From NCBI GenBank assembly GCA_016235165.1, contig JACRLX010000024.1, positions 62,001 through 126,000 of the forward strand: a DNA stretch of 64,000 nt. Reading direction: 5' to 3'. Every line of letters starts with the position of its first letter. Positions within the stretch are counted from its first letter, which is position 1. The stretch is from Rhodocyclales bacterium. Its GTDB lineage: Bacteria > Pseudomonadota > Gammaproteobacteria > Burkholderiales > Rhodocyclaceae. Positions 1-64,000 of this stretch are shown piece by piece. A program made the position numbers and the translations under genes. Below the pieces are notes generated by a model that was given only the letters and a program-made list of their open reading frames with translations, was not told the DNA's origin and did not search any database.

Positions 1-449
1 GGTACCGTCGCCAGATCAACCTTGATCCATTCCGCCAGTTCTACCATGGGCCATACCCCCTCGCCGATTTCGCCTATGCCTTGCAGGCAGAAGCGATAGC
101 CATGCTCACGCAGCCGGCGGCAGCGTTCGAGTGTGCCTTCGCCTCTCAACGCTTTGCCATCCACCTCCAGCACGACGGTTTTGGCCGGCAAAAATTCGAC
201 GAAATCCGCGCTCAGGAAATCGCCGTCGACGCGAATGAAGGTCAAGGCCTGGCCAAAAGCGTCCGCCAGCCCGAGTTCGGCAAAGGCCTTGCAGACCATG
301 TCGGCCGTAGCGATGGCATGATCGATCGGCGCCACCGCGGTATCGTGAAACTGGAGCTCATAACCTGTCAGGGATTGGCTGCCGTCAAGTATGGGCTGGC
401 GCCCGATGAACACTTCCCTGAGTTGATCCCGATCGGTGTCTGGCTTCAT
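1..449 (-). CDS. EAL/HDOD-type signalling protein, N-terminal part (runs off window)
   Basis: The frame opens at an ATG at 449 and stays open to the left edge, giving 149 residues of an incomplete protein. Its start (residues about 13-30, VFIGRQPILDGSQSLTGYEL) is the typical opening of YuxH-type proteins, which join a degenerate EAL domain to a C-terminal HDOD domain. Later segments (FIRVDGDFLSADF, KTVVLEV) fit EAL strands, but the canonical EAL catalytic motif is not intact, so a regulatory or binding role is more likely than c-di-GMP hydrolysis. The HDOD half would lie outside the window. The family call rests on motif recognition. Confidence 0.75.
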   Translation of the reverse strand, partial: MKPDTDRDQLREVFIGRQPILDGSQSLTGYELQFHDTAVAPIDHAIATADMVCKAFAELGLADAFGQALTFIRVDGDFLSADFVEFLPAKTVVLEVDGKALRGEGTLERCRRLREHGYRFCLQGIGEIGEGVWPMVELAEWIKVDLATV

Positions 450-506
450 GGTCTGGCAATCGACAGGTATTGGACTTGAGACCGGAGGATACCGGATGCT
501 GTGGGC

Positions 507-1082
507 TCAGCGCGCGATATGGGTCGCAATCCAGGCGCGCAGTGACGCGAGATCGCCGGCGAAATTGCCTGGCCGCATCAGGCTGACGCCAAACACATAG
601 GCGTAAAGCAGCAGGCTGCGCGCCTGTGCTTCCTCGTTGGGGAGTCCGCAGGCAAGGAATAGCCGGAAAGCGCAACGCAGGCGTTCAGCATCGACTTCCT
701 CGACCACCGCCACGGCTTGCGGGTCGCGCCGAGCCCAGTCCCGCACGGCGGCCTCGATGGCGATCCCCTTGCGGTTGCGTGCCGAAGAATAGACTTCGAT
801 GGTGTGGAGCAGGGCTTCGGCCTCGGCTCCCGGTGCGGCCTGAGTCTGCTTGCGGATGTCGCGGATGCGGCCGTCCTTCCAGAACTCGAGCACGGCACTC
901 TGTAGATCGCGCCTGTCCTTGAAATGCCAGTAAAAGCTGCCCTTGGTGACGCCCAGGCGCTTGGCCAGACCCTCGACCCGCAAGCGCTCCGCACCATGTT
1001 CGGCCAGGATGGCGATCGCGCCCCTGATCCAGGCATCGCGATCGAGCATGACGCGACTGACTTTGGCGGGTTTGTTTTCCAT
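507..1082 (-). CDS. TetR/AcrR-family transcriptional regulator
   Basis: 191 residues from the ATG at 1082. An upstream in-frame extension to 1235 has no family character and would cover the promoter region, so it was not used. The N-terminal helix-turn-helix is clear, with the recognition-helix signature VTKGSFYWHF at residues 45-54. The C-terminal two thirds is the variable ligand-binding domain. The gene is divergent from etfBA and is flanked by two matching inverted repeats (1079-1096 and 1131-1148), the first covering its own start codon. This suggests autoregulation and control of the electron-transfer flavoprotein genes. TetR regulators of fatty-acid oxidation commonly sense acyl-CoAs; the ligand here is unknown. 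Confidence 0.88.
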   Translation of the reverse strand: MENKPAKVSRVMLDRDAWIRGAIAILAEHGAERLRVEGLAKRLGVTKGSFYWHFKDRRDLQSAVLEFWKDGRIRDIRKQTQAAPGAEAEALLHTIEVYSSARNRKGIAIEAAVRDWARRDPQAVAVVEEVDAERLRCAFRLFLACGLPNEEAQARSLLLYAYVFGVSLMRPGNFAGDLASLRAWIATHIAR

Positions 1083-1148
1083 ACGGTTGGGTATTGAATT
1101 TTGTATTGCAATGCGGTAGTATCGCACAGTCCATACCGTAGCGTATGG
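1079..1148. promoter_or_regulatory. Divergent promoter region with two candidate TetR operators
   Basis: Two inverted repeats share one layout: CCATAC-N6-GTATTG at 1079-1096 (one arm mismatch) and CCATAC-N6-GTATGG at 1131-1148 (perfect). The first overlaps the start codon of the TetR gene and the second lies upstream of etfB. Their match in sequence and spacing suggests one dimeric protein binds both. This is inference; no core promoter could be assigned with certainty. Confidence 0.6.
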
Positions 1149-1212
1149 AAAGGTGGCCGTGGAATAGTGGCTACAATGCTTTTTTCGATCAGACAAAACT
1201 AAGGAGACCCGC

Positions 1213-1965
1213 TTGAAAATCCTCGTTCCGGTCAAGCGCGTGATTGACTACAACGTCAAGGTTCGCGTCAAGGCAGACGGCACTGGTGTCGATCTGGCGA
1301 ATGTGAAGATGTCGATGAATCCGTTCGACGAAATTGCCGTCGAGGAGGCCATGCGGCTCAAGGAAGGGGGCAAGGCAAGCGAAGTCGTCGCCGTCTCCTG
1401 CGGCCTCACCGCCTGCCAGGAAACCCTGCGTACCGCGATGGCGATCGGCGCCGACCGGTCCATCCTGGTCGAAACAGACGTCGAACTGCAGCCGCTGGCG
1501 GTGGCCAAGCTGCTGGCCGCCGTGGCGAAGAAGGAAGGCCCACAACTGATCATCCTCGGCAAGCAGGCGATCGACGACGACTCCAACCAGACCGGCCAGA
1601 TGCTGGCCGCCCTGCTCGGCTGGTCGCAGGCCACCTTCGCCTCGAAGGTGGTGATCGGCGAGGGCAAGGCCACGGTCACCCGCGAGATCGACGGCGGCCT
1701 CGAAACCCTGGAAATCAGCCTGCCGGCCATCGTCACCACCGACCTGCGCCTCAACGAGCCGCGCTACGCCACGCTGCCCAACATCATGAAGGCCAAGAAG
1801 AAGCCGTTGGAAGTGGTGAAGCCGGCCGACCTCGGCGTCGATGTCGCACCGCGTCTTGCCACGGTAAGCGTCGCCGAGCCGCCCAAGCGCAGTGCCGGTA
1901 TCAAGGTGGCCGATGTCGCCGCCCTGGTCGATAAACTCAAGAACGAAGCCAAGGTGATCGCATGA
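1213..1965 (+). CDS. etfB: Electron transfer flavoprotein subunit beta
   Basis: 250 residues, the usual EtfB length. It starts at a TTG at 1213, preceded by AAGGAG at 1201-1206. The opening [14 protein letters not shown] and the segment [16 protein letters not shown] are characteristic of the AMP-binding small subunit. With EtfA it forms a cytoplasmic FAD/AMP heterodimer that takes electrons from acyl-CoA dehydrogenases and hands them to ETF:quinone oxidoreductase, which is encoded at 5465-7096. The stop overlaps the etfA start by 4 nt (ATGA), indicating translational coupling. The TTG start may lower expression or may be an annotation choice, but no better ATG is available. Confidence 0.97.
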
Positions 1966-2894
1966 GCCTCCTCGTCATTGCAGAACACGATAACGCCAGC
2001 CTCAAGGCGGCAACGCTCAATGCCATTTCCGCCGCTGCGAAAATCGGCGGTGATATCCATGTTCTCGTCGCCGGCAGCGGCTGCGGGGCGGTGGCCGAAC
2101 AGGCGGCGAAGGTCGCCGGCGTGGCCAAGGTGCGGGTTGCCGACGCCGCCCATTACGGTGATCAGACCGCCGAGAATCTGTCTGCCCTGATCGTTGCCAA
2201 TGCGTCCGGCTACAGCCACATCCTGGCCCCGGCGACCAGCATCGGCAAGAACACCCTGCCGCGCGTCGCCGCCCTGCTGGATGTGGCGCAGATCTCCGAA
2301 ATCATCAGCGTGATCGACGCCGATACCTTTGTCCGTCCGATCTATGCCGGCAATGCCATGGCTACCGTGAAGTCGGCCGATGCCGTCAAGGTGATCACGG
2401 TGCGCACCACCGGTTTCGATGCCGTGGCGGCCACCGGCGGCAATGCGGCGGTCGAGCCGCTGTCGGCGGGTGCCGACCTGGGGCAAGCGAAACTCGTCAG
2501 CCGTGAGTTGACCAAGTCGGCGCGGCCCGAACTGGGTGCCGCCAAGATCATCGTTTCCGGTGGTCGCGGCATGGGCAGCGGCGAGAACTACCACAAGCTG
2601 CTGGAACCGCTGGCGGACAAGCTCGGCGCGGCGATGGGTGCCTCGCGAGCAGCCGTCGATGCCGGCTTCGTGCCCAACGATTACCAGGTTGGCCAGACCG
2701 GGAAGATCGTGGCGCCCCAGCTCTACGTCGCGATCGGTATTTCCGGCGCGATCCAGCACCTGGCCGGCATGAAGGATTCCAAGGTGATCGTGGCGATCAA
2801 CAAGGATCCGGATGCGCCGATCTTCCAGGTGGCGGACTATGGCCTGGTGGCCGACTTGTTCACCGTTGTACCGGAACTCGTCGCCGCTCTGTAA
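1962..2894 (+). CDS. etfA: Electron transfer flavoprotein subunit alpha
   Basis: 310 residues, full length. The N-terminal half is the alpha/beta domain that packs on EtfB. The C-terminal half carries the conserved FAD-binding region, with GQTGKIVAP and GISGAIQH followed by [21 protein letters not shown]. It begins within the etfB stop codon. The product carries the redox-active FAD of the ETF dimer. It is followed after 12 nt by a remnant permease gene and then by an acyl-CoA dehydrogenase, consistent with a beta-oxidation-type operon under the divergent TetR regulator. Confidence 0.97.
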
Positions 2895-2906
2895 ACCTCA
2901 ACCGGC

Positions 2907-3239
2907 ATGAACTTCCCCGACGCCCTGTTTCCGCAAGCCTGGGCGCTCGGGGCCTGGTTGCCGCTGATCGCTGCCCGGCCGTGGTGCCTGCGCACCACGG
3001 CCGGGCAGCGACTCACCGATTCAAGTCAGCTCAATGTCTGGCTCGGCGGCGTCGTGTTGCTGATCCTTGTCTGGAGCATGAAGGCCGGCGTCAAGCCGGG
3101 CCTCGATCTCCACTTGCTGGGTGCCACCCTGTTCACGCTGTTGATCACCGTGATGCTGGTGTATCTGCCGCACTGGGTCGGATCCTTCGACGACAGGCGC
3201 TATCTCTCTTGCACAAATAATCCACGGAGTAGTTCATGA
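2907..3239 (+). CDS. COG3235/CbiM-like membrane permease gene with an internal deletion
   Basis: 110 residues in an intact frame. Residues 1-80 (from MNFPDALFPQAW through QLNVWLGG, KAGVKPGLDLHLLGATLFTLL) match the N-terminal half of the COG3235 energy-coupling-factor-like permeases as I recall them, which are about 220 residues. The chain then jumps to VMLVYLPHWVGSFDDRRYL, which resembles the extreme C-terminus of the same family. The middle, roughly 110 residues holding several membrane helices, is missing, yet the frame is kept. A short non-family tail follows and overlaps the next start by 4 nt. It is probably non-functional as a transporter. It could persist because it carries the ribosome site (GGAG) of the downstream gene. 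Confidence 0.6.
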   Translation: MNFPDALFPQAWALGAWLPLIAARPWCLRTTAGQRLTDSSQLNVWLGGVVLLILVWSMKAGVKPGLDLHLLGATLFTLLITVMLVYLPHWVGSFDDRRYLSCTNNPRSSS

Positions 3240-5026
3240 GTTCCTATGTTGCCCCGCTGAAGGACATGATGTTCGTACTGACCGAGTTGGCCGGCCTCGA
3301 TAAGGTCGCCGCGCTGCCCGGCTATGAAGAAGCCAGTCTGGACGTGGTCGAGGCGATTCTCGATGAATCCGCCAAGTTCACCGGCGGCGTGCTGGATCCG
3401 CTGAACTGGAGCGGCGATCAGGAGGGCGCCAAATGGGCCGACAAGGCCGTGATCATGCCCAAGGGCTTCAAGGAAGCTTATGCGCAGTTTGTCGACAACG
3501 GCTGGAATGCGCTCGGCGGCAATCCCGAGTTCGGTGGACAGGGATTGCCCAAGGTGGTCTCTGCGGCAGTACAGGAGATGTGGAAGTCGGCCAACATGTC
3601 GTTCTCGCTCTGTCCGCTGTTGACCCTTGGTGCGATCGAAGCCCTGGAACTGGCGGGCAGCGACGAACAGAAGGCGATGTACCTGCCCAATATGGTATCG
3701 GGCAAGTGGACCGGCACCATGAACATTACCGAGCCGCAGGCGGGTTCCGATCTCGCGGCCATCCGTTCCCGCGCGGTGCCCCAGGGTGACGGCAGCTACC
3801 GCATCTTCGGCCAGAAGATCTTCATCACCTATGGCGACCACGACATGGCGGAGAACACCATTCATCTGGTGCTGGCGCGCACGCCGGCTGGGCCGGAGGG
3901 TGTCAAGGGGATTTCCCTGTTCGTGGTGCCGAAGTTCCTGGTCAATGCCGACGGCACGCTGGGGGACCGCAACGATGTGTATTGCGTGTCGATCGAACAC
4001 AAGCTGGGTATTCACGCCAGCCCGACCTGCGTCATGGTCCATGGCGACAATGGCGGCTCCATCGGGACCCTGGTGGGCAAGGAGAACGAGGGCCTCAAGT
4101 ACATGTTCGTCATGATGAATGCGGCCCGTTTTGCCGTCGGTCTGGAGGGCCTCGCCGTCACCGAGCGCGCCTACCAGCATGCCGTTGCCTATGCGCGCGA
4201 TCGCGTCCAGGGCCGGGCGATCGAGGGATCATCGGCACCCGTGGCGATCATCCGCCACCCGGATATCCGACGCATGCTGATGCTGATGCGCTCCCATGTC
4301 GAAGCGATGCGCGCGCTGGCCTACGCCGTGGCGGCGGCCCACGATGCCTCGCACCGGCATCCCGATGAGGCACAGCGGGCGCAGAACCAGGCTTTTGTCG
4401 ACCTGATGATTCCGGTGGTCAAGGGCTGGAGTACCGAAACGGGAAATGCCATGAGCTATCTGGGGGTACAGGTGCATGGCGGCATGGGTTTTGTCGAGGA
4501 GACGGGGGCCGCGCAGTACATGCGCGATGCCCGCATCACCACCATCTACGAAGGCACCACAGGCATCCAGGCCAATGACTTGATGGGCCGCAAGATCGCG
4601 CGTGAGGGCGGCGCGACGGCCAAGGCCGTGATCGCCATGATGCGTGCTACGCAACAGGAAGCGGCGGCGCAGTCCGGGCCCGTATTTGCCGCGATTGCTT
4701 CAGCGCTGGGGCGGGGTATCGACGCCGTGAGCGAGGCTACCGACTACATCGTCGCCAGCTATGGCAGGGATGTGCGCGCCGTCGCTGCCGGTGCCGTGCC
4801 TTTCCTGCACCTGATGGGAAACGTGTCCGGCGGCTGGATGATGGCGCGCGCCGCGCTGGTGGCGCAAGGGAAGATCGTCGGCGGCGAAGGAGATCCCTTC
4901 TATCCGGCCAAGATCGCCACCGCGCGTTTCTACGCGGAGCATGTCATGGCGGCAGCGCCAGGTTTGGCGCGGGTGGTTGTCGAAGCCGGAAGCAGCGCCC
5001 TGGCGCTTGACGAAGCGATGTTTTGA
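3236..5026 (+). CDS. Acyl-CoA dehydrogenase, long (about 600 residue) type
   Basis: 596 residues, typical of the AidB/DmdC-like long acyl-CoA dehydrogenases, which add an N-terminal helical and a C-terminal domain to the core. Seen are the FAD/substrate segments MNITEPQAGSDLAAIRSRA and IFITYGDHD, and the region TTIYEGTTGIQANDLMGRK, where Glu439 is the expected catalytic base. The ribosome site GGAG lies 7 nt before the ATG. It oxidises an acyl-CoA to the enoyl-CoA and passes electrons to the ETF encoded just upstream. Chain-length preference cannot be read from sequence. Location downstream of etfBA argues for co-transcription. Confidence 0.92.
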   Translation: MSSYVAPLKDMMFVLTELAGLDKVAALPGYEEASLDVVEAILDESAKFTGGVLDPLNWSGDQEGAKWADKAVIMPKGFKEAYAQFVDNGWNALGGNPEFGGQGLPKVVSAAVQEMWKSANMSFSLCPLLTLGAIEALELAGSDEQKAMYLPNMVSGKWTGTMNITEPQAGSDLAAIRSRAVPQGDGSYRIFGQKIFITYGDHDMAENTIHLVLARTPAGPEGVKGISLFVVPKFLVNADGTLGDRNDVYCVSIEHKLGIHASPTCVMVHGDNGGSIGTLVGKENEGLKYMFVMMNAARFAVGLEGLAVTERAYQHAVAYARDRVQGRAIEGSSAPVAIIRHPDIRRMLMLMRSHVEAMRALAYAVAAAHDASHRHPDEAQRAQNQAFVDLMIPVVKGWSTETGNAMSYLGVQVHGGMGFVEETGAAQYMRDARITTIYEGTTGIQANDLMGRKIAREGGATAKAVIAMMRATQQEAAAQSGPVFAAIASALGRGIDAVSEATDYIVASYGRDVRAVAAGAVPFLHLMGNVSGGWMMARAALVAQGKIVGGEGDPFYPAKIATARFYAEHVMAAAPGLARVVVEAGSSALALDEAMF

Positions 5027-5054
5027 TCGGGGACTGGTTCGGCTCGGGCCGGGC

Positions 5055-5429
5055 TCAGGCCTGGTTCCGCGCCATGTGTCTTTGCAGGGCGGCACACAGA
5101 GCCAGCAGTTCGCGTTCCACGGTGTCGAGCAGTTCGGGCTGATAGGCCGAATTTCGGCAAGCCTCGTGCAAACGGGCGGCTGCCTCCTGGAGCGGACGGG
5201 CACCGAAGTTTGCCGCCAGTCCCTTATAGGTATGTCCCAGGCGGCCGAGTCGTTCGAGGTCTCCCGTCGTGGCGGCGGAATGCATTTGCTCCAGGTCGCC
5301 GGGAGCAAGCTGAAGGAACTCGTCGGCGATTATCGCGATTATTTCTGCATCGGCCTCATTCACCGCGCCTGCATAGTCGAAGCTCGATGAATCCGGATCC
5401 GTCTTTGGTGCAGGAATGCGTGTATGCAT
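5055..5429 (-). CDS. Hpt domain phosphotransfer protein
   Basis: 124 residues, a stand-alone histidine-phosphotransfer domain. The signature LGHTYKGLAANFGA places the phospho-accepting histidine at His66, and the surrounding sequence is helical throughout, as expected for a four-helix Hpt bundle. No kinase or response regulator is adjacent, so the partner in its phosphorelay is unknown. It is convergent with the acyl-CoA dehydrogenase and sits downstream of the ETF:quinone oxidoreductase gene on the same strand, with a gap of 35 nt. Co-transcription is possible but carries no functional implication. Confidence 0.85.
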   Translation of the reverse strand: MHTRIPAPKTDPDSSSFDYAGAVNEADAEIIAIIADEFLQLAPGDLEQMHSAATTGDLERLGRLGHTYKGLAANFGARPLQEAAARLHEACRNSAYQPELLDTVERELLALCAALQRHMARNQA

Positions 5430-5464
5430 GGCCCGGAGGGATACTCATCGCGCCGTCGGCATGC

Positions 5465-7096
5465 TTACATCTGGGCATAGATCGGGCCTTCGCCGCCCTG
5501 CGGCACGACCCAGGTGATGTTCTGCGTCGGATCCTTGATGTCGCAGGTCTTGCAATGCACGCAGTTCTGCGCATTGATCTGCAAGCGCGGGTTGGCGCCG
5601 GACTCGTCCCGCACGATCTCGTAGACGCCGGCCGGGCAGTAGCGCTGTTCGGGAGCATCGTAGAGCGCCAGGTTGGTGGCGATGGGAACTGCCGCATCCT
5701 TGAGTTGCAGATGGCAGGGCTGGTCTTCCTCGTGGTTGGTGTTGGAGAGGAAAACCGAGGACAAGCGATCGAAGGTCAGCACGCCGTCCGGCTTCTCGTA
5801 GGCGATCGGCTTGCATTCGGCGGCCGGCTTCAGCTTGAGGTGGTCTGCCGTGTTGTGCATGGTCCACGGCGCCTTGCCGCGCAACAAGACCTGGTCGACG
5901 CCAAATCCGATGGAACCCGTCCACAATCCCTTTGCCATCCAGGGTTTGAAATTGCGTGCCGTATGCAGTTCCTCGTACAGCCAGGAGGCACGGAACATTT
6001 CCGGATAATCGCTCAGACTGTCTCCGGATCGACCGGCGCTCAGCGCGGCGGCCGCCGCTTCCGCCGCCAGCATGCCGCTCTTGATTGCCGCGTGGCTGCC
6101 CTTGATGCGCGAGGCGACCAGCATGCCGGCGTCGTCACCGATCAATGCGCCGCCGGGGAAATCCAGCTTGGGCAGCGATTGCAGGCCACCCGCCGCCAGC
6201 GCGCGTGCGCCATAGGCCAGGCGCTTGCCGTCCTTGAACAGGGGGGCGATCTGCGGGTGGGTCTTCAGGCGCTGCATTTCCTCGAAAGGCGAGAGATGCG
6301 GATTCCTGTAGCCGAGGCCGACCACCTGGCCGATCGAGACCAGATTGTTGCCGAAGTGATAGATGAAGCCGCCGCCATAGGTGTCCGAGGCCATCGGCCA
6401 GCCGAAGGTGTGCCAGACCAGGCCCTGCTCGTGCTGTTCCGGGTCGATCTCCCACAGCTCCTTGATGCCGATGGCGTAGGTTTGCGGGTCGGAGCCGGCG
6501 CGCAGGTCGAACCTGGCTTCGACCTGCTTGCCAAGATGACCTCGGCATCCTTCGGCGAACAGCGTGTACTTGGCCAGCAACTCCATTCCTGGCTGGTGAG
6601 CCGGGCCAGGTTGTCCGTCGCGGGTGATGCCCATGTCGCCGGTGGCGACGCCGCGTACCGCACCTTTGTCGTCGTAGAGGACTTCCGCACCGGCGAATCC
6701 CGGATAGACCTCGACGCCAAGCGCTTCCGCCTGTGCGCCGAGCCAGCGACAAACCTGCCCCAGGCTGATCACATAGTTGCCGTGATTCTTGAAGCAGCCG
6801 GGCAGGGCAAAGACCGGCAGATCGACGAAGCCGTGGCGCGTCAGGAAGGTAAACCGGTCGCGCGTCACCGGAGTTTCCAGTGGTGCGCCCTGTTCCTTCC
6901 AGTCCGGAAACAGTTCCGTAATCGCGCGCGGATCCATCACGGCGCCGGACAATATGTGGGCCCCGATTTCGGAACCCTTTTCGATCAGGCAGACATTGAT
7001 TTCGGGGTTGATCTGCTTGAGTCGGATCGCCGCGGACAGGCCGGCCGGACCGCCACCGACAACGACGACATCGAACTCCATGGACTCGCGCTGCAT
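5465..7096 (-). CDS. Electron transfer flavoprotein:ubiquinone oxidoreductase
   Basis: 543 residues, full length. It opens with an FAD-binding motif (VVVVGGGPAGLSAAIRL) and ends with a ferredoxin-like 4Fe-4S domain whose ligands are Cys487, Cys512, Cys515 and Cys518 (CPAGVYEI, CVHCKTCDIKDP). The enzyme is a monotopic inner-membrane protein that takes electrons from reduced ETF and delivers them to ubiquinone, so it completes the route from the acyl-CoA dehydrogenase and EtfBA encoded next door. The start at 7096 has GAGG upstream; an ATG six codons in is an alternative. It is divergent from the thioesterase gene. Confidence 0.96.
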   Translation of the reverse strand: MQRESMEFDVVVVGGGPAGLSAAIRLKQINPEINVCLIEKGSEIGAHILSGAVMDPRAITELFPDWKEQGAPLETPVTRDRFTFLTRHGFVDLPVFALPGCFKNHGNYVISLGQVCRWLGAQAEALGVEVYPGFAGAEVLYDDKGAVRGVATGDMGITRDGQPGPAHQPGMELLAKYTLFAEGCRGHLGKQVEARFDLRAGSDPQTYAIGIKELWEIDPEQHEQGLVWHTFGWPMASDTYGGGFIYHFGNNLVSIGQVVGLGYRNPHLSPFEEMQRLKTHPQIAPLFKDGKRLAYGARALAAGGLQSLPKLDFPGGALIGDDAGMLVASRIKGSHAAIKSGMLAAEAAAAALSAGRSGDSLSDYPEMFRASWLYEELHTARNFKPWMAKGLWTGSIGFGVDQVLLRGKAPWTMHNTADHLKLKPAAECKPIAYEKPDGVLTFDRLSSVFLSNTNHEEDQPCHLQLKDAAVPIATNLALYDAPEQRYCPAGVYEIVRDESGANPRLQINAQNCVHCKTCDIKDPTQNITWVVPQGGEGPIYAQM

Positions 7097-7128
7097 GCTG
7101 ACCTCGATCGATTGAATTGATCCGACGA

Positions 7129-7136
7129 TTATAATC
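7129..7136. promoter_or_regulatory. Palindromic -10-like element between divergent genes
   Basis: ATTATAAT reads the same on both strands and contains TATAAT either way. It could serve as a shared -10 for the oxidoreductase (minus) and thioesterase (plus) genes. No good -35 element was found at standard spacing for either direction, so this is weak. Confidence 0.3.
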
Positions 7137-7169
7137 TTGAACCATCCTTCAATCCGAGGCGACCGCCTG

Positions 7170-7577
7170 ATGGAACACCACCGAAAGCTTGTTTACAGCA
7201 ACCGGATGCCGATTCGCTGGGGCGATCAGGATGCCATGGGCCATGTCAATAACACGGTCTATTTCCGCTACATGGAGCAGGCCCGCATCGAGTGGCTGGA
7301 AAGCTTCGGCTTCGGTACCTCGGCGACACAGACCGAAGGTCCGGTAATCGTTAACGCCAGTTGCACCTTCCTCGTACCGGTTACCTACCCGGGAATCATC
7401 GAGTGCAGGATGTACTGCGGCCATGCGGGGCGCAGCAGCATACCCACTTACTATGAGATGCGTGTGGTCGGCGAGGATCGCATTTATGCCGAAGGCGCGG
7501 CGAAGCTGGTATGGATCAATCCGCAAACCGGCAAGTCGATCCCGCTTCCCGATGCGATGCGAACCGCCACGCTCTAA
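7170..7577 (+). CDS. Acyl-CoA thioesterase, 4HBT (hot-dog) family
   Basis: 135 residues from the ATG at 7170, which has GAGG at 7156-7159. An in-frame TTG at 7137 would add 11 residues but lies in the promoter region. The hot-dog signature is clear: [24 protein letters not shown], with Asp21 the expected catalytic residue, as in YbgC/FadM-like enzymes. It hydrolyses an acyl-CoA to free acid and CoA; the substrate is not evident. The gap of 17 nt to acetoacetyl-CoA synthetase suggests one operon, which could cycle short-chain acyl groups between acid and CoA ester. Confidence 0.85.
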
Positions 7578-7594
7578 TCGGCAAGGACTTCCTC

Positions 7595-9583
<1,989 letters not shown>

Positions 9584-9584
9584 A

Positions 9585-9606
9585 AGTCGGCGCTGGCGGC
9601 ACGGCG
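9585..9606 (+). repeat. Dispersed 22-bp repeat, copy 1
   Basis: AGTCGGCGCTGGCGGCACGG then CG, intergenic, between the acetoacetyl-CoA synthetase stop and the converging rlmJ gene. It is identical to the copy at 35026. Close copies occur at 24078, 42336 and 47818, and a weaker one at 32497. No function is known to me. Confidence 0.7.
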
Positions 9607-9634
9607 AGTCTCCTCTTTCCGCGGGGGCATATTT

Positions 9635-10498
9635 TTACGCCGAGGCCTGTGAGCCGGCGCCAGTCGATTCGAGCAGTTCCCAGCTTGCCTTCGCGTCCAC
9701 CGCCAGTACCTCGGTCAGCCAGGGCAGGGAATCTTGCAGAGCCTGTTTCAGGGTCCAGGGCGGATTGAGCACGAACATCGCGCTGCCGCTCATGCCGTGT
9801 CCCTTGGTTGCGGGCGCGCGTACGTGGAGGCTGGCCTGGAGCCAGTCACCGGGGAGTTTGCGGAGTTTTTCCGGCAGCGCGCGGGCGTCGATACTTGGCA
9901 GGAAAGGCAGCCAGACCAGGTAGGTTCCGGTGGCAAATCGCTTGACGCCATCTTTGAGGGCCGCAAGCACGCGCGGGTAGTCGCTCTTGATTTCATAGGA
10001 AGGGTCGATCAGTACCAGGCCCCGCCGCGAGGCGGGCGGGAGCGCGGCTTTCATCACCTCGAAGCCATCCTGCTGCTCGACCTTGATGCGGCGCCCGCCA
10101 TCCTTGAATTCGCGCCGCAAGAGCGCGAAGTCGGTGGAATGAAGTTCGCATAGTCGCAAGCTGTCGTTTTCGCGGGCAAAGTGGGCCGCCAGCCAGGGCG
10201 AGCCGGGATAGCGCCGCAGCTTCAAGCCACCATTGGCAGCCTGCAATGCGTCCATATAGGGCTTCATCGGCGCCGGCAGGTCGAGGCGATTCCACAGGCG
10301 GGCAATTCCGTCGATGTATTCGCTGGTCTTCCTTGCCTGCTCCGAATCGATGGCGTACATGCCGGCACCGGCATGGGTATCGAGCACGAGGTAGGGCTTG
10401 TCCTTGCCGTTCAGGTGTTGCAGGCAAAGGCTCAAGACCAGGTGCTTCAGGATGTCGGCGTGGTTGCCGGCGTGAAAGGCGTGGCGGTAGCTGAGCAT
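9635..10498 (-). CDS. rlmJ: 23S rRNA (adenine-N6)-methyltransferase RlmJ
   Basis: 287 residues. The opening [19 protein letters not shown] is diagnostic for the RlmJ (YhiR/ComJ) family, followed by the SAM-binding segment [10 protein letters not shown] and the catalytic motif LVLIDPSYE, a DPPY variant. In E. coli the enzyme methylates A2030 of 23S rRNA; the family has also been linked to use of DNA as a nutrient. It is convergent with the acetoacetyl-CoA synthetase gene and divergent from rluF with only about 20 nt between starts, so the two promoters must overlap one another's coding regions. Confidence 0.94.
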
Positions 10499-10521
10499 GG
10501 CGGGCGATAGAATCGGTGTCC

Positions 10522-11256
10522 ATGAATGATACGCAGGGTATCCGGGTTTCCAAACTTCTGGCCGAACGCGGCCTGTGTTCCCGTCGCGAGGCAGACGCCT
10601 ACATCGAACGCGGATTGGTCTTTGTCGATGGCAAGCGAGTTACCGAACTGGGGACTCGCGCTGCCCCCGACGCGGTGATAACGCTGGCGGCCGAGGCACG
10701 CGCCAATCAGGCGAAACAGGCTACGGTGCTGCTGCACAAGCCGATCGGATTTGTGTCGGGTCAGGCGGAAGACGGCCATCAAGCGGCGATGAGCCTGATT
10801 TTGGCGAAGACCCAAGCGGCCGGCGAGACGCAGCGCTTCCAGCCATCGCTGCTCAGGGGCATGGCGCCGGCCGGACGCCTGGATATCGAATCCACCGGAC
10901 TTCTGGTGCTGACCCAGGACGGTCGCGTTGCTCGCCAACTGATAGGCGATGACTCCCGGGTCGAGAAAGAGTATCTGGTGCGGGTGGACGGTAGCCTTGA
11001 CCTACGGGGTCTGGCCTTGCTGAACCATGGTCTGGAACTCGATGGTCGCAAGCTTCGGCCGGCCAAGGTCGCGTGGGCCAATCCTGACCAGTTGCGCTTT
11101 GTCCTGACCGAGGGCCGCAAACGGCAGATCCGGCGCATGTGCGAACTGGTAGGCCTGCGGGTGACCGGCCTCAAGCGCGTGCGCATCGGCCGGGTGCGGC
11201 TGGGCGAACTTCCGCTCGGTCAGTGGCGCTTCCTGCGGGAGGCGGAGCGCTTTTGA
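10522..11256 (+). CDS. rluF: 23S rRNA pseudouridine synthase, RluF type
   Basis: 244 residues from the ATG at 10522; a GTG two codons earlier is also possible. The N-terminal S4 RNA-binding domain ([33 protein letters not shown]) is followed by the RsuA/RluB-type catalytic domain, with catalytic Asp121 in [19 protein letters not shown] and the later motif [14 protein letters not shown]. RluF modifies U2604 of 23S rRNA in E. coli. The specific subgroup within the RsuA family is inferred from overall resemblance and is less certain than the reaction. A second family member, RluB, is encoded at 49159. Confidence 0.85.
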
Positions 11257-11295
11257 GTGCTTGACGCGGGGGGCATGGCCGCGGAACATGGCGCC

Positions 11296-11472
11296 ATGGA
11301 GTCCTCGCAGCCCCTCGATCCATCGACCTCCCCGGCATCCGGCGCGGCCGCCCATCGCGCATGGCGCGCCTTGGCGCTGGCACTGGCGGCGCTTCTCGCG
11401 GCACTGGTCTTTGCCGCCTATACGCAGCCCGAGCTGCTGCTCAACTATTCCGGCCTGCGCTACTGCGGCTAA
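11296..11472 (+). CDS. Small single-pass membrane protein, unknown function
   Basis: 58 residues from the ATG at 11296, or 71 from an earlier start at 11257. A basic stretch (AAAHRAWR) precedes one strong hydrophobic helix (ALALALAALLAALVFAAY), ending in TQPELLLNYSGLRYCG. The C-terminal pattern resembles small uncharacterised proteobacterial membrane proteins that end in a QPEF/L-containing tail after one helix. It lies 39 nt after rluF on the same strand. No function is assigned. Confidence 0.55.
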   Translation: MESSQPLDPSTSPASGAAAHRAWRALALALAALLAALVFAAYTQPELLLNYSGLRYCG

Positions 11473-11604
11473 CCGCAGGCCAGCCGGGACAGGCAGCAAG
11501 GCTTCAGGCAACACAACCCTACAATTGACGTTGGCAATTTTCCGGCTTGTGCCTAGAATTCGTCCGCTGACAAATTCATCGGCGATATCACGGGAGAATG
11601 GCAC

Positions 11605-12057
11605 ATGAGCATATTGAGCTGGCTGAAAGGGGCGTTGACGGGGGAGGCGAACACCAAGCTCGAATTCGTCGGCGAGGAGCAGCATTTCGGAGGCCTCGAC
11701 ATGAAAGCGGCGCTGGAGGCGCATGCGGCGTGGAAGACCCGGCTGGAAGCCCAGATTCGGGGCGATGCCGGCGAAACCCTGAGCGTCGCGACGGTCGCGG
11801 CAGATGGTAACTGCGCCTTGGGCAAGTGGATCCACGGCGAAGCCGCGCAGCGATTCGGCGACTACCCGGAGTTCGCGCAATTGCGCAAGGTGCATGCGGA
11901 TTTCCATCTTTGTGCCGGCGGGATACTCAGTCAGGTGCACGACGGCGACATGGTGGCCGCTGGCGAGGCGCTGAAGCGCGACTTGCGCCACCACTCCGAT
12001 GCCGTCCAGCTTGCCCTGGTGCGCCTTTACGCCAAGGATATGGAGCGCAGGGGCTGA
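11605..12057 (+). CDS. Stand-alone CZB (chemoreceptor zinc-binding) domain protein
   Basis: 150 residues. The CZB pattern is present: a leading histidine (EAHAAWKTRLEAQIRG), the central CALGKWIHGEAAQRFGDYPEF and the later KVHADFHLCAGGIL, giving the expected His-Cys-His-His zinc ligands. CZB domains occur at the ends of chemoreceptors and diguanylate cyclases, where zinc or oxidant binding changes activity. Here the domain is alone except for a short N-terminal stretch (MSILSWLKGALTGE) that could be an amphipathic anchor. The gene lies alone upstream of the rpsF promoter. Its partner is unknown. Confidence 0.82.
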   Translation: MSILSWLKGALTGEANTKLEFVGEEQHFGGLDMKAALEAHAAWKTRLEAQIRGDAGETLSVATVAADGNCALGKWIHGEAAQRFGDYPEFAQLRKVHADFHLCAGGILSQVHDGDMVAAGEALKRDLRHHSDAVQLALVRLYAKDMERRG

Positions 12058-12064
12058 CAGGGCA

Positions 12065-12093
12065 TTGCCTTTGGTCGTGCCGGCAGATATAAT
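12065..12093 (+). promoter_or_regulatory. Promoter of the rpsF ribosomal operon
   Basis: TTGCCT at 12065-12070 and a perfect TATAAT at 12088-12093 are separated by 17 nt, a good sigma-70 layout. The leader to rpsF contains CCCG-N9-CGGG, a possible hairpin that could correspond to the S6:S18 autoregulatory leader. That second point is weak. Confidence 0.75.
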
Positions 12094-12159
12094 CATCGGT
12101 TCCCTTGCTCCACCCGTTACGCATGCGGGGGGGCTGTCACTCAACCACAAGGAGATTGC

Positions 12160-12534
12160 ATGCGCCATTACGAAATCGTTTTCATCGTCCACCCGGACCA
12201 GTCGGAGCAGGTTCCGGCCATGATCGAGCGTTACAAGACCTTGGTCACGGGCCGCAACGGTGCCATTCATCGCCTGGAAGACTGGGGGCGCCGCCAGATG
12301 GCTTACCCGATCCAGAAAGTGCACAAGGCCCACTACGTGCTCATGAACATCGAGTGCGACGGCGAGACCCTGGCCGAGCTGGAGCATGCCTTCAAGTTCA
12401 ACGACGCCGTGCTGCGTCACCTGACGGTGAAAATGCGCAAGGCTGTCGCGACTGCCTCGCCGATGATGAAGGAAGAGAAGTCGCGCTCGTTGACCCAGAC
12501 CGAAGCCAAGGTGGAGGCGCCTGCGGCTGCCTGA
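12160..12534 (+). CDS. rpsF: 30S ribosomal protein S6
   Basis: 124 residues, with AAGGAG at 12149-12154. The opening [19 protein letters not shown] and the segment [29 protein letters not shown] are typical of S6. Compared with the E. coli protein, which ends in an acidic tail, this one ends in a short Lys/Glu/Ala-rich tail. S6 pairs with S18 on the 30S platform, and the two genes sit in one operon here. The stop codon overlaps the priB start (TGATG). Confidence 0.98.
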
Positions 12535-12860
12535 TGGCATCCGGGGAAAGCAACCTGACGCAGTTGTCGGGTCGCCTGCTTGAACGTGGTGCCGTGCGCC
12601 ACACCCCCGCCGGATTTCCAGTCGTCGAATTTCTCCTCGCGCATCTCTCGACCCAAGTCGAGGCCGATGTGGAGCGCAAGGTGGAATGCGAAATGAACTG
12701 TGTGGCGGTGGGGCGGCCGGCCCGGGCATTGGCGGCGGCAAACGTTGGCGATACATTGCGGGTGAGTGGATTTCTCGCCGCCCGCAGCCTCAAGCGACGC
12801 AGCCCGATACTGCATGTGAATACAGTCGAATTCGTGGAAGGAATTGAAAATGGCATTTAA
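12534..12860 (+). CDS. priB: Primosomal replication protein N (PriB)
   Basis: 108 residues from an ATG that overlaps the rpsF stop. It is a single OB-fold protein related to SSB ([31 protein letters not shown]). PriB binds single-stranded DNA and bridges PriA and DnaT in replication restart. Its position between rpsF and rpsR is the standard one in beta- and gammaproteobacteria. It overlaps rpsR by 11 nt. Confidence 0.93.
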
Positions 12861-13128
12861 ACCGAAAAGCAAGACCGGCGTTAAGCGCAAGGACGACAAG
12901 GGCCGCAGCATGTTCAAGCGGCGCAAGTTCTGCCGCTTCACGGCCGAGAAGATCGAGGAGATCGACTACAAGGACGTGGACATCCTCAAGGACTTCATCG
13001 CCGAAAACGCGAAGATCATGCCGGCGCGCATTACCGGCACCAAGACCGGCTACCAGCGCCAGTTGTCCACCGCGATCAAGCGCGCGCGTTTCCTGGCGCT
13101 GCTGCCCTACACCGATCTGCACCAGTAA
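12850..13128 (+). CDS. rpsR: 30S ribosomal protein S18
   Basis: 92 residues from the ATG at 12850; a TTG two codons earlier is less likely. GGAAGG lies 8-13 nt upstream, inside priB. The core [21 protein letters not shown] and the end [26 protein letters not shown] are conserved S18 sequence. The N-terminus is somewhat longer than in E. coli and is Lys-rich. S18 assembles with S6 encoded two genes upstream. Confidence 0.98.
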
Positions 13129-13142
13129 GCGAGGAACCGATC

Positions 13143-13592
13143 ATGCAAGTCATTCTGATGGAAAAAGTGGTCAACCTCGGCGGCCTCGGCGATGTGGTCA
13201 AGGTCAAGGACGGTTACGCCCGCAACTTTCTGATCCCGCAAGGCAAGGCCAAGCGCGCAACGGATGCCAATCGCAAGGTCTTTGAAGAAAAACGCGCCGA
13301 ACTCGAGCGCCTCCAGGCGGAAGCGATCGCCGCGGCGCAGGCCCAGGCAGAAAAGCTCGAAGGCCTGATGGTGCAGATCACGCGCAAGACCGGCGTCGAT
13401 GGCCGTCTGTTCGGCTCGGTGTCGGCACACGACATCCTTGAGGTCCTCGAGGCCCAGGGCTTCAAGGTCGACAAGGGCGCCATTCGCCTGCCGGAAGGCC
13501 CGTTGAAAATGATCGGCGACACCCCGGTGCAGGTTGCGTTGCATACCGACGTCGTGGCGACCGTGACGGTCTCGGTGCTCGGCGAGCAGTAA
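13143..13592 (+). CDS. rplI: 50S ribosomal protein L9
   Basis: 149 residues, the usual length. [36 protein letters not shown] is the conserved N-terminal RNA-binding domain; the charged central helix and C-terminal domain follow. It is the last gene of the rpsF operon, and a terminator begins 19 nt after the stop. Confidence 0.98.
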
Positions 13593-13610
13593 CAGGATCT
13601 TGTCCGCGCA

Positions 13611-13650
13611 AAGGGTCGCCAGTGAACGCTGGTGGCCCTTTTCTTTTTTT
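13611..13650 (+). terminator. Rho-independent terminator after rplI
   Basis: An 11-bp imperfect stem (AGGGTCGCCAG paired with CTGGTGGCCCT, including wobble pairs) with a 6-nt loop is followed by TTTCTTTTTTT. Confidence 0.85.
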
Positions 13651-13778
13651 GTGATACGAATTGCTTCACGTTGCGTTGCCAAATCGTGGCGAGCACGGGA
13701 ACCGGGTTACCCGTCGGAAAGGGCCAGATGCTGCTGTATGATCAACAGGAGGCAGTCGCGTGGTGCCATGCAGCTTGA

Positions 13779-14042
13779 TCTGGCGGTGCGGCTGAGGATA
13801 TTCGCATCGAGTTCACCGGTTTGCGCCCGGGTGAAAAGCTTTACGAGGAACTGCTCGCGGATGGCGAATCGACGCTGCCTACCCCGCATTCCAAGTTGCG
13901 CATAGCCCGGCCGTCGGCGACGCCCGATGTCGCATGGCTGGTGTCGCTGGAAGCCTGGCTCGTTGCGCCCTGGCGTGACGAACAGGAGGTCAAGGACGGC
14001 TTGCGGCAGTGGGTACCCGAGTACCGGCCTGCTACGAATTGA
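13779..14042 (+). pseudogene. Remnant of a CapD/WbpM-type nucleotide-sugar dehydratase gene (C-terminal end only)
   Basis: The reading frame from about 13779 encodes IRIEFTGLRPGEKLYEELL and then about 60 residues ending in WVPEYRPATN. The motif FTGLRPGEKLYEEL is the conserved C-terminal signature of UDP-sugar 4,6-dehydratases of the CapD/FlaA1/WbpM group, which are normally about 600 residues. A short stretch in another frame just upstream (AMQL at 13765-13776) would continue the family match through a frameshift. Nothing recognisable remains of the sugar-binding or membrane parts. The 13651-13765 stretch shows no gene. This is a relic of a polysaccharide gene next to dnaB. Confidence 0.75.
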
Positions 14043-14050
14043 CCAACAGT

Positions 14051-14079
14051 TTATGCACAGCATTTGCACAGCTTGTGCA
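14051..14079. promoter_or_regulatory. Repeated TGCACA motifs upstream of dnaB
   Basis: TGCACA occurs at 14054 and 14065, 11 nt apart, and the second forms a perfect inverted repeat TGCACA-GCT-TGTGCA at 14065-14079. TTATGCACA at 14051-14059 differs by one base from the DnaA box consensus TTATCCACA. It could be a DnaA-responsive or other operator for dnaB. Confidence 0.35.
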
Positions 14080-14133
14080 CTTAACACCGCATTCTCGAAG
14101 GACTAGACTCTCCGCTTCACCTCGGAGACTTCG

Positions 14134-15537
14134 ATGGCCCAAGTCCGTGCTTTTAATCCCCCGCAACCCCTGGATTCCCAGGTTGCCGCGCTCAAGCTGC
14201 CGCCGCATTCGATCGAGGCCGAGCAGTCGCTGATCGGCGGTTTGCTGATCGATAACGCGGCCTGGGATCGCATTGGCGACGTGGTGCGCGAGACGGACTT
14301 CTATCGCGACGACCATCGCCGCATCTTCCGCCATATCGGCAAGCTGATCCAGAACGGCCGGCCGGCCGATGTGGTTACCGTCTATGAGTCGATCGAGGCG
14401 TCGAACGAGGTGGATCAGACCGGCGGGCTGGCCTACCTTGGGGAGATCGCCAATGCGACCCCTTCCGCCGCCAATATTCGACGCTATGCGGAGATCGTGC
14501 GCGAGCGGGCCATCCTGCGGCAATTGGTCACGGTGGGTGACGAGATTGCCGGCAATGCGCTGAATCCGGCGGGACGGGATGTCAAGCAGCTTCTTGACGA
14601 TGCCGAGCAGCGGATCTTCCAGATCGCCGAGGCGGGCAATCGCAACAGCAATGGTTTCGTCGCCATCCAGCCCTTGTTGGGTGAAGTCGTCGAACGCATG
14701 GAAGAACTGCTTGCCCGCGACAGCCAGTCGGACATCACCGGCGTGGCAAGCGGATTCGTCGATCTTGACAGGATGACATCGGGATTGCAGCCCGGCGACA
14801 TGATCGTCGTTGCCGGCAGGCCCTCCATGGGCAAGACCGCTTTCGCCCTGAACATCGCCGAACACGTCGGCGTCGATCAGCGCCTGCCGGTGGCGATATT
14901 CAGCCTGGAAATGTCCGGTCCGCAGCTTGCCACGCGCTTCCTTTCTTCGGTCGGTCGTATCGACCAGAGCAAGCTGCGTACCGGACGCCTGACCGATGAC
15001 GAATGGGACCGCATGACGGTGGCCCTGGGCAAGCTGCACGAGGCGCCGATCCATATCGACGAAACCGGCGCGATCAATTCCACCGACCTGCGGGCCCGTG
15101 CGCGCCGCCTGCATCGGCAGTTCGGCAAGCTCGGCCTGATCGTCATCGACTACATCCAACTCATGAGTTCCGGCCGCGAGGGCGAAAATCGCGCCACGGA
15201 AATCTCAGAGATTTCGCGTTCCATCAAGTCCTTGGCCAAGGAGCTGCAAGTGCCGATCATCGCCTTGTCGCAGCTCTCGCGCAAGGTCGAGGAGCGCAAC
15301 GACAAGCGCCCCCTGATGAGCGACCTGCGCGAATCCGGCGCCATCGAGCAGGATGCGGACATCATTCTGATGATGTACCGCGAGGAATACTACAAGCCGG
15401 ATACCCAGGACAAGGGGACCGCCGAAGCCATCATCGGCAAGCACCGTAACGGCCCGGTGGGCACGGTGCGGCTAACCTTCCTCGGCGAATACACGCGCTT
15501 CGAGAATCACGCTTCGGGATCCGGGTCCCAGTACTGA
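14134..15537 (+). CDS. dnaB: Replicative DNA helicase DnaB
   Basis: 467 residues. The N-terminal DnaG-interacting domain begins at LPPHSIEAEQSLIGGLLIDNAAWDRI. The C-terminal RecA-like helicase domain has Walker A GRPSMGKTAF with Lys234, Walker B VIDYIQLM, and the DRPLMSDLRESGAIEQDAD-like H3/H4 region. It is a hexameric 5'-3' helicase at the replication fork. The ribosome site CGGAGA precedes the ATG. It follows the rpsF-rplI cluster, a common arrangement in betaproteobacteria, but the capD remnant separates them here. It converges with phoH with an 11-nt gap and no obvious terminator. Confidence 0.98.
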   Translation: MAQVRAFNPPQPLDSQVAALKLPPHSIEAEQSLIGGLLIDNAAWDRIGDVVRETDFYRDDHRRIFRHIGKLIQNGRPADVVTVYESIEASNEVDQTGGLAYLGEIANATPSAANIRRYAEIVRERAILRQLVTVGDEIAGNALNPAGRDVKQLLDDAEQRIFQIAEAGNRNSNGFVAIQPLLGEVVERMEELLARDSQSDITGVASGFVDLDRMTSGLQPGDMIVVAGRPSMGKTAFALNIAEHVGVDQRLPVAIFSLEMSGPQLATRFLSSVGRIDQSKLRTGRLTDDEWDRMTVALGKLHEAPIHIDETGAINSTDLRARARRLHRQFGKLGLIVIDYIQLMSSGREGENRATEISEISRSIKSLAKELQVPIIALSQLSRKVEERNDKRPLMSDLRESGAIEQDADIILMMYREEYYKPDTQDKGTAEAIIGKHRNGPVGTVRLTFLGEYTRFENHASGSGSQY

Positions 15538-15548
15538 CCAGGAGCGGC

Positions 15549-16994
15549 TCAGAGTACCTCGGCGGCGTGCTCTGCCAGGCGCGAGCGTTCGCCGCGCTGG
15601 AGCGTCACGTGTCCGGAATGCGGCCAGCCCTTGAAGCGATCCACCACGTAAGTGAGGCCTGAACTGCCTTCCGTGAGATAGGGCGTGTCGATCTGGGCGA
15701 TGTTGCCCAGGCAGACTACCTTGGTGCCGGGGCCGGCGCGAGTGATCAGGGTCTTCATCTGCTTCGGGGTGAGGTTCTGTGCCTCGTCGATGATGAGGAA
15801 CTTGTTCAGGAAGGTGCGTCCGCGCATGAAGTTGAGCGACTTGACCTTGATCCGGCTGCGGATCAGGTCCATGGTCGCGGCACGCCCCCAGTCGCCGCCG
15901 TAGTTGCCACCGGCGTGGGCTCCGGAGGGCGCTTCGGCCGGCTTGTTGAGGACGTCGAGGTTGTCTTCCAGCGCCCCCATCCACGGCGTCATTTTTTCCT
16001 CTTCGGTGCCGGGCAGGAATCCGATGTCCTCGCCAACCGGAACCGTCACACGGGTGATGATGATTTCGGAAAACAGCTTGGCTTCCAGGGTTTGCGTGAG
16101 CGCGGCGGCAAGTGTCAGCAGGGTTTTGCCGGTGCCGGCCTGGCCCAGCAGGGTGACGAAATCGATCTCCTGATTCATCAACAGGTTGAGCGCGAAATTT
16201 TGCTCCCTGTTGCGTGCGGTGATGCCCCAGACCGCGTTCTTGGCATGGCTGTAGTCGATCAGGGTTTCCAGTTCCGCCGTCTTGCCAGCGCCGACTTTTA
16301 CCCAGGCTTGCAGCGGCTGCGGACCGTCCTGCCAGACGAATTCATTGACCAGCATCTCGGAGCACAGCGGCCCCTTGATGCGGTAATAGGTGCGGCTATC
16401 CTTCTTCCAGGATTCCAGGCCCTTGCCATGGGTGTCCCAGAAATCGGCGGGAAGTTCGCGCGTGCCGGTGTAGAGGAGGTCCGTATCCTCCAGCACCTTG
16501 TCGTTGAAGTAGTCCTGTGCTTCGAGGCCCAGCGCGCGGGCCTTGATGCGCATGTTGATGTCCTTCGACACCAGGATCACCGGACGCTTGGGATACTTCT
16601 GCCCGAGGTGCATGACAACGCCGATGATCTGGTTGTCGGCCTTGGCGGTCGGCAGCGAACTGGGCAGGATGCCGTTGATCGCTTCGGTCTGGAAGAACAG
16701 GTGGCCCGTGGCCAGTTCGCGCGACGGCCCGCTCAGGGAAATGCCATGGGCCATGTCGTGTTCGGCGCCGGAAACGATTTCGTCCAGCAGGCGGCTGCTT
16801 TGGCGCGCGTTGCGGGCGACTTCCGACATGCCCTTCTTGTTCGCGTCGAGCTCTTCCAGGGTCATCATCGGCACGTAGATGTCGTGCTCCTCGAAACGGA
16901 AGAGGCTCAGGGGATCATGCATCAGGACATTGGTGTCGAGCACGAAGAGCTTGGTCGCGGTGCTCTTGTGGGCCTTGGCGCGCTTGGCGTTCAT
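15549..16994 (-). CDS. PhoH family protein with N-terminal PIN domain (PhoH2-like)
   Basis: 481 residues in two domains. The N-terminal PIN domain (FVLDTNVLMHDPLSLFRFEEHD, with acidic residues for metal-dependent RNA cleavage) is followed by the PhoH ATPase domain, with Walker A GQAGTGKTLL (Lys290) and the Walker B-like FLIIDEAQNLTPKQMKTL. PhoH2 proteins are sequence-directed RNA helicase/nucleases. The gene follows bcp on the same strand; between them lies a repeat-rich hairpin at 16996-17107 that could limit read-through from the arn operon. Confidence 0.93.
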   Translation of the reverse strand: MNAKRAKAHKSTATKLFVLDTNVLMHDPLSLFRFEEHDIYVPMMTLEELDANKKGMSEVARNARQSSRLLDEIVSGAEHDMAHGISLSGPSRELATGHLFFQTEAINGILPSSLPTAKADNQIIGVVMHLGQKYPKRPVILVSKDINMRIKARALGLEAQDYFNDKVLEDTDLLYTGTRELPADFWDTHGKGLESWKKDSRTYYRIKGPLCSEMLVNEFVWQDGPQPLQAWVKVGAGKTAELETLIDYSHAKNAVWGITARNREQNFALNLLMNQEIDFVTLLGQAGTGKTLLTLAAALTQTLEAKLFSEIIITRVTVPVGEDIGFLPGTEEEKMTPWMGALEDNLDVLNKPAEAPSGAHAGGNYGGDWGRAATMDLIRSRIKVKSLNFMRGRTFLNKFLIIDEAQNLTPKQMKTLITRAGPGTKVVCLGNIAQIDTPYLTEGSSGLTYVVDRFKGWPHSGHVTLQRGERSRLAEHAAEVL

Positions 16995-16995
16995 A

Positions 16996-17107
16996 TCGGG
17001 GATCAGGGATCGGGGATCAGGGATCAGAGTATCAGGAATCAGGGATTAGGGATCAGATAAGTCTGTCGCCATGTGGCGCCAGCTTCAATGATCCCTGATC
17101 CCTGATT
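16996..17107. repeat. GGGATCA heptamer cluster forming a large inverted repeat
   Basis: Variants of GGGATCA are repeated about eight times across 16999-17055, then appear in reverse at 17089-17107. The arms 17037-17055 and 17089-17107 are 19 bp with one mismatch. The 33-nt loop itself contains a small hairpin (GCCA-TG-TGGC). This occupies the whole bcp-phoH intergenic space, ending 2 nt from the phoH start codon. Confidence 0.8.
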
Positions 17108-17113
17108 TCTGGC

Positions 17114-17605
17114 CTACAGCTTGCGCACCGCCTCAAGCACGGTGGCGGCATTGCCGTCGGCCTTGGTTGCGCGCCATTCCTGGCGCAGGATGCCGCGGGC
17201 GTCGATCAGGAAGGTCGAACGCTCGATGCCGAGCACCTTCTTGCCGTACAGCATCTTGTTCTTGACCACGTCGAACATGCGGCAAAGCACGCCTTCGATG
17301 TCGGAAATCAGGTCGAAGGGCAGCCCCAGCTTGGCCTTGAAGCCTTCATGCGACTTCAGCGAGTCGCGCGAGACGCCGATGACGATGCAACCGGCCTTGA
17401 GGAATTCGCGATGCAGGTCGCGGAATTGCTGGGCCTGGGTAGTGCAACCTGGCGTGTTGTCCTTGGGGTAGAAGTAGAGCACCACGGGTTTGCCCAGATG
17501 GGCCGACAGGGTGAACTCCCCGCCGGTGGCCGGCACCGTGAAATCGGGCACCTGCAGTCCGATGGCGGACGGAGTGCTGGGAGTGGACTTGAAGGTTTCG
17601 ATCAT
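17114..17605 (-). CDS. bcp: Peroxiredoxin, Bcp/PrxQ family
   Basis: 163 residues. The thioredoxin fold is evident, with the peroxidatic cysteine Cys54 in YPKDNTPGCTTQAQQF. The resolving cysteine five residues later, found in many PrxQ proteins, is absent, so this one is either a 1-Cys or an atypical 2-Cys form using a later cysteine. It reduces hydroperoxides with thiol donors in the cytoplasm. It overlaps the arnD stop by 4 nt, making it the translationally coupled tail of the lipid A modification operon, which is an unexpected partner. Confidence 0.93.
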   Translation of the reverse strand: MIETFKSTPSTPSAIGLQVPDFTVPATGGEFTLSAHLGKPVVLYFYPKDNTPGCTTQAQQFRDLHREFLKAGCIVIGVSRDSLKSHEGFKAKLGLPFDLISDIEGVLCRMFDVVKNKMLYGKKVLGIERSTFLIDARGILRQEWRATKADGNAATVLEAVRKL

Positions 17606-18528
17606 GCAGCTTCCTTCCAGGTGGATAGAAATTCCTCGCCTTGCACCATCAATCGGCCGGAACGACCCGGTACTTCACCCCACAGGATTTCGTGGCGCGG
17701 CAACTGTGTCGGGTCAATGGCATCGCGCAGGGTGCCGAGTGACACCATCTCGTAGCCCTGCTCGCGCCAGCCTGTGAGCAGGCGTTCCAGGGTGTCACCG
17801 AACTTGAGGCCCTCCAACTCGGCATGCAGGGTGAAAACCTGATCCTGCGGCGTTTGGCTTGTCAGGCGCAGCAGATGCTGGTGGACATTGTCGGCAGTCA
17901 AGTCATCGACGCCGATCAGCTCGTCCAGGGTCGGTAGCGTGGTCGGCAATTGCGGGCAGTCGACGATCTCGGCGTTCCATAGAGGAATGAACGGGTGACT
18001 GCCACGGCAGTCCGAGGCCCAGCGATAGCCGAGGCGTTGCGTCATGCGCAGGGCGTGGGCATTCATCTGCCAGCCGGCGGCACCATGCCCGTGAGGCTCG
18101 ACGCCAAAGATGTCGACATGGCGCCGGTGAGCGCGTTGCATTTCGGTTTCGGTCCATGCCATGTCGGCGCCGGCAACGCCATCCTGCCACTTGACGTGGT
18201 CCCAGCAATGGATCGCCGTCTCGAATCCGGCCGCCGCCGTGGCGCGCATGATGTCGGCGCCGTGTTTCCCGATATCCGGTCCGGGCAGCAGCGTGCCGTA
18301 CATCAGCGTCTTGAGTCCGTAGTGGGCGACCACCGAGGTGCGTTGCACCTTTTGCATGAAGCCGGGGCGGAATACGCGCTTGATGGCGCGCCCGGTGTGA
18401 TCCGGCCCCAGCGAAAACAGGAAGCTCGCTCCTGCGTGATGGCGACGCAGGATTTCAACCAGTCGCGGCACGCCTTGCAAGGTGCCGCGCCAGGTATCGA
18501 CATCGATTTTCAGTGCCAGCTTCGGCAT
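17602..18528 (-). CDS. arnD: 4-deoxy-4-formamido-L-arabinose-phosphoundecaprenol deformylase
   Basis: 308 residues, polysaccharide-deacetylase (NodB-like) fold. LALKIDVDTWRGTLQGVPRLVEIL carries the catalytic/metal aspartates, and HCWDHVKWQD supplies the histidine metal motif. ArnD removes the formyl group from undecaprenyl-phosphate-L-Ara4FN on the inner membrane before flipping. It lies 5 nt after the arnA-type dehydrogenase gene and overlaps bcp. Identity follows from the family resemblance plus the complete arn context. Confidence 0.93.
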   Translation of the reverse strand: MPKLALKIDVDTWRGTLQGVPRLVEILRRHHAGASFLFSLGPDHTGRAIKRVFRPGFMQKVQRTSVVAHYGLKTLMYGTLLPGPDIGKHGADIMRATAAAGFETAIHCWDHVKWQDGVAGADMAWTETEMQRAHRRHVDIFGVEPHGHGAAGWQMNAHALRMTQRLGYRWASDCRGSHPFIPLWNAEIVDCPQLPTTLPTLDELIGVDDLTADNVHQHLLRLTSQTPQDQVFTLHAELEGLKFGDTLERLLTGWREQGYEMVSLGTLRDAIDPTQLPRHEILWGEVPGRSGRLMVQGEEFLSTWKEAA

Positions 18529-18533
18529 GCAGC

Positions 18534-19577
18534 TCAGTCCATCAGCTTGCGTGCTTCCGCCACGTCGCCGCGATAGGCCTCGAAGATGCCGCGCAGGGCG
18601 TCCTCGAACTTCACCTTGGGTCCCCAGTTCAGGTCGGTCATGGTGTTGGCGATCCTGGGCACCCGGTGCTGGGTGTCCTGGTAGCCCTTGCCGTAATACT
18701 CCGCCGACGTGGTTTCGAGCACCTTGACCTTGGCCACGCTTTCGGCGTACTCCGGATACTGCCGGGCCAGATCCAGCATTAGGGTGGCCAGTTCGCGGAT
18801 CGAATAGTTGTTGCGCGGGTTGCCGATGTTGTAGATCTTGCCGTTGGCGATGCCATCCTTGTTCTCGATGATTTTCATCAGGGCATCGATGCCGTCGGTG
18901 ACATAGGTGAAGGAACGCTTCTGTGCGCCACCGTCGACCAGCTTGATCGGTTCGCCACGCACGATGTGGCCGAGGAACTGGGTGATCACGCGCGAGCTGC
19001 CTTCCTTCGGCGTATGAATCGAATCGAGGCCCGGCCCGATCCAGTTGAAGGGGCGGAACAGCGTGTATTGCAAGCCTTCCTGCTGCCCGTAGGCGTGGAT
19101 CACCCGGTCCATCATCTGCTTGGCGCAGGCGTAGATCCAGCGCGGCTTGTTGATCGGGCCGTAGATCAAGGGCGAATTCTCGGGATCGAACTCCGGGTCC
19201 TGGCTCATGCCGTAGACCTCGGAGGTCGACGGGAAGATCACGCGCTTTTTATACTTCACCGCCTGGCGCACGATCGGCAGGTTGGCCTCGAAATCGAGTT
19301 CGAAGACCCGCAGCGGTTCCTTGACATAGGTGGCCGGCGTGGCAATGGCCACCAGGGGCAGGATCACGTCGCATTTCCTGACGTGATACTCGATCCACTC
19401 CTTGTTGATGGTGATGTCGCCTTCAAAAAAATGAAAGCGCGGGTTGTCCATCAGGTCGGCGACCCGCTCGGAGTTCATGTCCATGCCGTAAACCTCCCAG
19501 TCGGTGGTGCTCATGATGCGCTGGGAAAGGTGATGGCCGATGAAGCCGTTGACGCCGAGGATGAGGATTTTTTTCAT
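18534..19577 (-). CDS. UDP-glucuronate decarboxylase (ArnA C-terminal-type dehydrogenase)
   Basis: 347 residues, extended short-chain dehydrogenase. The NAD-binding motif GVNGFIGHHL lies at residues 8-17, STSEVYGM contributes the active-site Ser/Thr, and YACAKQ supplies the Tyr-x3-Lys pair. It matches the C-terminal half of enterobacterial ArnA, which oxidatively decarboxylates UDP-glucuronate to UDP-4-keto-pentose. In E. coli this domain is fused to the formyltransferase; here the two are separate genes overlapping by 4 nt, so the ArnA activities are split. Confidence 0.93.
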   Translation of the reverse strand: MKKILILGVNGFIGHHLSQRIMSTTDWEVYGMDMNSERVADLMDNPRFHFFEGDITINKEWIEYHVRKCDVILPLVAIATPATYVKEPLRVFELDFEANLPIVRQAVKYKKRVIFPSTSEVYGMSQDPEFDPENSPLIYGPINKPRWIYACAKQMMDRVIHAYGQQEGLQYTLFRPFNWIGPGLDSIHTPKEGSSRVITQFLGHIVRGEPIKLVDGGAQKRSFTYVTDGIDALMKIIENKDGIANGKIYNIGNPRNNYSIRELATLMLDLARQYPEYAESVAKVKVLETTSAEYYGKGYQDTQHRVPRIANTMTDLNWGPKVKFEDALRGIFEAYRGDVAEARKLMD

Positions 19578-20509
19578 GACAGGGGGAGGGGAGAGCCGAA
19601 AGTCGCGTTGATCTGGTCGCGGGTGGTGATGGGCGATGCCGGTGAACTTGGCAATTCTACCGCGAGGAGGCGCAAAAGCCGGCCGTCACCGCATTCGGCA
19701 TACAGTTTCCCGTCACGGGAAAACAGCGTCGGGCGTCCGCCGTGGGGCCCGGTTTCACCTGTCGGATGCAGCGAACGCAGGACCGTGAGGCGGCCCCGGG
19801 TGGTATCGCAGAAGGCCCCAGGGTAAGGCGGCGCAACGGCACGGATCAGATTGTGGATCTCGATGGCGGAGCGGGTCCAGTCTATCCGTCCATCCTCGGC
19901 CTTGCGCCCGCCGAAGTAGCTGCCGGTGGCGAGATTCTGCGGCTGCGGAACTGCCCGCCCGGCCAGCAGATCGGGCAATACGCGATCGAGCGCGATTTCT
20001 GCCGCAAGGGTGATCTTGTTGAAAACTTCACCGGCCGTGTCATCGGGCAGGATCGGTACCGCCTGCTGCGCCAGGATGCCACCGGCGTCCGGCTTTTCCA
20101 CCATGCCATGCAGCGTGGCGCCGGTTTCACGCTCGCCGTGGATGATCGCCCAATTCACCGGCACGCGGCCACGATATTTCGGCAGCAAGGAGCCGTGCAT
20201 GTTCCACGCGCCATGAGTCGGCAAGGCCAGCAGCGGCGCCTTGAGCATCAGGCGGTAGTAGAAGGAAAACAGGAAATTTGGCTTCAGCGCCGCCAACATG
20301 GAAACGATGGTGGGGTCGTTCGGATCGTCGGGGGTGATGACCGGGATGTCGTGCCGGGCAGCCAGTTCCGCCACGCTGTCGAACCAGATGGTTTCGTTCG
20401 GATTGTCCTGGTGCGTCACCACCATCGCGACGTCGACGCCATGCGCCAGCAATACCGACAGGCAGCGCACGCCTACATTGTGGTAGGCAAAAACGATGGC
20501 GCGGCTCAT
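19574..20509 (-). CDS. UDP-L-Ara4N formyltransferase (ArnA N-terminal-type)
   Basis: 311 residues from the ATG at 20509, which overlaps the arnC stop. The longer open frame upstream is arnC DNA in another frame. The catalytic triad of the formyltransferase fold is in place: Asn103 and His105 in NMHGSLLPKYRGR, and Asp141 in EKPDAGG. These are within one residue of the positions in E. coli ArnA. It transfers a formyl group from N10-formyltetrahydrofolate to UDP-L-Ara4N. It is a stand-alone version of the domain that is fused in enterobacteria. Confidence 0.93.
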   Translation of the reverse strand: MSRAIVFAYHNVGVRCLSVLLAHGVDVAMVVTHQDNPNETIWFDSVAELAARHDIPVITPDDPNDPTIVSMLAALKPNFLFSFYYRLMLKAPLLALPTHGAWNMHGSLLPKYRGRVPVNWAIIHGERETGATLHGMVEKPDAGGILAQQAVPILPDDTAGEVFNKITLAAEIALDRVLPDLLAGRAVPQPQNLATGSYFGGRKAEDGRIDWTRSAIEIHNLIRAVAPPYPGAFCDTTRGRLTVLRSLHPTGETGPHGGRPTLFSRDGKLYAECGDGRLLRLLAVELPSSPASPITTRDQINATFGSPLPLS

Positions 20510-21456
20510 GGTGCCTTGGCGTCGTCGCGTTCGAGGATGGCATCGACCAGATAGCGCGGCCGGTGGCGTACCTGCTGATAGACCCGTCCTACGTATTCGC
20601 CGAGCAGGCCGATGCCGAACAGCGCCAGGCCGATCAGGAAGAACATCAGGGCGAAGAGGGTAAACAGCCCCTCGGCTTCCGGGCCGATGACCAGGCGGCG
20701 CAGGATCAGCAGCACGAAGAGTGCGGCGGATCCCAGCGAAACCAGGATGCCGAGCATGGAGAACCATTGCAGCGGCACCAGCGAGAAGCCGGTCATCAGG
20801 TCGAAATTGAGCCGGATCAGGCTGTACAGGGAATACTTCGATTCGCCGGCGGCGCGCTCTTCGTGCTCGACCACGACCTCGGCCGGGTTGCGGGCAAAGG
20901 TGTAGGCCAGTGCCGGAATGAAAGTTGCCACCTCCTTGCAACTGTTGATCGCATTCACCACGCCGCGCGAATAGGCGCGCAGCATGTTGCCCTGGTCGGT
21001 GATCTTGATCCGGGTGATCTTCTCGCGCAGGTGGTTCATCGCCTTCGAGGCCCAGGTGCGGAACAGGCTGTCCTGCCGTTTGCGCCGAATGCTGCCGACA
21101 TAGTCGTGGCCTTCGCGCATCTTGGCGATCAGCTTGTGGATTTCCTCCGGCGGATTTTGCAGGTCGGCATCCAGGGTGATGACGATGTCCCCCCGGCAGT
21201 GCTCGAAGCCCGCCATGATCGCCATGTGCTGGCCGGCGTTGGCGGCGAACAGGATGACGCGCGTGACATCGGGCCGACGATCGAACTGTTCGCGCAGGAT
21301 GGCGGCCGAGCGGTCGCGGCTGCCGTCGTTCACGAAAACGATCTCGTAAGCTTCACCCAGGGCGTCGAGCGCCGGGTAAAGCCGCGTGAAGAGGGCGGCA
21401 AGCCCCGATTCCTCGTTATAGACGGGGATGACGACGGAGAGGGTGGGTGTATTCAT
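20506..21456 (-). CDS. arnC: Undecaprenyl-phosphate 4-deoxy-4-formamido-L-arabinose transferase
   Basis: 316 residues from the ATG at 21456. It is a family 2 glycosyltransferase: LSVVIPVYNEESGLAAL at the start, VFVNDGSRDRS and the DxD-type ITLDADLQNPPEE, then two C-terminal transmembrane helices (MLGILVSLGSAALFVLLIL, LFALMFFLIGLALFGIGLL). It moves L-Ara4FN from UDP to undecaprenyl phosphate at the cytoplasmic face. It overlaps both neighbours by 4 nt. Confidence 0.94.
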   Translation of the reverse strand: MNTPTLSVVIPVYNEESGLAALFTRLYPALDALGEAYEIVFVNDGSRDRSAAILREQFDRRPDVTRVILFAANAGQHMAIMAGFEHCRGDIVITLDADLQNPPEEIHKLIAKMREGHDYVGSIRRKRQDSLFRTWASKAMNHLREKITRIKITDQGNMLRAYSRGVVNAINSCKEVATFIPALAYTFARNPAEVVVEHEERAAGESKYSLYSLIRLNFDLMTGFSLVPLQWFSMLGILVSLGSAALFVLLILRRLVIGPEAEGLFTLFALMFFLIGLALFGIGLLGEYVGRVYQQVRHRPRYLVDAILERDDAKAP

Positions 21457-22583
21457 GTCGACTCCGGCAGGGTGACCGTCAGGGCAGTGCAGACACGCGC
21501 CACATCGCCATCCCGCATCGCCGGAAACAGCGGCAGGGTGACGGTACGGCGGCCGATATCCTCCGCGCAGGGAAAATCGCCTTCCTTGAAGCCCAGGGCG
21601 CGATAAAGCGAAAACAGGTGCAGGGCGGGGTAGTGCACGCCGACGCCGATCCCCTGCGCCTTCATGCCGGCGATGAAACGGCCGCGATCCGTGCCGGGGG
21701 GCAACAGTGGCTGGAACATGTGCCAGTTGCTCTGGCTGAAATCGGCAGGCGGCAGGCCGAGGCCAGGAACATCGCGCAGCGCGGCAAGGTAAGCACCTGC
21801 CAGTTCGCGCCGGCGTGCGGTGAAGGTCGCAAGATGGGGCAACTGGCCCAATCCGATGGTGGCGGCTATGTCCGTCAGGTTGAACTTGCCGCCCAGCACA
21901 TCGACGTCCATGCCGCCATCCGGAAAACGCCGCACGCCTTGCAGGCGCAGGCGTTCGCAAAGTCCGGTGTCGATGTCGGCGGGGAGCACCAGCGCGCCGC
22001 CCTCGGAGGTGGTCAGGTTCTTGTTGGCATGGAAGCTGAACGAGACGAAGCCACGTCCGACACCGAACGCGCTGCCGATCGGTTTGCCCTGCCACGAGGC
22101 GCCGAGTGACTGCGCGGCATCCTCGATCACCCGCAGGCCATGCCGGTCGGCGATCGCGTAAAGCCGGTCGCGATCGACCGGCAGTCCGGCCAGATCCACC
22201 GGAATGATGGCCTTGGTCGTGGGTCGAATCGCCGCTTCCACCTGCGACAGATCGATATTGCGCGTGTGCGGGTCGACATCGACCAGGATGGGTGTGGCGC
22301 CGACTTCCAGGATCACGTTGGCGGTGGCGACCCAGGTCAGCGGGGTGGTAATCACCGTGTCACCGGCGCCGACTCCTGCCAGGCGCAGCGCCACCTCCAG
22401 CGTCGCCGTACCGGAATTGAAGGCGCGCACCGGGCGGCCGCCGCAATGTTCGGACAAGGCAGATTCGAAGGCCTGTACCTTGGGGCCGCTGGTGATCCAG
22501 CCGGAGCGCAAGACATTGCCAAGCTCGGCGATCGTTGCCTCATCGATCGAGGGCCGTGTGAAGGGCAGGAATTCCTGACTCAT
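21453..22583 (-). CDS. arnB: UDP-4-amino-4-deoxy-L-arabinose--oxoglutarate aminotransferase
   Basis: 376 residues from the ATG at 22583. DegT/DnrJ/EryC1 fold: the opening LPFTRPSIDEATIAELGNVLRSGWITSGPK and the PLP lysine Lys188 in FSFHANKNLTTSEGG. It makes UDP-L-Ara4N from the 4-keto-pentose, using glutamate. It overlaps arnC and the small transporter gene by 4 nt each. A diverged copy of the dispersed 22-bp repeat (four mismatches) lies within it near 22353. Confidence 0.94.
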   Translation of the reverse strand: MSQEFLPFTRPSIDEATIAELGNVLRSGWITSGPKVQAFESALSEHCGGRPVRAFNSGTATLEVALRLAGVGAGDTVITTPLTWVATANVILEVGATPILVDVDPHTRNIDLSQVEAAIRPTTKAIIPVDLAGLPVDRDRLYAIADRHGLRVIEDAAQSLGASWQGKPIGSAFGVGRGFVSFSFHANKNLTTSEGGALVLPADIDTGLCERLRLQGVRRFPDGGMDVDVLGGKFNLTDIAATIGLGQLPHLATFTARRRELAGAYLAALRDVPGLGLPPADFSQSNWHMFQPLLPPGTDRGRFIAGMKAQGIGVGVHYPALHLFSLYRALGFKEGDFPCAEDIGRRTVTLPLFPAMRDGDVARVCTALTVTLPEST

Positions 22584-22951
22584 GAACGTGCCACCAGAAA
22601 CACACCAACCACGATGAAGCCTATGCCGAGCAGCTTTTGGGCGGCGAGCGCCTCGCCAAACCATTGCCAGGCAATGAAGGCGTTGATCACATAACCGATC
22701 GACAGCATGGGGTAGGCGATCGAGACCGGCACCCGCGACAGCGCCATGATCCAGACCACCAGGCTGACCGCATAGCAGGCCATGCCGCCCATGATGTAGG
22801 GCTGGAAGGCCAGCTTGAGGCCGATCGGGATGATGTTGTCGGCATGAAACTCGAAATGTCCGACGACATTGGTGCCAGCCTTCAGCAGCAGTTGGGCGGC
22901 GGCGTTCAGCAGGACGCCGGTGAGGATCAACGCGAAACTGATGCCGCTCAT
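22580..22951 (-). CDS. Small four-helix membrane protein, probable ArnE/ArnF-type flippase subunit
   Basis: 123 residues with four predicted hydrophobic helices, resembling the SMR/EamA half-size family (ISFALILTGVLLNAAAQLLLKAG at the N-terminus, SIAYPMLSIGYVINAFIAW in helix 3). In enterobacteria, ArnE and ArnF together flip undecaprenyl-phosphate-L-Ara4N. Only one such gene is present here, so the protein may act as a homodimer, or a partner may lie elsewhere. ArnE and ArnF cannot be told apart from sequence alone. Confidence 0.8.
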   Translation of the reverse strand: MSGISFALILTGVLLNAAAQLLLKAGTNVVGHFEFHADNIIPIGLKLAFQPYIMGGMACYAVSLVVWIMALSRVPVSIAYPMLSIGYVINAFIAWQWFGEALAAQKLLGIGFIVVGVFLVARS

Positions 22952-24588
22952 GGCTTGCTCACGATGACGCGACGGCCGTCGCGGAATTGTTCGGTCATGG
23001 GGAGCCCCCTGGCTTTCATTTCTTCCCAGGTCTTGGGCGACATCAGCGCCCAGGCGGCAGGCAATTCGCGCCAGCGTTGTTCGAATTCGGCCATGGTGGG
23101 AATGAACTTGTGCGGTTCCTGGTCGATGCCGAAGCTGAGTTCGTCGCGGTAGGCCACCATCGTGGTGGTGCGCTTCAGATAGAACTGCAAGCTCTGGTCG
23201 TAAGTGTCGGCGGAGAAGAAAGGGATGCCGGGCGGCAGCTTGGCCTGGATGGCGAGCGCGGCGTCGTGGGCCGAATTGACGCGGCCGATTTCGTTGTGAC
23301 CGAGCAGGAAGAGCTGGCCGAACAGATGTCCGCCGGTCGCCAGCGCCAGGGCGAAAGCCAGGCTGCGGCCCTGGCGACCAAAAACAAAGGCCAGCCCGCC
23401 GCCGCCGAGCAGGGCCAAGGCTGCCGCATAGAGCCAGGGCTGATAGGCCTCATAGGCAGCGATTCCCACTTGCGGCGTGGCAAATTCGGGCGCCTTGTAG
23501 GCGAGCACCATTGCGGCGAAACCCAGCAGGATGGCGGGCACGGCCTGCCAGCCCAGCCTGGGCCGGTGCTGCTGTTGCGCCAGGTAAGCCCCGATCAAGG
23601 CGGAAAAAAAAAAAAAAATCGGCAAGATGTAGGAGGCAAGTTTGGAACTCGACACGGAGAAAAAGCCGAATACCACGACAGTCCATGTCAGCAGAAAGCG
23701 CGGCGCAGAGAAGGTGCCGGACGTTGTTTTCGCAGGCCGGAAGGATTGCAGCAGACTGCCCAGCCAGGGAATCATGCCCAGCAGCAGTATCGGTATGAAG
23801 TACCAGGCTGGCTGGTAACGGCCATGGGTCTTGGTCAGGAAGCGTTCGAAGTGTTCGTGGATGAAGAAGTAGTGCGGGAATTCGGGGTTGGCGATCGATA
23901 CCGCGATGAACCAGGGCGCCGTGATCGCCAGCAAGATGGCAATGCCACGCAGCAGACGCAGTCGGGCCAGCAGCCCCCAGTCGCGTTGCCAGAGCATGTA
24001 GGCCACCACCGTGGCCGCCGGCAGCACCAGACCGATCAGGCCTTTGGAAAGCGTGGCCAGTGCCAGCAAGGCCCAGGCGCCGTCCCGCCAGCGCCGACTT
24101 TCCGTGCTGTTGTCGCGTTGCGCCAGGCACAGCGCCAGGATGGCCGCTGCCAGCAGGGCGCTGACGCCCATGTCCAGGGTATTGGCGTGGCCGATCACGT
24201 TCCACAGCACGCTGCTTCCCAGCACGGCGCCGGCGATCAGGCCGGCCAGCGGCGAGAACAGGCGCGCCGTGGCAAAGCCGGTAAATATCACGCCCAGAAA
24301 ACCGGTCAGGGCTGGCCACAGGCGGGCCGTCCAGTGATGTTCGCCGAAAACCGTGTAGGCGGCAGCCGTGGCCCAGTATTGGAGCGGGGGCTTGTAGAAG
24401 TACTTGATGTCGTTGAGGCGCGGTGTGGTCCAGTCGCCGCTGGCGACCATTTCGCGCGGAATCTCCGCGTAACGCCCCTCGTCCGGGTTGATCAGCCGGC
24501 GATGTTCGAGGGTGCCGAACCACAGCAGGGCGAAGACGGCGACCAGCAACAGCAGGCTGCTGCGCATGGGTGTGTCGGCAGGGTTCAT
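22948..24588 (-). CDS. arnT: Lipid A L-Ara4N transferase (family 39 glycosyltransferase)
   Basis: 546 residues, an integral membrane GT-C enzyme. The first periplasmic loop contains LINPDEGRYAEIPREMVASGDWTTPRLN with the DE motif of ArnT/PMT proteins, and YFYKPPLQYW follows. It transfers L-Ara4N from the undecaprenyl carrier to lipid A, lowering negative charge and giving resistance to polymyxin-like peptides. A run of 15 A on the plus strand (23604-23618) encodes Ile324-Phe-Phe-Phe-Phe and would make the gene prone to frameshift. The start overlaps the upstream gene by 4 nt. Confidence 0.93.
   Translation of the reverse strand: MNPADTPMRSSLLLLVAVFALLWFGTLEHRRLINPDEGRYAEIPREMVASGDWTTPRLNDIKYFYKPPLQYWATAAAYTVFGEHHWTARLWPALTGFLGVIFTGFATARLFSPLAGLIAGAVLGSSVLWNVIGHANTLDMGVSALLAAAILALCLAQRDNSTESRRWRDGAWALLALATLSKGLIGLVLPAATVVAYMLWQRDWGLLARLRLLRGIAILLAITAPWFIAVSIANPEFPHYFFIHEHFERFLTKTHGRYQPAWYFIPILLLGMIPWLGSLLQSFRPAKTTSGTFSAPRFLLTWTVVVFGFFSVSSSKLASYILPIFFFFSALIGAYLAQQQHRPRLGWQAVPAILLGFAAMVLAYKAPEFATPQVGIAAYEAYQPWLYAAALALLGGGGLAFVFGRQGRSLAFALALATGGHLFGQLFLLGHNEIGRVNSAHDAALAIQAKLPPGIPFFSADTYDQSLQFYLKRTTTMVAYRDELSFGIDQEPHKFIPTMAEFEQRWRELPAAWALMSPKTWEEMKARGLPMTEQFRDGRRVIVSKP
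23604..23618. repeat. 15-base poly-A/poly-T tract inside arnT
   Basis: Fifteen consecutive A on the plus strand (T in the coding sense) in otherwise GC-rich DNA. At its present length the arnT frame stays open. In the neighbouring frame there is a stop near 23450, so a one-base slip in that sense would truncate the protein about 55 codons further on. Confidence 0.9.
24078..24099 (-). repeat. Dispersed 22-bp repeat, copy inside arnT
   Basis: On the minus strand this matches the copies at 9585 and 35026 with a single mismatch (CGGGACGG in place of CGGCACGG). Confidence 0.6.
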
Positions 24589-24956
24589 TCGATGATCAGC
24601 GCCGCCACCACGTCACGCCCTTCAGCCATCAGGATGTTGTAGGTGCGGCAGGCGGCATGGGTATCCATGACTTCCACGCCGATGCGGCGCTCTATCAGCG
24701 GGCGCAACAGGGCCGGCCTCGGGAAGCGCTGGCGCGTCCCGGTGCCGAGCAGGACGATGGGCGCGCCGAGCTCGGCAATGGCCAGGAAATCGCCTTCGGC
24801 GAGGGCTTCGAAATCTGCCGGCGACCACTCCTCGATCAGGCGTCGCGGCGTCAGGAGGAAGCTTCTTGTCAGCGCGCGACCATTCACGGCGATGAATCCG
24901 GCATCGTAGGCGGTGATGCTCATCAGGCCGGCGGTGACGGAGGCGTGCAGCTTCAT
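24585..24956 (-). CDS. Mth938/NDUFAF3-like domain protein
   Basis: 123 residues from the ATG at 24956; the open frame extends to 25151, but that part covers the divergent promoter. The sequence (MSITAYDAGFIAVNGRALTRSFLLTP, then LGAPIVLLGTGTRQRFP and GVEVMDTHAACRTYNILMAEGRDVVAALI) matches the Mth938 fold (DUF498), whose human relative NDUFAF3 assists complex I assembly. Bacterial members are uncharacterised. It is the first gene of the minus-strand run leading into the arn operon and overlaps arnT by 4 nt. In related bacteria it often sits beside the aminotransferase gene that is divergent here. Confidence 0.82.
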   Translation of the reverse strand: MKLHASVTAGLMSITAYDAGFIAVNGRALTRSFLLTPRRLIEEWSPADFEALAEGDFLAIAELGAPIVLLGTGTRQRFPRPALLRPLIERRIGVEVMDTHAACRTYNILMAEGRDVVAALIIE

Positions 24957-25116
24957 TCGGGCGGTCGGAGCTGTGGTCGGCGGGCAGGGGCGGACGGGGC
25001 GCAAAGCCTCGCCAATTCTGGATTTGCGGTGCAGCAATGGCTTCGGTAACATTATACATTTGGTTCCTGCCCGCCCGGTCTTGCCGGCACCGGGTTCGCA
25101 GAAAGGACGGTTGCCC

Positions 25117-26343
25117 ATGCAGCCCGTAAGCAAATCCGCCAAACTCGCCAACGTCTGCTACGACATCCGCGGCCCGGTGCTGGCCCGCGCCCGGCAGATG
25201 GAAGAGGAAGGCCACAAGATCATCAAGCTCAACATCGGCAACCTTGCCGCCTTCGGCTTCGATTCGCCCGAGGAGATCCAGCAGGACATGATCCGCAACC
25301 TGCCTAGTGCAGCGGGCTATGTCGACTCGAAGGGCATCTTTTCGGCGCGCAAGGCGGTGATGCACTACACACAGCAAAAGCATATCAGGGGCGTCGGCAT
25401 CGAGGACATCTACATCGGCAACGGCGTTTCCGAACTGATCGTGATGGCCATGAATGCCTTGCTCGACAATGGCGACGAAGTGCTGGTGCCGGCGCCCGAT
25501 TATCCGCTGTGGACCGCCGCGATAAGCCTTTCCGGAGGTACGCCGCGCCACTACCTGTGCGACGAGGGTGCCGGCTGGCTGCCCGATCTGGCGGACATCC
25601 GCGCCAAAATCACGCCGCAGACGCGGGCCATTGTCATCATCAATCCGAACAATCCGACCGGTGCCGTGTATCCCGACGAGGTGCTCAAGGACATCATCGA
25701 GATCGCGCGGCAGAATGACCTGATCATCTATGCCGACGAAGTCTACGACAAGGTGCTCTACGATGGCGTCAAGCATACGTCGATCGCGGCCTTGTCCGAG
25801 GACGTGCTGACCATCAGCTTCAACGGCCTGTCAAAGAACTACCGCTCCTGCGGCTATCGCGCCGGCTGGATGGTGGTGTCCGGCGAGAAAAAGCATGCAC
25901 GCGACTACATCGAAGGCCTCGACATGCTGGCCTCGATGCGCCTGTGCGCCAACGTGCCCGGCCAGTGGGGCATCCAGACCGCGCTGGGCGGTTACCAGAG
26001 CATCGACGATCTGGTGGCGCCGGGCGGGCGCATGTGCCGCCAGCGCGACGTGGCCCACGAACTGATCACGGCGATCCCGGGCGTGAGCTGCGTCAAGCCG
26101 AAGGCGACGCTCTACATGTTCCCGCGTCTCGATCCGAAGATGTATCCGATCAGTGACGACCAGGAATTCATCTCTGAACTGCTGATGGCGGAAAAGGTGC
26201 TGCTGGTGCAGGGCACGGGATTCAACTGGCCGCATCCCGACCATTTCCGCCTGGTCTTCCTGCCCCACGAGGACGACCTGCGCGAAGCCATCGGCCGCAT
26301 TGCGCGCTTCCTCGACAACTATCGAAAACGCTATGCCGGCTGA
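25117..26343 (+). CDS. PLP-dependent aminotransferase, AlaA-like
   Basis: 408 residues from the ATG at 25117, with AAAGGA just upstream; the open frame extends earlier but is not coding. It has the class I aminotransferase fold: IIINPNNPTGAVYP, and Lys240 in SFNGLSKNYRSCGYRAGWMV is the Schiff-base lysine. The family includes E. coli AlaA (glutamate-pyruvate transaminase). The location directly upstream of hom and thrC is conserved in betaproteobacteria and suggests an amino-acid biosynthetic role. The substrate is inferred, not shown. The stop overlaps the next start. Confidence 0.88.
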   Translation: MQPVSKSAKLANVCYDIRGPVLARARQMEEEGHKIIKLNIGNLAAFGFDSPEEIQQDMIRNLPSAAGYVDSKGIFSARKAVMHYTQQKHIRGVGIEDIYIGNGVSELIVMAMNALLDNGDEVLVPAPDYPLWTAAISLSGGTPRHYLCDEGAGWLPDLADIRAKITPQTRAIVIINPNNPTGAVYPDEVLKDIIEIARQNDLIIYADEVYDKVLYDGVKHTSIAALSEDVLTISFNGLSKNYRSCGYRAGWMVVSGEKKHARDYIEGLDMLASMRLCANVPGQWGIQTALGGYQSIDDLVAPGGRMCRQRDVAHELITAIPGVSCVKPKATLYMFPRLDPKMYPISDDQEFISELLMAEKVLLVQGTGFNWPHPDHFRLVFLPHEDDLREAIGRIARFLDNYRKRYAG

Positions 26344-26785
26344 CCTGGCCTTGGTGGACGTCACCGGGGCCAGCGGGGAGATCCTCGCGCCGGACTGGCT
26401 GGCGCGCGCCGAGAACGTGCATCGCCAGTTGCGCGACCGTCTGCCGCTGGATTACTCGCGACGCCTCGCCGAGGTATTCGCCGGCGGCGCCCGCATGATG
26501 CTGGCCACGCAGGGCGATGCGGTGCGCGGGGTCGCGGTGTGGCGCGTGATCCAGAATACCTATGAAGGTAGCCGGCTTTACGTCGATGACCTGGTTACCG
26601 ATGCGACCCATCGCTCGCGCGGTGTCGGTTGCTTTCTGCTGGGCGGGCTGGAAGTCCGTGCCAGGGAATTGGGCTGCGATGTGATCGCGCTCGATTCCGG
26701 CACCCAGCGTACCGCCGCCCATCGCTTCTACTTTCGCGAAGGTTTTGTCATTCCCAGTTTCTGCTTCAGGAAATCCCTCACATGA
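26333..26785 (+). CDS. GNAT family N-acetyltransferase
   Basis: 150 residues from the ATG at 26333. The acetyl-CoA-binding signature VDDLVTDATHRSRGVGCFLLGGLEVRAREL includes the R/Q-x-x-G-x-G/A loop, and the C-terminal HRFYFREGFVIPSFCF is typical of the last strands. The substrate is unknown. It overlaps the aminotransferase by 11 nt and hom by 4 nt, so it is locked into this operon. A role in modifying an amine or protein linked to amino-acid metabolism is possible, but no specific evidence was seen. Confidence 0.87.
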   Translation: MPADLALVDVTGASGEILAPDWLARAENVHRQLRDRLPLDYSRRLAEVFAGGARMMLATQGDAVRGVAVWRVIQNTYEGSRLYVDDLVTDATHRSRGVGCFLLGGLEVRARELGCDVIALDSGTQRTAAHRFYFREGFVIPSFCFRKSLT

Positions 26786-28092
26786 AACCCATCAATGTTG
26801 GACTGCTCGGCATCGGCACTGTCGGTGGCGGAACCTTTTCCGTACTTGCGCGCAACGAGGCCGAGATTACCCGTCGAGCCGGGCGCCCGATCCGCATCAC
26901 CAAGGTCGCGGACAAGAATCTCGAACTGGCGCGCCAGGTCACCGCAGGACGTGCCGAGGTCACCGATGACGCTTTCGCCGTGGTGTCCGATCCGGAGATC
27001 GACATCGTCATCGAGCTGATCGGCGGCTATGGCATTGCCAAGGAACTGGTGTTGCAGGCGATCGCCAATGGCAAGCATGTGGTCACGGCGAACAAGGCGC
27101 TGCTGGCCGTGCACGGCAACGAGATCTTCGCCGCCGCCAGCCAAAAGGGTGTCATGGTCGCCTTCGAAGCGGCGGTGGCCGGCGGCATCCCGATCATCAA
27201 GGCGCTGCGCGAGGGGCTCACCGCCAACCGCATCCAGTGGATCGCCGGCATCATCAACGGCACCACCAACTTCATCCTCTCCGAGATGCGCGACAAGGGC
27301 CTGCCCTTCGATACCGTGCTCAAGGAGGCGCAGCGCCTGGGCTATGCCGAGGCCGACCCGACCTTCGACATCGAGGGCGTCGACGCCGCGCACAAGATCA
27401 CCATTCTCTCGGCCCTGGCCTTCGGCATCCCGATGCAGTTCGACAAGGCCCATGTCGAGGGTATCAGCAAGCTCGATGCAGATGACATCAAATACGCGGA
27501 ACAGCTCGGCTATCGCATCAAACTGCTGGGCATCACCCGGCGTCGGCCCGACGGCGTCGAGCTGCGCGTGCATCCGACGCTGATCCCGGCCAAGCGCCTG
27601 ATCGCCAATGTCGAGGGGGCGATGAACGCGGTGCTGGTGCAAGGCGACGCCGTGGGCGCCACGCTCTACTACGGCAAGGGCGCCGGCGCCGAACCGACGG
27701 CCTCGGCGGTGATCGCCGACCTGGTCGACGTGACGCGCATGCATACCGCCGACCCGGAACATCGGGTACCGCATCTCGCCTTTCAGCCGGGTGCGGTCGA
27801 AGACACGCCGATCCTGCCGCTGGCCGAAGTGGAAACCGGCTACTACCTGCGGCTCAGAGTCGAGGACAAGCCGGGTGTGCTGGCCGACATCACGCGCATC
27901 CTCGCCGACCAGCAGATCTCGATCGACGCCATGATCCAGCGCGAGCCGAACGAAGGTGAGTCGCAAACCGACATCATCATGCTGACCCACATCACGCGCG
28001 AAAAGAACGTCGATGCCGCGATCGCGAAAATCGAGGCGCTGCCGGTGGTGAAGAAGAAGGTGATCCGCTTGCGCATGGAGGAGCTGGGCTAG
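26782..28092 (+). CDS. hom: Homoserine dehydrogenase
   Basis: 436 residues from the ATG at 26782. N-terminal NAD(P)-binding domain (VGLLGIGTVGGGTF), the catalytic domain with GIINGTTNFILSEM and the conserved EADPTFDIEGVDAAHK, and a C-terminal ACT domain (YYLRLRVEDKPGVLADITRILA) that normally mediates threonine feedback. It reduces aspartate semialdehyde to homoserine. thrC, normally the next gene, is displaced about 2.9 kb downstream by accessory DNA. Confidence 0.97.
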   Translation: MKPINVGLLGIGTVGGGTFSVLARNEAEITRRAGRPIRITKVADKNLELARQVTAGRAEVTDDAFAVVSDPEIDIVIELIGGYGIAKELVLQAIANGKHVVTANKALLAVHGNEIFAAASQKGVMVAFEAAVAGGIPIIKALREGLTANRIQWIAGIINGTTNFILSEMRDKGLPFDTVLKEAQRLGYAEADPTFDIEGVDAAHKITILSALAFGIPMQFDKAHVEGISKLDADDIKYAEQLGYRIKLLGITRRRPDGVELRVHPTLIPAKRLIANVEGAMNAVLVQGDAVGATLYYGKGAGAEPTASAVIADLVDVTRMHTADPEHRVPHLAFQPGAVEDTPILPLAEVETGYYLRLRVEDKPGVLADITRILADQQISIDAMIQREPNEGESQTDIIMLTHITREKNVDAAIAKIEALPVVKKKVIRLRMEELG

Positions 28093-28150
28093 ACAAATTG
28101 GCCTTGATTGGCTAAGCTTGGCTAACTAAAAGCCGCCGCTGGAGACGGTC

Positions 28151-28399
28151 ATGCAAGTCAATATGCTGGAAGCCAAAAATGCACTGTCGCGTCTGGTTGC
28201 GGCAGCCGAGCGCGGTGAGGAAGTGATCCTCGCCCGCGACGGTAAGCCGGTGGCGAAGATCGTCCGCTACCAGGCGCCGAAGGTGAAGCCGCCGGGGTCC
28301 ATGCGCGGCCGGATCAAGGTCTCGCCGGATTGGGATAGTCCCGAAACCAACGCCGAAATTGCCGCGCTTTTCGAAGAGTCCGCAATGCGGGGCCTGTAA
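28151..28399 (+). CDS. Type II antitoxin, Phd/YefM (VapB-like) family
   Basis: 82 residues. The N-terminal segment MQVNMLEAKNALSRLVAAAERGEEVILARDGKPVAKIV is the Phd/YefM DNA-binding fold; the C-terminal part (about residues 48-82) would wrap the toxin. GGAGA precedes the ATG. Two direct copies of TTGGCTAA lie upstream (about 28108-28126) and could be operator half-sites for autoregulation. It is paired with the PIN toxin gene 12 nt downstream. Confidence 0.9.
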   Translation: MQVNMLEAKNALSRLVAAAERGEEVILARDGKPVAKIVRYQAPKVKPPGSMRGRIKVSPDWDSPETNAEIAALFEESAMRGL

Positions 28400-28411
28400 C
28401 ACGGCAGTGCG

Positions 28412-28780
28412 ATGCTCCTTTTCGATACCAATATCCTGGTTCCCTGGCTTGCGGGAGCCGCTCTTCCAAATTCCCTGGTCAAACGAGTGCGCAATGAAGG
28501 TGCTTATGTCAGTCCGATCTCGATCTGGGAAATCTGGATCAAGGTCCGCATCGGCAAACTGGAAATGCAAACCGACAACCTGGTGCGCGAGGTCGACGCG
28601 GCACAGTTGACCTGGTTGCCGGTGCTTCCGGATCATGCCGAAGCAGTGCGCGACCTGCCCCTGCTGCACCGCGATCCCTTCGACCGTTTGCTGCTGGCGC
28701 AGGCCAAGGCTGAAGGCTTGACGATAGTGACCACTGACCGTGTCTTCGGCGAGTATCTGCCGGGCGTTCTCGTCGTTTGA
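28412..28780 (+). CDS. Type II toxin, PIN domain (VapC-like)
   Basis: 122 residues. The PIN-domain acidic residues are present: Asp5 in MLLFDTNIL, Glu40 in SPISIWEIWIK, Asp91 in HRDPFDRLL and Asp109 in VTTDRVF. Such toxins are Mg2+-dependent ribonucleases that cut tRNA or rRNA sites; the specific target cannot be read from sequence. With the antitoxin it forms the module nearest to hom in the accessory segment. Toxin-antitoxin pairs in such segments often act to stabilise the DNA. Confidence 0.9.
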   Translation: MLLFDTNILVPWLAGAALPNSLVKRVRNEGAYVSPISIWEIWIKVRIGKLEMQTDNLVREVDAAQLTWLPVLPDHAEAVRDLPLLHRDPFDRLLLAQAKAEGLTIVTTDRVFGEYLPGVLVV

Positions 28781-28836
28781 CAAGGATCCCGGAATGATCC
28801 GAACCAGGCGCTTCTTGTCTGCATATGCAGCCCGTT

Positions 28837-28876
28837 TGACGGAATGTTTCCCGTCATGACGGAAAGCTTGCCGTCA
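28837..28876. repeat. Symmetric cluster of four TGACGG/CCGTCA motifs
   Basis: TGACGG at 28837, CCGTCA at 28851, TGACGG at 28857 and CCGTCA at 28871. This gives two hairpins with 6-bp arms and 8-nt loops back to back, joined by the palindrome CCGTCATGACGG. The cluster sits where the IS110-family transposase reading frame loses its family resemblance. Confidence 0.75.
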
Positions 28877-29345
28877 ATTGGGTGGCACACTTGAGCTGGT
28901 GCCGGGCTTGCGTCTGCGCCTCCTTGGCCGCCTCGCGCGCCCGCGTCAGGTCGCGGATGGCTTCGTCGTCGGGGTGGGGCACATACACCGCACTGAGTTC
29001 GCCGGCGCGATGCAGTCGCGCAAGCATCTCGGCGTCGCGTCGATCAGTCTTGACTCGATCTCCGCTGCGCTTGGGGATCATCGAGGGCGCGACGACGACA
29101 CACTCCAGCCCCTTGGCAGCCAGGTGCCGGTAGATCACATAGCCGCATGGGCCCGCCTCGTAGACGAAATGCAGCGCTTTCCCGGTAGCCTGCAATTTCC
29201 TCACCGCCTGATCCAGCGCCGCCAGATCGCCGCCAATGCTGCCGTAATGCCGTACCTCCTGCCGACCCAACTCGTCGGCCAGCGCTATGTCAATCGACTC
29301 CTTGTGGACGTCCATTCCGATGTAAAGGTTGCTAGACTTTGTCAT
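28854..29345 (-). mobile_element. Truncated IS110-family transposase (N-terminal part)
   Basis: 163 residues, against about 330-400 for complete members. It carries the DEDD-type catalytic domain: MDVHKESIDIALADE with Asp11, FVYEAGPCGYVIYRHL, and KTDRRDAEMLARLHRAGELS. The frame leaves the family after AKEAQTQARHQLK near 28883 and stops soon after, so the C-terminal serine-containing Tnp20 domain is missing and the element should be inactive. The start codon lies 15 nt from a probable attC site at 29360. Some IS1111/IS110 elements are known to target attC sites, which may explain the neighbourhood, though that subgroup was not established here. Confidence 0.85.
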
Positions 29346-29359
29346 GGCCTGCCTCCTGT

Positions 29360-29454
29360 ATTTAACGTTTGTGCCTCCGTGCCAACCGTGTGGCTCTGTG
29401 TGCCTCTCGCACTCAATCCACGTTACTACGGAGGTGGGCCTCCCTGCGTTAAAC
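29360..29454 (+). other. Probable attC recombination site (upstream end of cassette array)
   Basis: It begins with ATTTAAC (fits RYYYAAC) and ends with GTTAAAC (fits GTTRRRY), 95 bp apart. Internal complementarity includes CCTCCGT near 29373 against ACGGAGG near 29429. It marks the left boundary of the cassette that carries the NTF2-like gene. It is longer than the three following sites and shares little sequence with them, so it is less certain. Confidence 0.45.
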
Positions 29455-29488
29455 CATTATGTCTGGGCCTCTTCGAGAATGACGCGCC

Positions 29489-29920
29489 ATGGCTGATCGC
29501 CCGGTTACAGAACTTTCCCCCGAGCAGCGGGACTTGTGGCAGCGCGTGAACGATCTGTGGTCATTGTCGTTGGAGCGCAATGCCGAGAAGATTCGATCGA
29601 CCCTTCATCCTCGGTATGTCGGCTGGGACATGAATCATCCGACCACCCACGACCGAGAAGCCGCTATCCAGTCCGTACTCGGTGATACGCCCGCCGTTAC
29701 CGGCTATGAGCTTGTCCCGCTGAGCGTGCAGGTCTACGACCACACCGTTGGAATTGTGCACTACATGTATTCGGCGTCAGTCACCTCGAAGGACGCAGCA
29801 CCACTGCGAATTACAGGCAAGTGGTCGGAGGTCTATCTCCGCCAAGACAGCCAATGGGTAATGATCAGCGTCAGCGGTAGGCCGGATTCGCCGACAGGAG
29901 ATTCCAGTGCGGTTGAATAG
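29489..29920 (+). CDS. NTF2/SnoaL-like (DUF4440-type) protein in a gene cassette
   Basis: 143 residues. The pattern LWQRVNDLWSLSLERNAEKIRSTLHPRYVGWDMN, then GYELVPLSVQVYDHTVGIVHYMYSASV and ITGKWSEVYLRQDSQWVMISVSG, is the cone-shaped NTF2/SnoaL fold used by many small enzymes and binding proteins. No catalytic assignment is possible. It is the only gene between the attC sites at 29360 and 29933, so it is the cargo of a single cassette. Proteins of this fold have been found in integron cassettes before. Confidence 0.8.
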   Translation: MADRPVTELSPEQRDLWQRVNDLWSLSLERNAEKIRSTLHPRYVGWDMNHPTTHDREAAIQSVLGDTPAVTGYELVPLSVQVYDHTVGIVHYMYSASVTSKDAAPLRITGKWSEVYLRQDSQWVMISVSGRPDSPTGDSSAVE

Positions 29921-29932
29921 TCGGCCGCCGAG

Positions 29933-29995
29933 GCCCAACCCGGCAGTCGAGCGGACCTGCGCAAAAAGCCGCGCAGGCCGCTCACTTCGTTGGGG
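29933..29995 (+). other. attC site 1
   Basis: 63 bp from GCCCAAC to GTTGGGG. The inner arms GCGGACCTGCGC and GCGCAGGCCGC pair perfectly apart from one unpaired A, the extrahelical base expected in attC folded bottom strands. The loop is AAAAAGCC. The terminal TTGGGG belongs to the next cassette and is exactly complementary to the CCCCAAC that opens attC site 2, as the cassette model predicts. Confidence 0.85.
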
Positions 29996-30047
29996 CTCTC
30001 CATATCGCCGTATGGCTTTTTGTATGGGCTAGTGATACTCTGCGTCC

Positions 30048-30326
30048 ATGGCTAAGACTCGCTTTGATTGGGACCCAGACAAGGACGCCGAGAATCAGAG
30101 AAAGCACGGGGTCTCCTTCTCCCGTGCCCAATACGCCTTTGCGGATCCGCAGCGCGTGATAGCCAAGGACGAAGCGCACAGCCAAGCGGAAGAACGGTTC
30201 TATTGCTTCGGAGAAGTTGACGACGGTGTGCTCACGGTGCGGTTCACGTACCGCGCTTCGGTTATTCGAATCATCGGCGCCGGTTATTGGCGCAAAGGAA
30301 AGGCGATCTATGAGCGCGAAAATTAA
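30048..30326 (+). CDS. brnT: Type II toxin, BrnT family
   Basis: 92 residues. The BrnT pattern is clear: FDWDPDKDAENQRKHGVSFSRAQYAFADPQRV, then ERFYCFGEVDDGVLTVRFTYR and RIIGAGYWRKGKAIYE. BrnT is a RelE-like ribonuclease toxin that blocks translation. It is the first gene of the second cassette, starting 53 nt after attC site 1, and overlaps the antitoxin gene by 17 nt. Toxin-before-antitoxin order is the normal one for brnTA. Confidence 0.93.
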   Translation: MAKTRFDWDPDKDAENQRKHGVSFSRAQYAFADPQRVIAKDEAHSQAEERFYCFGEVDDGVLTVRFTYRASVIRIIGAGYWRKGKAIYEREN

Positions 30327-30591
30327 ATACACCGATGAACCCCTTGGCAAAGTTCAGGTGGTTCCCGACTTCCTCCCCTCGCCGGCTGAGTTGGCTTTTC
30401 GTGAAGAGGGCGTGAAGGTGACTCTGGCTCTGAGCAAGAAGAGCATCGAGTTCTTCAAGTCCGAGGCTTCAAAGCATCACACTCAGTACCAGCGCATGAT
30501 TCGCCGGCTTCTCGACGCTTACGTTGATGGCCAAGCCCCAACCCGGCAGTCCACACGGACGCTGCGCGATAAAGCCGCGCAGCGCCGGTGA
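30310..30591 (+). CDS. brnA: Antitoxin, BrnA family
   Basis: 93 residues from the ATG at 30310. The core VTLALSKKSIEFFKSEASKHHTQYQRMIRRLLDAYVDGQ is the ribbon-helix-helix DNA-binding region of BrnA, here at the C-terminal end. The final 18 or so codons (TRQSTRTLRDKAAQRR and the stop) lie inside attC site 2, so the recombination site encodes the end of the antitoxin. BrnA binds BrnT and represses the operon. The tail sequence would differ if the cassette recombined within attC. Confidence 0.9.
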   Translation: MSAKIKYTDEPLGKVQVVPDFLPSPAELAFREEGVKVTLALSKKSIEFFKSEASKHHTQYQRMIRRLLDAYVDGQAPTRQSTRTLRDKAAQRR

Positions 30592-30605
30592 CTTCTACGC
30601 TAGCC
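30536..30605 (+). other. attC site 2
   Basis: 70 bp, opening CCCCAAC and closing GCTAGCC. The inner arms CGGACGCTGCGC and GCGCAGCGCCG pair with one extrahelical A; the loop is GATAAAGCC. It shares AACCCGGCAGTC and AAAGCCGCGCAG with site 1. The closing CTAGCC matches, with one change, the complement of the GGCTAAC that opens site 3. Confidence 0.85.
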
Positions 30606-30620
30606 GCCATAGGATTCGCC

Positions 30621-30716
30621 ATGCGTACTAAGCTGCTAGTCATCAACGCAACTCTGCCCAAAGATATGCGTTCAGCTCTCGATGCAATATTTGGCGTACC
30701 CCGAAATGACGGCTAA
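30621..30716 (+). CDS. Possible 31-residue peptide, cargo of the third cassette
   Basis: An ATG at 30621 opens a frame of 31 codons (MRTKLLVINATLPKDMRS, then ALDAIFGVPRNDG) whose stop TAA lies within the opening motif of attC site 3, the same layout as brnA in site 2. It fills most of a cassette only about 175 bp long. No clear Shine-Dalgarno sequence is visible, and no family is recognised. It could equally be non-coding; cassettes without genes are known. Confidence 0.35.
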   Translation: MRTKLLVINATLPKDMRSALDAIFGVPRNDG

Positions 30717-30779
30717 CACTGCAATGCGCCGGACTTCGCGCATAAAGCCGCACGAGGCCGGTGATTTTGAACGTCAGCG
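30711..30779 (+). other. attC site 3; unassigned DNA follows to thrC
   Basis: 69 bp, opening GGCTAAC and closing GTCAGCG after TTTTGAAC. The arms GCCGGACTTCGCGC and GCACGAGGCCGG pair partly, again with an unpaired A; the loop is ATAAAGCC. The closing motif deviates from GTTRRRY by one T-to-C change, like site 2. From 30780 to 31040 no gene or further attC is apparent, only a diverged copy of the dispersed repeat near 30952. Confidence 0.75.
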
Positions 30780-31040
30780 TCGCAGTCGAATCAACTATGG
30801 ATCGCGACGGAACCCTTCTTGGTGCGTGTCACGCACTCGCAACGCAGGGCGCTTACTTGACGATTCAGCGTTCACTATGCAGAGGGAAGGTTGCCTTCCG
30901 GGAAGCAAAGGTGCCGAGGTCGAATTCAATTTCCCACGGTCTAGCCGAAATCGCCGTCGCGCAGGCGCCGACTTTCAGTTCCCGCTTGAAGGCACCGATC
31001 ACGCCAGTTCTTCAACTTTTTCTCGTTTTTCAAACCTGAC

Positions 31041-32468
31041 ATGAAATACATTTCCACCCGCGGTCACGCCGACCCCCAATCCTTCTGCGACATCCTGCTG
31101 GGCGGACTCGCTCCCGACGGCGGGCTCTACCTTCCCGAATCCTATCCGCAGGTCAGTGCCGCCGAACTCGCCGAATGGCGGGACTTGCCCTATCACGCGC
31201 TGGCGCTGAAGATCCTGCTCAAGTTTGTCGACGACATTCCGGCCTGCGACTTGAAGATGCTGGCCGACCGGACGTATTCGGCGAATGTTTACCGCCATTG
31301 CCGTACCGGGCGCGATGCCGGCGATATCACCCCGCTGACCACGCTGGAGCCGGGTTTTCATCTGCTGGAGCTGTCCAACGGGCCGACCCTGGCCTTCAAG
31401 GACATGGCCATGCAGCTGCTTGGCCATCTGTTCGAGTACGTGCTGGAAAAGCGCGGCGAGTCGATCAACATTCTCGGCGCGACCTCGGGCGATACCGGCT
31501 CGGCCGCCGAATACGCGATGCGCGGCAAGCAGCGGGTGAAGGTCTTCATGCTCTCGCCGGACGGCAAGATGAGTGCCTTCCAGCGGGCGCAGATGTATTC
31601 GCTGCAGGAGCCGAACATCTTCAACATTGCCGTGCGCGGCATGTTCGACGATGCCCAGGACATCGTCAAGGCGGTATCCAGCGATGCCGAGTTCAAGGCG
31701 AAATACCGCATCGGCGCGGTCAATTCGATCAACTGGGCGCGGGTCTTGGCCCAGGTGGTGTATTACTTCAAGGGCTATTTCGCGGCGACCAGCAGCAACG
31801 ACCAGTGCGTCGCGTTCTGCGTGCCCTCGGGCAATTTCGGCAACATCTGCGCCGGCCATATCGCGCGCATGATGGGCTTGCCGATTGGTCGCCTGGTCCT
31901 GGCCACCAACGAGAACGACGTGCTGGACGAGTTTTTTCGCAGCGGCGTGTACCGTCCGCGCGCGACGTCCGAAACCCATGTCACCTCCAGTCCGTCGATG
32001 GATATTTCGAAGGCGTCGAACTTCGAGCGCTTCGTTTTCGATCTGGTCGGCCGCGACGCGGCGAAGCTGCGGGAGCTCTGGGCCCAGGTGGACGCCGGAG
32101 GCGCCTTCGACCTGCGCGGCACACCTTATCTGGCAGCCTTGCCGGGCTATGGATTCGTCTCCGGGCGCAGCTCGCATGCGGATCGCCTGGCCACCATACG
32201 CGACGTATGGAATCGCCACCGGATCATGATCGATACCCACACGGCGGATGGCGTCAAGGTGGCCAGGGAGCATCTCGACCCGACGATGCCCATGGTGGTG
32301 CTGGAGACGGCTCAGGCGGTGAAGTTCTCCGAAACCATACAGGAGGCACTGGGGCGGGATCCGGTGCGGCCGAAAGACTTTGATGGAATCGAGCTGCTGC
32401 CGCAGCGCGTCGACGTGGTGGATGCGTCGGTGGATCAGGTGAAGGCCATCATCACCCGCAACTGCTGA
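31041..32468 (+). CDS. thrC: Threonine synthase
   Basis: 475 residues, the long form found in proteobacteria. MKYISTRGHADPQSFCDILLGGLAPDGGLYLPESYP is the N-terminal signature, and LAFKDMAMQLLGHL contains the PLP lysine. It converts O-phosphohomoserine to threonine and completes the pathway begun by hom. The accessory segment breaks the usual hom-thrC contact, so thrC may now depend on its own promoter or on read-through from the cassettes. No strong promoter was seen in the 260 nt upstream. Confidence 0.97.
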   Translation: MKYISTRGHADPQSFCDILLGGLAPDGGLYLPESYPQVSAAELAEWRDLPYHALALKILLKFVDDIPACDLKMLADRTYSANVYRHCRTGRDAGDITPLTTLEPGFHLLELSNGPTLAFKDMAMQLLGHLFEYVLEKRGESINILGATSGDTGSAAEYAMRGKQRVKVFMLSPDGKMSAFQRAQMYSLQEPNIFNIAVRGMFDDAQDIVKAVSSDAEFKAKYRIGAVNSINWARVLAQVVYYFKGYFAATSSNDQCVAFCVPSGNFGNICAGHIARMMGLPIGRLVLATNENDVLDEFFRSGVYRPRATSETHVTSSPSMDISKASNFERFVFDLVGRDAAKLRELWAQVDAGGAFDLRGTPYLAALPGYGFVSGRSSHADRLATIRDVWNRHRIMIDTHTADGVKVAREHLDPTMPMVVLETAQAVKFSETIQEALGRDPVRPKDFDGIELLPQRVDVVDASVDQVKAIITRNC

Positions 32469-32483
32469 ATGGCTGAATGGGTG

Positions 32484-32508
32484 CCGGCGCCCCCAAAGTC
32501 GGCGCCGG
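32484..32508 (+). terminator. Hairpin after thrC
   Basis: A perfect 8-bp stem CCGGCGCC/GGCGCCGG with a 9-nt loop starts 15 nt after the thrC stop. It lacks a T-tract, so it may be a weak or Rho-assisted terminator. Its right arm is part of a diverged copy of the dispersed repeat. Confidence 0.5.
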
Positions 32509-32518
32509 TGGTACGGCG
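32497..32518 (+). repeat. Dispersed 22-bp repeat, diverged copy
   Basis: AGTCGGCGCCGGTGGTACGG then CG: three mismatches to the copies at 9585 and 35026. Intergenic, between thrC and the 45-codon gene. Confidence 0.5.
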
Positions 32519-32526
32519 ATGCGGCG

Positions 32527-32664
32527 CTATAGGTAGATGACCGCCGAGAACACCGTCACGGCCAGGACCAGGATCAGCCACTCCATGTTGTAACGGGCCA
32601 GCACTCCGGTGAAGTGCAGGACCAGCACGACGATGGCGACGATGTAATAGAGGATGAAAAGCAT
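32527..32664 (-). CDS. 45-residue two-helix membrane protein, unknown function
   Basis: The minus-strand ATG at 32664 opens a 45-codon frame: a first hydrophobic helix (FILYYIVAIVVLVLHFTGVL), a short loop (ARYNMEW) and a second helix (LILVLAVTVFSAVIYL). A good ribosome site GGAGAA lies 8-13 nt upstream, and there is room for a promoter between it and parC. The balanced two-helix hairpin and the RBS argue that it is real. I do not recognise the family. It is convergent with thrC and downstream of parC on the same strand. Confidence 0.65.
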   Translation of the reverse strand: MLFILYYIVAIVVLVLHFTGVLARYNMEWLILVLAVTVFSAVIYL

Positions 32665-32736
32665 TTTTTGTTCTCCGTAGGCGGCAACCACCCATAGCTT
32701 GGATGCCGGCAGGCTAGGTCGAGAAAGATTCTAGCA

Positions 32737-35123
32737 TCAAGTATTGCTTGTCAAGTCGAAGCCCGTGGGTTTCAGGCGGAAGGGAATATCCTGCCCTCGC
32801 CGGGCGCGTGCGCCACGAAATTCGGCCTGCGATTTGGCGTCCAGCGCCTGGGTGCTGGCCTTGCCGCCGCGTCCGCTGCCCGCGATCTTTAGCGCTTGAT
32901 TGCCGATCGCGGCGACACCTGCGACCTCGTCGTTCTTGACCAGATCAATCAGCATGAGCCCCTTGCCCTTCGCCATTTCGCGAATTTCGGCTAGTGGGAA
33001 TAGCAGCAGACGTCCGCCCAGGGTCAGGACGGCCACGGTATCTCCGCTGATCGGCGCGGGGGGCAGGGGGCGTTCGCCTTTCTCCAGTGTCAGGAAGGCC
33101 TTGCCTGCCTTGTTGCGGGCCACCATGTCGGCCACGGTGGCGATGAAGCCGTAGCCACCCGACCCGGCGACCAGGTAGCGGGTCTCCGGGGCCGCCGTCA
33201 GCGCTTGCGCCAGCTTGCCGCCTTCCTGGAACTCGATCATGGTGTTCAGGGGCGCGCCGTCGCCCCTGCCGCCGGGAAGATCGGAAACCCGCACGCTGTA
33301 GCTGCGGCCATGGGAGTCGATCACGATCAAGGGCCACACGGTGCGCGATTCCGCCACCAGCCAGGGGTAATCGCCGGCCTTGTAGGTAATGCCGGCCGGG
33401 TCGATGCCATGACCCTGACGTGTGCGTACCCAGCCATTCTTCGAGACGATCACGGTGACCGGCTCGTCGGGAACCGATATCTCGCCCTGGGAGATCGGCG
33501 CCACGGCTTCCATCAGGCTGCGGCGCGCGTCGCCGAAGCGCTTGGCATCCTCGCTGATTTCCTTGAGGATCAGCTTGGTCATCTCATTGCGCGATTCCAG
33601 CAGCTTGTGTAACTGCCCGTGCTCGGCGCGCAGCTCGCCCAGTTCCTTTTCGATGCGGATGCCTTCCAGGCGTGCCAACTGGCGCAGGCGAATTTCCAGA
33701 ATGTCTTCGGCCTGGATCCCGGTCAGGCCGAAGCGGGCCATCAACTCGGGCTTGGGCTCATCGGATTCGCGTATGCAGCGGATCACCTCGTCGATGCGCA
33801 GGAATACGGTCATGCGGCCTTCGAGGATGTGGATGCGGCGTTCGACCTCGCCCAGACGATGCCGGCTGCGACGCTCGACCGTGGCGAAACGGAAGGCGAT
33901 CCATTCGTGCAGGATGTGCAACAGGCTCTTCTGCTGCGGGCGCCCGTCGCGGCCGACCATGGTGAGGTTCACCGAAACGCTGGATTCCAGGCCGGTGTGT
34001 GCCAGGAGGACGGCCATGAACTCGTCTTGCGCGATGCGCGAACTCTTGGGTTCGAGCATGATGCGCACCGGCTGCTGATCGCTGGACTCGTCGCGCACGC
34101 TGTCGAGCACCCCGAGCACCAGGTTCTTCAGGTTCTTCTGTTCCTGGCTGACGTCTTTCTTGCCGGCACGCGGTTGCGGGTTGGTGAGGCCTTCGATTTC
34201 AGACAGCACCTGTGCCACGGACACGCCATGCGGCAATTCATGGACGATCACGCGCCACTGTCCTCGCGCCAGTTCCTCGACTCGCCAGCGGGCGCGCATG
34301 CGCAAGCTGCCGCGACCGCTGGCGTAGGCGTCACGGATGTCGGCGGGCGTCGAGATCAGCTGGCCGCCGCCGGGAAAATCCGGGCCGGGCAGGACGGCCA
34401 GCACTTCTTCCAGCACCGCCTCCGGCTTCCTGATCAGCAAGCGCGCCGCCTCGGCCACCTCGCGCAGGTTGTGCGGCGGAATCTCGGTCGCCATGCCGAC
34501 GGCAATGCCGGACGCGCCATTCATCAGGACGATTGGCAGTCGCGCGGGCAGCAGCTTCGGTTCGGTCATCGAGCCGTCGTAGTTCTCGATGAAGTCGACC
34601 GTGCCGCGGTCGATCTCGCCCAGCAGCAGGTCGGCAAAGGGCGTCAGTCGGCACTCGGTGTAACGCATGGCGGCGGCACCATCGCCATCGCGCGAGCCGA
34701 AATTGCCCTGGCCGTCGACCAGCGGATAACGCAGGGTGAAGTCCTGGGCTACCCGAACCATTGCGTCATACACGCTGGTGTCGCCGTGGGGATGGTATTT
34801 GCCGATCACGTCGCCGACTACGCGCGCGCTTTTCACATGCTTGGCGCTGGCGGCCAGGCGCATTTCGTTCATCGCGTGCAGGATGCGCCGTTGCACCGGC
34901 TTGAGGCCGTCTTCCACCTGCGGCAGGGCGCGCGCGCGCACCACGCTCATGGCATAGGCGAGGTAGGCGCGCTCGGCGTAGGCGGCCAGCGGCAACGAAC
35001 TGCCGTCGCCCATGGCGTTGTCAAGAGTCGGCGCTGGCGGCACGGCGGGCGGCGGGTTGGCTGTTGCCGCCTCGGCTGGCGCCGGCTCGTCGAAGAGGTC
35101 CGGGGTGTCGTTGCTCATGTTCA

Positions 35124-35124
<1 letters not shown>
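32737..35124 (-). CDS. parC: DNA topoisomerase IV subunit A
   Basis: 795 residues. The winged-helix/tower core shows [32 protein letters not shown] and the catalytic tyrosine Tyr155 in [10 protein letters not shown]. The GyrA-box of gyrase is absent and the C-terminal beta-pinwheel is short, as in ParC. It unlinks daughter chromosomes as ParC2ParE2. The N-terminal 35 residues are a low-complexity Pro/Ala-rich stretch, part of which is encoded by a copy of the dispersed 22-bp repeat (35026-35047). Start and parE stop overlap by 1 nt. Confidence 0.96.
35026..35047 (+). repeat. Dispersed 22-bp repeat, copy inside parC
   Basis: Identical over 22 nt to the copy at 9585. It lies in the antisense orientation to parC and encodes part of AVPPAPTL in the flexible N-terminal region. 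Confidence 0.7.
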
Positions 35125-37976
<2,852 letters not shown>

Positions 37977-37980
<4 letters not shown>

Positions 37981-38519
37981 GCGTAGGTTTCGGCTGCGGC
38001 GAACGGGGTGCCCGCCAGGTCCTTGGCCGCCAGGATGGGCTCGCCGGGCAAAGGCCACTGAATTGCCAACTGCGGGTCGTTCCAGAGCAGCGTGCGTTCG
38101 TGAGCCGGGCTCCAGTAGTCCGTGGTCTTGTAGAGAAATTCCGCCCAGTCGGAGATGACGCAAAAGCCATGGGCAAAGCCGGGGGGAATCCATGCCATGC
38201 GCCGGTTCTCCGCCGAGAGCGTGAAACCCACCCATTGGCCGAAGCTCGGCGAGGACCGGCGCAGGTCGACGGCGATGTCGTAGACCTCGCCGGCGGTGAC
38301 ACGCACCAGCTTGCCCTGGGGGCGTTCGACCTGATAATGCAGGCCGCGCAAGACGTTGCGTTGGGAGCGGGAATGGTTGTCCTGCACGAACTCGGCGTCT
38401 ATGCCGAGTTCCGCGAGGCTGCGCTTGTTCCAGCTCTCGTAGAAGAAGCCGCGTTCGTCACCGAAGACGCGCGGCTCGATCATGACGACATCCGGAATCG
38501 CGGTCGCAATGCGTTTCAT
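37977..38519 (-). CDS. rfbC: dTDP-4-dehydrorhamnose 3,5-epimerase
   Basis: 180 residues from the ATG at 38519, the usual RmlC length. The cupin signature is [18 protein letters not shown], then [20 protein letters not shown] with the catalytic histidine, and [15 protein letters not shown]. It epimerises C3 and C5 of dTDP-4-keto-6-deoxyglucose. It overlaps rfbA and rfbD by 4 nt each. Confidence 0.96.
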
Positions 38520-39403
38520 CCGCGCGTCTCGTACTTCAACAGGTGTTGCAAATACTGGCCGTAGCGGCTCTTGGCCAGCGGTTCGGCGAGCAAGGCGAGC
38601 TGGGCGTTGTCGATCCACTTCATGCGCCAGGCGACTTCCTCGGGGCAGGCCACTTTCAGGCTCTGGCGTTTCTCGATTACTTCGATGAACTGGCTGGCCT
38701 CAAGCAGGGAGTCGTGGGTTCCCGTATCCAGCCAGGCCATGCCGCGTCCCATGATTTCGACCTGGAGCTGATTCCGTTCCAGGTAAATGCGGTTCAGGTC
38801 GGTGATCTCCAGTTCGCCGCGCGCCGACGGCCTGAGGCCGGCCGCCAGATCGCATACCTGTTCGTCGTAGAAGTAGAGGCCGGTCACCGCGTAGCGCGAC
38901 TTCGGTGCCTTCGGCTTCTCTTCGATGCTGACGGCGCGCATTTGAGCATCGAATTCGACCACGCCATAACGCTCGGGGTCATTTACCGCGTAAGCGAATA
39001 CCGTGGCGCCGGCGGTGTCCCCGCCGGTCGCGCGCCGCATCTGCTCGACCAGGCTTTGGCCGTAGAACAGGTTGTCGCCCAGCACCAGGGCGGATCGATG
39101 TCCGTCGATGAAGTCGCGGCCGATGATGAAGGCCTGGGCCAGGCCATCGGGACTGGGCTGCATCGCGTACTGGATCGACACACCCCATTGCGCTCCGTCG
39201 CCCAGCAATTGCATGAAGCGCGGCGTGTCCTGCGGGGTCGAGATCAGCAGGATTTCGCGGATTCCCGCCAGCATCAGCGTGGTCAGCGGGTAATAGATCA
39301 TCGGTTTGTCGTAGATCGGCAGCAACTGCTTGGACACGGCGATCGTTACCGGATGCAGGCGGGTGCCGGAGCCGCCGGCGAGGATGATTCCGCGCGTAGT
39401 CAT
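38516..39403 (-). CDS. rfbA: Glucose-1-phosphate thymidylyltransferase
   Basis: 295 residues from the ATG at 39403. [20 protein letters not shown] is the nucleotide-binding motif, then [20 protein letters not shown] and [10 protein letters not shown], as in RmlA. It makes dTDP-glucose, the entry step of the rhamnose pathway. It overlaps rfbB and rfbC by 4 nt each, so all four pathway genes are translationally coupled. Confidence 0.96.
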
Positions 39404-40467
39404 CGCCGATCCCCGTAGTTGCGATCCATCCAGTTTCGGTATTCCCCCGAAACGACGTGGGCGACCCATGCCGGGTTGTCCAGATACCAGCGCACGGTTT
39501 TGCGCATGCCGGAGTCGAAGCTCTCGGCCGGCGTCCAGCCCAGTTCGCGCTGGATCTTGCCGGCGTCGATGGCATAGCGCTTGTCGTGGCCGGGACGATC
39601 GGCGACCGATATTTTCTGTTCGCGATAGCTCTTGCCATCGGCACGGGGCTTCAGCTCATCGAGCAGGGCACACAGGCGATCGACCACTTCGAGGTTGGTT
39701 TTTTCGTTGTGGCCGCCGATGTTGTAGGTTTCGCCCGGAAGGCCGCGCTCGAACACCAGGCGCAGGGCGCGGGCATGGTCGTCGACGTAGAGCCAGTCGC
39801 GCACGTTGTCGCCCTTGCCGTAGATGGGCAGGGATTTGCCCGAGACGGCGTTGTGGATCATCAGCGGAATCAGCTTTTCCGGAAATTGGCAGGGGCCGTA
39901 GTTGTTCGAGCAGTTGGTCATCAGGGTCGGCAGGCCATAGGTGTGATGCCAGGCACGCACCAGATGGTCGGAGGCGGCTTTCGAGGCGGAGTAGGGGGAG
40001 TTCGGCTGGTAGGGGCTGGATTCGAGGAAGAGGCCGCTGCCGCCCAGGGAGCCGAAGACTTCGTCGGTCGAGACGTGATGGAAACGGAAGGCGGCCCTGG
40101 CGTCGGCGGCAAGGCCGGACCAGTAGGCGCGGGCGGCTTCGAGCAGGGTATAGGTGCCGTTGATGTTGGTTTCGATGAAATCGCCCGGGCCGTGGATTGA
40201 ACGATCGACATGGGATTCGGCGGCGAGATGGATTACGCCGGCCGGCGCGAACTCGGCGAACAAGGCCTCGACAGCGGTACGGTCGCAAATGTCCGTGCGG
40301 CGGAACAGGTGGCGCGGATGGTCGACCAGCTCCGCCAGCGATTCGAGATTCCCGGCATAGGTCAGTTTGTCGATATTGACTACGCGCCAGTCAGTTTCCT
40401 GGATCAACTGGCGCACCAGCGCCGAGCCGATGAAGCCGGCACCACCGGTGACGAGTAGGGTTTTCAT
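39400..40467 (-). CDS. rfbB: dTDP-glucose 4,6-dehydratase
   Basis: 355 residues. [17 protein letters not shown] is the NAD-binding motif; [12 protein letters not shown] and [15 protein letters not shown] supply the catalytic Thr-Asp-Glu and Tyr-x3-Lys residues. It is the first gene of the rfbBACD set. The gap of 194 nt to the divergent monooxygenase gene holds both promoters. Confidence 0.97.
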
Positions 40468-40591
40468 GGGAATGGGGAAAGCAGCTAGCTTTGTTGGCTG
40501 TAGCGGGTATTCTAGTCGATCGACTTTGTTGCTCAGGGTGGTTCGCTGCGGGGTTGTTTCAGGCCGGCTGGGAGGAAAATCCCGTCTGGGC

Positions 40592-40619
40592 TTGACAACA
40601 AATAGTTTAGACTTAAAAT
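40592..40619 (+). promoter_or_regulatory. Promoter of the monooxygenase/reductase gene
   Basis: TTGACA at 40592-40597 and TAAAAT at 40614-40619 with a 16-nt spacer form a strong sigma-70-like promoter in an AT-rich patch. The spacer and -10 contain AGTTTAGACTTAAAAT, a loose dyad that could be a regulator site. Confidence 0.7.
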
Positions 40620-40661
40620 AAAATAAACGGTCCTAAATGGCCGATTGGGGAGGAAGCGAAG

Positions 40662-42965
40662 ATGCGCATCGTGTGTTTGGGTGGTGGGCCGGCTGGCTTG
40701 TATTTCTCGATCCTGATGAAGCAGGCCAATCCCGCTTGCGATATCACGGTACTGGAGCGCAATCAGGCCGATAACACCTTTGGCTGGGGAATCGTGTTCT
40801 CGGACAAGACCATGGATGGATTCCGTGAAGACGATCCGCAAGTGGTTGCCGAAATCGAGCGCAATTTCCACCATTGGGACAATGTCGACGTCTTTTTCAG
40901 GGATCGCCGCATCACTTCCGGTGGCCACGGCTTTTGCGGCATTGGGCGGCTCAAGCTGTTGCAGATCTTCCAGGCACGCGCGCGCGCATTGGGTATTACC
41001 CTTAAGTTCGAGACCGAGTTCAGGGACCCCGACGACTATGCCCGCGAATACGATCTGGTGATCGGTTGCGATGGTGTCAATTCGACGACCCGTGCCAAGT
41101 ACGCCGAACATTTCAATCCCCGTATCGATGTGCGCAAGTGCCGTTTCATCTGGCTGGGGACCAAGATGAAACTGAATGCCTTCACCTTTGCCTTCAAAGA
41201 AACCGAGTGGGGCTGGTTCAACCTGCACTCCTACCAGTTCAACGAGGAGTGGGCGACCTTCATTGTCGAGACGCCCGAGGAAACCTGGCTGCGTGCCGGA
41301 CTCGACAAAATGGAGCCGGACCAGTCCATCGCCTTCTGCGAGCGGCTATTTGCCGACACGCTGAAAGGCGCGCGACTGATTTCCAATGCGCGCCACCTGC
41401 GTGGCTCCGCGGTCTGGATCAAGTTCAATCGCGTGCTTTGCGAGCGCTGGTTCAAGGACAACATCGTGCTGCTGGGCGATGCCGCCCATACCGCCCATTT
41501 CACCATCGGTTCCGGCACCAAGCTGGCGATGGAAGATGCCCGCGCCCTGGTCAATGTGCTCAACAGCAGCGATGGCGACGTGCCGCAGCGGCTGGCGCGT
41601 TACCAGGCCGAGCGCGAGATCGAGGCGCTCAAGCTGCAAAGCGCCGCACGCAACCGCATGACCTGGTTCGAGCATGTCGACCGCTATGTGCATATGGAAC
41701 CCGACCAGTTCGCCTTTGCGGTGCTCACCGGCAGTCAGCGCGTTGGGCATGCCAACCAGAAATTGCGCGATCCGGCCTATACCGATGACTTCGACCGCTG
41801 GTTTGCCGCGAAATGCGGGGTGGTCACGCCGCCCGGCACCAAGGCCGTGCCGCCGATGTTTACCCCATTCAAGCTGCGCGGCATGACGCTCACCAACCGG
41901 GTGGTGGTGTCGCCGATGTGCACCTACTCGGCCACCGACGGCATGCCCGGCGACTTCCATTTCCAGCATTACACGGCACGCGGTCTCGGCGGCGCCGCGC
42001 TGGTGATGACGGAAATGAGCTGCGTGTCGGCGGATGCCCGCATCACTCCCGGCTGCGCCGGCATCTGGACCGACGAGCAGGCGGCGGCCTGGCGGCGGAT
42101 TACCGGCTTCGTGCATGCCAATAGCCAGGCCAAGATGGGCCTGCAGATCGGCCATGCGGGACGTAAAGGCTCGACCAAACTGGCTTGGGATGGCATCGAT
42201 CAGCCGCTCGACAAGGGCAACTGGCCGCTGATCGCGCCGTCGCCGCTGCCGTATGTCGCCGGCCAGTCGCAGACGCCTAAGGAAATGACGCGTACCGACA
42301 TGGACCGGATCAAGGCGGATTTCGTTGCCGCTACGCGCCGTGCCGTCAGCGCCGACTTTGACCTGGTCGAATTCCACGCTGCCCACGGCTATCTGATGTC
42401 CTCCTTCATTTCGCCGCTGACCAACCAGCGTGCCGACGACTACGGCGGCAGCCTGGAAAACCGTTGCCGCTTCCCGCTGGAAGTGTTCATGGCGATGCGC
42501 GCCGAATGGCCGGCCGAGCGCCCGATGTCGGTGCGCATCTCCGCCCACGACTGGGTTCCCGGAGGTGTGACGCCAGATGACGCGGTCGACATCTCGCGCC
42601 TGTTTCGTGACGCGGGCGCCGATATCATCCATGTCTCGTCGGGGCAGGTCAGCAAGGACGAGGCGCCGATCTACGGGCGCATGTTCCAGGTGCCGTTCTC
42701 GGATCAGGTACGCAACGAACTCCACGTGCCGACCATCGCGGTGGGCAATATTTTCGAGGCGGATCACGTCAATACCATCATTGCCGCCGGTCGCGCTGAC
42801 CTTTGCGCCCTGGCAAGGCCGCATCTGGCCGATCCCTCCTGGACGCTGCACGCAGCCGCCGAGCAAGGCGTCAAGGATATCGTCTGGCCCCGTCCCTACC
42901 AGGGGGGCAAGATCCAGCTGGAACGCAACCTGGAGCGCGCGGCGCAACTCGCGCTGGTAGCCTGA
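40662..42965 (+). CDS. Bifunctional aryl-CoA monooxygenase/reductase (salicylyl-CoA 5-hydroxylase or 2-aminobenzoyl-CoA type)
   Basis: 767 residues, a fusion. Residues 1 to about 385 form a FAD monooxygenase: [12 protein letters not shown] at the N-terminus and [16 protein letters not shown] with Asp273. From about residue 395 ([20 protein letters not shown]) runs an old-yellow-enzyme/2,4-dienoyl-CoA-reductase-like FMN domain with [27 protein letters not shown]. This architecture is that of 2-aminobenzoyl-CoA monooxygenase/reductase and of proteins annotated as salicylyl-CoA 5-hydroxylase. It hydroxylates, and may then reduce, an ortho-substituted benzoyl-CoA. GGAGGAAG precedes the ATG. The matching CoA ligase is not in the window. 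Confidence 0.88.
42336..42357 (-). repeat. Dispersed 22-bp repeat, copy inside the monooxygenase/reductase gene
   Basis: The plus strand reads CGCCGTGCCGTCAGCGCCGA then CT, identical over 22 nt to the copy at 47818 and one base different from those at 9585 and 35026. Confidence 0.7.
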
Positions 42966-43408
42966 TGGCCTCCGCGGGCGCGACTCTGGTCCTTGCGGAA
43001 GAAGCGGCGCTTCGCAATCGCGTATTGCAGCCGCCGGGATGGGCGCCGCCCAAGGGCTATGCTAATGGAATCGAGGCGCGCGGGCGGGTGATCGCCATCA
43101 GCGGACAGGTCGGCTGGGACAGCCAGTGCCGTTTCCACAGCAGCGATTTTGTCGCCCAGGCGCGCCAGGCGCTGGAAAACATTGTTGCCGTGCTGGCCGA
43201 GGCCGGCGGGAGCCCCGAGCATTTGATACGCATGACCTGGTATGTACTCGACAAGCGGGAGTATCTGGCCGCCTATCGTCAGCTTGGAACCGTATATCGC
43301 GAAGTGATCGGGCGCAATTTTCCGGCCATGACGGCGGTGCAGGTCGCCGGTTTGATGGAAGACGCGGCGCGGGTCGAAATCGAGGCCACGGCGGTTATTC
43401 CCGATTGA
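42965..43408 (+). CDS. RidA family (YjgF/Rid) protein
   Basis: 147 residues from the ATG that overlaps the preceding stop. The segments VLQPPGWAPPKGYANGIEARGRVIAISGQVGWD and EAGGSPEHLIRMTWYVLDKREYLAAYRQLG are typical of Rid subgroups; the N-terminus is longer than in RidA itself. RidA hydrolyses enamine/imine intermediates. Directly coupled to an enzyme that would produce an enamine from an aminobenzoyl-CoA, it may deaminate that product. That role is inferred from context. A 72-nt gap follows. Confidence 0.85.
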   Translation: MASAGATLVLAEEAALRNRVLQPPGWAPPKGYANGIEARGRVIAISGQVGWDSQCRFHSSDFVAQARQALENIVAVLAEAGGSPEHLIRMTWYVLDKREYLAAYRQLGTVYREVIGRNFPAMTAVQVAGLMEDAARVEIEATAVIPD

Positions 43409-43480
43409 GCAGTGGTGCCACGCGCCTGAATACGCCGGCGCTTGTCGCGGCGAGCGGTTTGCGGCAGCTAAAATAGCAGG

Positions 43481-44350
43481 ATGAAACCGTCCCGTTCCGA
43501 GTTCCTCGCCATCCGTGGCCGCCGCCTGCATGTCCGCCTCTGGGGCGAGGAGGATGCGCCGCTGCTGGTCCTGCTGCATGGCTGGTGCGACGTTTCCGCC
43601 TCCTGGCAGTTCATGATCGACGCCATGACCCGCGACTGGCGCATTGTTGCGCCCGATTGGCGCGGATTTGGCCTTTCGCAGTGGAACAATGACGTCTATT
43701 GGTTCCCGGACTACGTTGCCGACCTCGATGCCCTGCTGCTGCATTACTCGCCGCGGGAAGCGGTGCGCCTGGTCGGGCACAGCCTGGGAGGAAACGCCGC
43801 CTGCATCTATGCCGGCATCCGACCGGAACGCATCGCGCGCCTGGCCAATCTGGAGGGGCTCGGCTTGCGCCGTTACCAGCCGGAAGAGGCGCCCGAGCGC
43901 TATGCCAACTGGCTGGATCAGCTGCGTGACACGCCGAGCTTCCGTTCCTATCCGGATCGCGCAACTTTCGCCGCCCGCCTGCAAAAAGAAAACCCACGGC
44001 TGTCAGACGAAAAAGCTGCCTACCTGGCCGAGCACATGGGCGAGGACGATGGTGCCGGCGGCATCCACCTGGCCGCCGATCCCTATCATCGCTGGGTGAA
44101 CCCGATCATTTACCGGGTCGAGGAAGCGATGGCATTGTGGCGTCGGATATCCGCGCCGGTGCTTTGGCTGACCGCTCCCGACTCCTTTGTCTTCAAGCAG
44201 CTGTTCACCGTCGATTCCGACGAGTATCGCGCGCGCATCGCCTGTTTCAAGGATATTCGCGAAGTCGAGGTACAGGATTCCGGCCATAACCTGCATCATG
44301 ATCAGCCGGCGGAAGTGGCCCGTCTGATCGAGGAGTTTTTTGTCGAATGA
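43481..44350 (+). CDS. Alpha/beta hydrolase
   Basis: 289 residues. Nucleophile Ser101 in VGHSLGGNAAC, oxyanion motif LLHGWCDVSASW near residue 32, Asp in LTAPDSFVF and His in DSGHNLHHDQP complete the triad. No signal peptide. The substrate is unknown; the family spans esterases, C-C hydrolases and haloalkane-type enzymes. It may belong with the aryl-CoA genes upstream or with the PHP gene it overlaps by 4 nt. Confidence 0.88.
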   Translation: MKPSRSEFLAIRGRRLHVRLWGEEDAPLLVLLHGWCDVSASWQFMIDAMTRDWRIVAPDWRGFGLSQWNNDVYWFPDYVADLDALLLHYSPREAVRLVGHSLGGNAACIYAGIRPERIARLANLEGLGLRRYQPEEAPERYANWLDQLRDTPSFRSYPDRATFAARLQKENPRLSDEKAAYLAEHMGEDDGAGGIHLAADPYHRWVNPIIYRVEEAMALWRRISAPVLWLTAPDSFVFKQLFTVDSDEYRARIACFKDIREVEVQDSGHNLHHDQPAEVARLIEEFFVE

Positions 44351-45186
44351 AAGCACTCAACGCCGATCTGCATTGCCATTCCACCGTGTCCGACGGACTG
44401 CTGGCGCCTGCCGACGTGGTGCGACGCGCCAGCGCAAACGGCGTCGAACTGCTGGCGCTGACCGACCACGATGAAATCGGCGGCTTGGCCGAGGCGTCCG
44501 CCATGGCCGCCGAGCTGGGGCTGAACTTCGTCAATGGCGTCGAGGTCTCGATTTCCTGGGGCGATGATCAGACGGTCCATGTCGTCGGCCTCGGCGTCGA
44601 TCCAGGCAATGCGCAGCTCGGTATCGGCCTGGAACAGATACGCAGCGGTCGCGATTCGCGGGCGGCGCGCATGGCAGCGGAACTCGACAAAGTCGGCATT
44701 CATGGCGCCTACGAGGGGGCCTTGCGTCATGTTGGCAACCCGGCATTGATCAGTCGCGCCCACTTTGCCCGCTACATCGTCGAGCTTGGCCACGCCAGGG
44801 ATGTCAAGTCGGTCTTCGATCACTGGTTGGCCAAGGGCAAGCCAGGCTATGTCGACCACGCCTGGGCGACGCTGGAGGATGGCTTGCGCTGGATCCACGA
44901 TGCCGGCGGTATAGCGGTGATTGCCCATCCGGGGCGCTATCGTTTGTCCAAAGCCGAGCGGCTGGAGATGTTCAGCGCCTTTCGCGACCTGGGCGGACAG
45001 GGGATCGAGGTGATCTCCGGCGCGCACAAGGACGACGAGATCGCCGAGTTTGCCTCGATTGCCCGAAAGTTCGGTTTCCTTGCCTCGCGCGCCTCGGATT
45101 TCCATGGGCCGGGTGAGAGCTGGATCGACCTAGGCCGCCTGCCGGACCTGCCGGACGACCTGACCCCCGTCTGGTCCAGGCTGTAA
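44347..45186 (+). CDS. PHP-domain phosphoesterase (RNase AM/TrpH type)
   Basis: 279 residues. The PHP metal motif opens the protein: NADLHCHSTVSDG with His9 and His11, then TDHDEIGG, GVEVSISW, AHPGRYRL and ASDFHGPGE near the end. E. coli YciV (Rnm, RNase AM) belongs here and acts as a 5'-3' exoribonuclease and 3',5'-nucleoside bisphosphate phosphatase. The next gene is yciO-like, as in E. coli, which supports the assignment. Confidence 0.9.
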   Translation: MKALNADLHCHSTVSDGLLAPADVVRRASANGVELLALTDHDEIGGLAEASAMAAELGLNFVNGVEVSISWGDDQTVHVVGLGVDPGNAQLGIGLEQIRSGRDSRAARMAAELDKVGIHGAYEGALRHVGNPALISRAHFARYIVELGHARDVKSVFDHWLAKGKPGYVDHAWATLEDGLRWIHDAGGIAVIAHPGRYRLSKAERLEMFSAFRDLGGQGIEVISGAHKDDEIAEFASIARKFGFLASRASDFHGPGESWIDLGRLPDLPDDLTPVWSRL

Positions 45187-45275
45187 GGCCCTCCGTTCGT
45201 CGTCCGGATTGTCGTGCCGAGGGCGCGCGCGGCCGGTAAAATCTCGCTTTTTTCCGGTCCCGCCTCAGCCACCGC

Positions 45276-45905
45276 ATGGCCCAGCTTTTCCAGATCCATC
45301 CCGAGCACCCGCAGCCGCGCCTGATCAAACAGGCGGCGGAAATCGCGCGCAGCGGCGGATTGATCGCCTTGCCGACCGATGCCGCCTATTCCCTGGCCGG
45401 GGTGTCCGGGTATGCGCCGCTGCTGGACCGGATTCGCCGGATTCGCGGGGTCGATGAGCGCCATCATTTCACCCTGATGTGCCGCGACTTGTCGGAAATC
45501 GCCACCTACGCCCGTGTCGATAACAGCCAGTATCGCCTGCTCAAGGCAGTGACACCGGGGGCCTACACCTTCATTCTGGAAGGCACCCGCGAACTGCCGC
45601 GCCGCCTGCTGCATCCCAAACGCAAGACCATCGGTCTGCGCGTGCCCAAGTCGCCCCTGGCCCTGGCCCTGCTCGAAGAACTGAATGAACCCTTGCTGAC
45701 CTCGACGCTGATCCTGCCGGGCGATGAGGCGCCTTTGGCGGAAGCCGACGAGATTCGAGCCCGACTGGAAAAGCTGGTCGATCTGGTCATCGATGCCGGT
45801 CGCTGCGGTATCGACATGACCACCGTGATCAACCTGACCGGCGTGGCGCCGGAACTGGTGCGGGCGGGACAGGGGCCGCTGGAGCCCTTCGGGCTCGAAG
45901 CGTAG
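45276..45905 (+). CDS. YciO/Sua5/TsaC family protein
   Basis: 209 residues, full-length YrdC fold: FQIHPEHPQPRLIKQAAEIARSGGLIALPTDAAYSLAG, then RKTIGLRVPKSPLALALL and LVDLVIDAGRCGIDMTTVINL. The length and sequence fit YciO rather than TsaC proper. TsaC makes threonylcarbamoyl-AMP for tRNA t6A; YciO is a paralogue with related but weaker activity in vitro. The essential tsaC would then be elsewhere in the genome. Confidence 0.88.
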   Translation: MAQLFQIHPEHPQPRLIKQAAEIARSGGLIALPTDAAYSLAGVSGYAPLLDRIRRIRGVDERHHFTLMCRDLSEIATYARVDNSQYRLLKAVTPGAYTFILEGTRELPRRLLHPKRKTIGLRVPKSPLALALLEELNEPLLTSTLILPGDEAPLAEADEIRARLEKLVDLVIDAGRCGIDMTTVINLTGVAPELVRAGQGPLEPFGLEA

Positions 45906-45919
45906 AATCCGGCGACCCC

Positions 45920-46564
45920 ATGAACCTCATCCAGACGCTGGCGATATCCGCCTTGCCGATCATTTTCGCGATCACCCTGCACGAGGCCGCCCATGGCTAC
46001 GCCGCGCGGCATTTTGGCGATCCGACCGCCTGGCAGATGGGGCGTATCAGCCTGAATCCGCTGCGCCACATCGATCTGGTGGGAACCCTGCTCGTCCCCG
46101 GTCTCATACTTCTTCTTTCGGCCGGCGGATTGTTGTTCGGCTGGGCCAAGCCGGTGCCGGTGAATTTTTCCAACCTGCGACGTCCCAAGCAGGACATGCT
46201 TTGGGTGGCCGCCGCCGGCCCCGGCGCCAATCTGGTGATGGCACTGGGATGGGCGCTGCTGCTGAAAATCGTTGCCGGCAGTCCGGAACATGCCTACTCG
46301 GAAGCGCTCAAGGAAATGGCGCGCGTCGGCATCGGCATCAATGGGGTATTGATGGTGCTGAATCTGCTGCCCTTGCCGCCGCTGGATGGAGGACGCATCG
46401 TGGTCAGCCTGCTACCATCGGCTGCTGCCTGGAAATTCGCCCAGCTTGAACGTTGGGGTTTTCCCATCCTGCTGGTCTTGCTGTTCCTGGGTCTGCTGGA
46501 TACCATCCTGCGCCCCTTCCTGCGCTTGTTTAATTCCCTGATTCGGGTCCTCTTCGGTTTCTGA
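45920..46564 (+). CDS. Site-2 protease family membrane metalloprotease
   Basis: 214 residues, strongly hydrophobic with about five membrane helices. The zinc motif HEAAH (His21, Glu22, His25) sits in the first helix (FAITLHEAAHGYAARHFGD), and the second metal site is LNLLPLPPLDGGRI. It lacks the PDZ domains of RseP, so it is of the compact SpoIVFB/YwhC class. The substrate is unknown. It starts 14 nt after the yciO-like gene and ends 1 nt before trpS, so it is cotranscribed with translation and chromosome genes. Confidence 0.92.
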   Translation: MNLIQTLAISALPIIFAITLHEAAHGYAARHFGDPTAWQMGRISLNPLRHIDLVGTLLVPGLILLLSAGGLLFGWAKPVPVNFSNLRRPKQDMLWVAAAGPGANLVMALGWALLLKIVAGSPEHAYSEALKEMARVGIGINGVLMVLNLLPLPPLDGGRIVVSLLPSAAAWKFAQLERWGFPILLVLLFLGLLDTILRPFLRLFNSLIRVLFGF

Positions 46565-46565
46565 C

Positions 46566-47768
46566 ATGTACGCTGAAAAAGTACTCTCCGGCATGCGTCC
46601 CACCGGGCGCCTCCACCTCGGCCACTACCATGGCGTCCTGGCCAACTGGGTCAAGCTCCAGCATGAGTTTCCCTGCCTGTTCTTCGTCGCCGACTGGCAT
46701 GCGCTGACCACGGCCTACGACGAGCCGGGCACGATTACCGAAAATGCCATGGAAATGGTGGTGGATTGGCTGGCGGCAGGTGTCGATCCTTCGCAGGCAA
46801 CCATCTTCATCCAGTCCAAAGTGCCCGAACACGCCGAACTTCACCTGTTGTTGTCGATGATGACGCCGCTGGGCTGGCTGGAACGGGTGCCGACCTACAA
46901 GGATCAGCAGGAAAAGCTGACGCACAAGGACCTGACGACCTATGGCTTTCTCGGCTATCCGCTGTTGCAGGCCGCCGACATCCTGATCTATCGGGCCAAC
47001 CAGGTTCCGGTGGGCGAGGACCAGGTGCCCCACGTCGAATTCACCCGTGAGATCGCGCGACGCTTCAACCACCTGTATGGCCGCGAGCCGGGTTTTGAGG
47101 ACAAGGCGCGCGAGGCGGTCAAGAAACTCGGCAGCAAGCGCGCCAAGCTCTATGACGAGTTGCGCAACCGTTACCAAGAGAAGGGCGAGACCGAAGCCCT
47201 GGAACAGGCCCATGATCTGCTAAACGAGGCGCAGAGCCTTTCCCTGGGCGATCGCGAGCGCCTGTTCGGCTGGCTCGAAGGCACCCGCAAGATGATCCTG
47301 GTAGAGCCCGACGCGTTGCTCACCGAGGCTTCGCGCATGCCGGGCCTCGACGGGCAGAAGATGTCCAAGTCCTACGGCAATACCATCACCCTGCGCGAGG
47401 ATGCGGAGTCGGTCACCAAGAAAATTCGCACCATGCAGACCGATCCGGCGCGGGTGCGGCGCACCGACGCCGGCGATCCGGAGAAATGCCCTGTCTGGCA
47501 GTTCCACCAGATCTACTCGAACGAGGAGGTCAAGGCCTGGGTGCAGGCCGGCTGCCGCAGCGCCGGCATCGGTTGCATCGAATGCAAGCAGCCGGTGATC
47601 GACGGTGTCTTGCGCGAACAGGAACCGATGCGCGAGCGCGCGGCGATGTACGTCGAGGATCCGCAACTGGTGCGCAACATCATCGCCGACGGCTGCGAAA
47701 AGGCCCGCAAGCTGGCGCAGGAAACCACGCGCGACGTGCGCGAGGCGATCGGTATCGATTACCCATGA
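46566..47768 (+). CDS. trpS: Tryptophanyl-tRNA synthetase
   Basis: 400 residues, class I synthetase. The HIGH-like motif is GRLHLGHYHG and the KMSKS motif is KMSKSYGNTI. It is longer than the E. coli enzyme (334), because of an insertion of about 60 residues in the Rossmann/C-terminal region (KKLGSKRAKLYDELRNRYQEKGETEALEQ); this form is common in betaproteobacteria. It overlaps scpA by 4 nt. Confidence 0.96.
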   Translation: MYAEKVLSGMRPTGRLHLGHYHGVLANWVKLQHEFPCLFFVADWHALTTAYDEPGTITENAMEMVVDWLAAGVDPSQATIFIQSKVPEHAELHLLLSMMTPLGWLERVPTYKDQQEKLTHKDLTTYGFLGYPLLQAADILIYRANQVPVGEDQVPHVEFTREIARRFNHLYGREPGFEDKAREAVKKLGSKRAKLYDELRNRYQEKGETEALEQAHDLLNEAQSLSLGDRERLFGWLEGTRKMILVEPDALLTEASRMPGLDGQKMSKSYGNTITLREDAESVTKKIRTMQTDPARVRRTDAGDPEKCPVWQFHQIYSNEEVKAWVQAGCRSAGIGCIECKQPVIDGVLREQEPMRERAAMYVEDPQLVRNIIADGCEKARKLAQETTRDVREAIGIDYP

Positions 47769-48637
47769 GCGAACCGCAAGGCATCGTTGAGTTGTCGAGC
47801 GCGCCGGGCGCCGCAATCGCCGTGCCGTCAGCGCCGACTCTTGAGCCGGAGGCTGGCCCGCATCTGCCAAAGATTTATGGCGAGGTGCTGGCGGAAATGC
47901 CGCGCGACCTCTACATCCCGCCGGACGCGCTGGAAATCATCCTCGATTCCTTTGAGGGCCCGCTCGACCTGCTGCTCTACCTGATTCGTCGCGCCAACAT
48001 CAATGTGCTCGATATCCCGATGGCGCCGCTGACCGCGCAGTATCTGGAATACGTCGAGGCGATGCGCAAGGGCAATCTGGAACTGGCCGCCGAGTACCTG
48101 CTGATGGCCGCGATGCTGATCGAAATCAAGTCGCGCATGCTCCTGCCGCGCCCGCCCAAGGCCGAGAATGGCGAGCCGGAAGACCCGCGCGCCGAGCTGG
48201 TGCGCCGCCTGATCGAATACGAGCGGATGAAGGCCTCGGCCGCCCGCCTCGACCAGATGCCGCAGGTGGGACGCGATTACGAATGGATCACGGTCTGGAT
48301 CGCCGACAAGGTGGTCGAACGCCAGCCGGAAGTCAGCTTGCACGATTTGCAACTCGCCTGGCTGGCGCTGATGAAGCAGGCGAAAGTGCATCAGCACCAC
48401 AAGATCCATCGCGAGGAACTTTCCGTGCGCGAACACATGAGCATCATCCTGCGCCGCTTGCAGGGAGGCGGCTATGTCGTGTTCGAGCAACTGTTCGATC
48501 TTTCCCTGGGCGCCCAGGGCCTGGTGGTGAGCTTCCTCGCCCTGCTCGAACTGGCGCGTGAATCGCTGATCGAATTGACCCAGAACGAGGCCATGGCCCC
48601 CATTTACGCAAGGTTGCCCAATGCTTCCGCTGTATAA
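47765..48637 (+). CDS. scpA: Segregation and condensation protein A
   Basis: 290 residues from the ATG at 47765. The kleisin core is [38 protein letters not shown], and the C-terminal winged helix is [18 protein letters not shown]. ScpA bridges SMC heads in the condensin complex. The first 35 or so residues are a flexible tail with [11 protein letters not shown], part of which is encoded by a dispersed-repeat copy at 47818. It overlaps scpB by 17 nt. Confidence 0.95.
47818..47839 (-). repeat. Dispersed 22-bp repeat, copy inside scpA
   Basis: Identical over 22 nt to the copy at 42336. It encodes AVPSAPT in the unstructured N-terminal tail of ScpA. Confidence 0.7.
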
Positions 48638-49328
48638 GCCCGAGGACTACAAGCGTGTGCTGGAAACCGCGCTGCTGGTGGCCAGCGAGCCGCTGCCGCT
48701 GGCCGAACTGAAGAAGTTATTCGACCAGGAGTTCGATGACGATACCTGGCGCAGCCTGCTCGACGACCTGCGTCGCGACTGGATCGATCGTGGTGTCGAG
48801 CTGATCCAGTTGTCATCCGGCTGGCGCTTCCAGAGCCGACCGGAATACCAGTCCTACATCGACCGCCTGAAGAACGAAAGGCCGCCGAAGTATTCGCGCG
48901 CGGTGATGGAAACCCTCGCCATCATTGCCTATCGCCAACCCGTGACGCGCGGCGACATCGAGGAGATTCGCGGTGTCGCCGTATCGCCCAACATCCTCAA
49001 GACACTGGAAGGGCGTGGCTGGATCGATGCCGTCGGGCATCGCGATGCGCCGGGCCGCCCCGCGCTGTACGCCACCACACGCAGATTCCTCGATGATCTC
49101 GGCCTGCGCAGTCTGGCCGAATTGCCGCCACTGACCGAAATAGAAAGGGTGATCGACCTTGGACAAACCGCACTCGCCGAAACCCCCCCGGTCCGGCCGC
49201 CGGTCGTCGAACCCGCCGAGCCCGGAACAAGCACGGATAGCTCGCCCCAGCCGGTCGCCGATGGCGGACAGATCGACCTCATCGCCGCCCAAGCGCAAGG
49301 AAGCGAGCCGATCGGGTCGCAAGGCTAG
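48621..49328 (+). CDS. scpB: Segregation and condensation protein B
   Basis: 235 residues. Tandem winged helices: [25 protein letters not shown] and [34 protein letters not shown], then [24 protein letters not shown]. ScpB regulates kleisin-SMC contact. Recognisable homology ends near residue 180; the remaining 55 residues are low-complexity Pro/Glu/Gln-rich and are encoded in DNA that also reads as the N-terminal extension of rluB. Confidence 0.94.
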
Positions 49329-50256
49329 TCCGTTCCGGCCGTCCCAGGCGGCCTTGCGTGCCGCCGAAGAAGGTCGGCGTGGTGGCAAGAGTTCGGCTGG
49401 GCAGGGCCGGCGTCCCGGGCCGGTATTCATCGATCCGCCGAAATTGCACAAGGCGTTGGCCGATGCCGGCTTCGGCTCGCGCCGAGAGCTGGAGGAATGG
49501 ATACTGGCAGGCCGCGTCAGCGTCAATGGTGAGCCGGCCCATGTTGGGCAACGAGTGGGGCCGGACGACCGGATTCGCGTGAATGGCAAACTGGTTCAGC
49601 TCAAATTCCAGCAGCGCCTGCCGCGCGTGCTGGTGTATCACAAGCCCGAAGGCGAAATCGTGTCGCGCGATGATCCGGCCGGACGCCCGAGTGTCTTCGG
49701 CAAGCTGCCGCGCCTGAAGAACGGGCGCTGGATTTCTATCGGTCGCCTTGATTTCAATTCCTGTGGTTTGCTGCTGTTTACCAACGATGGCAGCCTCGCC
49801 AATCGCATGATGCATCCGCGTTACGAGATCGAGCGGGAGTACGCGGTCCGCATCCTGGGCGAACTGACTCCCGAGCTGATGGAGAGACTGCGTCGCGGCG
49901 TCGAGCTTGAAGATGGCCTGGCGAGCTTCAGCCATCTCAGCGAAGGCGGTGGCGAAGGGGCCAACCGCTGGTATCGGGTGGCCTTGTCGGAAGGGCGCAA
50001 TCGTGAAGTCCGCCGCATGTTCGAGGCCGTTGGACTCACGGTGAGCCGGTTGATGCGCGTGCGCTACGGACCGGTGCATCTTTCGCCGCGTCTCAAGCGT
50101 GGTCAATGTCGTGATCTTGAGCCTTCGGAAGTGCAGGCTTTGCTCAAGCTCCTGCCGTCGGAGCAGCGGCGGAGCATCGCCGGAACCTCCGACGCGGAGT
50201 CCGCCAATCTTGAGGTCGAGGAAAGCGCCGATCGATTTGATTCGCCAGAGGAATAG
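49159..50256 (+). CDS. rluB: 23S rRNA pseudouridine synthase RluB
   Basis: 365 residues from a TTG at 49159 with AAAGGG about 10 nt upstream, or 331 from an ATG at 49261. The N-terminal 90 residues are a Ser/Pro/Arg/Lys-rich extension. The S4 domain ([35 protein letters not shown]) and catalytic domain ([18 protein letters not shown] with the catalytic Asp; [17 protein letters not shown]) follow. RluB modifies U2605 of 23S rRNA. The first 170 nt overlap scpB in another frame if the early start is used. The gene ends near the rimP leader. Confidence 0.93.
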
Positions 50257-50265
50257 TGCCTCTGG

Positions 50266-50271
50266 TATAAT
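50266..50271 (+). promoter_or_regulatory. -10 element (extended) for the rimP-nusA-infB operon
   Basis: A perfect TATAAT preceded by TGG (extended -10, TGnTATAAT) lies 9 nt after the rluB stop. No good -35 is present at 16-18 nt, consistent with an extended -10 promoter. Confidence 0.6.
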
Positions 50272-50312
50272 CACCCGGCTTTGGTGGCTGCCGTCCTCGG
50301 AAGAGACAAGGA

Positions 50313-50339
50313 ATGGGCTTTTCAGCCCATTTTCTATTT
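50313..50339 (+). terminator. Terminator-like hairpin in the rimP leader
   Basis: A perfect 7-bp stem ATGGGCT/AGCCCAT with a TTTC loop is followed by TTTCTATTT. It lies downstream of the proposed promoter and 23 nt before rimP, so it may act as an attenuator or antitermination site for the operon, or as the rluB terminator. Confidence 0.7.
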
Positions 50340-50362
50340 GTGCGATGAGTTTCTGAACCTGA

Positions 50363-50824
50363 ATGCAACTGATTGAATTGATTGAGACGACTGTAACAGG
50401 TCTGGGCTATGAACTGGTCGAATTCGAAACCAGTCCGCGGGCCCGGTTGCTGCGCGTCTTTATCGACAAGCCGACGGCGGAACCGACACAGAAGAGCAGC
50501 ATCGGCGTCGACGATTGTGCTGCAGTGAGCAATCAGTTGACGCGTGTTTTTACCGTCGAAAACATTGATTTCGATCGCCTCGAAGTGTCCTCTCCCGGAC
50601 TCGATCGTCCCTTGGTGAAAGCCGCCGATTTCCGGCGCTTCGCCGGGCAGGAGGTGCAATTGAAATTGCGCGTGCCCTTGGGCAACCAGCGCAATTTCAG
50701 CGGCATTCTTGAGGGTTTGGAAGCGGTGGATGGCGTCGAGCGTGTTTGTCTGCGAGTGAATGAAACCTTGCACCAGTTTGCCCTCGACAATGTCGACCGG
50801 GCACGGTTGGTGCCGAAGTTCTGA
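50363..50824 (+). CDS. rimP: Ribosome maturation factor RimP
   Basis: 153 residues. [21 protein letters not shown] at the N-terminus and the two-domain alpha/beta-SH3 pattern with [29 protein letters not shown] are diagnostic. RimP assists 30S subunit maturation. It is the first gene of the nusA-infB operon, as in most proteobacteria. No upstream metY-type tRNA is present in the leader, unlike E. coli. Confidence 0.96.
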
Positions 50825-50843
50825 TTTCTGCTGGAGATCTCAA

Positions 50844-52322
50844 ATGAGCCGTGATTTGTTGTTACTGGTTGATGCGCTGGCCCGCGAGAAGAACGTGCCC
50901 CGGGACATCGTGTTTGGCGCCCTGGAAATGGCCCTGGCGTCGGCGACGAAGAAGCGTACCAACGAGGAGGCCGACATCCGTGTCGATATCGATCGCGACA
51001 CCGGCGAATACGAATCCTTCCGGCGCTGGCTGGTGGTGCCCGACGATCAGGTCGAGAACCCCGAACAACAGATCGGCATCAGCACCGCTCAACAGCAGAT
51101 TGCCGACATCGCCCTCGAGGATTTCATCGAGGAAGGCATCGAGCCGGTCGATTTCGGTCGTATCGGTGCCCAGGCGGCCAAGCAGGTGATCCTGCAAAAG
51201 ATTCGCGATGCGGAACGCGAGCAATTGCTCAACGATTTCCTGGATCGCAAGGAATTCCTCGTCAGCGGCACCGTCAAGCGCATGGAACGCGGCAGCGCCA
51301 TCATCGAGGCCGGCCGCATCGAAGCCCTGCTGCCGCGCGACCAGATGATTCCCAAGGAAAACCTGCGTCCCGGCGATCGCGTGCGTGCGTGGTTGATGAA
51401 GATCGATCGCCAGGCCCGTGGTCCGCAACTTATCCTGTCGCGTACCGCGCCCGAGTTCATCATGAAACTGTTCGAACTCGAAGTGCCGGAAATCGAGGAC
51501 GGACTGCTGGAGATCAAGGCAGCGGCCCGCGATTCCGGCATGCGCGCCAAGATCGCCGTGAAGTCCAACGATCCCCGCGTCGATCCGATCGGCACCTGCG
51601 TCGGCATGCGTGGTTCGCGTGTCACGGCGGTGACCAACGAACTTTCCGGCGAGCGGGTCGACATCATCCTCTGGTCAGCGGATCCGGCCCAGTTCGTGAT
51701 CGGAGCCTTGGCGCCCGCCGAAGTACAGAGCCTCGTGGTCGATGAAGAAAAGCACGCGATGGACGTGGTGGTCGATGAAGACAACCTGGCCATTGCGATC
51801 GGTCGCGGTGGCCAGAACGTGCGCCTGGCGTCGGAGCTGACGGGCTGGACCATCAATCTGATGACGATCGAGGAATCGCAGAAACGGTCCGAATCCGAGC
51901 ACAGCAGCATTCGTGGTCTGTTCATGGAAAAGCTCGACGTCGATGAGGAAGTCGCCAATATCCTGATCGAGGAAGGCTTCTCGACCCTGGAAGAGGTCGC
52001 TTACGTGCCCTTGGCGGAGATGCTGGAGATCGAAGCCTTCGACGAGGCGACCGTGAATGAACTGCGTGAGCGCGCGCGCAATGTGCTGCTGACGGAGGCC
52101 ATCGTTGATGAAGAACAGATGGAAAAGGTGGCCGACGATCTCCTGTCGCTGGAAGGCATGGACAAGCCGCTGGCAGCCAAGCTGGCGAAGAACGGGATTA
52201 CGGATCGTGATTCCCTGGCCGATCTGGCCACCGATGAACTCGTGGAAATGACCGGTATCGATACCGAGCGCGCGACGGCCCTGATCACCGTTGCCCGCGC
52301 GCACTGGTTTGCTGAAGAATGA
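50844..52322 (+). CDS. nusA: Transcription termination/antitermination protein NusA
   Basis: 492 residues from the ATG at 50844 (GGAGAT upstream). N-terminal RNAP-binding domain ([37 protein letters not shown]), S1 domain ([32 protein letters not shown]), KH domains ([41 protein letters not shown]), and two C-terminal acidic repeats with helix-hairpin-helix character. The two acidic repeats place it with the proteobacterial form. It controls pausing, termination and antitermination, and in E. coli autoregulates its own operon. Confidence 0.97.
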
Positions 52323-52332
52323 GAGGTTCGGT

Positions 52333-55032
<2,700 letters not shown>

Positions 55033-55039
55033 TTCGCGT

Positions 55040-55441
55040 ATGGCGGCCAAGCGCGGATCGGCTCACGGCTTCTCGCGTTCCGACCGCGTGTCAGAGCAGA
55101 TCCGCCGTGAGCTGGCGGATCTGCTGCGTTTCCATCTGAAGGATCAGCGTATCGCAGCACGCATGGCGCTCGTCACGGTTTCGGCCGTCGAAGTCACTCC
55201 CGATTATGCACATGCCAAGGTGTTCTACACTTCGCTCGCCGATCCGTCGGTCAATGAGGCGATCGCTGAAGGATTGACGCGCTCGGCGAGTTTTTTACGC
55301 CGCGAACTGGCAAAGCGGGTCCGAATCCATCACATACCCGAATTGCATTTCGTGTTCGACGCCTCGGTGCAGGAAGGTGCCCGCCTGTCGAAGTTGATTG
55401 ACGAAGCCATCGAGTCCGATCAGGGCAATCGCGACGAGTGA
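55040..55441 (+). CDS. rbfA: 30S ribosome-binding factor A
   Basis: 133 residues, single KH-like domain: SDRVSEQIRRELADLLRFHLKDQRIAARMALVTVSAVEVTPDYAHAKVFYTSL and RIHHIPELHFVFDASVQEGARLSKLIDEA. It acts in late 16S rRNA processing and cold adaptation. It starts 7 nt after infB and overlaps the truB start (GTGA). Confidence 0.97.
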   Translation: MAAKRGSAHGFSRSDRVSEQIRRELADLLRFHLKDQRIAARMALVTVSAVEVTPDYAHAKVFYTSLADPSVNEAIAEGLTRSASFLRRELAKRVRIHHIPELHFVFDASVQEGARLSKLIDEAIESDQGNRDE

Positions 55442-56367
55442 ATCGCAGCGCTAACGCATCGGTTCGCGTACCGCGTCGCCGGCTTGATGGCGTTCTCTTG
55501 CTGGATAAGGCAGTGGGCATCTCGTCCAATCATGCCTTGCAGGCCGTGCGTCGCCTGTATCGCGCCGAAAAGGCGGGTCATACAGGAACGCTGGATCCCT
55601 TGGCGACAGGCTTGCTGCCGCTGTGCTTTGGTGAGGCCACCAAGTTCTCTGGCGAATTGCTCGATGCCGACAAGCAATACCTCGCTACAGTGCAATTAGG
55701 TATTACCACCGATACTGCCGATGCCGAAGGGCGCGTTCTGGAAACGCGCGCTGTGGGGGTATCGTCGGACGACATTTCGGCAGTCCTGGCCGAGTTTGTC
55801 GGCGAAATCGACCAGGTGCCGCCGATGTACTCGGCCTTGAAGCGCGATGGCAAGCCGCTCTACGAATACGCCCGCGCCGGGATCGAGATCGAACGCAAGG
55901 CTCGGCGTGTGGTGATCCATGAACTTCATCGGATCGACCCGACCGATGCGCTTGCGAAAGGCAGCTTCATGTTCGAGGTGCGATGCAGCAAGGGCACCTA
56001 TGTCCGGACCCTGGCCGCCGACATCGGCGAGCGCCTGGGCTGTGGTGCGCACCTGACGGCCCTTCGCCGCATGGCCATCGGAAATCTCAGCCTGGACAAG
56101 GCACATACCCTGGGCGACATTGAAGTGCTGGACGGGGAGGCCCGCGATGAACTCCTGCTGGCGCCGGACTTTCTGCTTGCTGGCATCGGTGAAGTCAGGC
56201 TGGATGCGGTGGCGGCCGCGCAGCTCAAGCATGGGCAGATCCTAGTGTGGCCAGGTCAGCCCGGCCTGCGTGTGCGCGCCTACGGTCCTGAGGGTCGCTT
56301 CATCGGCCTGTGCCAACACACGGAGGACAATCGCCTACGTCCCCTGCGCCTCGTCGCCGAGTCGTGA
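55438..56367 (+). CDS. truB: tRNA pseudouridine(55) synthase
   Basis: 309 residues from a GTG that overlaps the rbfA stop. Catalytic Asp53 lies in KAGHTGTLDPLATGLLPLC; the later motifs KFSGELLDADKQYLATVQLG and VRCSKGTYVRTLAADIGERLGCGAHLTALRRM follow. A C-terminal PUA-like extension completes the protein. It modifies U55 in the T loop of tRNAs. The operon may end here or continue to rpsO, which has its own promoter 65 nt downstream. Confidence 0.96.
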   Translation: MNRSANASVRVPRRRLDGVLLLDKAVGISSNHALQAVRRLYRAEKAGHTGTLDPLATGLLPLCFGEATKFSGELLDADKQYLATVQLGITTDTADAEGRVLETRAVGVSSDDISAVLAEFVGEIDQVPPMYSALKRDGKPLYEYARAGIEIERKARRVVIHELHRIDPTDALAKGSFMFEVRCSKGTYVRTLAADIGERLGCGAHLTALRRMAIGNLSLDKAHTLGDIEVLDGEARDELLLAPDFLLAGIGEVRLDAVAAAQLKHGQILVWPGQPGLRVRAYGPEGRFIGLCQHTEDNRLRPLRLVAES

Positions 56368-56431
56368 CGGGTCAGAGAATGCCGGTGCCCAAAAGGGCGA
56401 GGAATCACCGCCTTCGAATGCAGTCACCCAC

Positions 56432-56461
56432 TTGATCAATCGCTAATCAAGCGGCTATAAT
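56432..56461 (+). promoter_or_regulatory. Promoter of rpsO
   Basis: TTGATC at 56432-56437 and TATAAT at 56456-56461, 18-nt spacer, about 48 nt before the rpsO ATG. This is a sigma-70 layout, separate from the truB transcript. Confidence 0.7.
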
Positions 56462-56509
56462 TCCTAGTTCTCCAAGAGACTAATACCACAGGATCAGCAA
56501 GGAAACCAC

Positions 56510-56779
56510 ATGGCTATTTCCACTAACGACAAGGCCGGCATCGTCGCCAGTTATCAGCGCGCTCAGGGCGACACCGGGTCCCCCGAAGTTCAGGTTGCGC
56601 TCCTGACGGCACGGATCAACGACCTTACCGATCATTTCAAGGCCCACACCAAGGATCACCACTCCCGCCGTGGCCTGCTCAAGATGGTTAGCCAGCGTCG
56701 CAAGATGCTGGATTACCTGAAGCGCAAAAACGCCGACAGCTATCGTTCGCTGATCGAGCGTCTCGGTCTGCGCAAGTAA
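56510..56779 (+). CDS. rpsO: 30S ribosomal protein S15
   Basis: 89 residues, the usual length. The conserved segment is [56 protein letters not shown]15 binds the central domain of 16S rRNA early in assembly. AAGGAA precedes the ATG. It is paired with pnp downstream, as in E. coli. Confidence 0.98.
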
Positions 56780-56858
56780 TACCTCCAGAATAGCGCCGGT
56801 ACGGGTTATCCCATCGCGCGATGCGCTCTGCGCCAGCTACAGCGCGGGCTTGCTGAAC

Positions 56859-56898
56859 AAGCCGGTACAGCCGTGATGGCTGTGCCGGCTTTTATTAT
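56859..56898 (+). terminator. Hairpin between rpsO and pnp
   Basis: A long stem (AAGCCGGTACAGCC against GGCTGTGCCGGCTT, nearly perfect) with a 5-nt loop and TTTATTATTT. It ends just before the pnp ribosome site. It may terminate part of the rpsO transcripts and may serve as an RNase III-type processing site that controls pnp, as known in E. coli. Confidence 0.8.
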
Positions 56899-56916
56899 TT
56901 GCCGAAAGGAATTGTT

Positions 56917-59022
56917 GTGTTGAATCCGATCAAGAAGAGCTTTGCCTACGGTGCGCATACCGTAACTCTCGAAACCGCTGAAATCGCTCGTCAGGCTGGC
57001 GGTGCGGTCATGGTAACCATGGAAGACACCGTGGTGCTGGCCACCGTGGTTGGTGCCAAGAACCCGAAGCCTGGCCAGGATTTCTTCCCGTTGACGGTCG
57101 ACTATCAGGAGCGCACCTACGCAGCGGGCCGTATTCCTGGCGGTTTTTTCAAGCGTGAAGGCCGTCCTTCGGAAAAGGAAATCCTTACCTCGCGCCTGAT
57201 CGATCGACCGCTACGACCGTTGTTCCCCGATGCCTTCTACAACGAAGTGCAGGTGGTGTGCACCGTAATGTCCTGCAATCCGGAAATCGATCCCGATATT
57301 CCTGCCATGCTTGGTGCGTCAGCCGCGATGGCCATTTCCGGTATCCCGTTCAGCGGCCCGATTGGCGCCGCGCGAGTTGGTTATATCGATGGTCAGTACG
57401 TGCTCTGCCCGACCAAGACTCAGTTGCAGGCTACCCAGCTCGATCTGGTGGTCGCGGGCACCGAGACGGCCGTGCTGATGGTCGAGTCCGAAGCTCAGCG
57501 CCTGTCGGAAGAAGTCATGCTGGGTGCCGTGGTTTTCGGTCATGAGCAGATGCAGGCAGCAATCAAGGCGATCAACGAGTTGGTCGAAGCCGCCGGCAAG
57601 CCGGAGTGGGATTGGCAGGCGCCGCCCAAGAACGAGGCGCTGATTGCCCGCGTCGCGGAGTTCGCCGAGGCCGAATTGCGCGAAGCCTATCGCATCACAA
57701 GCAAGCAGGCCCGTACCCAGAAGACCCGCGAGATCACGGCGAAGACCATTACTGCACTGACCGAAGGTGTGGACAACCCGCCGGATGCCAATCTGGTCGG
57801 CAACACCGTCTTCGAGCTCGAAGCCAAGATCGTGCGCAGCCAGATCCTCAACGGCGAGCCGCGCATTGATGGCCGTGACACGCGCACGGTGCGTCCGATC
57901 ACGGTGCGTAACGGTGTTCTTCCCCGTACCCACGGTTCCGCCTTGTTTACTCGTGGTGAAACCCAGGCGCTGGTGGTTGCAACGCTGGGCACGGGCCGCG
58001 ACGAACAGATTATCGACGCTCTGCAGGGCGAATATCGTGACCGCTTCATGCTTCACTACAACATGCCCCCCTACGCCACGGGTGAGTGCGGTCGCGTCGG
58101 AACTCCTAAGCGCCGCGAGATTGGCCACGGGCGTTTGGCAAAGCGTGCGCTGCTGGCGGTGCTGCCTTCACCCGAGGAGTTTGGTTATTCGATGCGTGTC
58201 GTCTCGGAAATCACCGAGTCCAACGGTTCGTCCTCGATGGCCTCCGTCTGTGGCGGCTCGCTCGCACTGATGGATGCCGGCGTTCCGCTCAAGGCGCCTG
58301 TTGCCGGTATCGCCATGGGCCTGATCAAGGACGGCGGCCGTTTCGCGGTGCTGACCGACATTCTTGGCGACGAAGATCACCTGGGTGACATGGACTTCAA
58401 AGTGGCGGGCACCGAGGATGGCATTACGGCGCTGCAGATGGATATCAAGATCCAGGGCATCACCAAGGAGATCATGCAGGTGGCCTTGGCGCAGGCCAAG
58501 GAGGCTCGCCTTCACATCTTGGAGAAGATGAAGTCCTCAATGTCCGGTCCGCGCCAGGAAGTTTCCAACTTCGCGCCGCGCATGATCCACATGAAGATCA
58601 ATCCGGAAAAGATTCGCGATGTGATCGGCAAGGGTGGCGCCGTGATCCGTGCGCTGACTGAAGAAACCGGCTGTGTGATCGATATCGAGGACGATGGTTC
58701 GATCACTATTTCATCGGTCAATGCCGATGCCGCGCAAGTCGCCAAGAAGCGGATCGAGGACATCACGGCCGAAGTGGAAGTCGGCAAGATTTACGAAGGC
58801 ACCGTGCTGCGCCTGCTGGATTTCGGTGCCATTGTCAGCCTGCTGCCCGGCAAGGATGGCCTGCTGCACATTTCGCAGATCGCCACCGAGCGTGTCAATG
58901 CCGTTGCTGACTACCTCAAGGAAGGTCAGGTTGTCAAAGTCAAGGTCATCGAAACCGACGACAAGGGACGTGTACGCCTGTCGATGAAGGCGATTGCCGC
59001 AGAGGTTGCGCCCGCACAGTGA
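56917..59022 (+). CDS. pnp: Polyribonucleotide nucleotidyltransferase
   Basis: 701 residues from a GTG at 56917, six nt after GAAAGGA; a TTG at 56920 is an alternative, and the longer frame from 56899 is unlikely because it would include the RBS. Two RNase PH domains ([42 protein letters not shown]), then KH ([28 protein letters not shown]) and S1 ([28 protein letters not shown]) domains. It is a phosphorolytic 3'-5' exonuclease of the degradosome. Confidence 0.97.
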
Positions 59023-59036
59023 GCGCTGTTGCGACT

Positions 59037-59070
59037 AACAAAAAAGGACGCCTCGGCGTCCTTTTTTGTT
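59037..59070. terminator. Bidirectional terminator between pnp and dksA
   Basis: A perfect 16-bp inverted repeat AACAAAAAAGGACGCC/GGCGTCCTTTTTTGTT around a 2-nt centre. The A- and T-tracts allow termination in both directions, matching the convergent pnp and dksA genes. Confidence 0.93.
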
Positions 59071-59091
59071 GTACTCGGGTTTCGGGAAAAC

Positions 59092-59520
59092 TTATTTGCC
59101 GACCTGCTTTTCCCGATGCTCCTCCAGAGTCTTGCAATCGATGCACAGGGTCGCCGTGGGGCGTGCCTCAAGACGCTTCAACCCGATTTCGACGCCGCAG
59201 GAATTGCAATAACCATATTCGCCGCTATCGATGCGGGCAATAGACTCGTCGATCTTCTTGATCAGCTTGCGTTCCCGGTCGCGATTACGCAGCTCGAGGG
59301 CGATGTCCGATTCCTGGCTGGCGCGGTCATTCGGGTCGGCAAACACAGTGGCTTCGTCCTGCATGGTGTGCACTGTGCGCTCGATGTCCTCGCTCAACTC
59401 GTCTTTCAGGGACATCAGGATGTCACGAAAATGGGCGAGTTGCTTCGGGTTCATGTATTCCTCGCCCTTCTTGGCGTGATAGGGGGGGAACTGTTTCTTG
59501 TGCAGCAGATCTTCGGCCAT
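59092..59520 (-). CDS. dksA: RNA polymerase-binding transcription factor DksA
   Basis: 142 residues from the ATG at 59520. The coiled-coil tip shows FADPNDRASQESDIALELRNRDRE, with the two acidic residues at the turn. The C4 zinc finger is YCNSCGVEIGLKRLEARPTATLCIDC. It sensitises RNA polymerase to ppGpp in the stringent response. The open frame to 59748 reads into the tRNA gene and is not used. It is divergent from tRNA-Pro. Confidence 0.96.
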   Translation of the reverse strand: MAEDLLHKKQFPPYHAKKGEEYMNPKQLAHFRDILMSLKDELSEDIERTVHTMQDEATVFADPNDRASQESDIALELRNRDRERKLIKKIDESIARIDSGEYGYCNSCGVEIGLKRLEARPTATLCIDCKTLEEHREKQVGK

Positions 59521-59631
59521 TGCAGATTGCCCATACTCGCAGAGAAACGGCTTTATAAACGAAACGGGGGTGAATCGCAAGACTGTCGGGGCCAGCCTCC
59601 CCGTGTAAATAGCGGAAAGGGAAGCTGATGT

Positions 59632-59661
59632 TTGACCGGTCTCGCCGGCCTTGAGTAAAAT
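59632..59661 (+). promoter_or_regulatory. Promoter of tRNA-Pro
   Basis: TTGACC at 59632-59637, 18-nt spacer, TAAAAT at 59656-59661, ten nt before the tRNA 5' end. The GC-rich stretch after the -10 would fit a stringently controlled discriminator. Confidence 0.7.
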
Positions 59662-59670
59662 CGCGCCGTT

Positions 59671-59747
59671 CGGGGTGTGGCGCAGCCCGGTAGCGCGCTT
59701 GCTTTGGGAGCAAGATGTCGAGAGTTCGAATCCCTCCACCCCGACCA
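59671..59747 (+). tRNA. tRNA-Pro (anticodon TGG)
   Basis: 77 nt including the encoded CCA. Acceptor stem CGGGGTG/CACCCCG; D arm with AGCCCGGTAGCGCG; anticodon stem CTTGC/GCAAG with loop TTTGGGA, giving anticodon TGG for CCA codons; T arm with GTTCGAATC. From 59748 to 59983 no gene or recognisable signal was seen. Confidence 0.96.
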
Positions 59748-59983
59748 ACTACAACATGTAGGCCCATATACGCCGACCCAGGCGAACGTGGCGCTTATCG
59801 CAAAAGGGGGCGCGGTTGCTATCGGCAGTGGTCTTCCATTGTCTCTTCCGCCCCCTGATGGTCAGGCGGGTTCGACGTTCATGAGGCGAGTACGATGACT
59901 GGTGGGTTGTCGGTAGTTGAAATGCTCGCCTTAGCTTGCCGTCTGGTTCGTCCAGCCACTGAAACAACCCATACGGCCCGGAC

Positions 59984-61192
59984 ATGAATCGCTATTGTGG
60001 TCTGCTACTGGTTGTTGTCCTGCTTTGGATGCCTGTATGGGACAAGGCGACATCGGTGGCAGCGATCAAGGCAAGGTCCTCCGCCAAGAAGTCAGAGTCG
60101 TCAATGGTCGCGACCGGTCGACTGAAGTCTTCTTTCAAGACCAAAGTCCGTGTGACCAAGGTTACGAACGTACATACGCCGTCAGCGAAGCTGGTGAAGG
60201 ATAGTGTAGGTGGTAGTGCACAATTTGAAGCGGACCTGCAAACGGAAGTCGCACTTGCCCGCAATGTACTGAGCAAGGATCCGAAAAATCGAAACGCGAA
60301 AAAGCGTTTGGCCAGAGTCGCGATTGCCGCCGTAAATTTGCTGCTCGCAGCCGAAGCCGTTGGAAATGCACACAAAGTGGGTCGTGTTGATCGCTTTCTC
60401 AAGAGGGAGCTGGTCGACGTTGGCTCGCGGATCCAACGGATGGCAGGTGAAGGAGATTCCGGCGCCAAGCAGGCGCTCGGGTACTTCCATAGCCGCGGGT
60501 TTCTGGTTCCCCGCAATCGGGACAAGGCCTGCGCAGAATTCAAGGCGGCCGCCAACTCACATGCAGCTGCCGCATGGCATTGGTCACAGTGTCAGTTTGA
60601 TACCCAGCCCGTCGACGCCTGGATTCAGATCGAGCGTGCGGGCGGTATGGGGCATGCGATTGCCCAAGAGTGGTTAGGTCGTCGCTGCCTAGGTGAATTC
60701 GGTGCCGAAGTCAGAGACTACGCTTGCGCCCGTGACTGGCTTGCTCGATCGGCCAGTCAAGGACGGCCGAAAGCACAAACCTTGCTGGCTTACCTGTTCA
60801 ACAGCGGACAGGGTGGGCCTGTCGATACGGCACGGGCGTTGCGGTTGTACAAACTCGCTGCCGAGCAGGGGGATTTGGACGCGCAGAACAACGTCGGGGA
60901 AGCTTTCGAAACCGGCCGCGGAGTTGATAAGAATCTACATGAAGCCATCCGGTGGTACGAACGAGCGGCGGAGAGCGGGCTGGCAGTTGCGCAGTTCAAT
61001 GCCGGTCGTTTGTGGGCAGTCGGTGTGGGTGAAAGATCAGATCCTGCCCGATCTCGAGCATGGCTGGTTCAAGCCGAAGCTAAAGGGATCGTACAGGCAC
61101 GGCAGGTACTGGATTGGATCGATAGCCAGGTGGGCCGATCCGCCGATACGGACGCCAAGGAAGCCGTACCCCAAGAATCGAAATCGAAGTAA
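59984..61192 (+). CDS. Exported Sel1-repeat protein
   Basis: 402 residues. An N-terminal hydrophobic segment (YCGLLLVVVLLWMPVW) looks like a signal peptide without a lipobox. A basic, low-complexity region follows (to about 80). From about residue 160, five Sel1-like repeats of about 36 residues end in AA-x-x-G motifs, for example ALRLYKLAAEQGDLDAQNNVG and AIRWYERAAESG. Sel1 repeats form solenoid scaffolds for protein contacts. It is the first gene of the run toward the right edge; the next gene starts 45 nt on. Function unknown. Confidence 0.8.
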   Translation: MNRYCGLLLVVVLLWMPVWDKATSVAAIKARSSAKKSESSMVATGRLKSSFKTKVRVTKVTNVHTPSAKLVKDSVGGSAQFEADLQTEVALARNVLSKDPKNRNAKKRLARVAIAAVNLLLAAEAVGNAHKVGRVDRFLKRELVDVGSRIQRMAGEGDSGAKQALGYFHSRGFLVPRNRDKACAEFKAAANSHAAAAWHWSQCQFDTQPVDAWIQIERAGGMGHAIAQEWLGRRCLGEFGAEVRDYACARDWLARSASQGRPKAQTLLAYLFNSGQGGPVDTARALRLYKLAAEQGDLDAQNNVGEAFETGRGVDKNLHEAIRWYERAAESGLAVAQFNAGRLWAVGVGERSDPARSRAWLVQAEAKGIVQARQVLDWIDSQVGRSADTDAKEAVPQESKSK

Positions 61193-61237
61193 TCGAGGTA
61201 GAATTTCAACTTGTCCCTCGCAAGGGATTTACCGAGC

Positions 61238-62350
61238 ATGGTTCGACTATTTCTTGCCCTGATTGCGTTCTTTTTGTCGATTTCGGCATCAGCCGATCAG
61301 GAATTGGTACTACATACGCGTCAGTTTGCCTACCCGGCCTCGCTTGTCGCCGATATGGGGCCCAATGTGTCGCCGATTGCCAGTATCGTGCCGACCATCG
61401 ATCGCAGCCGGGCCTACTTGCTCGATATTTCCGAGGCCGAGATCATCGGACGGCCGGAGAAGCCTGTTCGCAACGCTTGGGATCGCGTTCGCAATGGGTT
61501 TTCGTTGGCGCCCCTGAAAACCGGGCTCGTCGCCGAGCGTGAACAGTGGTATCGGCAGCGCAAGGATCTCGTATTGGCGATCAGCCAGAAGGCGCGGCGC
61601 TATTTGCATCATATTGTCGAAGCTGTCGAAAAGCGTGGTTTGCCCACAGAGATCGCGCTGCTGCCTTTTGTCGAGAGCGGATTTGAACCACAGGCCTTGT
61701 CGAGTGCACAGGCAGCGGGTCTGTGGCAATTCATTCCCGGAACCGCTCAGCGGTATCATCTGCAACTCAACGAGCATTACGACGCGCGTCGCGATATCGT
61801 TGCGTCCACCCAAGCTGCCCTGAATTATCTGGAGTTTCTGCATGGTTTGTTTCAGGACTGGCATCTGGCATTCGCTGCCTACAACTGGGGTGAAGAAGCG
61901 GTACAGAGAGCCATTCTGCGCAATCAGGCACGTGGGCTTCCCACCGACTACGAAAGCCTGGCCATGCCGGAAGAAACCCGCTATTACGTGCCGAAACTGA
62001 TGGCGATCCGCAATATCGTGGCCGACCCGGAACATCATGGGATTTTGTTGGCCGAAATCGACAACGTGCCTTACTTTTCCAAGATTGAGGTAGCACATGA
62101 ACTTGACGCACAGGCTGTGGCCGGGTTAGCCGGGCTTACGGTAGCCGAGGTGCTGGCGCTCAATCCGTCGCACAAGTCGCAACACATCTCTGGGCGCGGC
62201 AAGCCTGCGGTGCTGCTGCCGACGGATGCCGTAGGCGAGTTTTCGAGCCGTCTTTCGGCTCTGTCCCTAAAGGTAAAGGCGGTTGGCAAACGGTCAGGTT
62301 CACGCAAGGCGATCATCGGCCTCAGGCGGGGTGGAGGGATGGCCTTGTGA
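61238..62350 (+). CDS. MltD-like lytic transglycosylase
   Basis: 370 residues from the ATG at 61238 (AAGGG 11-15 nt upstream). The N-terminal signal peptide is MVRLFLALIAFFLSISASA, no lipobox. The SLT goose-type lysozyme domain carries the catalytic Glu146 in LLPFVESGFEPQALSSAQAAG, followed by GLWQFIPGTAQRY and FAAYNWGEEAVQRAI. The C-terminal part (EVAHELDAQAVAGLAGLTVAEVLALNP) matches the MltD region before the LysM repeats, but no LysM repeats are present. It cleaves peptidoglycan glycan strands in the periplasm. It lies between two Sel1-protein genes and overlaps the second by 4 nt. Confidence 0.9.
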   Translation: MVRLFLALIAFFLSISASADQELVLHTRQFAYPASLVADMGPNVSPIASIVPTIDRSRAYLLDISEAEIIGRPEKPVRNAWDRVRNGFSLAPLKTGLVAEREQWYRQRKDLVLAISQKARRYLHHIVEAVEKRGLPTEIALLPFVESGFEPQALSSAQAAGLWQFIPGTAQRYHLQLNEHYDARRDIVASTQAALNYLEFLHGLFQDWHLAFAAYNWGEEAVQRAILRNQARGLPTDYESLAMPEETRYYVPKLMAIRNIVADPEHHGILLAEIDNVPYFSKIEVAHELDAQAVAGLAGLTVAEVLALNPSHKSQHISGRGKPAVLLPTDAVGEFSSRLSALSLKVKAVGKRSGSRKAIIGLRRGGGMAL

Positions 62351-63522
62351 TCAAGAAGACTACGCTTACCACAGCAATTTGCCTGGCGATTGCCATGTGG
62401 GGTTATTTCGGGCTCGGGCGTGAGGTGCAGGCATCGCCCCTTACCTATGAACAGGCCCAGGACAGGGCTGAGTTTGTGCTGCTCCTGCGCAAAGCCCGGC
62501 AGGGGGATAGCGAAGCGCAATGGTCGGCAGCGGCGACCTATCTGCGGCTGGGCGAGACATCCATGGCTTTGCCCCTGCTGGCCTCGGCTGCCGCCAATGG
62601 CCATGTATCGGCGAGTACTCAACTTGGTGCGCTTCATGAGGAAGGGCGTGGTGTCGAGAAGAGCGACGAACGGGCAATGGAGTGGTACCGTAAAGCAGCC
62701 GCGCACGGCGATGCGATATCGATGGCTGCCATGGCGCGTCTAATGCCCCGCGCGGATTCCAAGGTAGCCGAATTGCGCCTTCGATCAGCCAAAGCCGGTA
62801 ATGCAGATGCCCAATACGCCCTCGGGTTGGAGCTTTTGGGTCGTGGCGATGAAAGACTCCTGGGCGAGTCACATGCGTGGTTCGTCATGGCGGCACAGCA
62901 AGGGCATGTTGGTGCGCAGGTAGTTGTTGGCCAACAGTTTCTGGAGGGAAAGGCTGTCAAAGGTGATTCAGCACAGGGCGTGGAGTGGCTGCTGCGAGCC
63001 GCGCGGTCGGGAAATCCTGTTGCCAGCTTCCTGGTCGGCCGAGCCTATCTAACCGAGGGGGATTCCAACGGCGAGGCGGCAAGTAACTACCTGCGCGTGG
63101 CGGCCGAAGCCGGTCATCGCGAAGCACAGTTTTTGTACGGGAAGCTGCTCGCAGACTCCAAGGCCATAGTGGATAAGCACCGGGCCGCGCGATGGCTGGA
63201 AAAGGCTTGGTCCGCTGGTCATGTCGTGGCGGCCAACCGTCTGGGCGAACTCTTGCGCGAGCCTGTAGAGGGCTTGCGACAACATAATCGTGCACGCGAG
63301 CTATTTCTTCATGCGGCCGAGAAAGGCAATGTCGATGCCATGTATAATTTTGCCGAAATGCAGCACTCAGGTATCGGGGGTGAGCGGGATACCTTTGAAG
63401 CGTTGAAGTGGTATGGGCGAGCGGCAGATGGCAAGCATGAGCGGGCGATGGAAGTGGTTGACACCTTGCTGGGCAGTTCCATCAAGACGTCGTCGCTTGG
63501 ATTGAAAGGGTTTTGGCAGTAA
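62347..63522 (+). CDS. Exported Sel1-repeat protein
   Basis: 391 residues from a GTG that overlaps the preceding stop. Signal peptide (TTLTTAICLAIAMWGYFGLGREVQA). Almost the whole mature chain is Sel1 repeats, about nine of them, for example ERAMEWYRKAAAHGDAISM, GVEWLLRAARSGNPVASF and ALKWYGRAADGKHERAM. Periplasmic Sel1 proteins such as AlgK act as scaffolds for polysaccharide secretion, and here an outer-membrane barrel gene follows. It is coupled to the lytic transglycosylase, suggesting the two act together at the cell wall. Function is otherwise unknown. Confidence 0.85.
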   Translation: MIKKTTLTTAICLAIAMWGYFGLGREVQASPLTYEQAQDRAEFVLLLRKARQGDSEAQWSAAATYLRLGETSMALPLLASAAANGHVSASTQLGALHEEGRGVEKSDERAMEWYRKAAAHGDAISMAAMARLMPRADSKVAELRLRSAKAGNADAQYALGLELLGRGDERLLGESHAWFVMAAQQGHVGAQVVVGQQFLEGKAVKGDSAQGVEWLLRAARSGNPVASFLVGRAYLTEGDSNGEAASNYLRVAAEAGHREAQFLYGKLLADSKAIVDKHRAARWLEKAWSAGHVVAANRLGELLREPVEGLRQHNRARELFLHAAEKGNVDAMYNFAEMQHSGIGGERDTFEALKWYGRAADGKHERAMEVVDTLLGSSIKTSSLGLKGFWQ

Positions 63523-63710
63523 GTGTGTCGTTTTCCTGCTACACGATGGGCTGGTTTGGCAGGTAGATTCGAAAAGATTGGATTGACAGCAGGTTCCAAA
63601 AGGGGGAATCTCGCGGGCAAGGCAAGGATCTTTATTTGGTTTATCAAGTTTTATTGGTAACTGTCTGTTAGATATGTAACTTTCTATATAGATCTTGGGG
63701 TGGCAAATCA

Positions 63711-64000
63711 ATGAATAACAAGCAAATTTTCCAGGTGCGAGTCATAAGTGCTGCGGTTGCTGGGATGTTTTGGGTGGCCGTTCCCGCCAGTGCTCAGGAA
63801 GGCAAGCCTTCTGGCGTGCCGTGGGGGCCTGTCGTTGCCTACCCTGAAATCGACGTGACTCTCAAGTCCAACGACAACATCTACTCACAGCCGGCGACTG
63901 GTACGCGCAAGAGCGCCAACATTACGGTGATTGCGCCTAAGCTCAAGATTGAAGCCAAGGACGGTCCGCATACTTACGATGCCACCTACAAGGTAGAACA
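63711..64000 (+). CDS. Probable outer-membrane beta-barrel protein, N-terminal part (runs off window)
   Basis: The ATG at 63711 opens a frame that stays open to the right edge: 96 complete codons. A signal peptide (RVISAAVAGMFWVAVPASAQ) is followed by YPEIDVTLKSNDNIYS, the alternating pattern and DN motif that commonly starts BBP2/EpsL-type beta-barrels linked to exopolysaccharide loci. The upstream 188 nt are AT-rich with no gene and probably hold its promoter. The family placement is tentative because most of the protein lies outside the window. Confidence 0.6.
   Translation, partial: MNNKQIFQVRVISAAVAGMFWVAVPASAQEGKPSGVPWGPVVAYPEIDVTLKSNDNIYSQPATGTRKSANITVIAPKLKIEAKDGPHTYDATYKVE

Follow-up and report, generated by a model that had tools for sequence, protein, structure and literature searches.

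An integrase-less array of gene cassettes between hom and thrC of a Rhodocyclales bacterium, probably the remainder of a chromosomal integron

Results

The window analysed here, a stretch of 64,000 bases (G000:C2:62001-126000, G000 being the window's genome of 4.47 Mb in 57 contigs, 99.99% complete), contains the core genes hom and thrC with a gap of 2948 bases between the end of the former at 28092 and the start of the latter at 31041. On the left, hom (homoserine dehydrogenase; 26779-28092, plus strand; Pfam PF00742, PF03447 and ACT) was set to start at the ATG preceding MKPINVGLLG, the listed open reading frame beginning at 26629; on the right, thrC (threonine synthase; PF14821 and PF00291) occupies 31041-32468 of the same strand. 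The gap holds a phd-type antitoxin gene (28151-28399, plus; PF02604, 32.1 bits), a gene for a PIN-domain (VapC-type) toxin (28412-28780, plus; PF01850, 59.2 bits), a fragment of an IS110-type transposase (minus strand; PF01548, 68.3 bits, in the reading frame 28854-29345), a DUF4440 gene and a brnT gene followed by a brnA-like one, as well as three hairpin sites. Promoter and terminator scans yielded no more than in shuffles.

Rightwards of the transposase fragment the DNA can be read as three cassettes, all on the plus strand. Cassette 1 (29465-29989), its first two bases lying beyond the insertion sequence (IS), carries the DUF4440 gene (29489-29920; PF14534, 48.8 bits), whose protein has relatives in two assemblies according to a contig scan perhaps covering genomes other than the window's own, and is followed by the site attC1 (29933-29995, plus). 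Cassette 2 (29990-30599) carries brnT (30048-30326; PF04365, 84.3 bits) and the brnA-like gene (30310-30591; BrnA, 18.5 bits, which is below the cut-off), with attC2 at 30536-30605 (plus), the R' of which is changed to GCTAGCC. Cassette 3 comprises the 174 bases between the crossovers of attC2 and attC3 (30600-30773) and can be read to contain an open frame of 31 codons (30621-30716); attC3 lies at 30711-30779 (plus), and its R' is better read as GTCAGCG at 30773-30779. The following DNA (30780-30935, plus) is featureless: its reading frames match nothing in Pfam at E<=0.1, it has no copy among the other fetched loci, and it is possibly the remainder of a further cassette. The last part before thrC, which we call the right segment (30936-31040, plus), starts near a dispersed repeat (30952-30975) and ends in CTGAC.

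This repeat is a 24-base motif, CGCCGTNNCNNCAGCGCCGACTTT, that occurs at ten places of the window with at most 3 mismatches (0.01 expected), at 9583, 16275, 24078, 30952, 32495, 35024, 42336, 47818 and two weaker ones; a slightly looser pattern has 491 occurrences in the genome at no more than one mismatch and 0 in a reversed control. The motif was considered as a cassette target and rejected: 2 of the 119 attC sites collected below adjoin it, both at hom-thrC.

The earlier note on this DNA had placed attC sites at 29933, 30536 and 30711 and had proposed covariance models as a check. All three sites were found by our model R2, which gave exactly three matches in the 64,000 bases at E<=10 (E-values of these models being rough), at 30535-30606 (77.8 bits), 29932-29996 (65.1 bits) and 30710-30780 (57.0 bits). 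R2 was trained on 97 attC matches from other loci and none from the window; these had been gathered using a model, R1, that contains the window's sites, so that R2 is window-free in its sequences only and not in its alignment. The common loop and arms and the extrahelical A described before are shared by six sites, three from the window and three from contig C56 of G000, with the unpaired A invariant over all of them. Under the attC structure 89.1% of the cells pair, and 12 of the 25 pairs are changed on both sides in at least one of the six sites, the figure for shuffles being 5.4 and no shuffle out of 500 reaching the observed number. Folded alone as DNA, attC1 and attC2 are equalled by 0-1 of 200 shuffles, attC3 by 145 and 169 of 200 on its two strands, and the rejected fourth site described below by none of 200. 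Since attC3 fails this comparison while the rejected site passes it, folding alone does not decide. Rfam has no match in the hom-thrC insert region. Our first motif search picked attC1 and the false fourth site together with other false pairs, missed attC2, attC3 and the C56 sites, and was replaced by the covariance models.

Among the 41 genomes searched with R1, 24 of the 25 that belong to the genus gave a match; in G000 itself 150 of 3559 first-look candidates were scored. A second array of G000 occupies positions 1-3300 of contig C56 (L015) on the minus strand with its three attC sites, and one of its cassettes presumably encodes, judging from the sequence, a DNA methyltransferase and a second protein that may be a restriction enzyme. 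Further clusters found with R1 lie on C13 (L118, 5583-7381, three sites) and C18 (L119, 5512-6251, two sites).

Matches to cassette 2 were also present in 82 plasmid records. In 11 of the 12 records listed the match falls on the attC with which a blaOXA-2 family cassette ends; in ten of those 11, attC2 shares 93.7% identity with it over 63 bases. Such a plasmid attC scores 78.1 bits with R2. Together with its counterparts in the genus (L179:5100 and L175:5782), attC2 is 92-94% identical to the plasmid sequence. The blaOXA-2 family cassette differs in carrying an unrelated gene and in residing in plasmid-borne integrons, and the likeness, in a comparison that covered this genus and plasmids, hints at a related source of the two attC sites.

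It had also been claimed that the bases after each crossover are complementary to the opening of the following attC, and this held true. The agreement is exact in cassette 2 (GTTGGGG/GTTGGGG) and has one change, located in the core triplet, in cassette 3 (GCTAGCC/GTTAGCC), while the seven bases after the IS end in cassette 1, GGGCCTC, are the reverse complement of bases before and in the R'' of attC1; as expected of gene cassettes, the start is complementary to the cassette's own attC R''. In fetched arrays with 119 attC sites, 84 cassettes are bounded on both sides; full agreement of the four variable bases was seen in 61 of them, compared with 14 of 119 for the two halves of one and the same site. 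The mean agreement was 3.35 against 2.29 under shuffled pairing, with 0 of 10,000 shuffles as good. The 119 sites were transcribed manually from 147 rows; those dropped, 28 in number, were duplicate entries for the same place or its reverse strand, incomplete matches, hits from beyond the genus other than G278, a single moderate hit (L121:1098) and weak hits.

A fourth probable attC at 29360 had been proposed as well, and this assignment did not survive. The sequence in question (29361-29455) is part of the left end of a truncated IS (28890-29464, minus strand), recurs in the IS copies of G022 and G005, and was not listed by R2 even with the filters off. Read in reverse, 28890-29464 corresponds with 91% identity to bases 1-575 of a whole element of 1646 bases in G022 (L168, 84-1729), and the palindrome TTTAACG...GTTAAAC that it contains also lies within the G022 and G005 copies, with different flanks. 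The whole G022 element has inverted repeats, ATGGTTTAACG, located 7 and 3 bases inside its ends, which is the subterminal arrangement of IS1111; the window copy, with the inverted repeat CGTTAAACCAT at 29447, keeps the left end only. In G022 the element sits between the GTT and the ATGC of an attC, and a copy in G618 that is 68% identical is placed in an attC likewise, so that insertion after GTT was read by eye in both copies with both ends visible; one side only is visible in the window and G005 copies. Because the window copy abuts the GGGCC of cassette 1, it is located at the R' junction. As this case shows, an attC-targeting IS can have an end that is mistaken by eye for an attC.

The note's statement that no integrase is present is correct for the window and incorrect for the genome. 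A search for intI of the kind that it had suggested, with TIGR02249, gave no match on contig C2, where the nearest tyrosine recombinase lies at 241536, outside the window, and a sole match over the cut-off in the genome at C41:36677-37621 (476.8 bits, full length, no stop). The latter protein aligns with IntI4 (PDB 2a3v) over residues 18-330. Of the 31 genomes of the genus, 24 have an integrase match no weaker than 1e-40, which in 23 exceeds the cut-off, and attC sites of the family described here follow an integrase in G002, G012, G007 and G023. Upstream of the integrase genes the regions are alike up to a stretch ending mostly in CACACTTAACG^TT and diverge beyond it, the pattern that attI sites with differing first cassettes would produce. 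For the C41 integrase the upstream likeness breaks off roughly at the expected start of attI, and about 140 bases of contig remain past that point, so that the own attI of this distant integrase was not seen; no tRNA was found at the tRNA-like end of C41.

Twelve stretches from upstream of integrase genes, three of them of a shorter kind, were combined into an nhmmer profile of putative attI sites, defined here by likeness, which was run on the window and the loci fetched by then. It revealed an attI-like site that the earlier note does not mention, at 28824-28892 (plus; the match reaching 28894; E 1.8e-15, 56.3 bits), with 56 of 69 bases identical to G012 and with the crossover end (AACGTT) missing. 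It overlaps the IS by 3 bases at the deletion junction, and phd-vapC, not intI, lies upstream of it. A second match (E 8.2e-10), also next to vapC, was obtained at the hom-thrC junction of G014. AttI-like stretches with no integrase in the fetched DNA occur also on G022:C19, G005:C32 and G014:C85, where remnants of an integrase 5' end and of its upstream region are recognisable by eye, and weaker ones on G044:C49, G001:C56 and G278:C2. The positions of such stretches include L187:4080, L048:564, L047:2355, L173:6170 and L178:3405, and the first three of these have short remains of the integrase 5' region upstream, again by eye.

Aligning the hom-thrC junction with that of relatives, as had been advised, showed that the DNA carried there differs among them, and a cassette array lacking a local integrase at this place is borne out both by the R2 sites and by these varying contents. 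thrC was found in 29 of the 31 genomes of the genus. In 20 of the 29 it adjoins hom, in G019 about 150 bases intervene, and in eight (G000, G002, G004, G007, G014, G023, G041 and G045, the contig of the last starting inside the insert) there is an insert of at least 1 kb. Five of these eight inserts (G000, G002, G014, G023 and G045) contain attC sites, all oriented toward thrC. When eight pieces of these inserts were compared with the fetched loci, leaving out the cut first cassette of G045, none was common to two junctions over its length, a 111-base piece alike in G002 and G023 being the sole shared one. The gene pair at the G002 and G023 junctions is, we assume, hicBA, having been recognised from its sequence only. 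The phd-vapC pair or part of it lies at the junction in G041 (without attC), G014, G004 (phd with another PIN gene, without attC) and, in part, G023, and these genomes fall on both deep branches of the tree of hom and thrC proteins, a tree in which 10 of 26 inner branches have below 80% support and from which the two genomes without a thrC match are absent. The attI profile found no site at the other six of the eight filled junctions.

The right segment before thrC has 70-71% BLAST likeness over 90-96 bases in G004, G002 and G041, and is alike by alignment in G014, G045 and G023; the filled alleles therefore seem to be of common origin, with many losses or exchanges. At two filled junctions, L062 and L079, short repeats around AAAGGGGCCAGGTTCGAATTGATGAA just before thrC look by eye like the remains of small transposons. 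Filled and empty states require 7 changes on the tree (G019 excluded from the count) and are not clustered, 299 of 500 shuffles being as low. The nearest relative of G000 on the tree, G018, has an empty junction. The thrC of G000 is, along most of the gene, nearest to that of G018; the hom of G000 is 89.7% identical to that of G007 and 88.9% to that of G018. No clear recombination tract emerged from sliding identity along the two genes. Between G000 and G014, phd-vapC is 85.0% identical, thrC 76.5% and hom 84.4%, and the spacer from vapC to the attI-like site is alike in 27 of 43 aligned bases (score 12, the best of 1000 shuffles reaching 4).

Copies of the cassettes were sought in 399 genomes of the order and 31 of the genus. 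A match was present in 123 of the 399, most of those among the matches listed being pieces of attC. Of the best matches of both searches, 22 copies of cassette 2 at other places (16 in the genus) were picked for comparison; all 22 are confined to 29930-30606, and nine end exactly at 30599, the crossover base. The same cassette thus occurs elsewhere with the same ends, in G023 in an array beside an integrase. Neither cassette 1 nor cassette 3 had a copy with cassette ends among the matches listed from the same 399 and 31 genomes or in the fetched loci. Partial matches to attC1, 27 of the 38 listed ending at one base, probably reflect a short deletion in attC1 and were not used as evidence. The body of cassette 2 is 86.6-96.7% identical in 15 genomes of the genus, whose thrC genes are 76.3-82.9% identical to that of G000, which argues that cassette 2 moved between species recently. 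Its identity also exceeds that of hom in 12 of 14 relatives, in some by little; given these small margins and the two exceptions, the word recent rests mainly on thrC. The earlier claim of a recent addition to a core operon thus holds for the BrnT/BrnA cassette and does not for the insert as a whole, which looks old, or exchanged between species, in view of the presence of phd-vapC on both deep branches.

Discussion

With three clustered attC sites recognised by R2 and no integron integrase beside them, the array belongs to the CALINs, which the excerpt of the source available describes as having at least two attC sites and no adjacent integrase and as probably degraded integrons. It differs in that an attI-like copy is still recognisable, an IS precedes cassette 1, and other cassettes occupy the same junction in relatives. 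Three origins of CALINs are proposed in the consulted part of PMC8618304: off-target insertion, loss of the integrase and rearrangement. The insert between hom and thrC is, in our opinion, probably a decayed chromosomal integron that kept part of its attI and its cassettes and lost its integrase, and in which cassettes continued to be exchanged, later likely in trans. Against this reading, the attI-like site is present at only two of the eight filled junctions, G000 and G014.

That a distant integrase put the cassettes into an ordinary hom-thrC site where no integron had ever been is an improbable alternative, even though off-target insertion is among the origins named in that excerpt, 20 of 29 genomes have hom directly next to thrC, and in G002 an attC directly adjoins the right segment, with no attI-like site found there. 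The attI-like copy, which has the expected position and orientation both here and in G014, indicates a former platform, and the loss of an integrase therefore explains the array better. We also think it unlikely that the cassettes came with a hom-thrC region acquired from another species by ordinary homologous exchange, with no integrase action at the locus. The scatter of filled and empty states over the tree would agree with it, and so would the hom of G000 being slightly closer to G007 than to its nearest relative; however, no other filled junction among the pieces compared has these cassettes, thrC is for the most part nearest to that of G018, whose junction is empty, and cassette 2 has sharp cassette boundaries elsewhere. 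As for a small genomic island whose hairpins and toxin-antitoxin genes resemble an integron by chance, such genes are indeed present, attC3 alone folds no better than shuffles, and Rfam is silent here, but the covariation in six sites, the R2 matches, the cassette rule, the confinement of cassette 2 copies to cassette boundaries and the 93.7% likeness over 63 bases between attC2 and the attC of a cassette family of plasmid integrons make this explanation almost inconceivable.

Under the integrase-loss reading, an integron platform would once have stood at hom-thrC, and its integrase gene would have been lost, part of attI and the cassettes remaining, with the phd-vapC pair now on the side where the integrase would be. 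Site-specific recombination at folded attC sites would have brought cassettes in and swapped them, cassette 2 being a recent arrival. The likeness of the vapC-attI spacer in G000 and G014 suggests that their common ancestor probably had no integrase there any more. If the recent cassette arrived on a platform without an integrase, an integrase elsewhere did the work; later exchange would most likely have occurred in trans, by an enzyme such as that encoded on C41, because the integrase-less vapC-attI junction is seemingly shared with G014, where other cassettes are found. An integrase encoded elsewhere may thus have placed cassette 2 here. An IS1111-type element would then have inserted at the junction ahead of cassette 1, and a deletion would have shortened it together with the attI end. 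Both this order of events and the action in trans are what we infer from the present arrangement. The weak link of the trans reading is the age of the vapC-attI junction: the likeness of phd-vapC between G000 and G014, higher than that of thrC though close to that of hom, would also fit exchange between species and hence a younger junction. Today the attI copy is without its crossover and the R' triplets read GCT in attC2 and GTC in attC3 instead of GTT, and this damage presumably leaves the array mostly locked.

Elements of the IS1111 family that target attC have reportedly been described by Tetu and Holmes in 2008 and by Post and Hall in 2009. In the accessible portion of PMC11187229, the repeats of the family are described as subterminal, having 7 and 3 extra bases outside them, and some members are said to target attC. 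ISKpn4 and ISPst6, treated in the same portion, resemble our element in having a DEDD transposase, the 7/3 subterminal repeats and a place in attC; the window copy differs in being truncated, and the likeness is one of description rather than of comparison with ISFinder entries. The CALINs of Xanthomonas, for example beside secD, are presented in the excerpt of PMC12444791 as an old fixed platform with the integrase lost, and CALINs are there said to be open to mobilisation in trans. The strains of one Xanthomonas pathovar share the same two cassettes according to that excerpt, whereas at hom-thrC the cassettes differ between species and one of them looks recent.

CALINs, mobilisation in trans and attC-targeting IS1111 elements are thus already in print; our limited literature search met no report of a CALIN with a retained attI and cassette turnover at one junction. 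The origin of a CALIN is hard to decide from its sequence, and the retained attI-like site favours one of the three proposed routes here. It is conceivable, if rather doubtful, that hom-thrC has been an attI platform without an integrase since an early ancestor of the genus and still recruits cassettes in trans; as attI-like sites with no adjacent integrase occur at further loci of the genus, one integrase may serve several docking sites per genome. Since the junction is shared and lacks an integrase and one cassette has moved recently, recruitment in trans can be tested directly here, and a distant integrase may still serve orphan platforms such as the one at hom-thrC.
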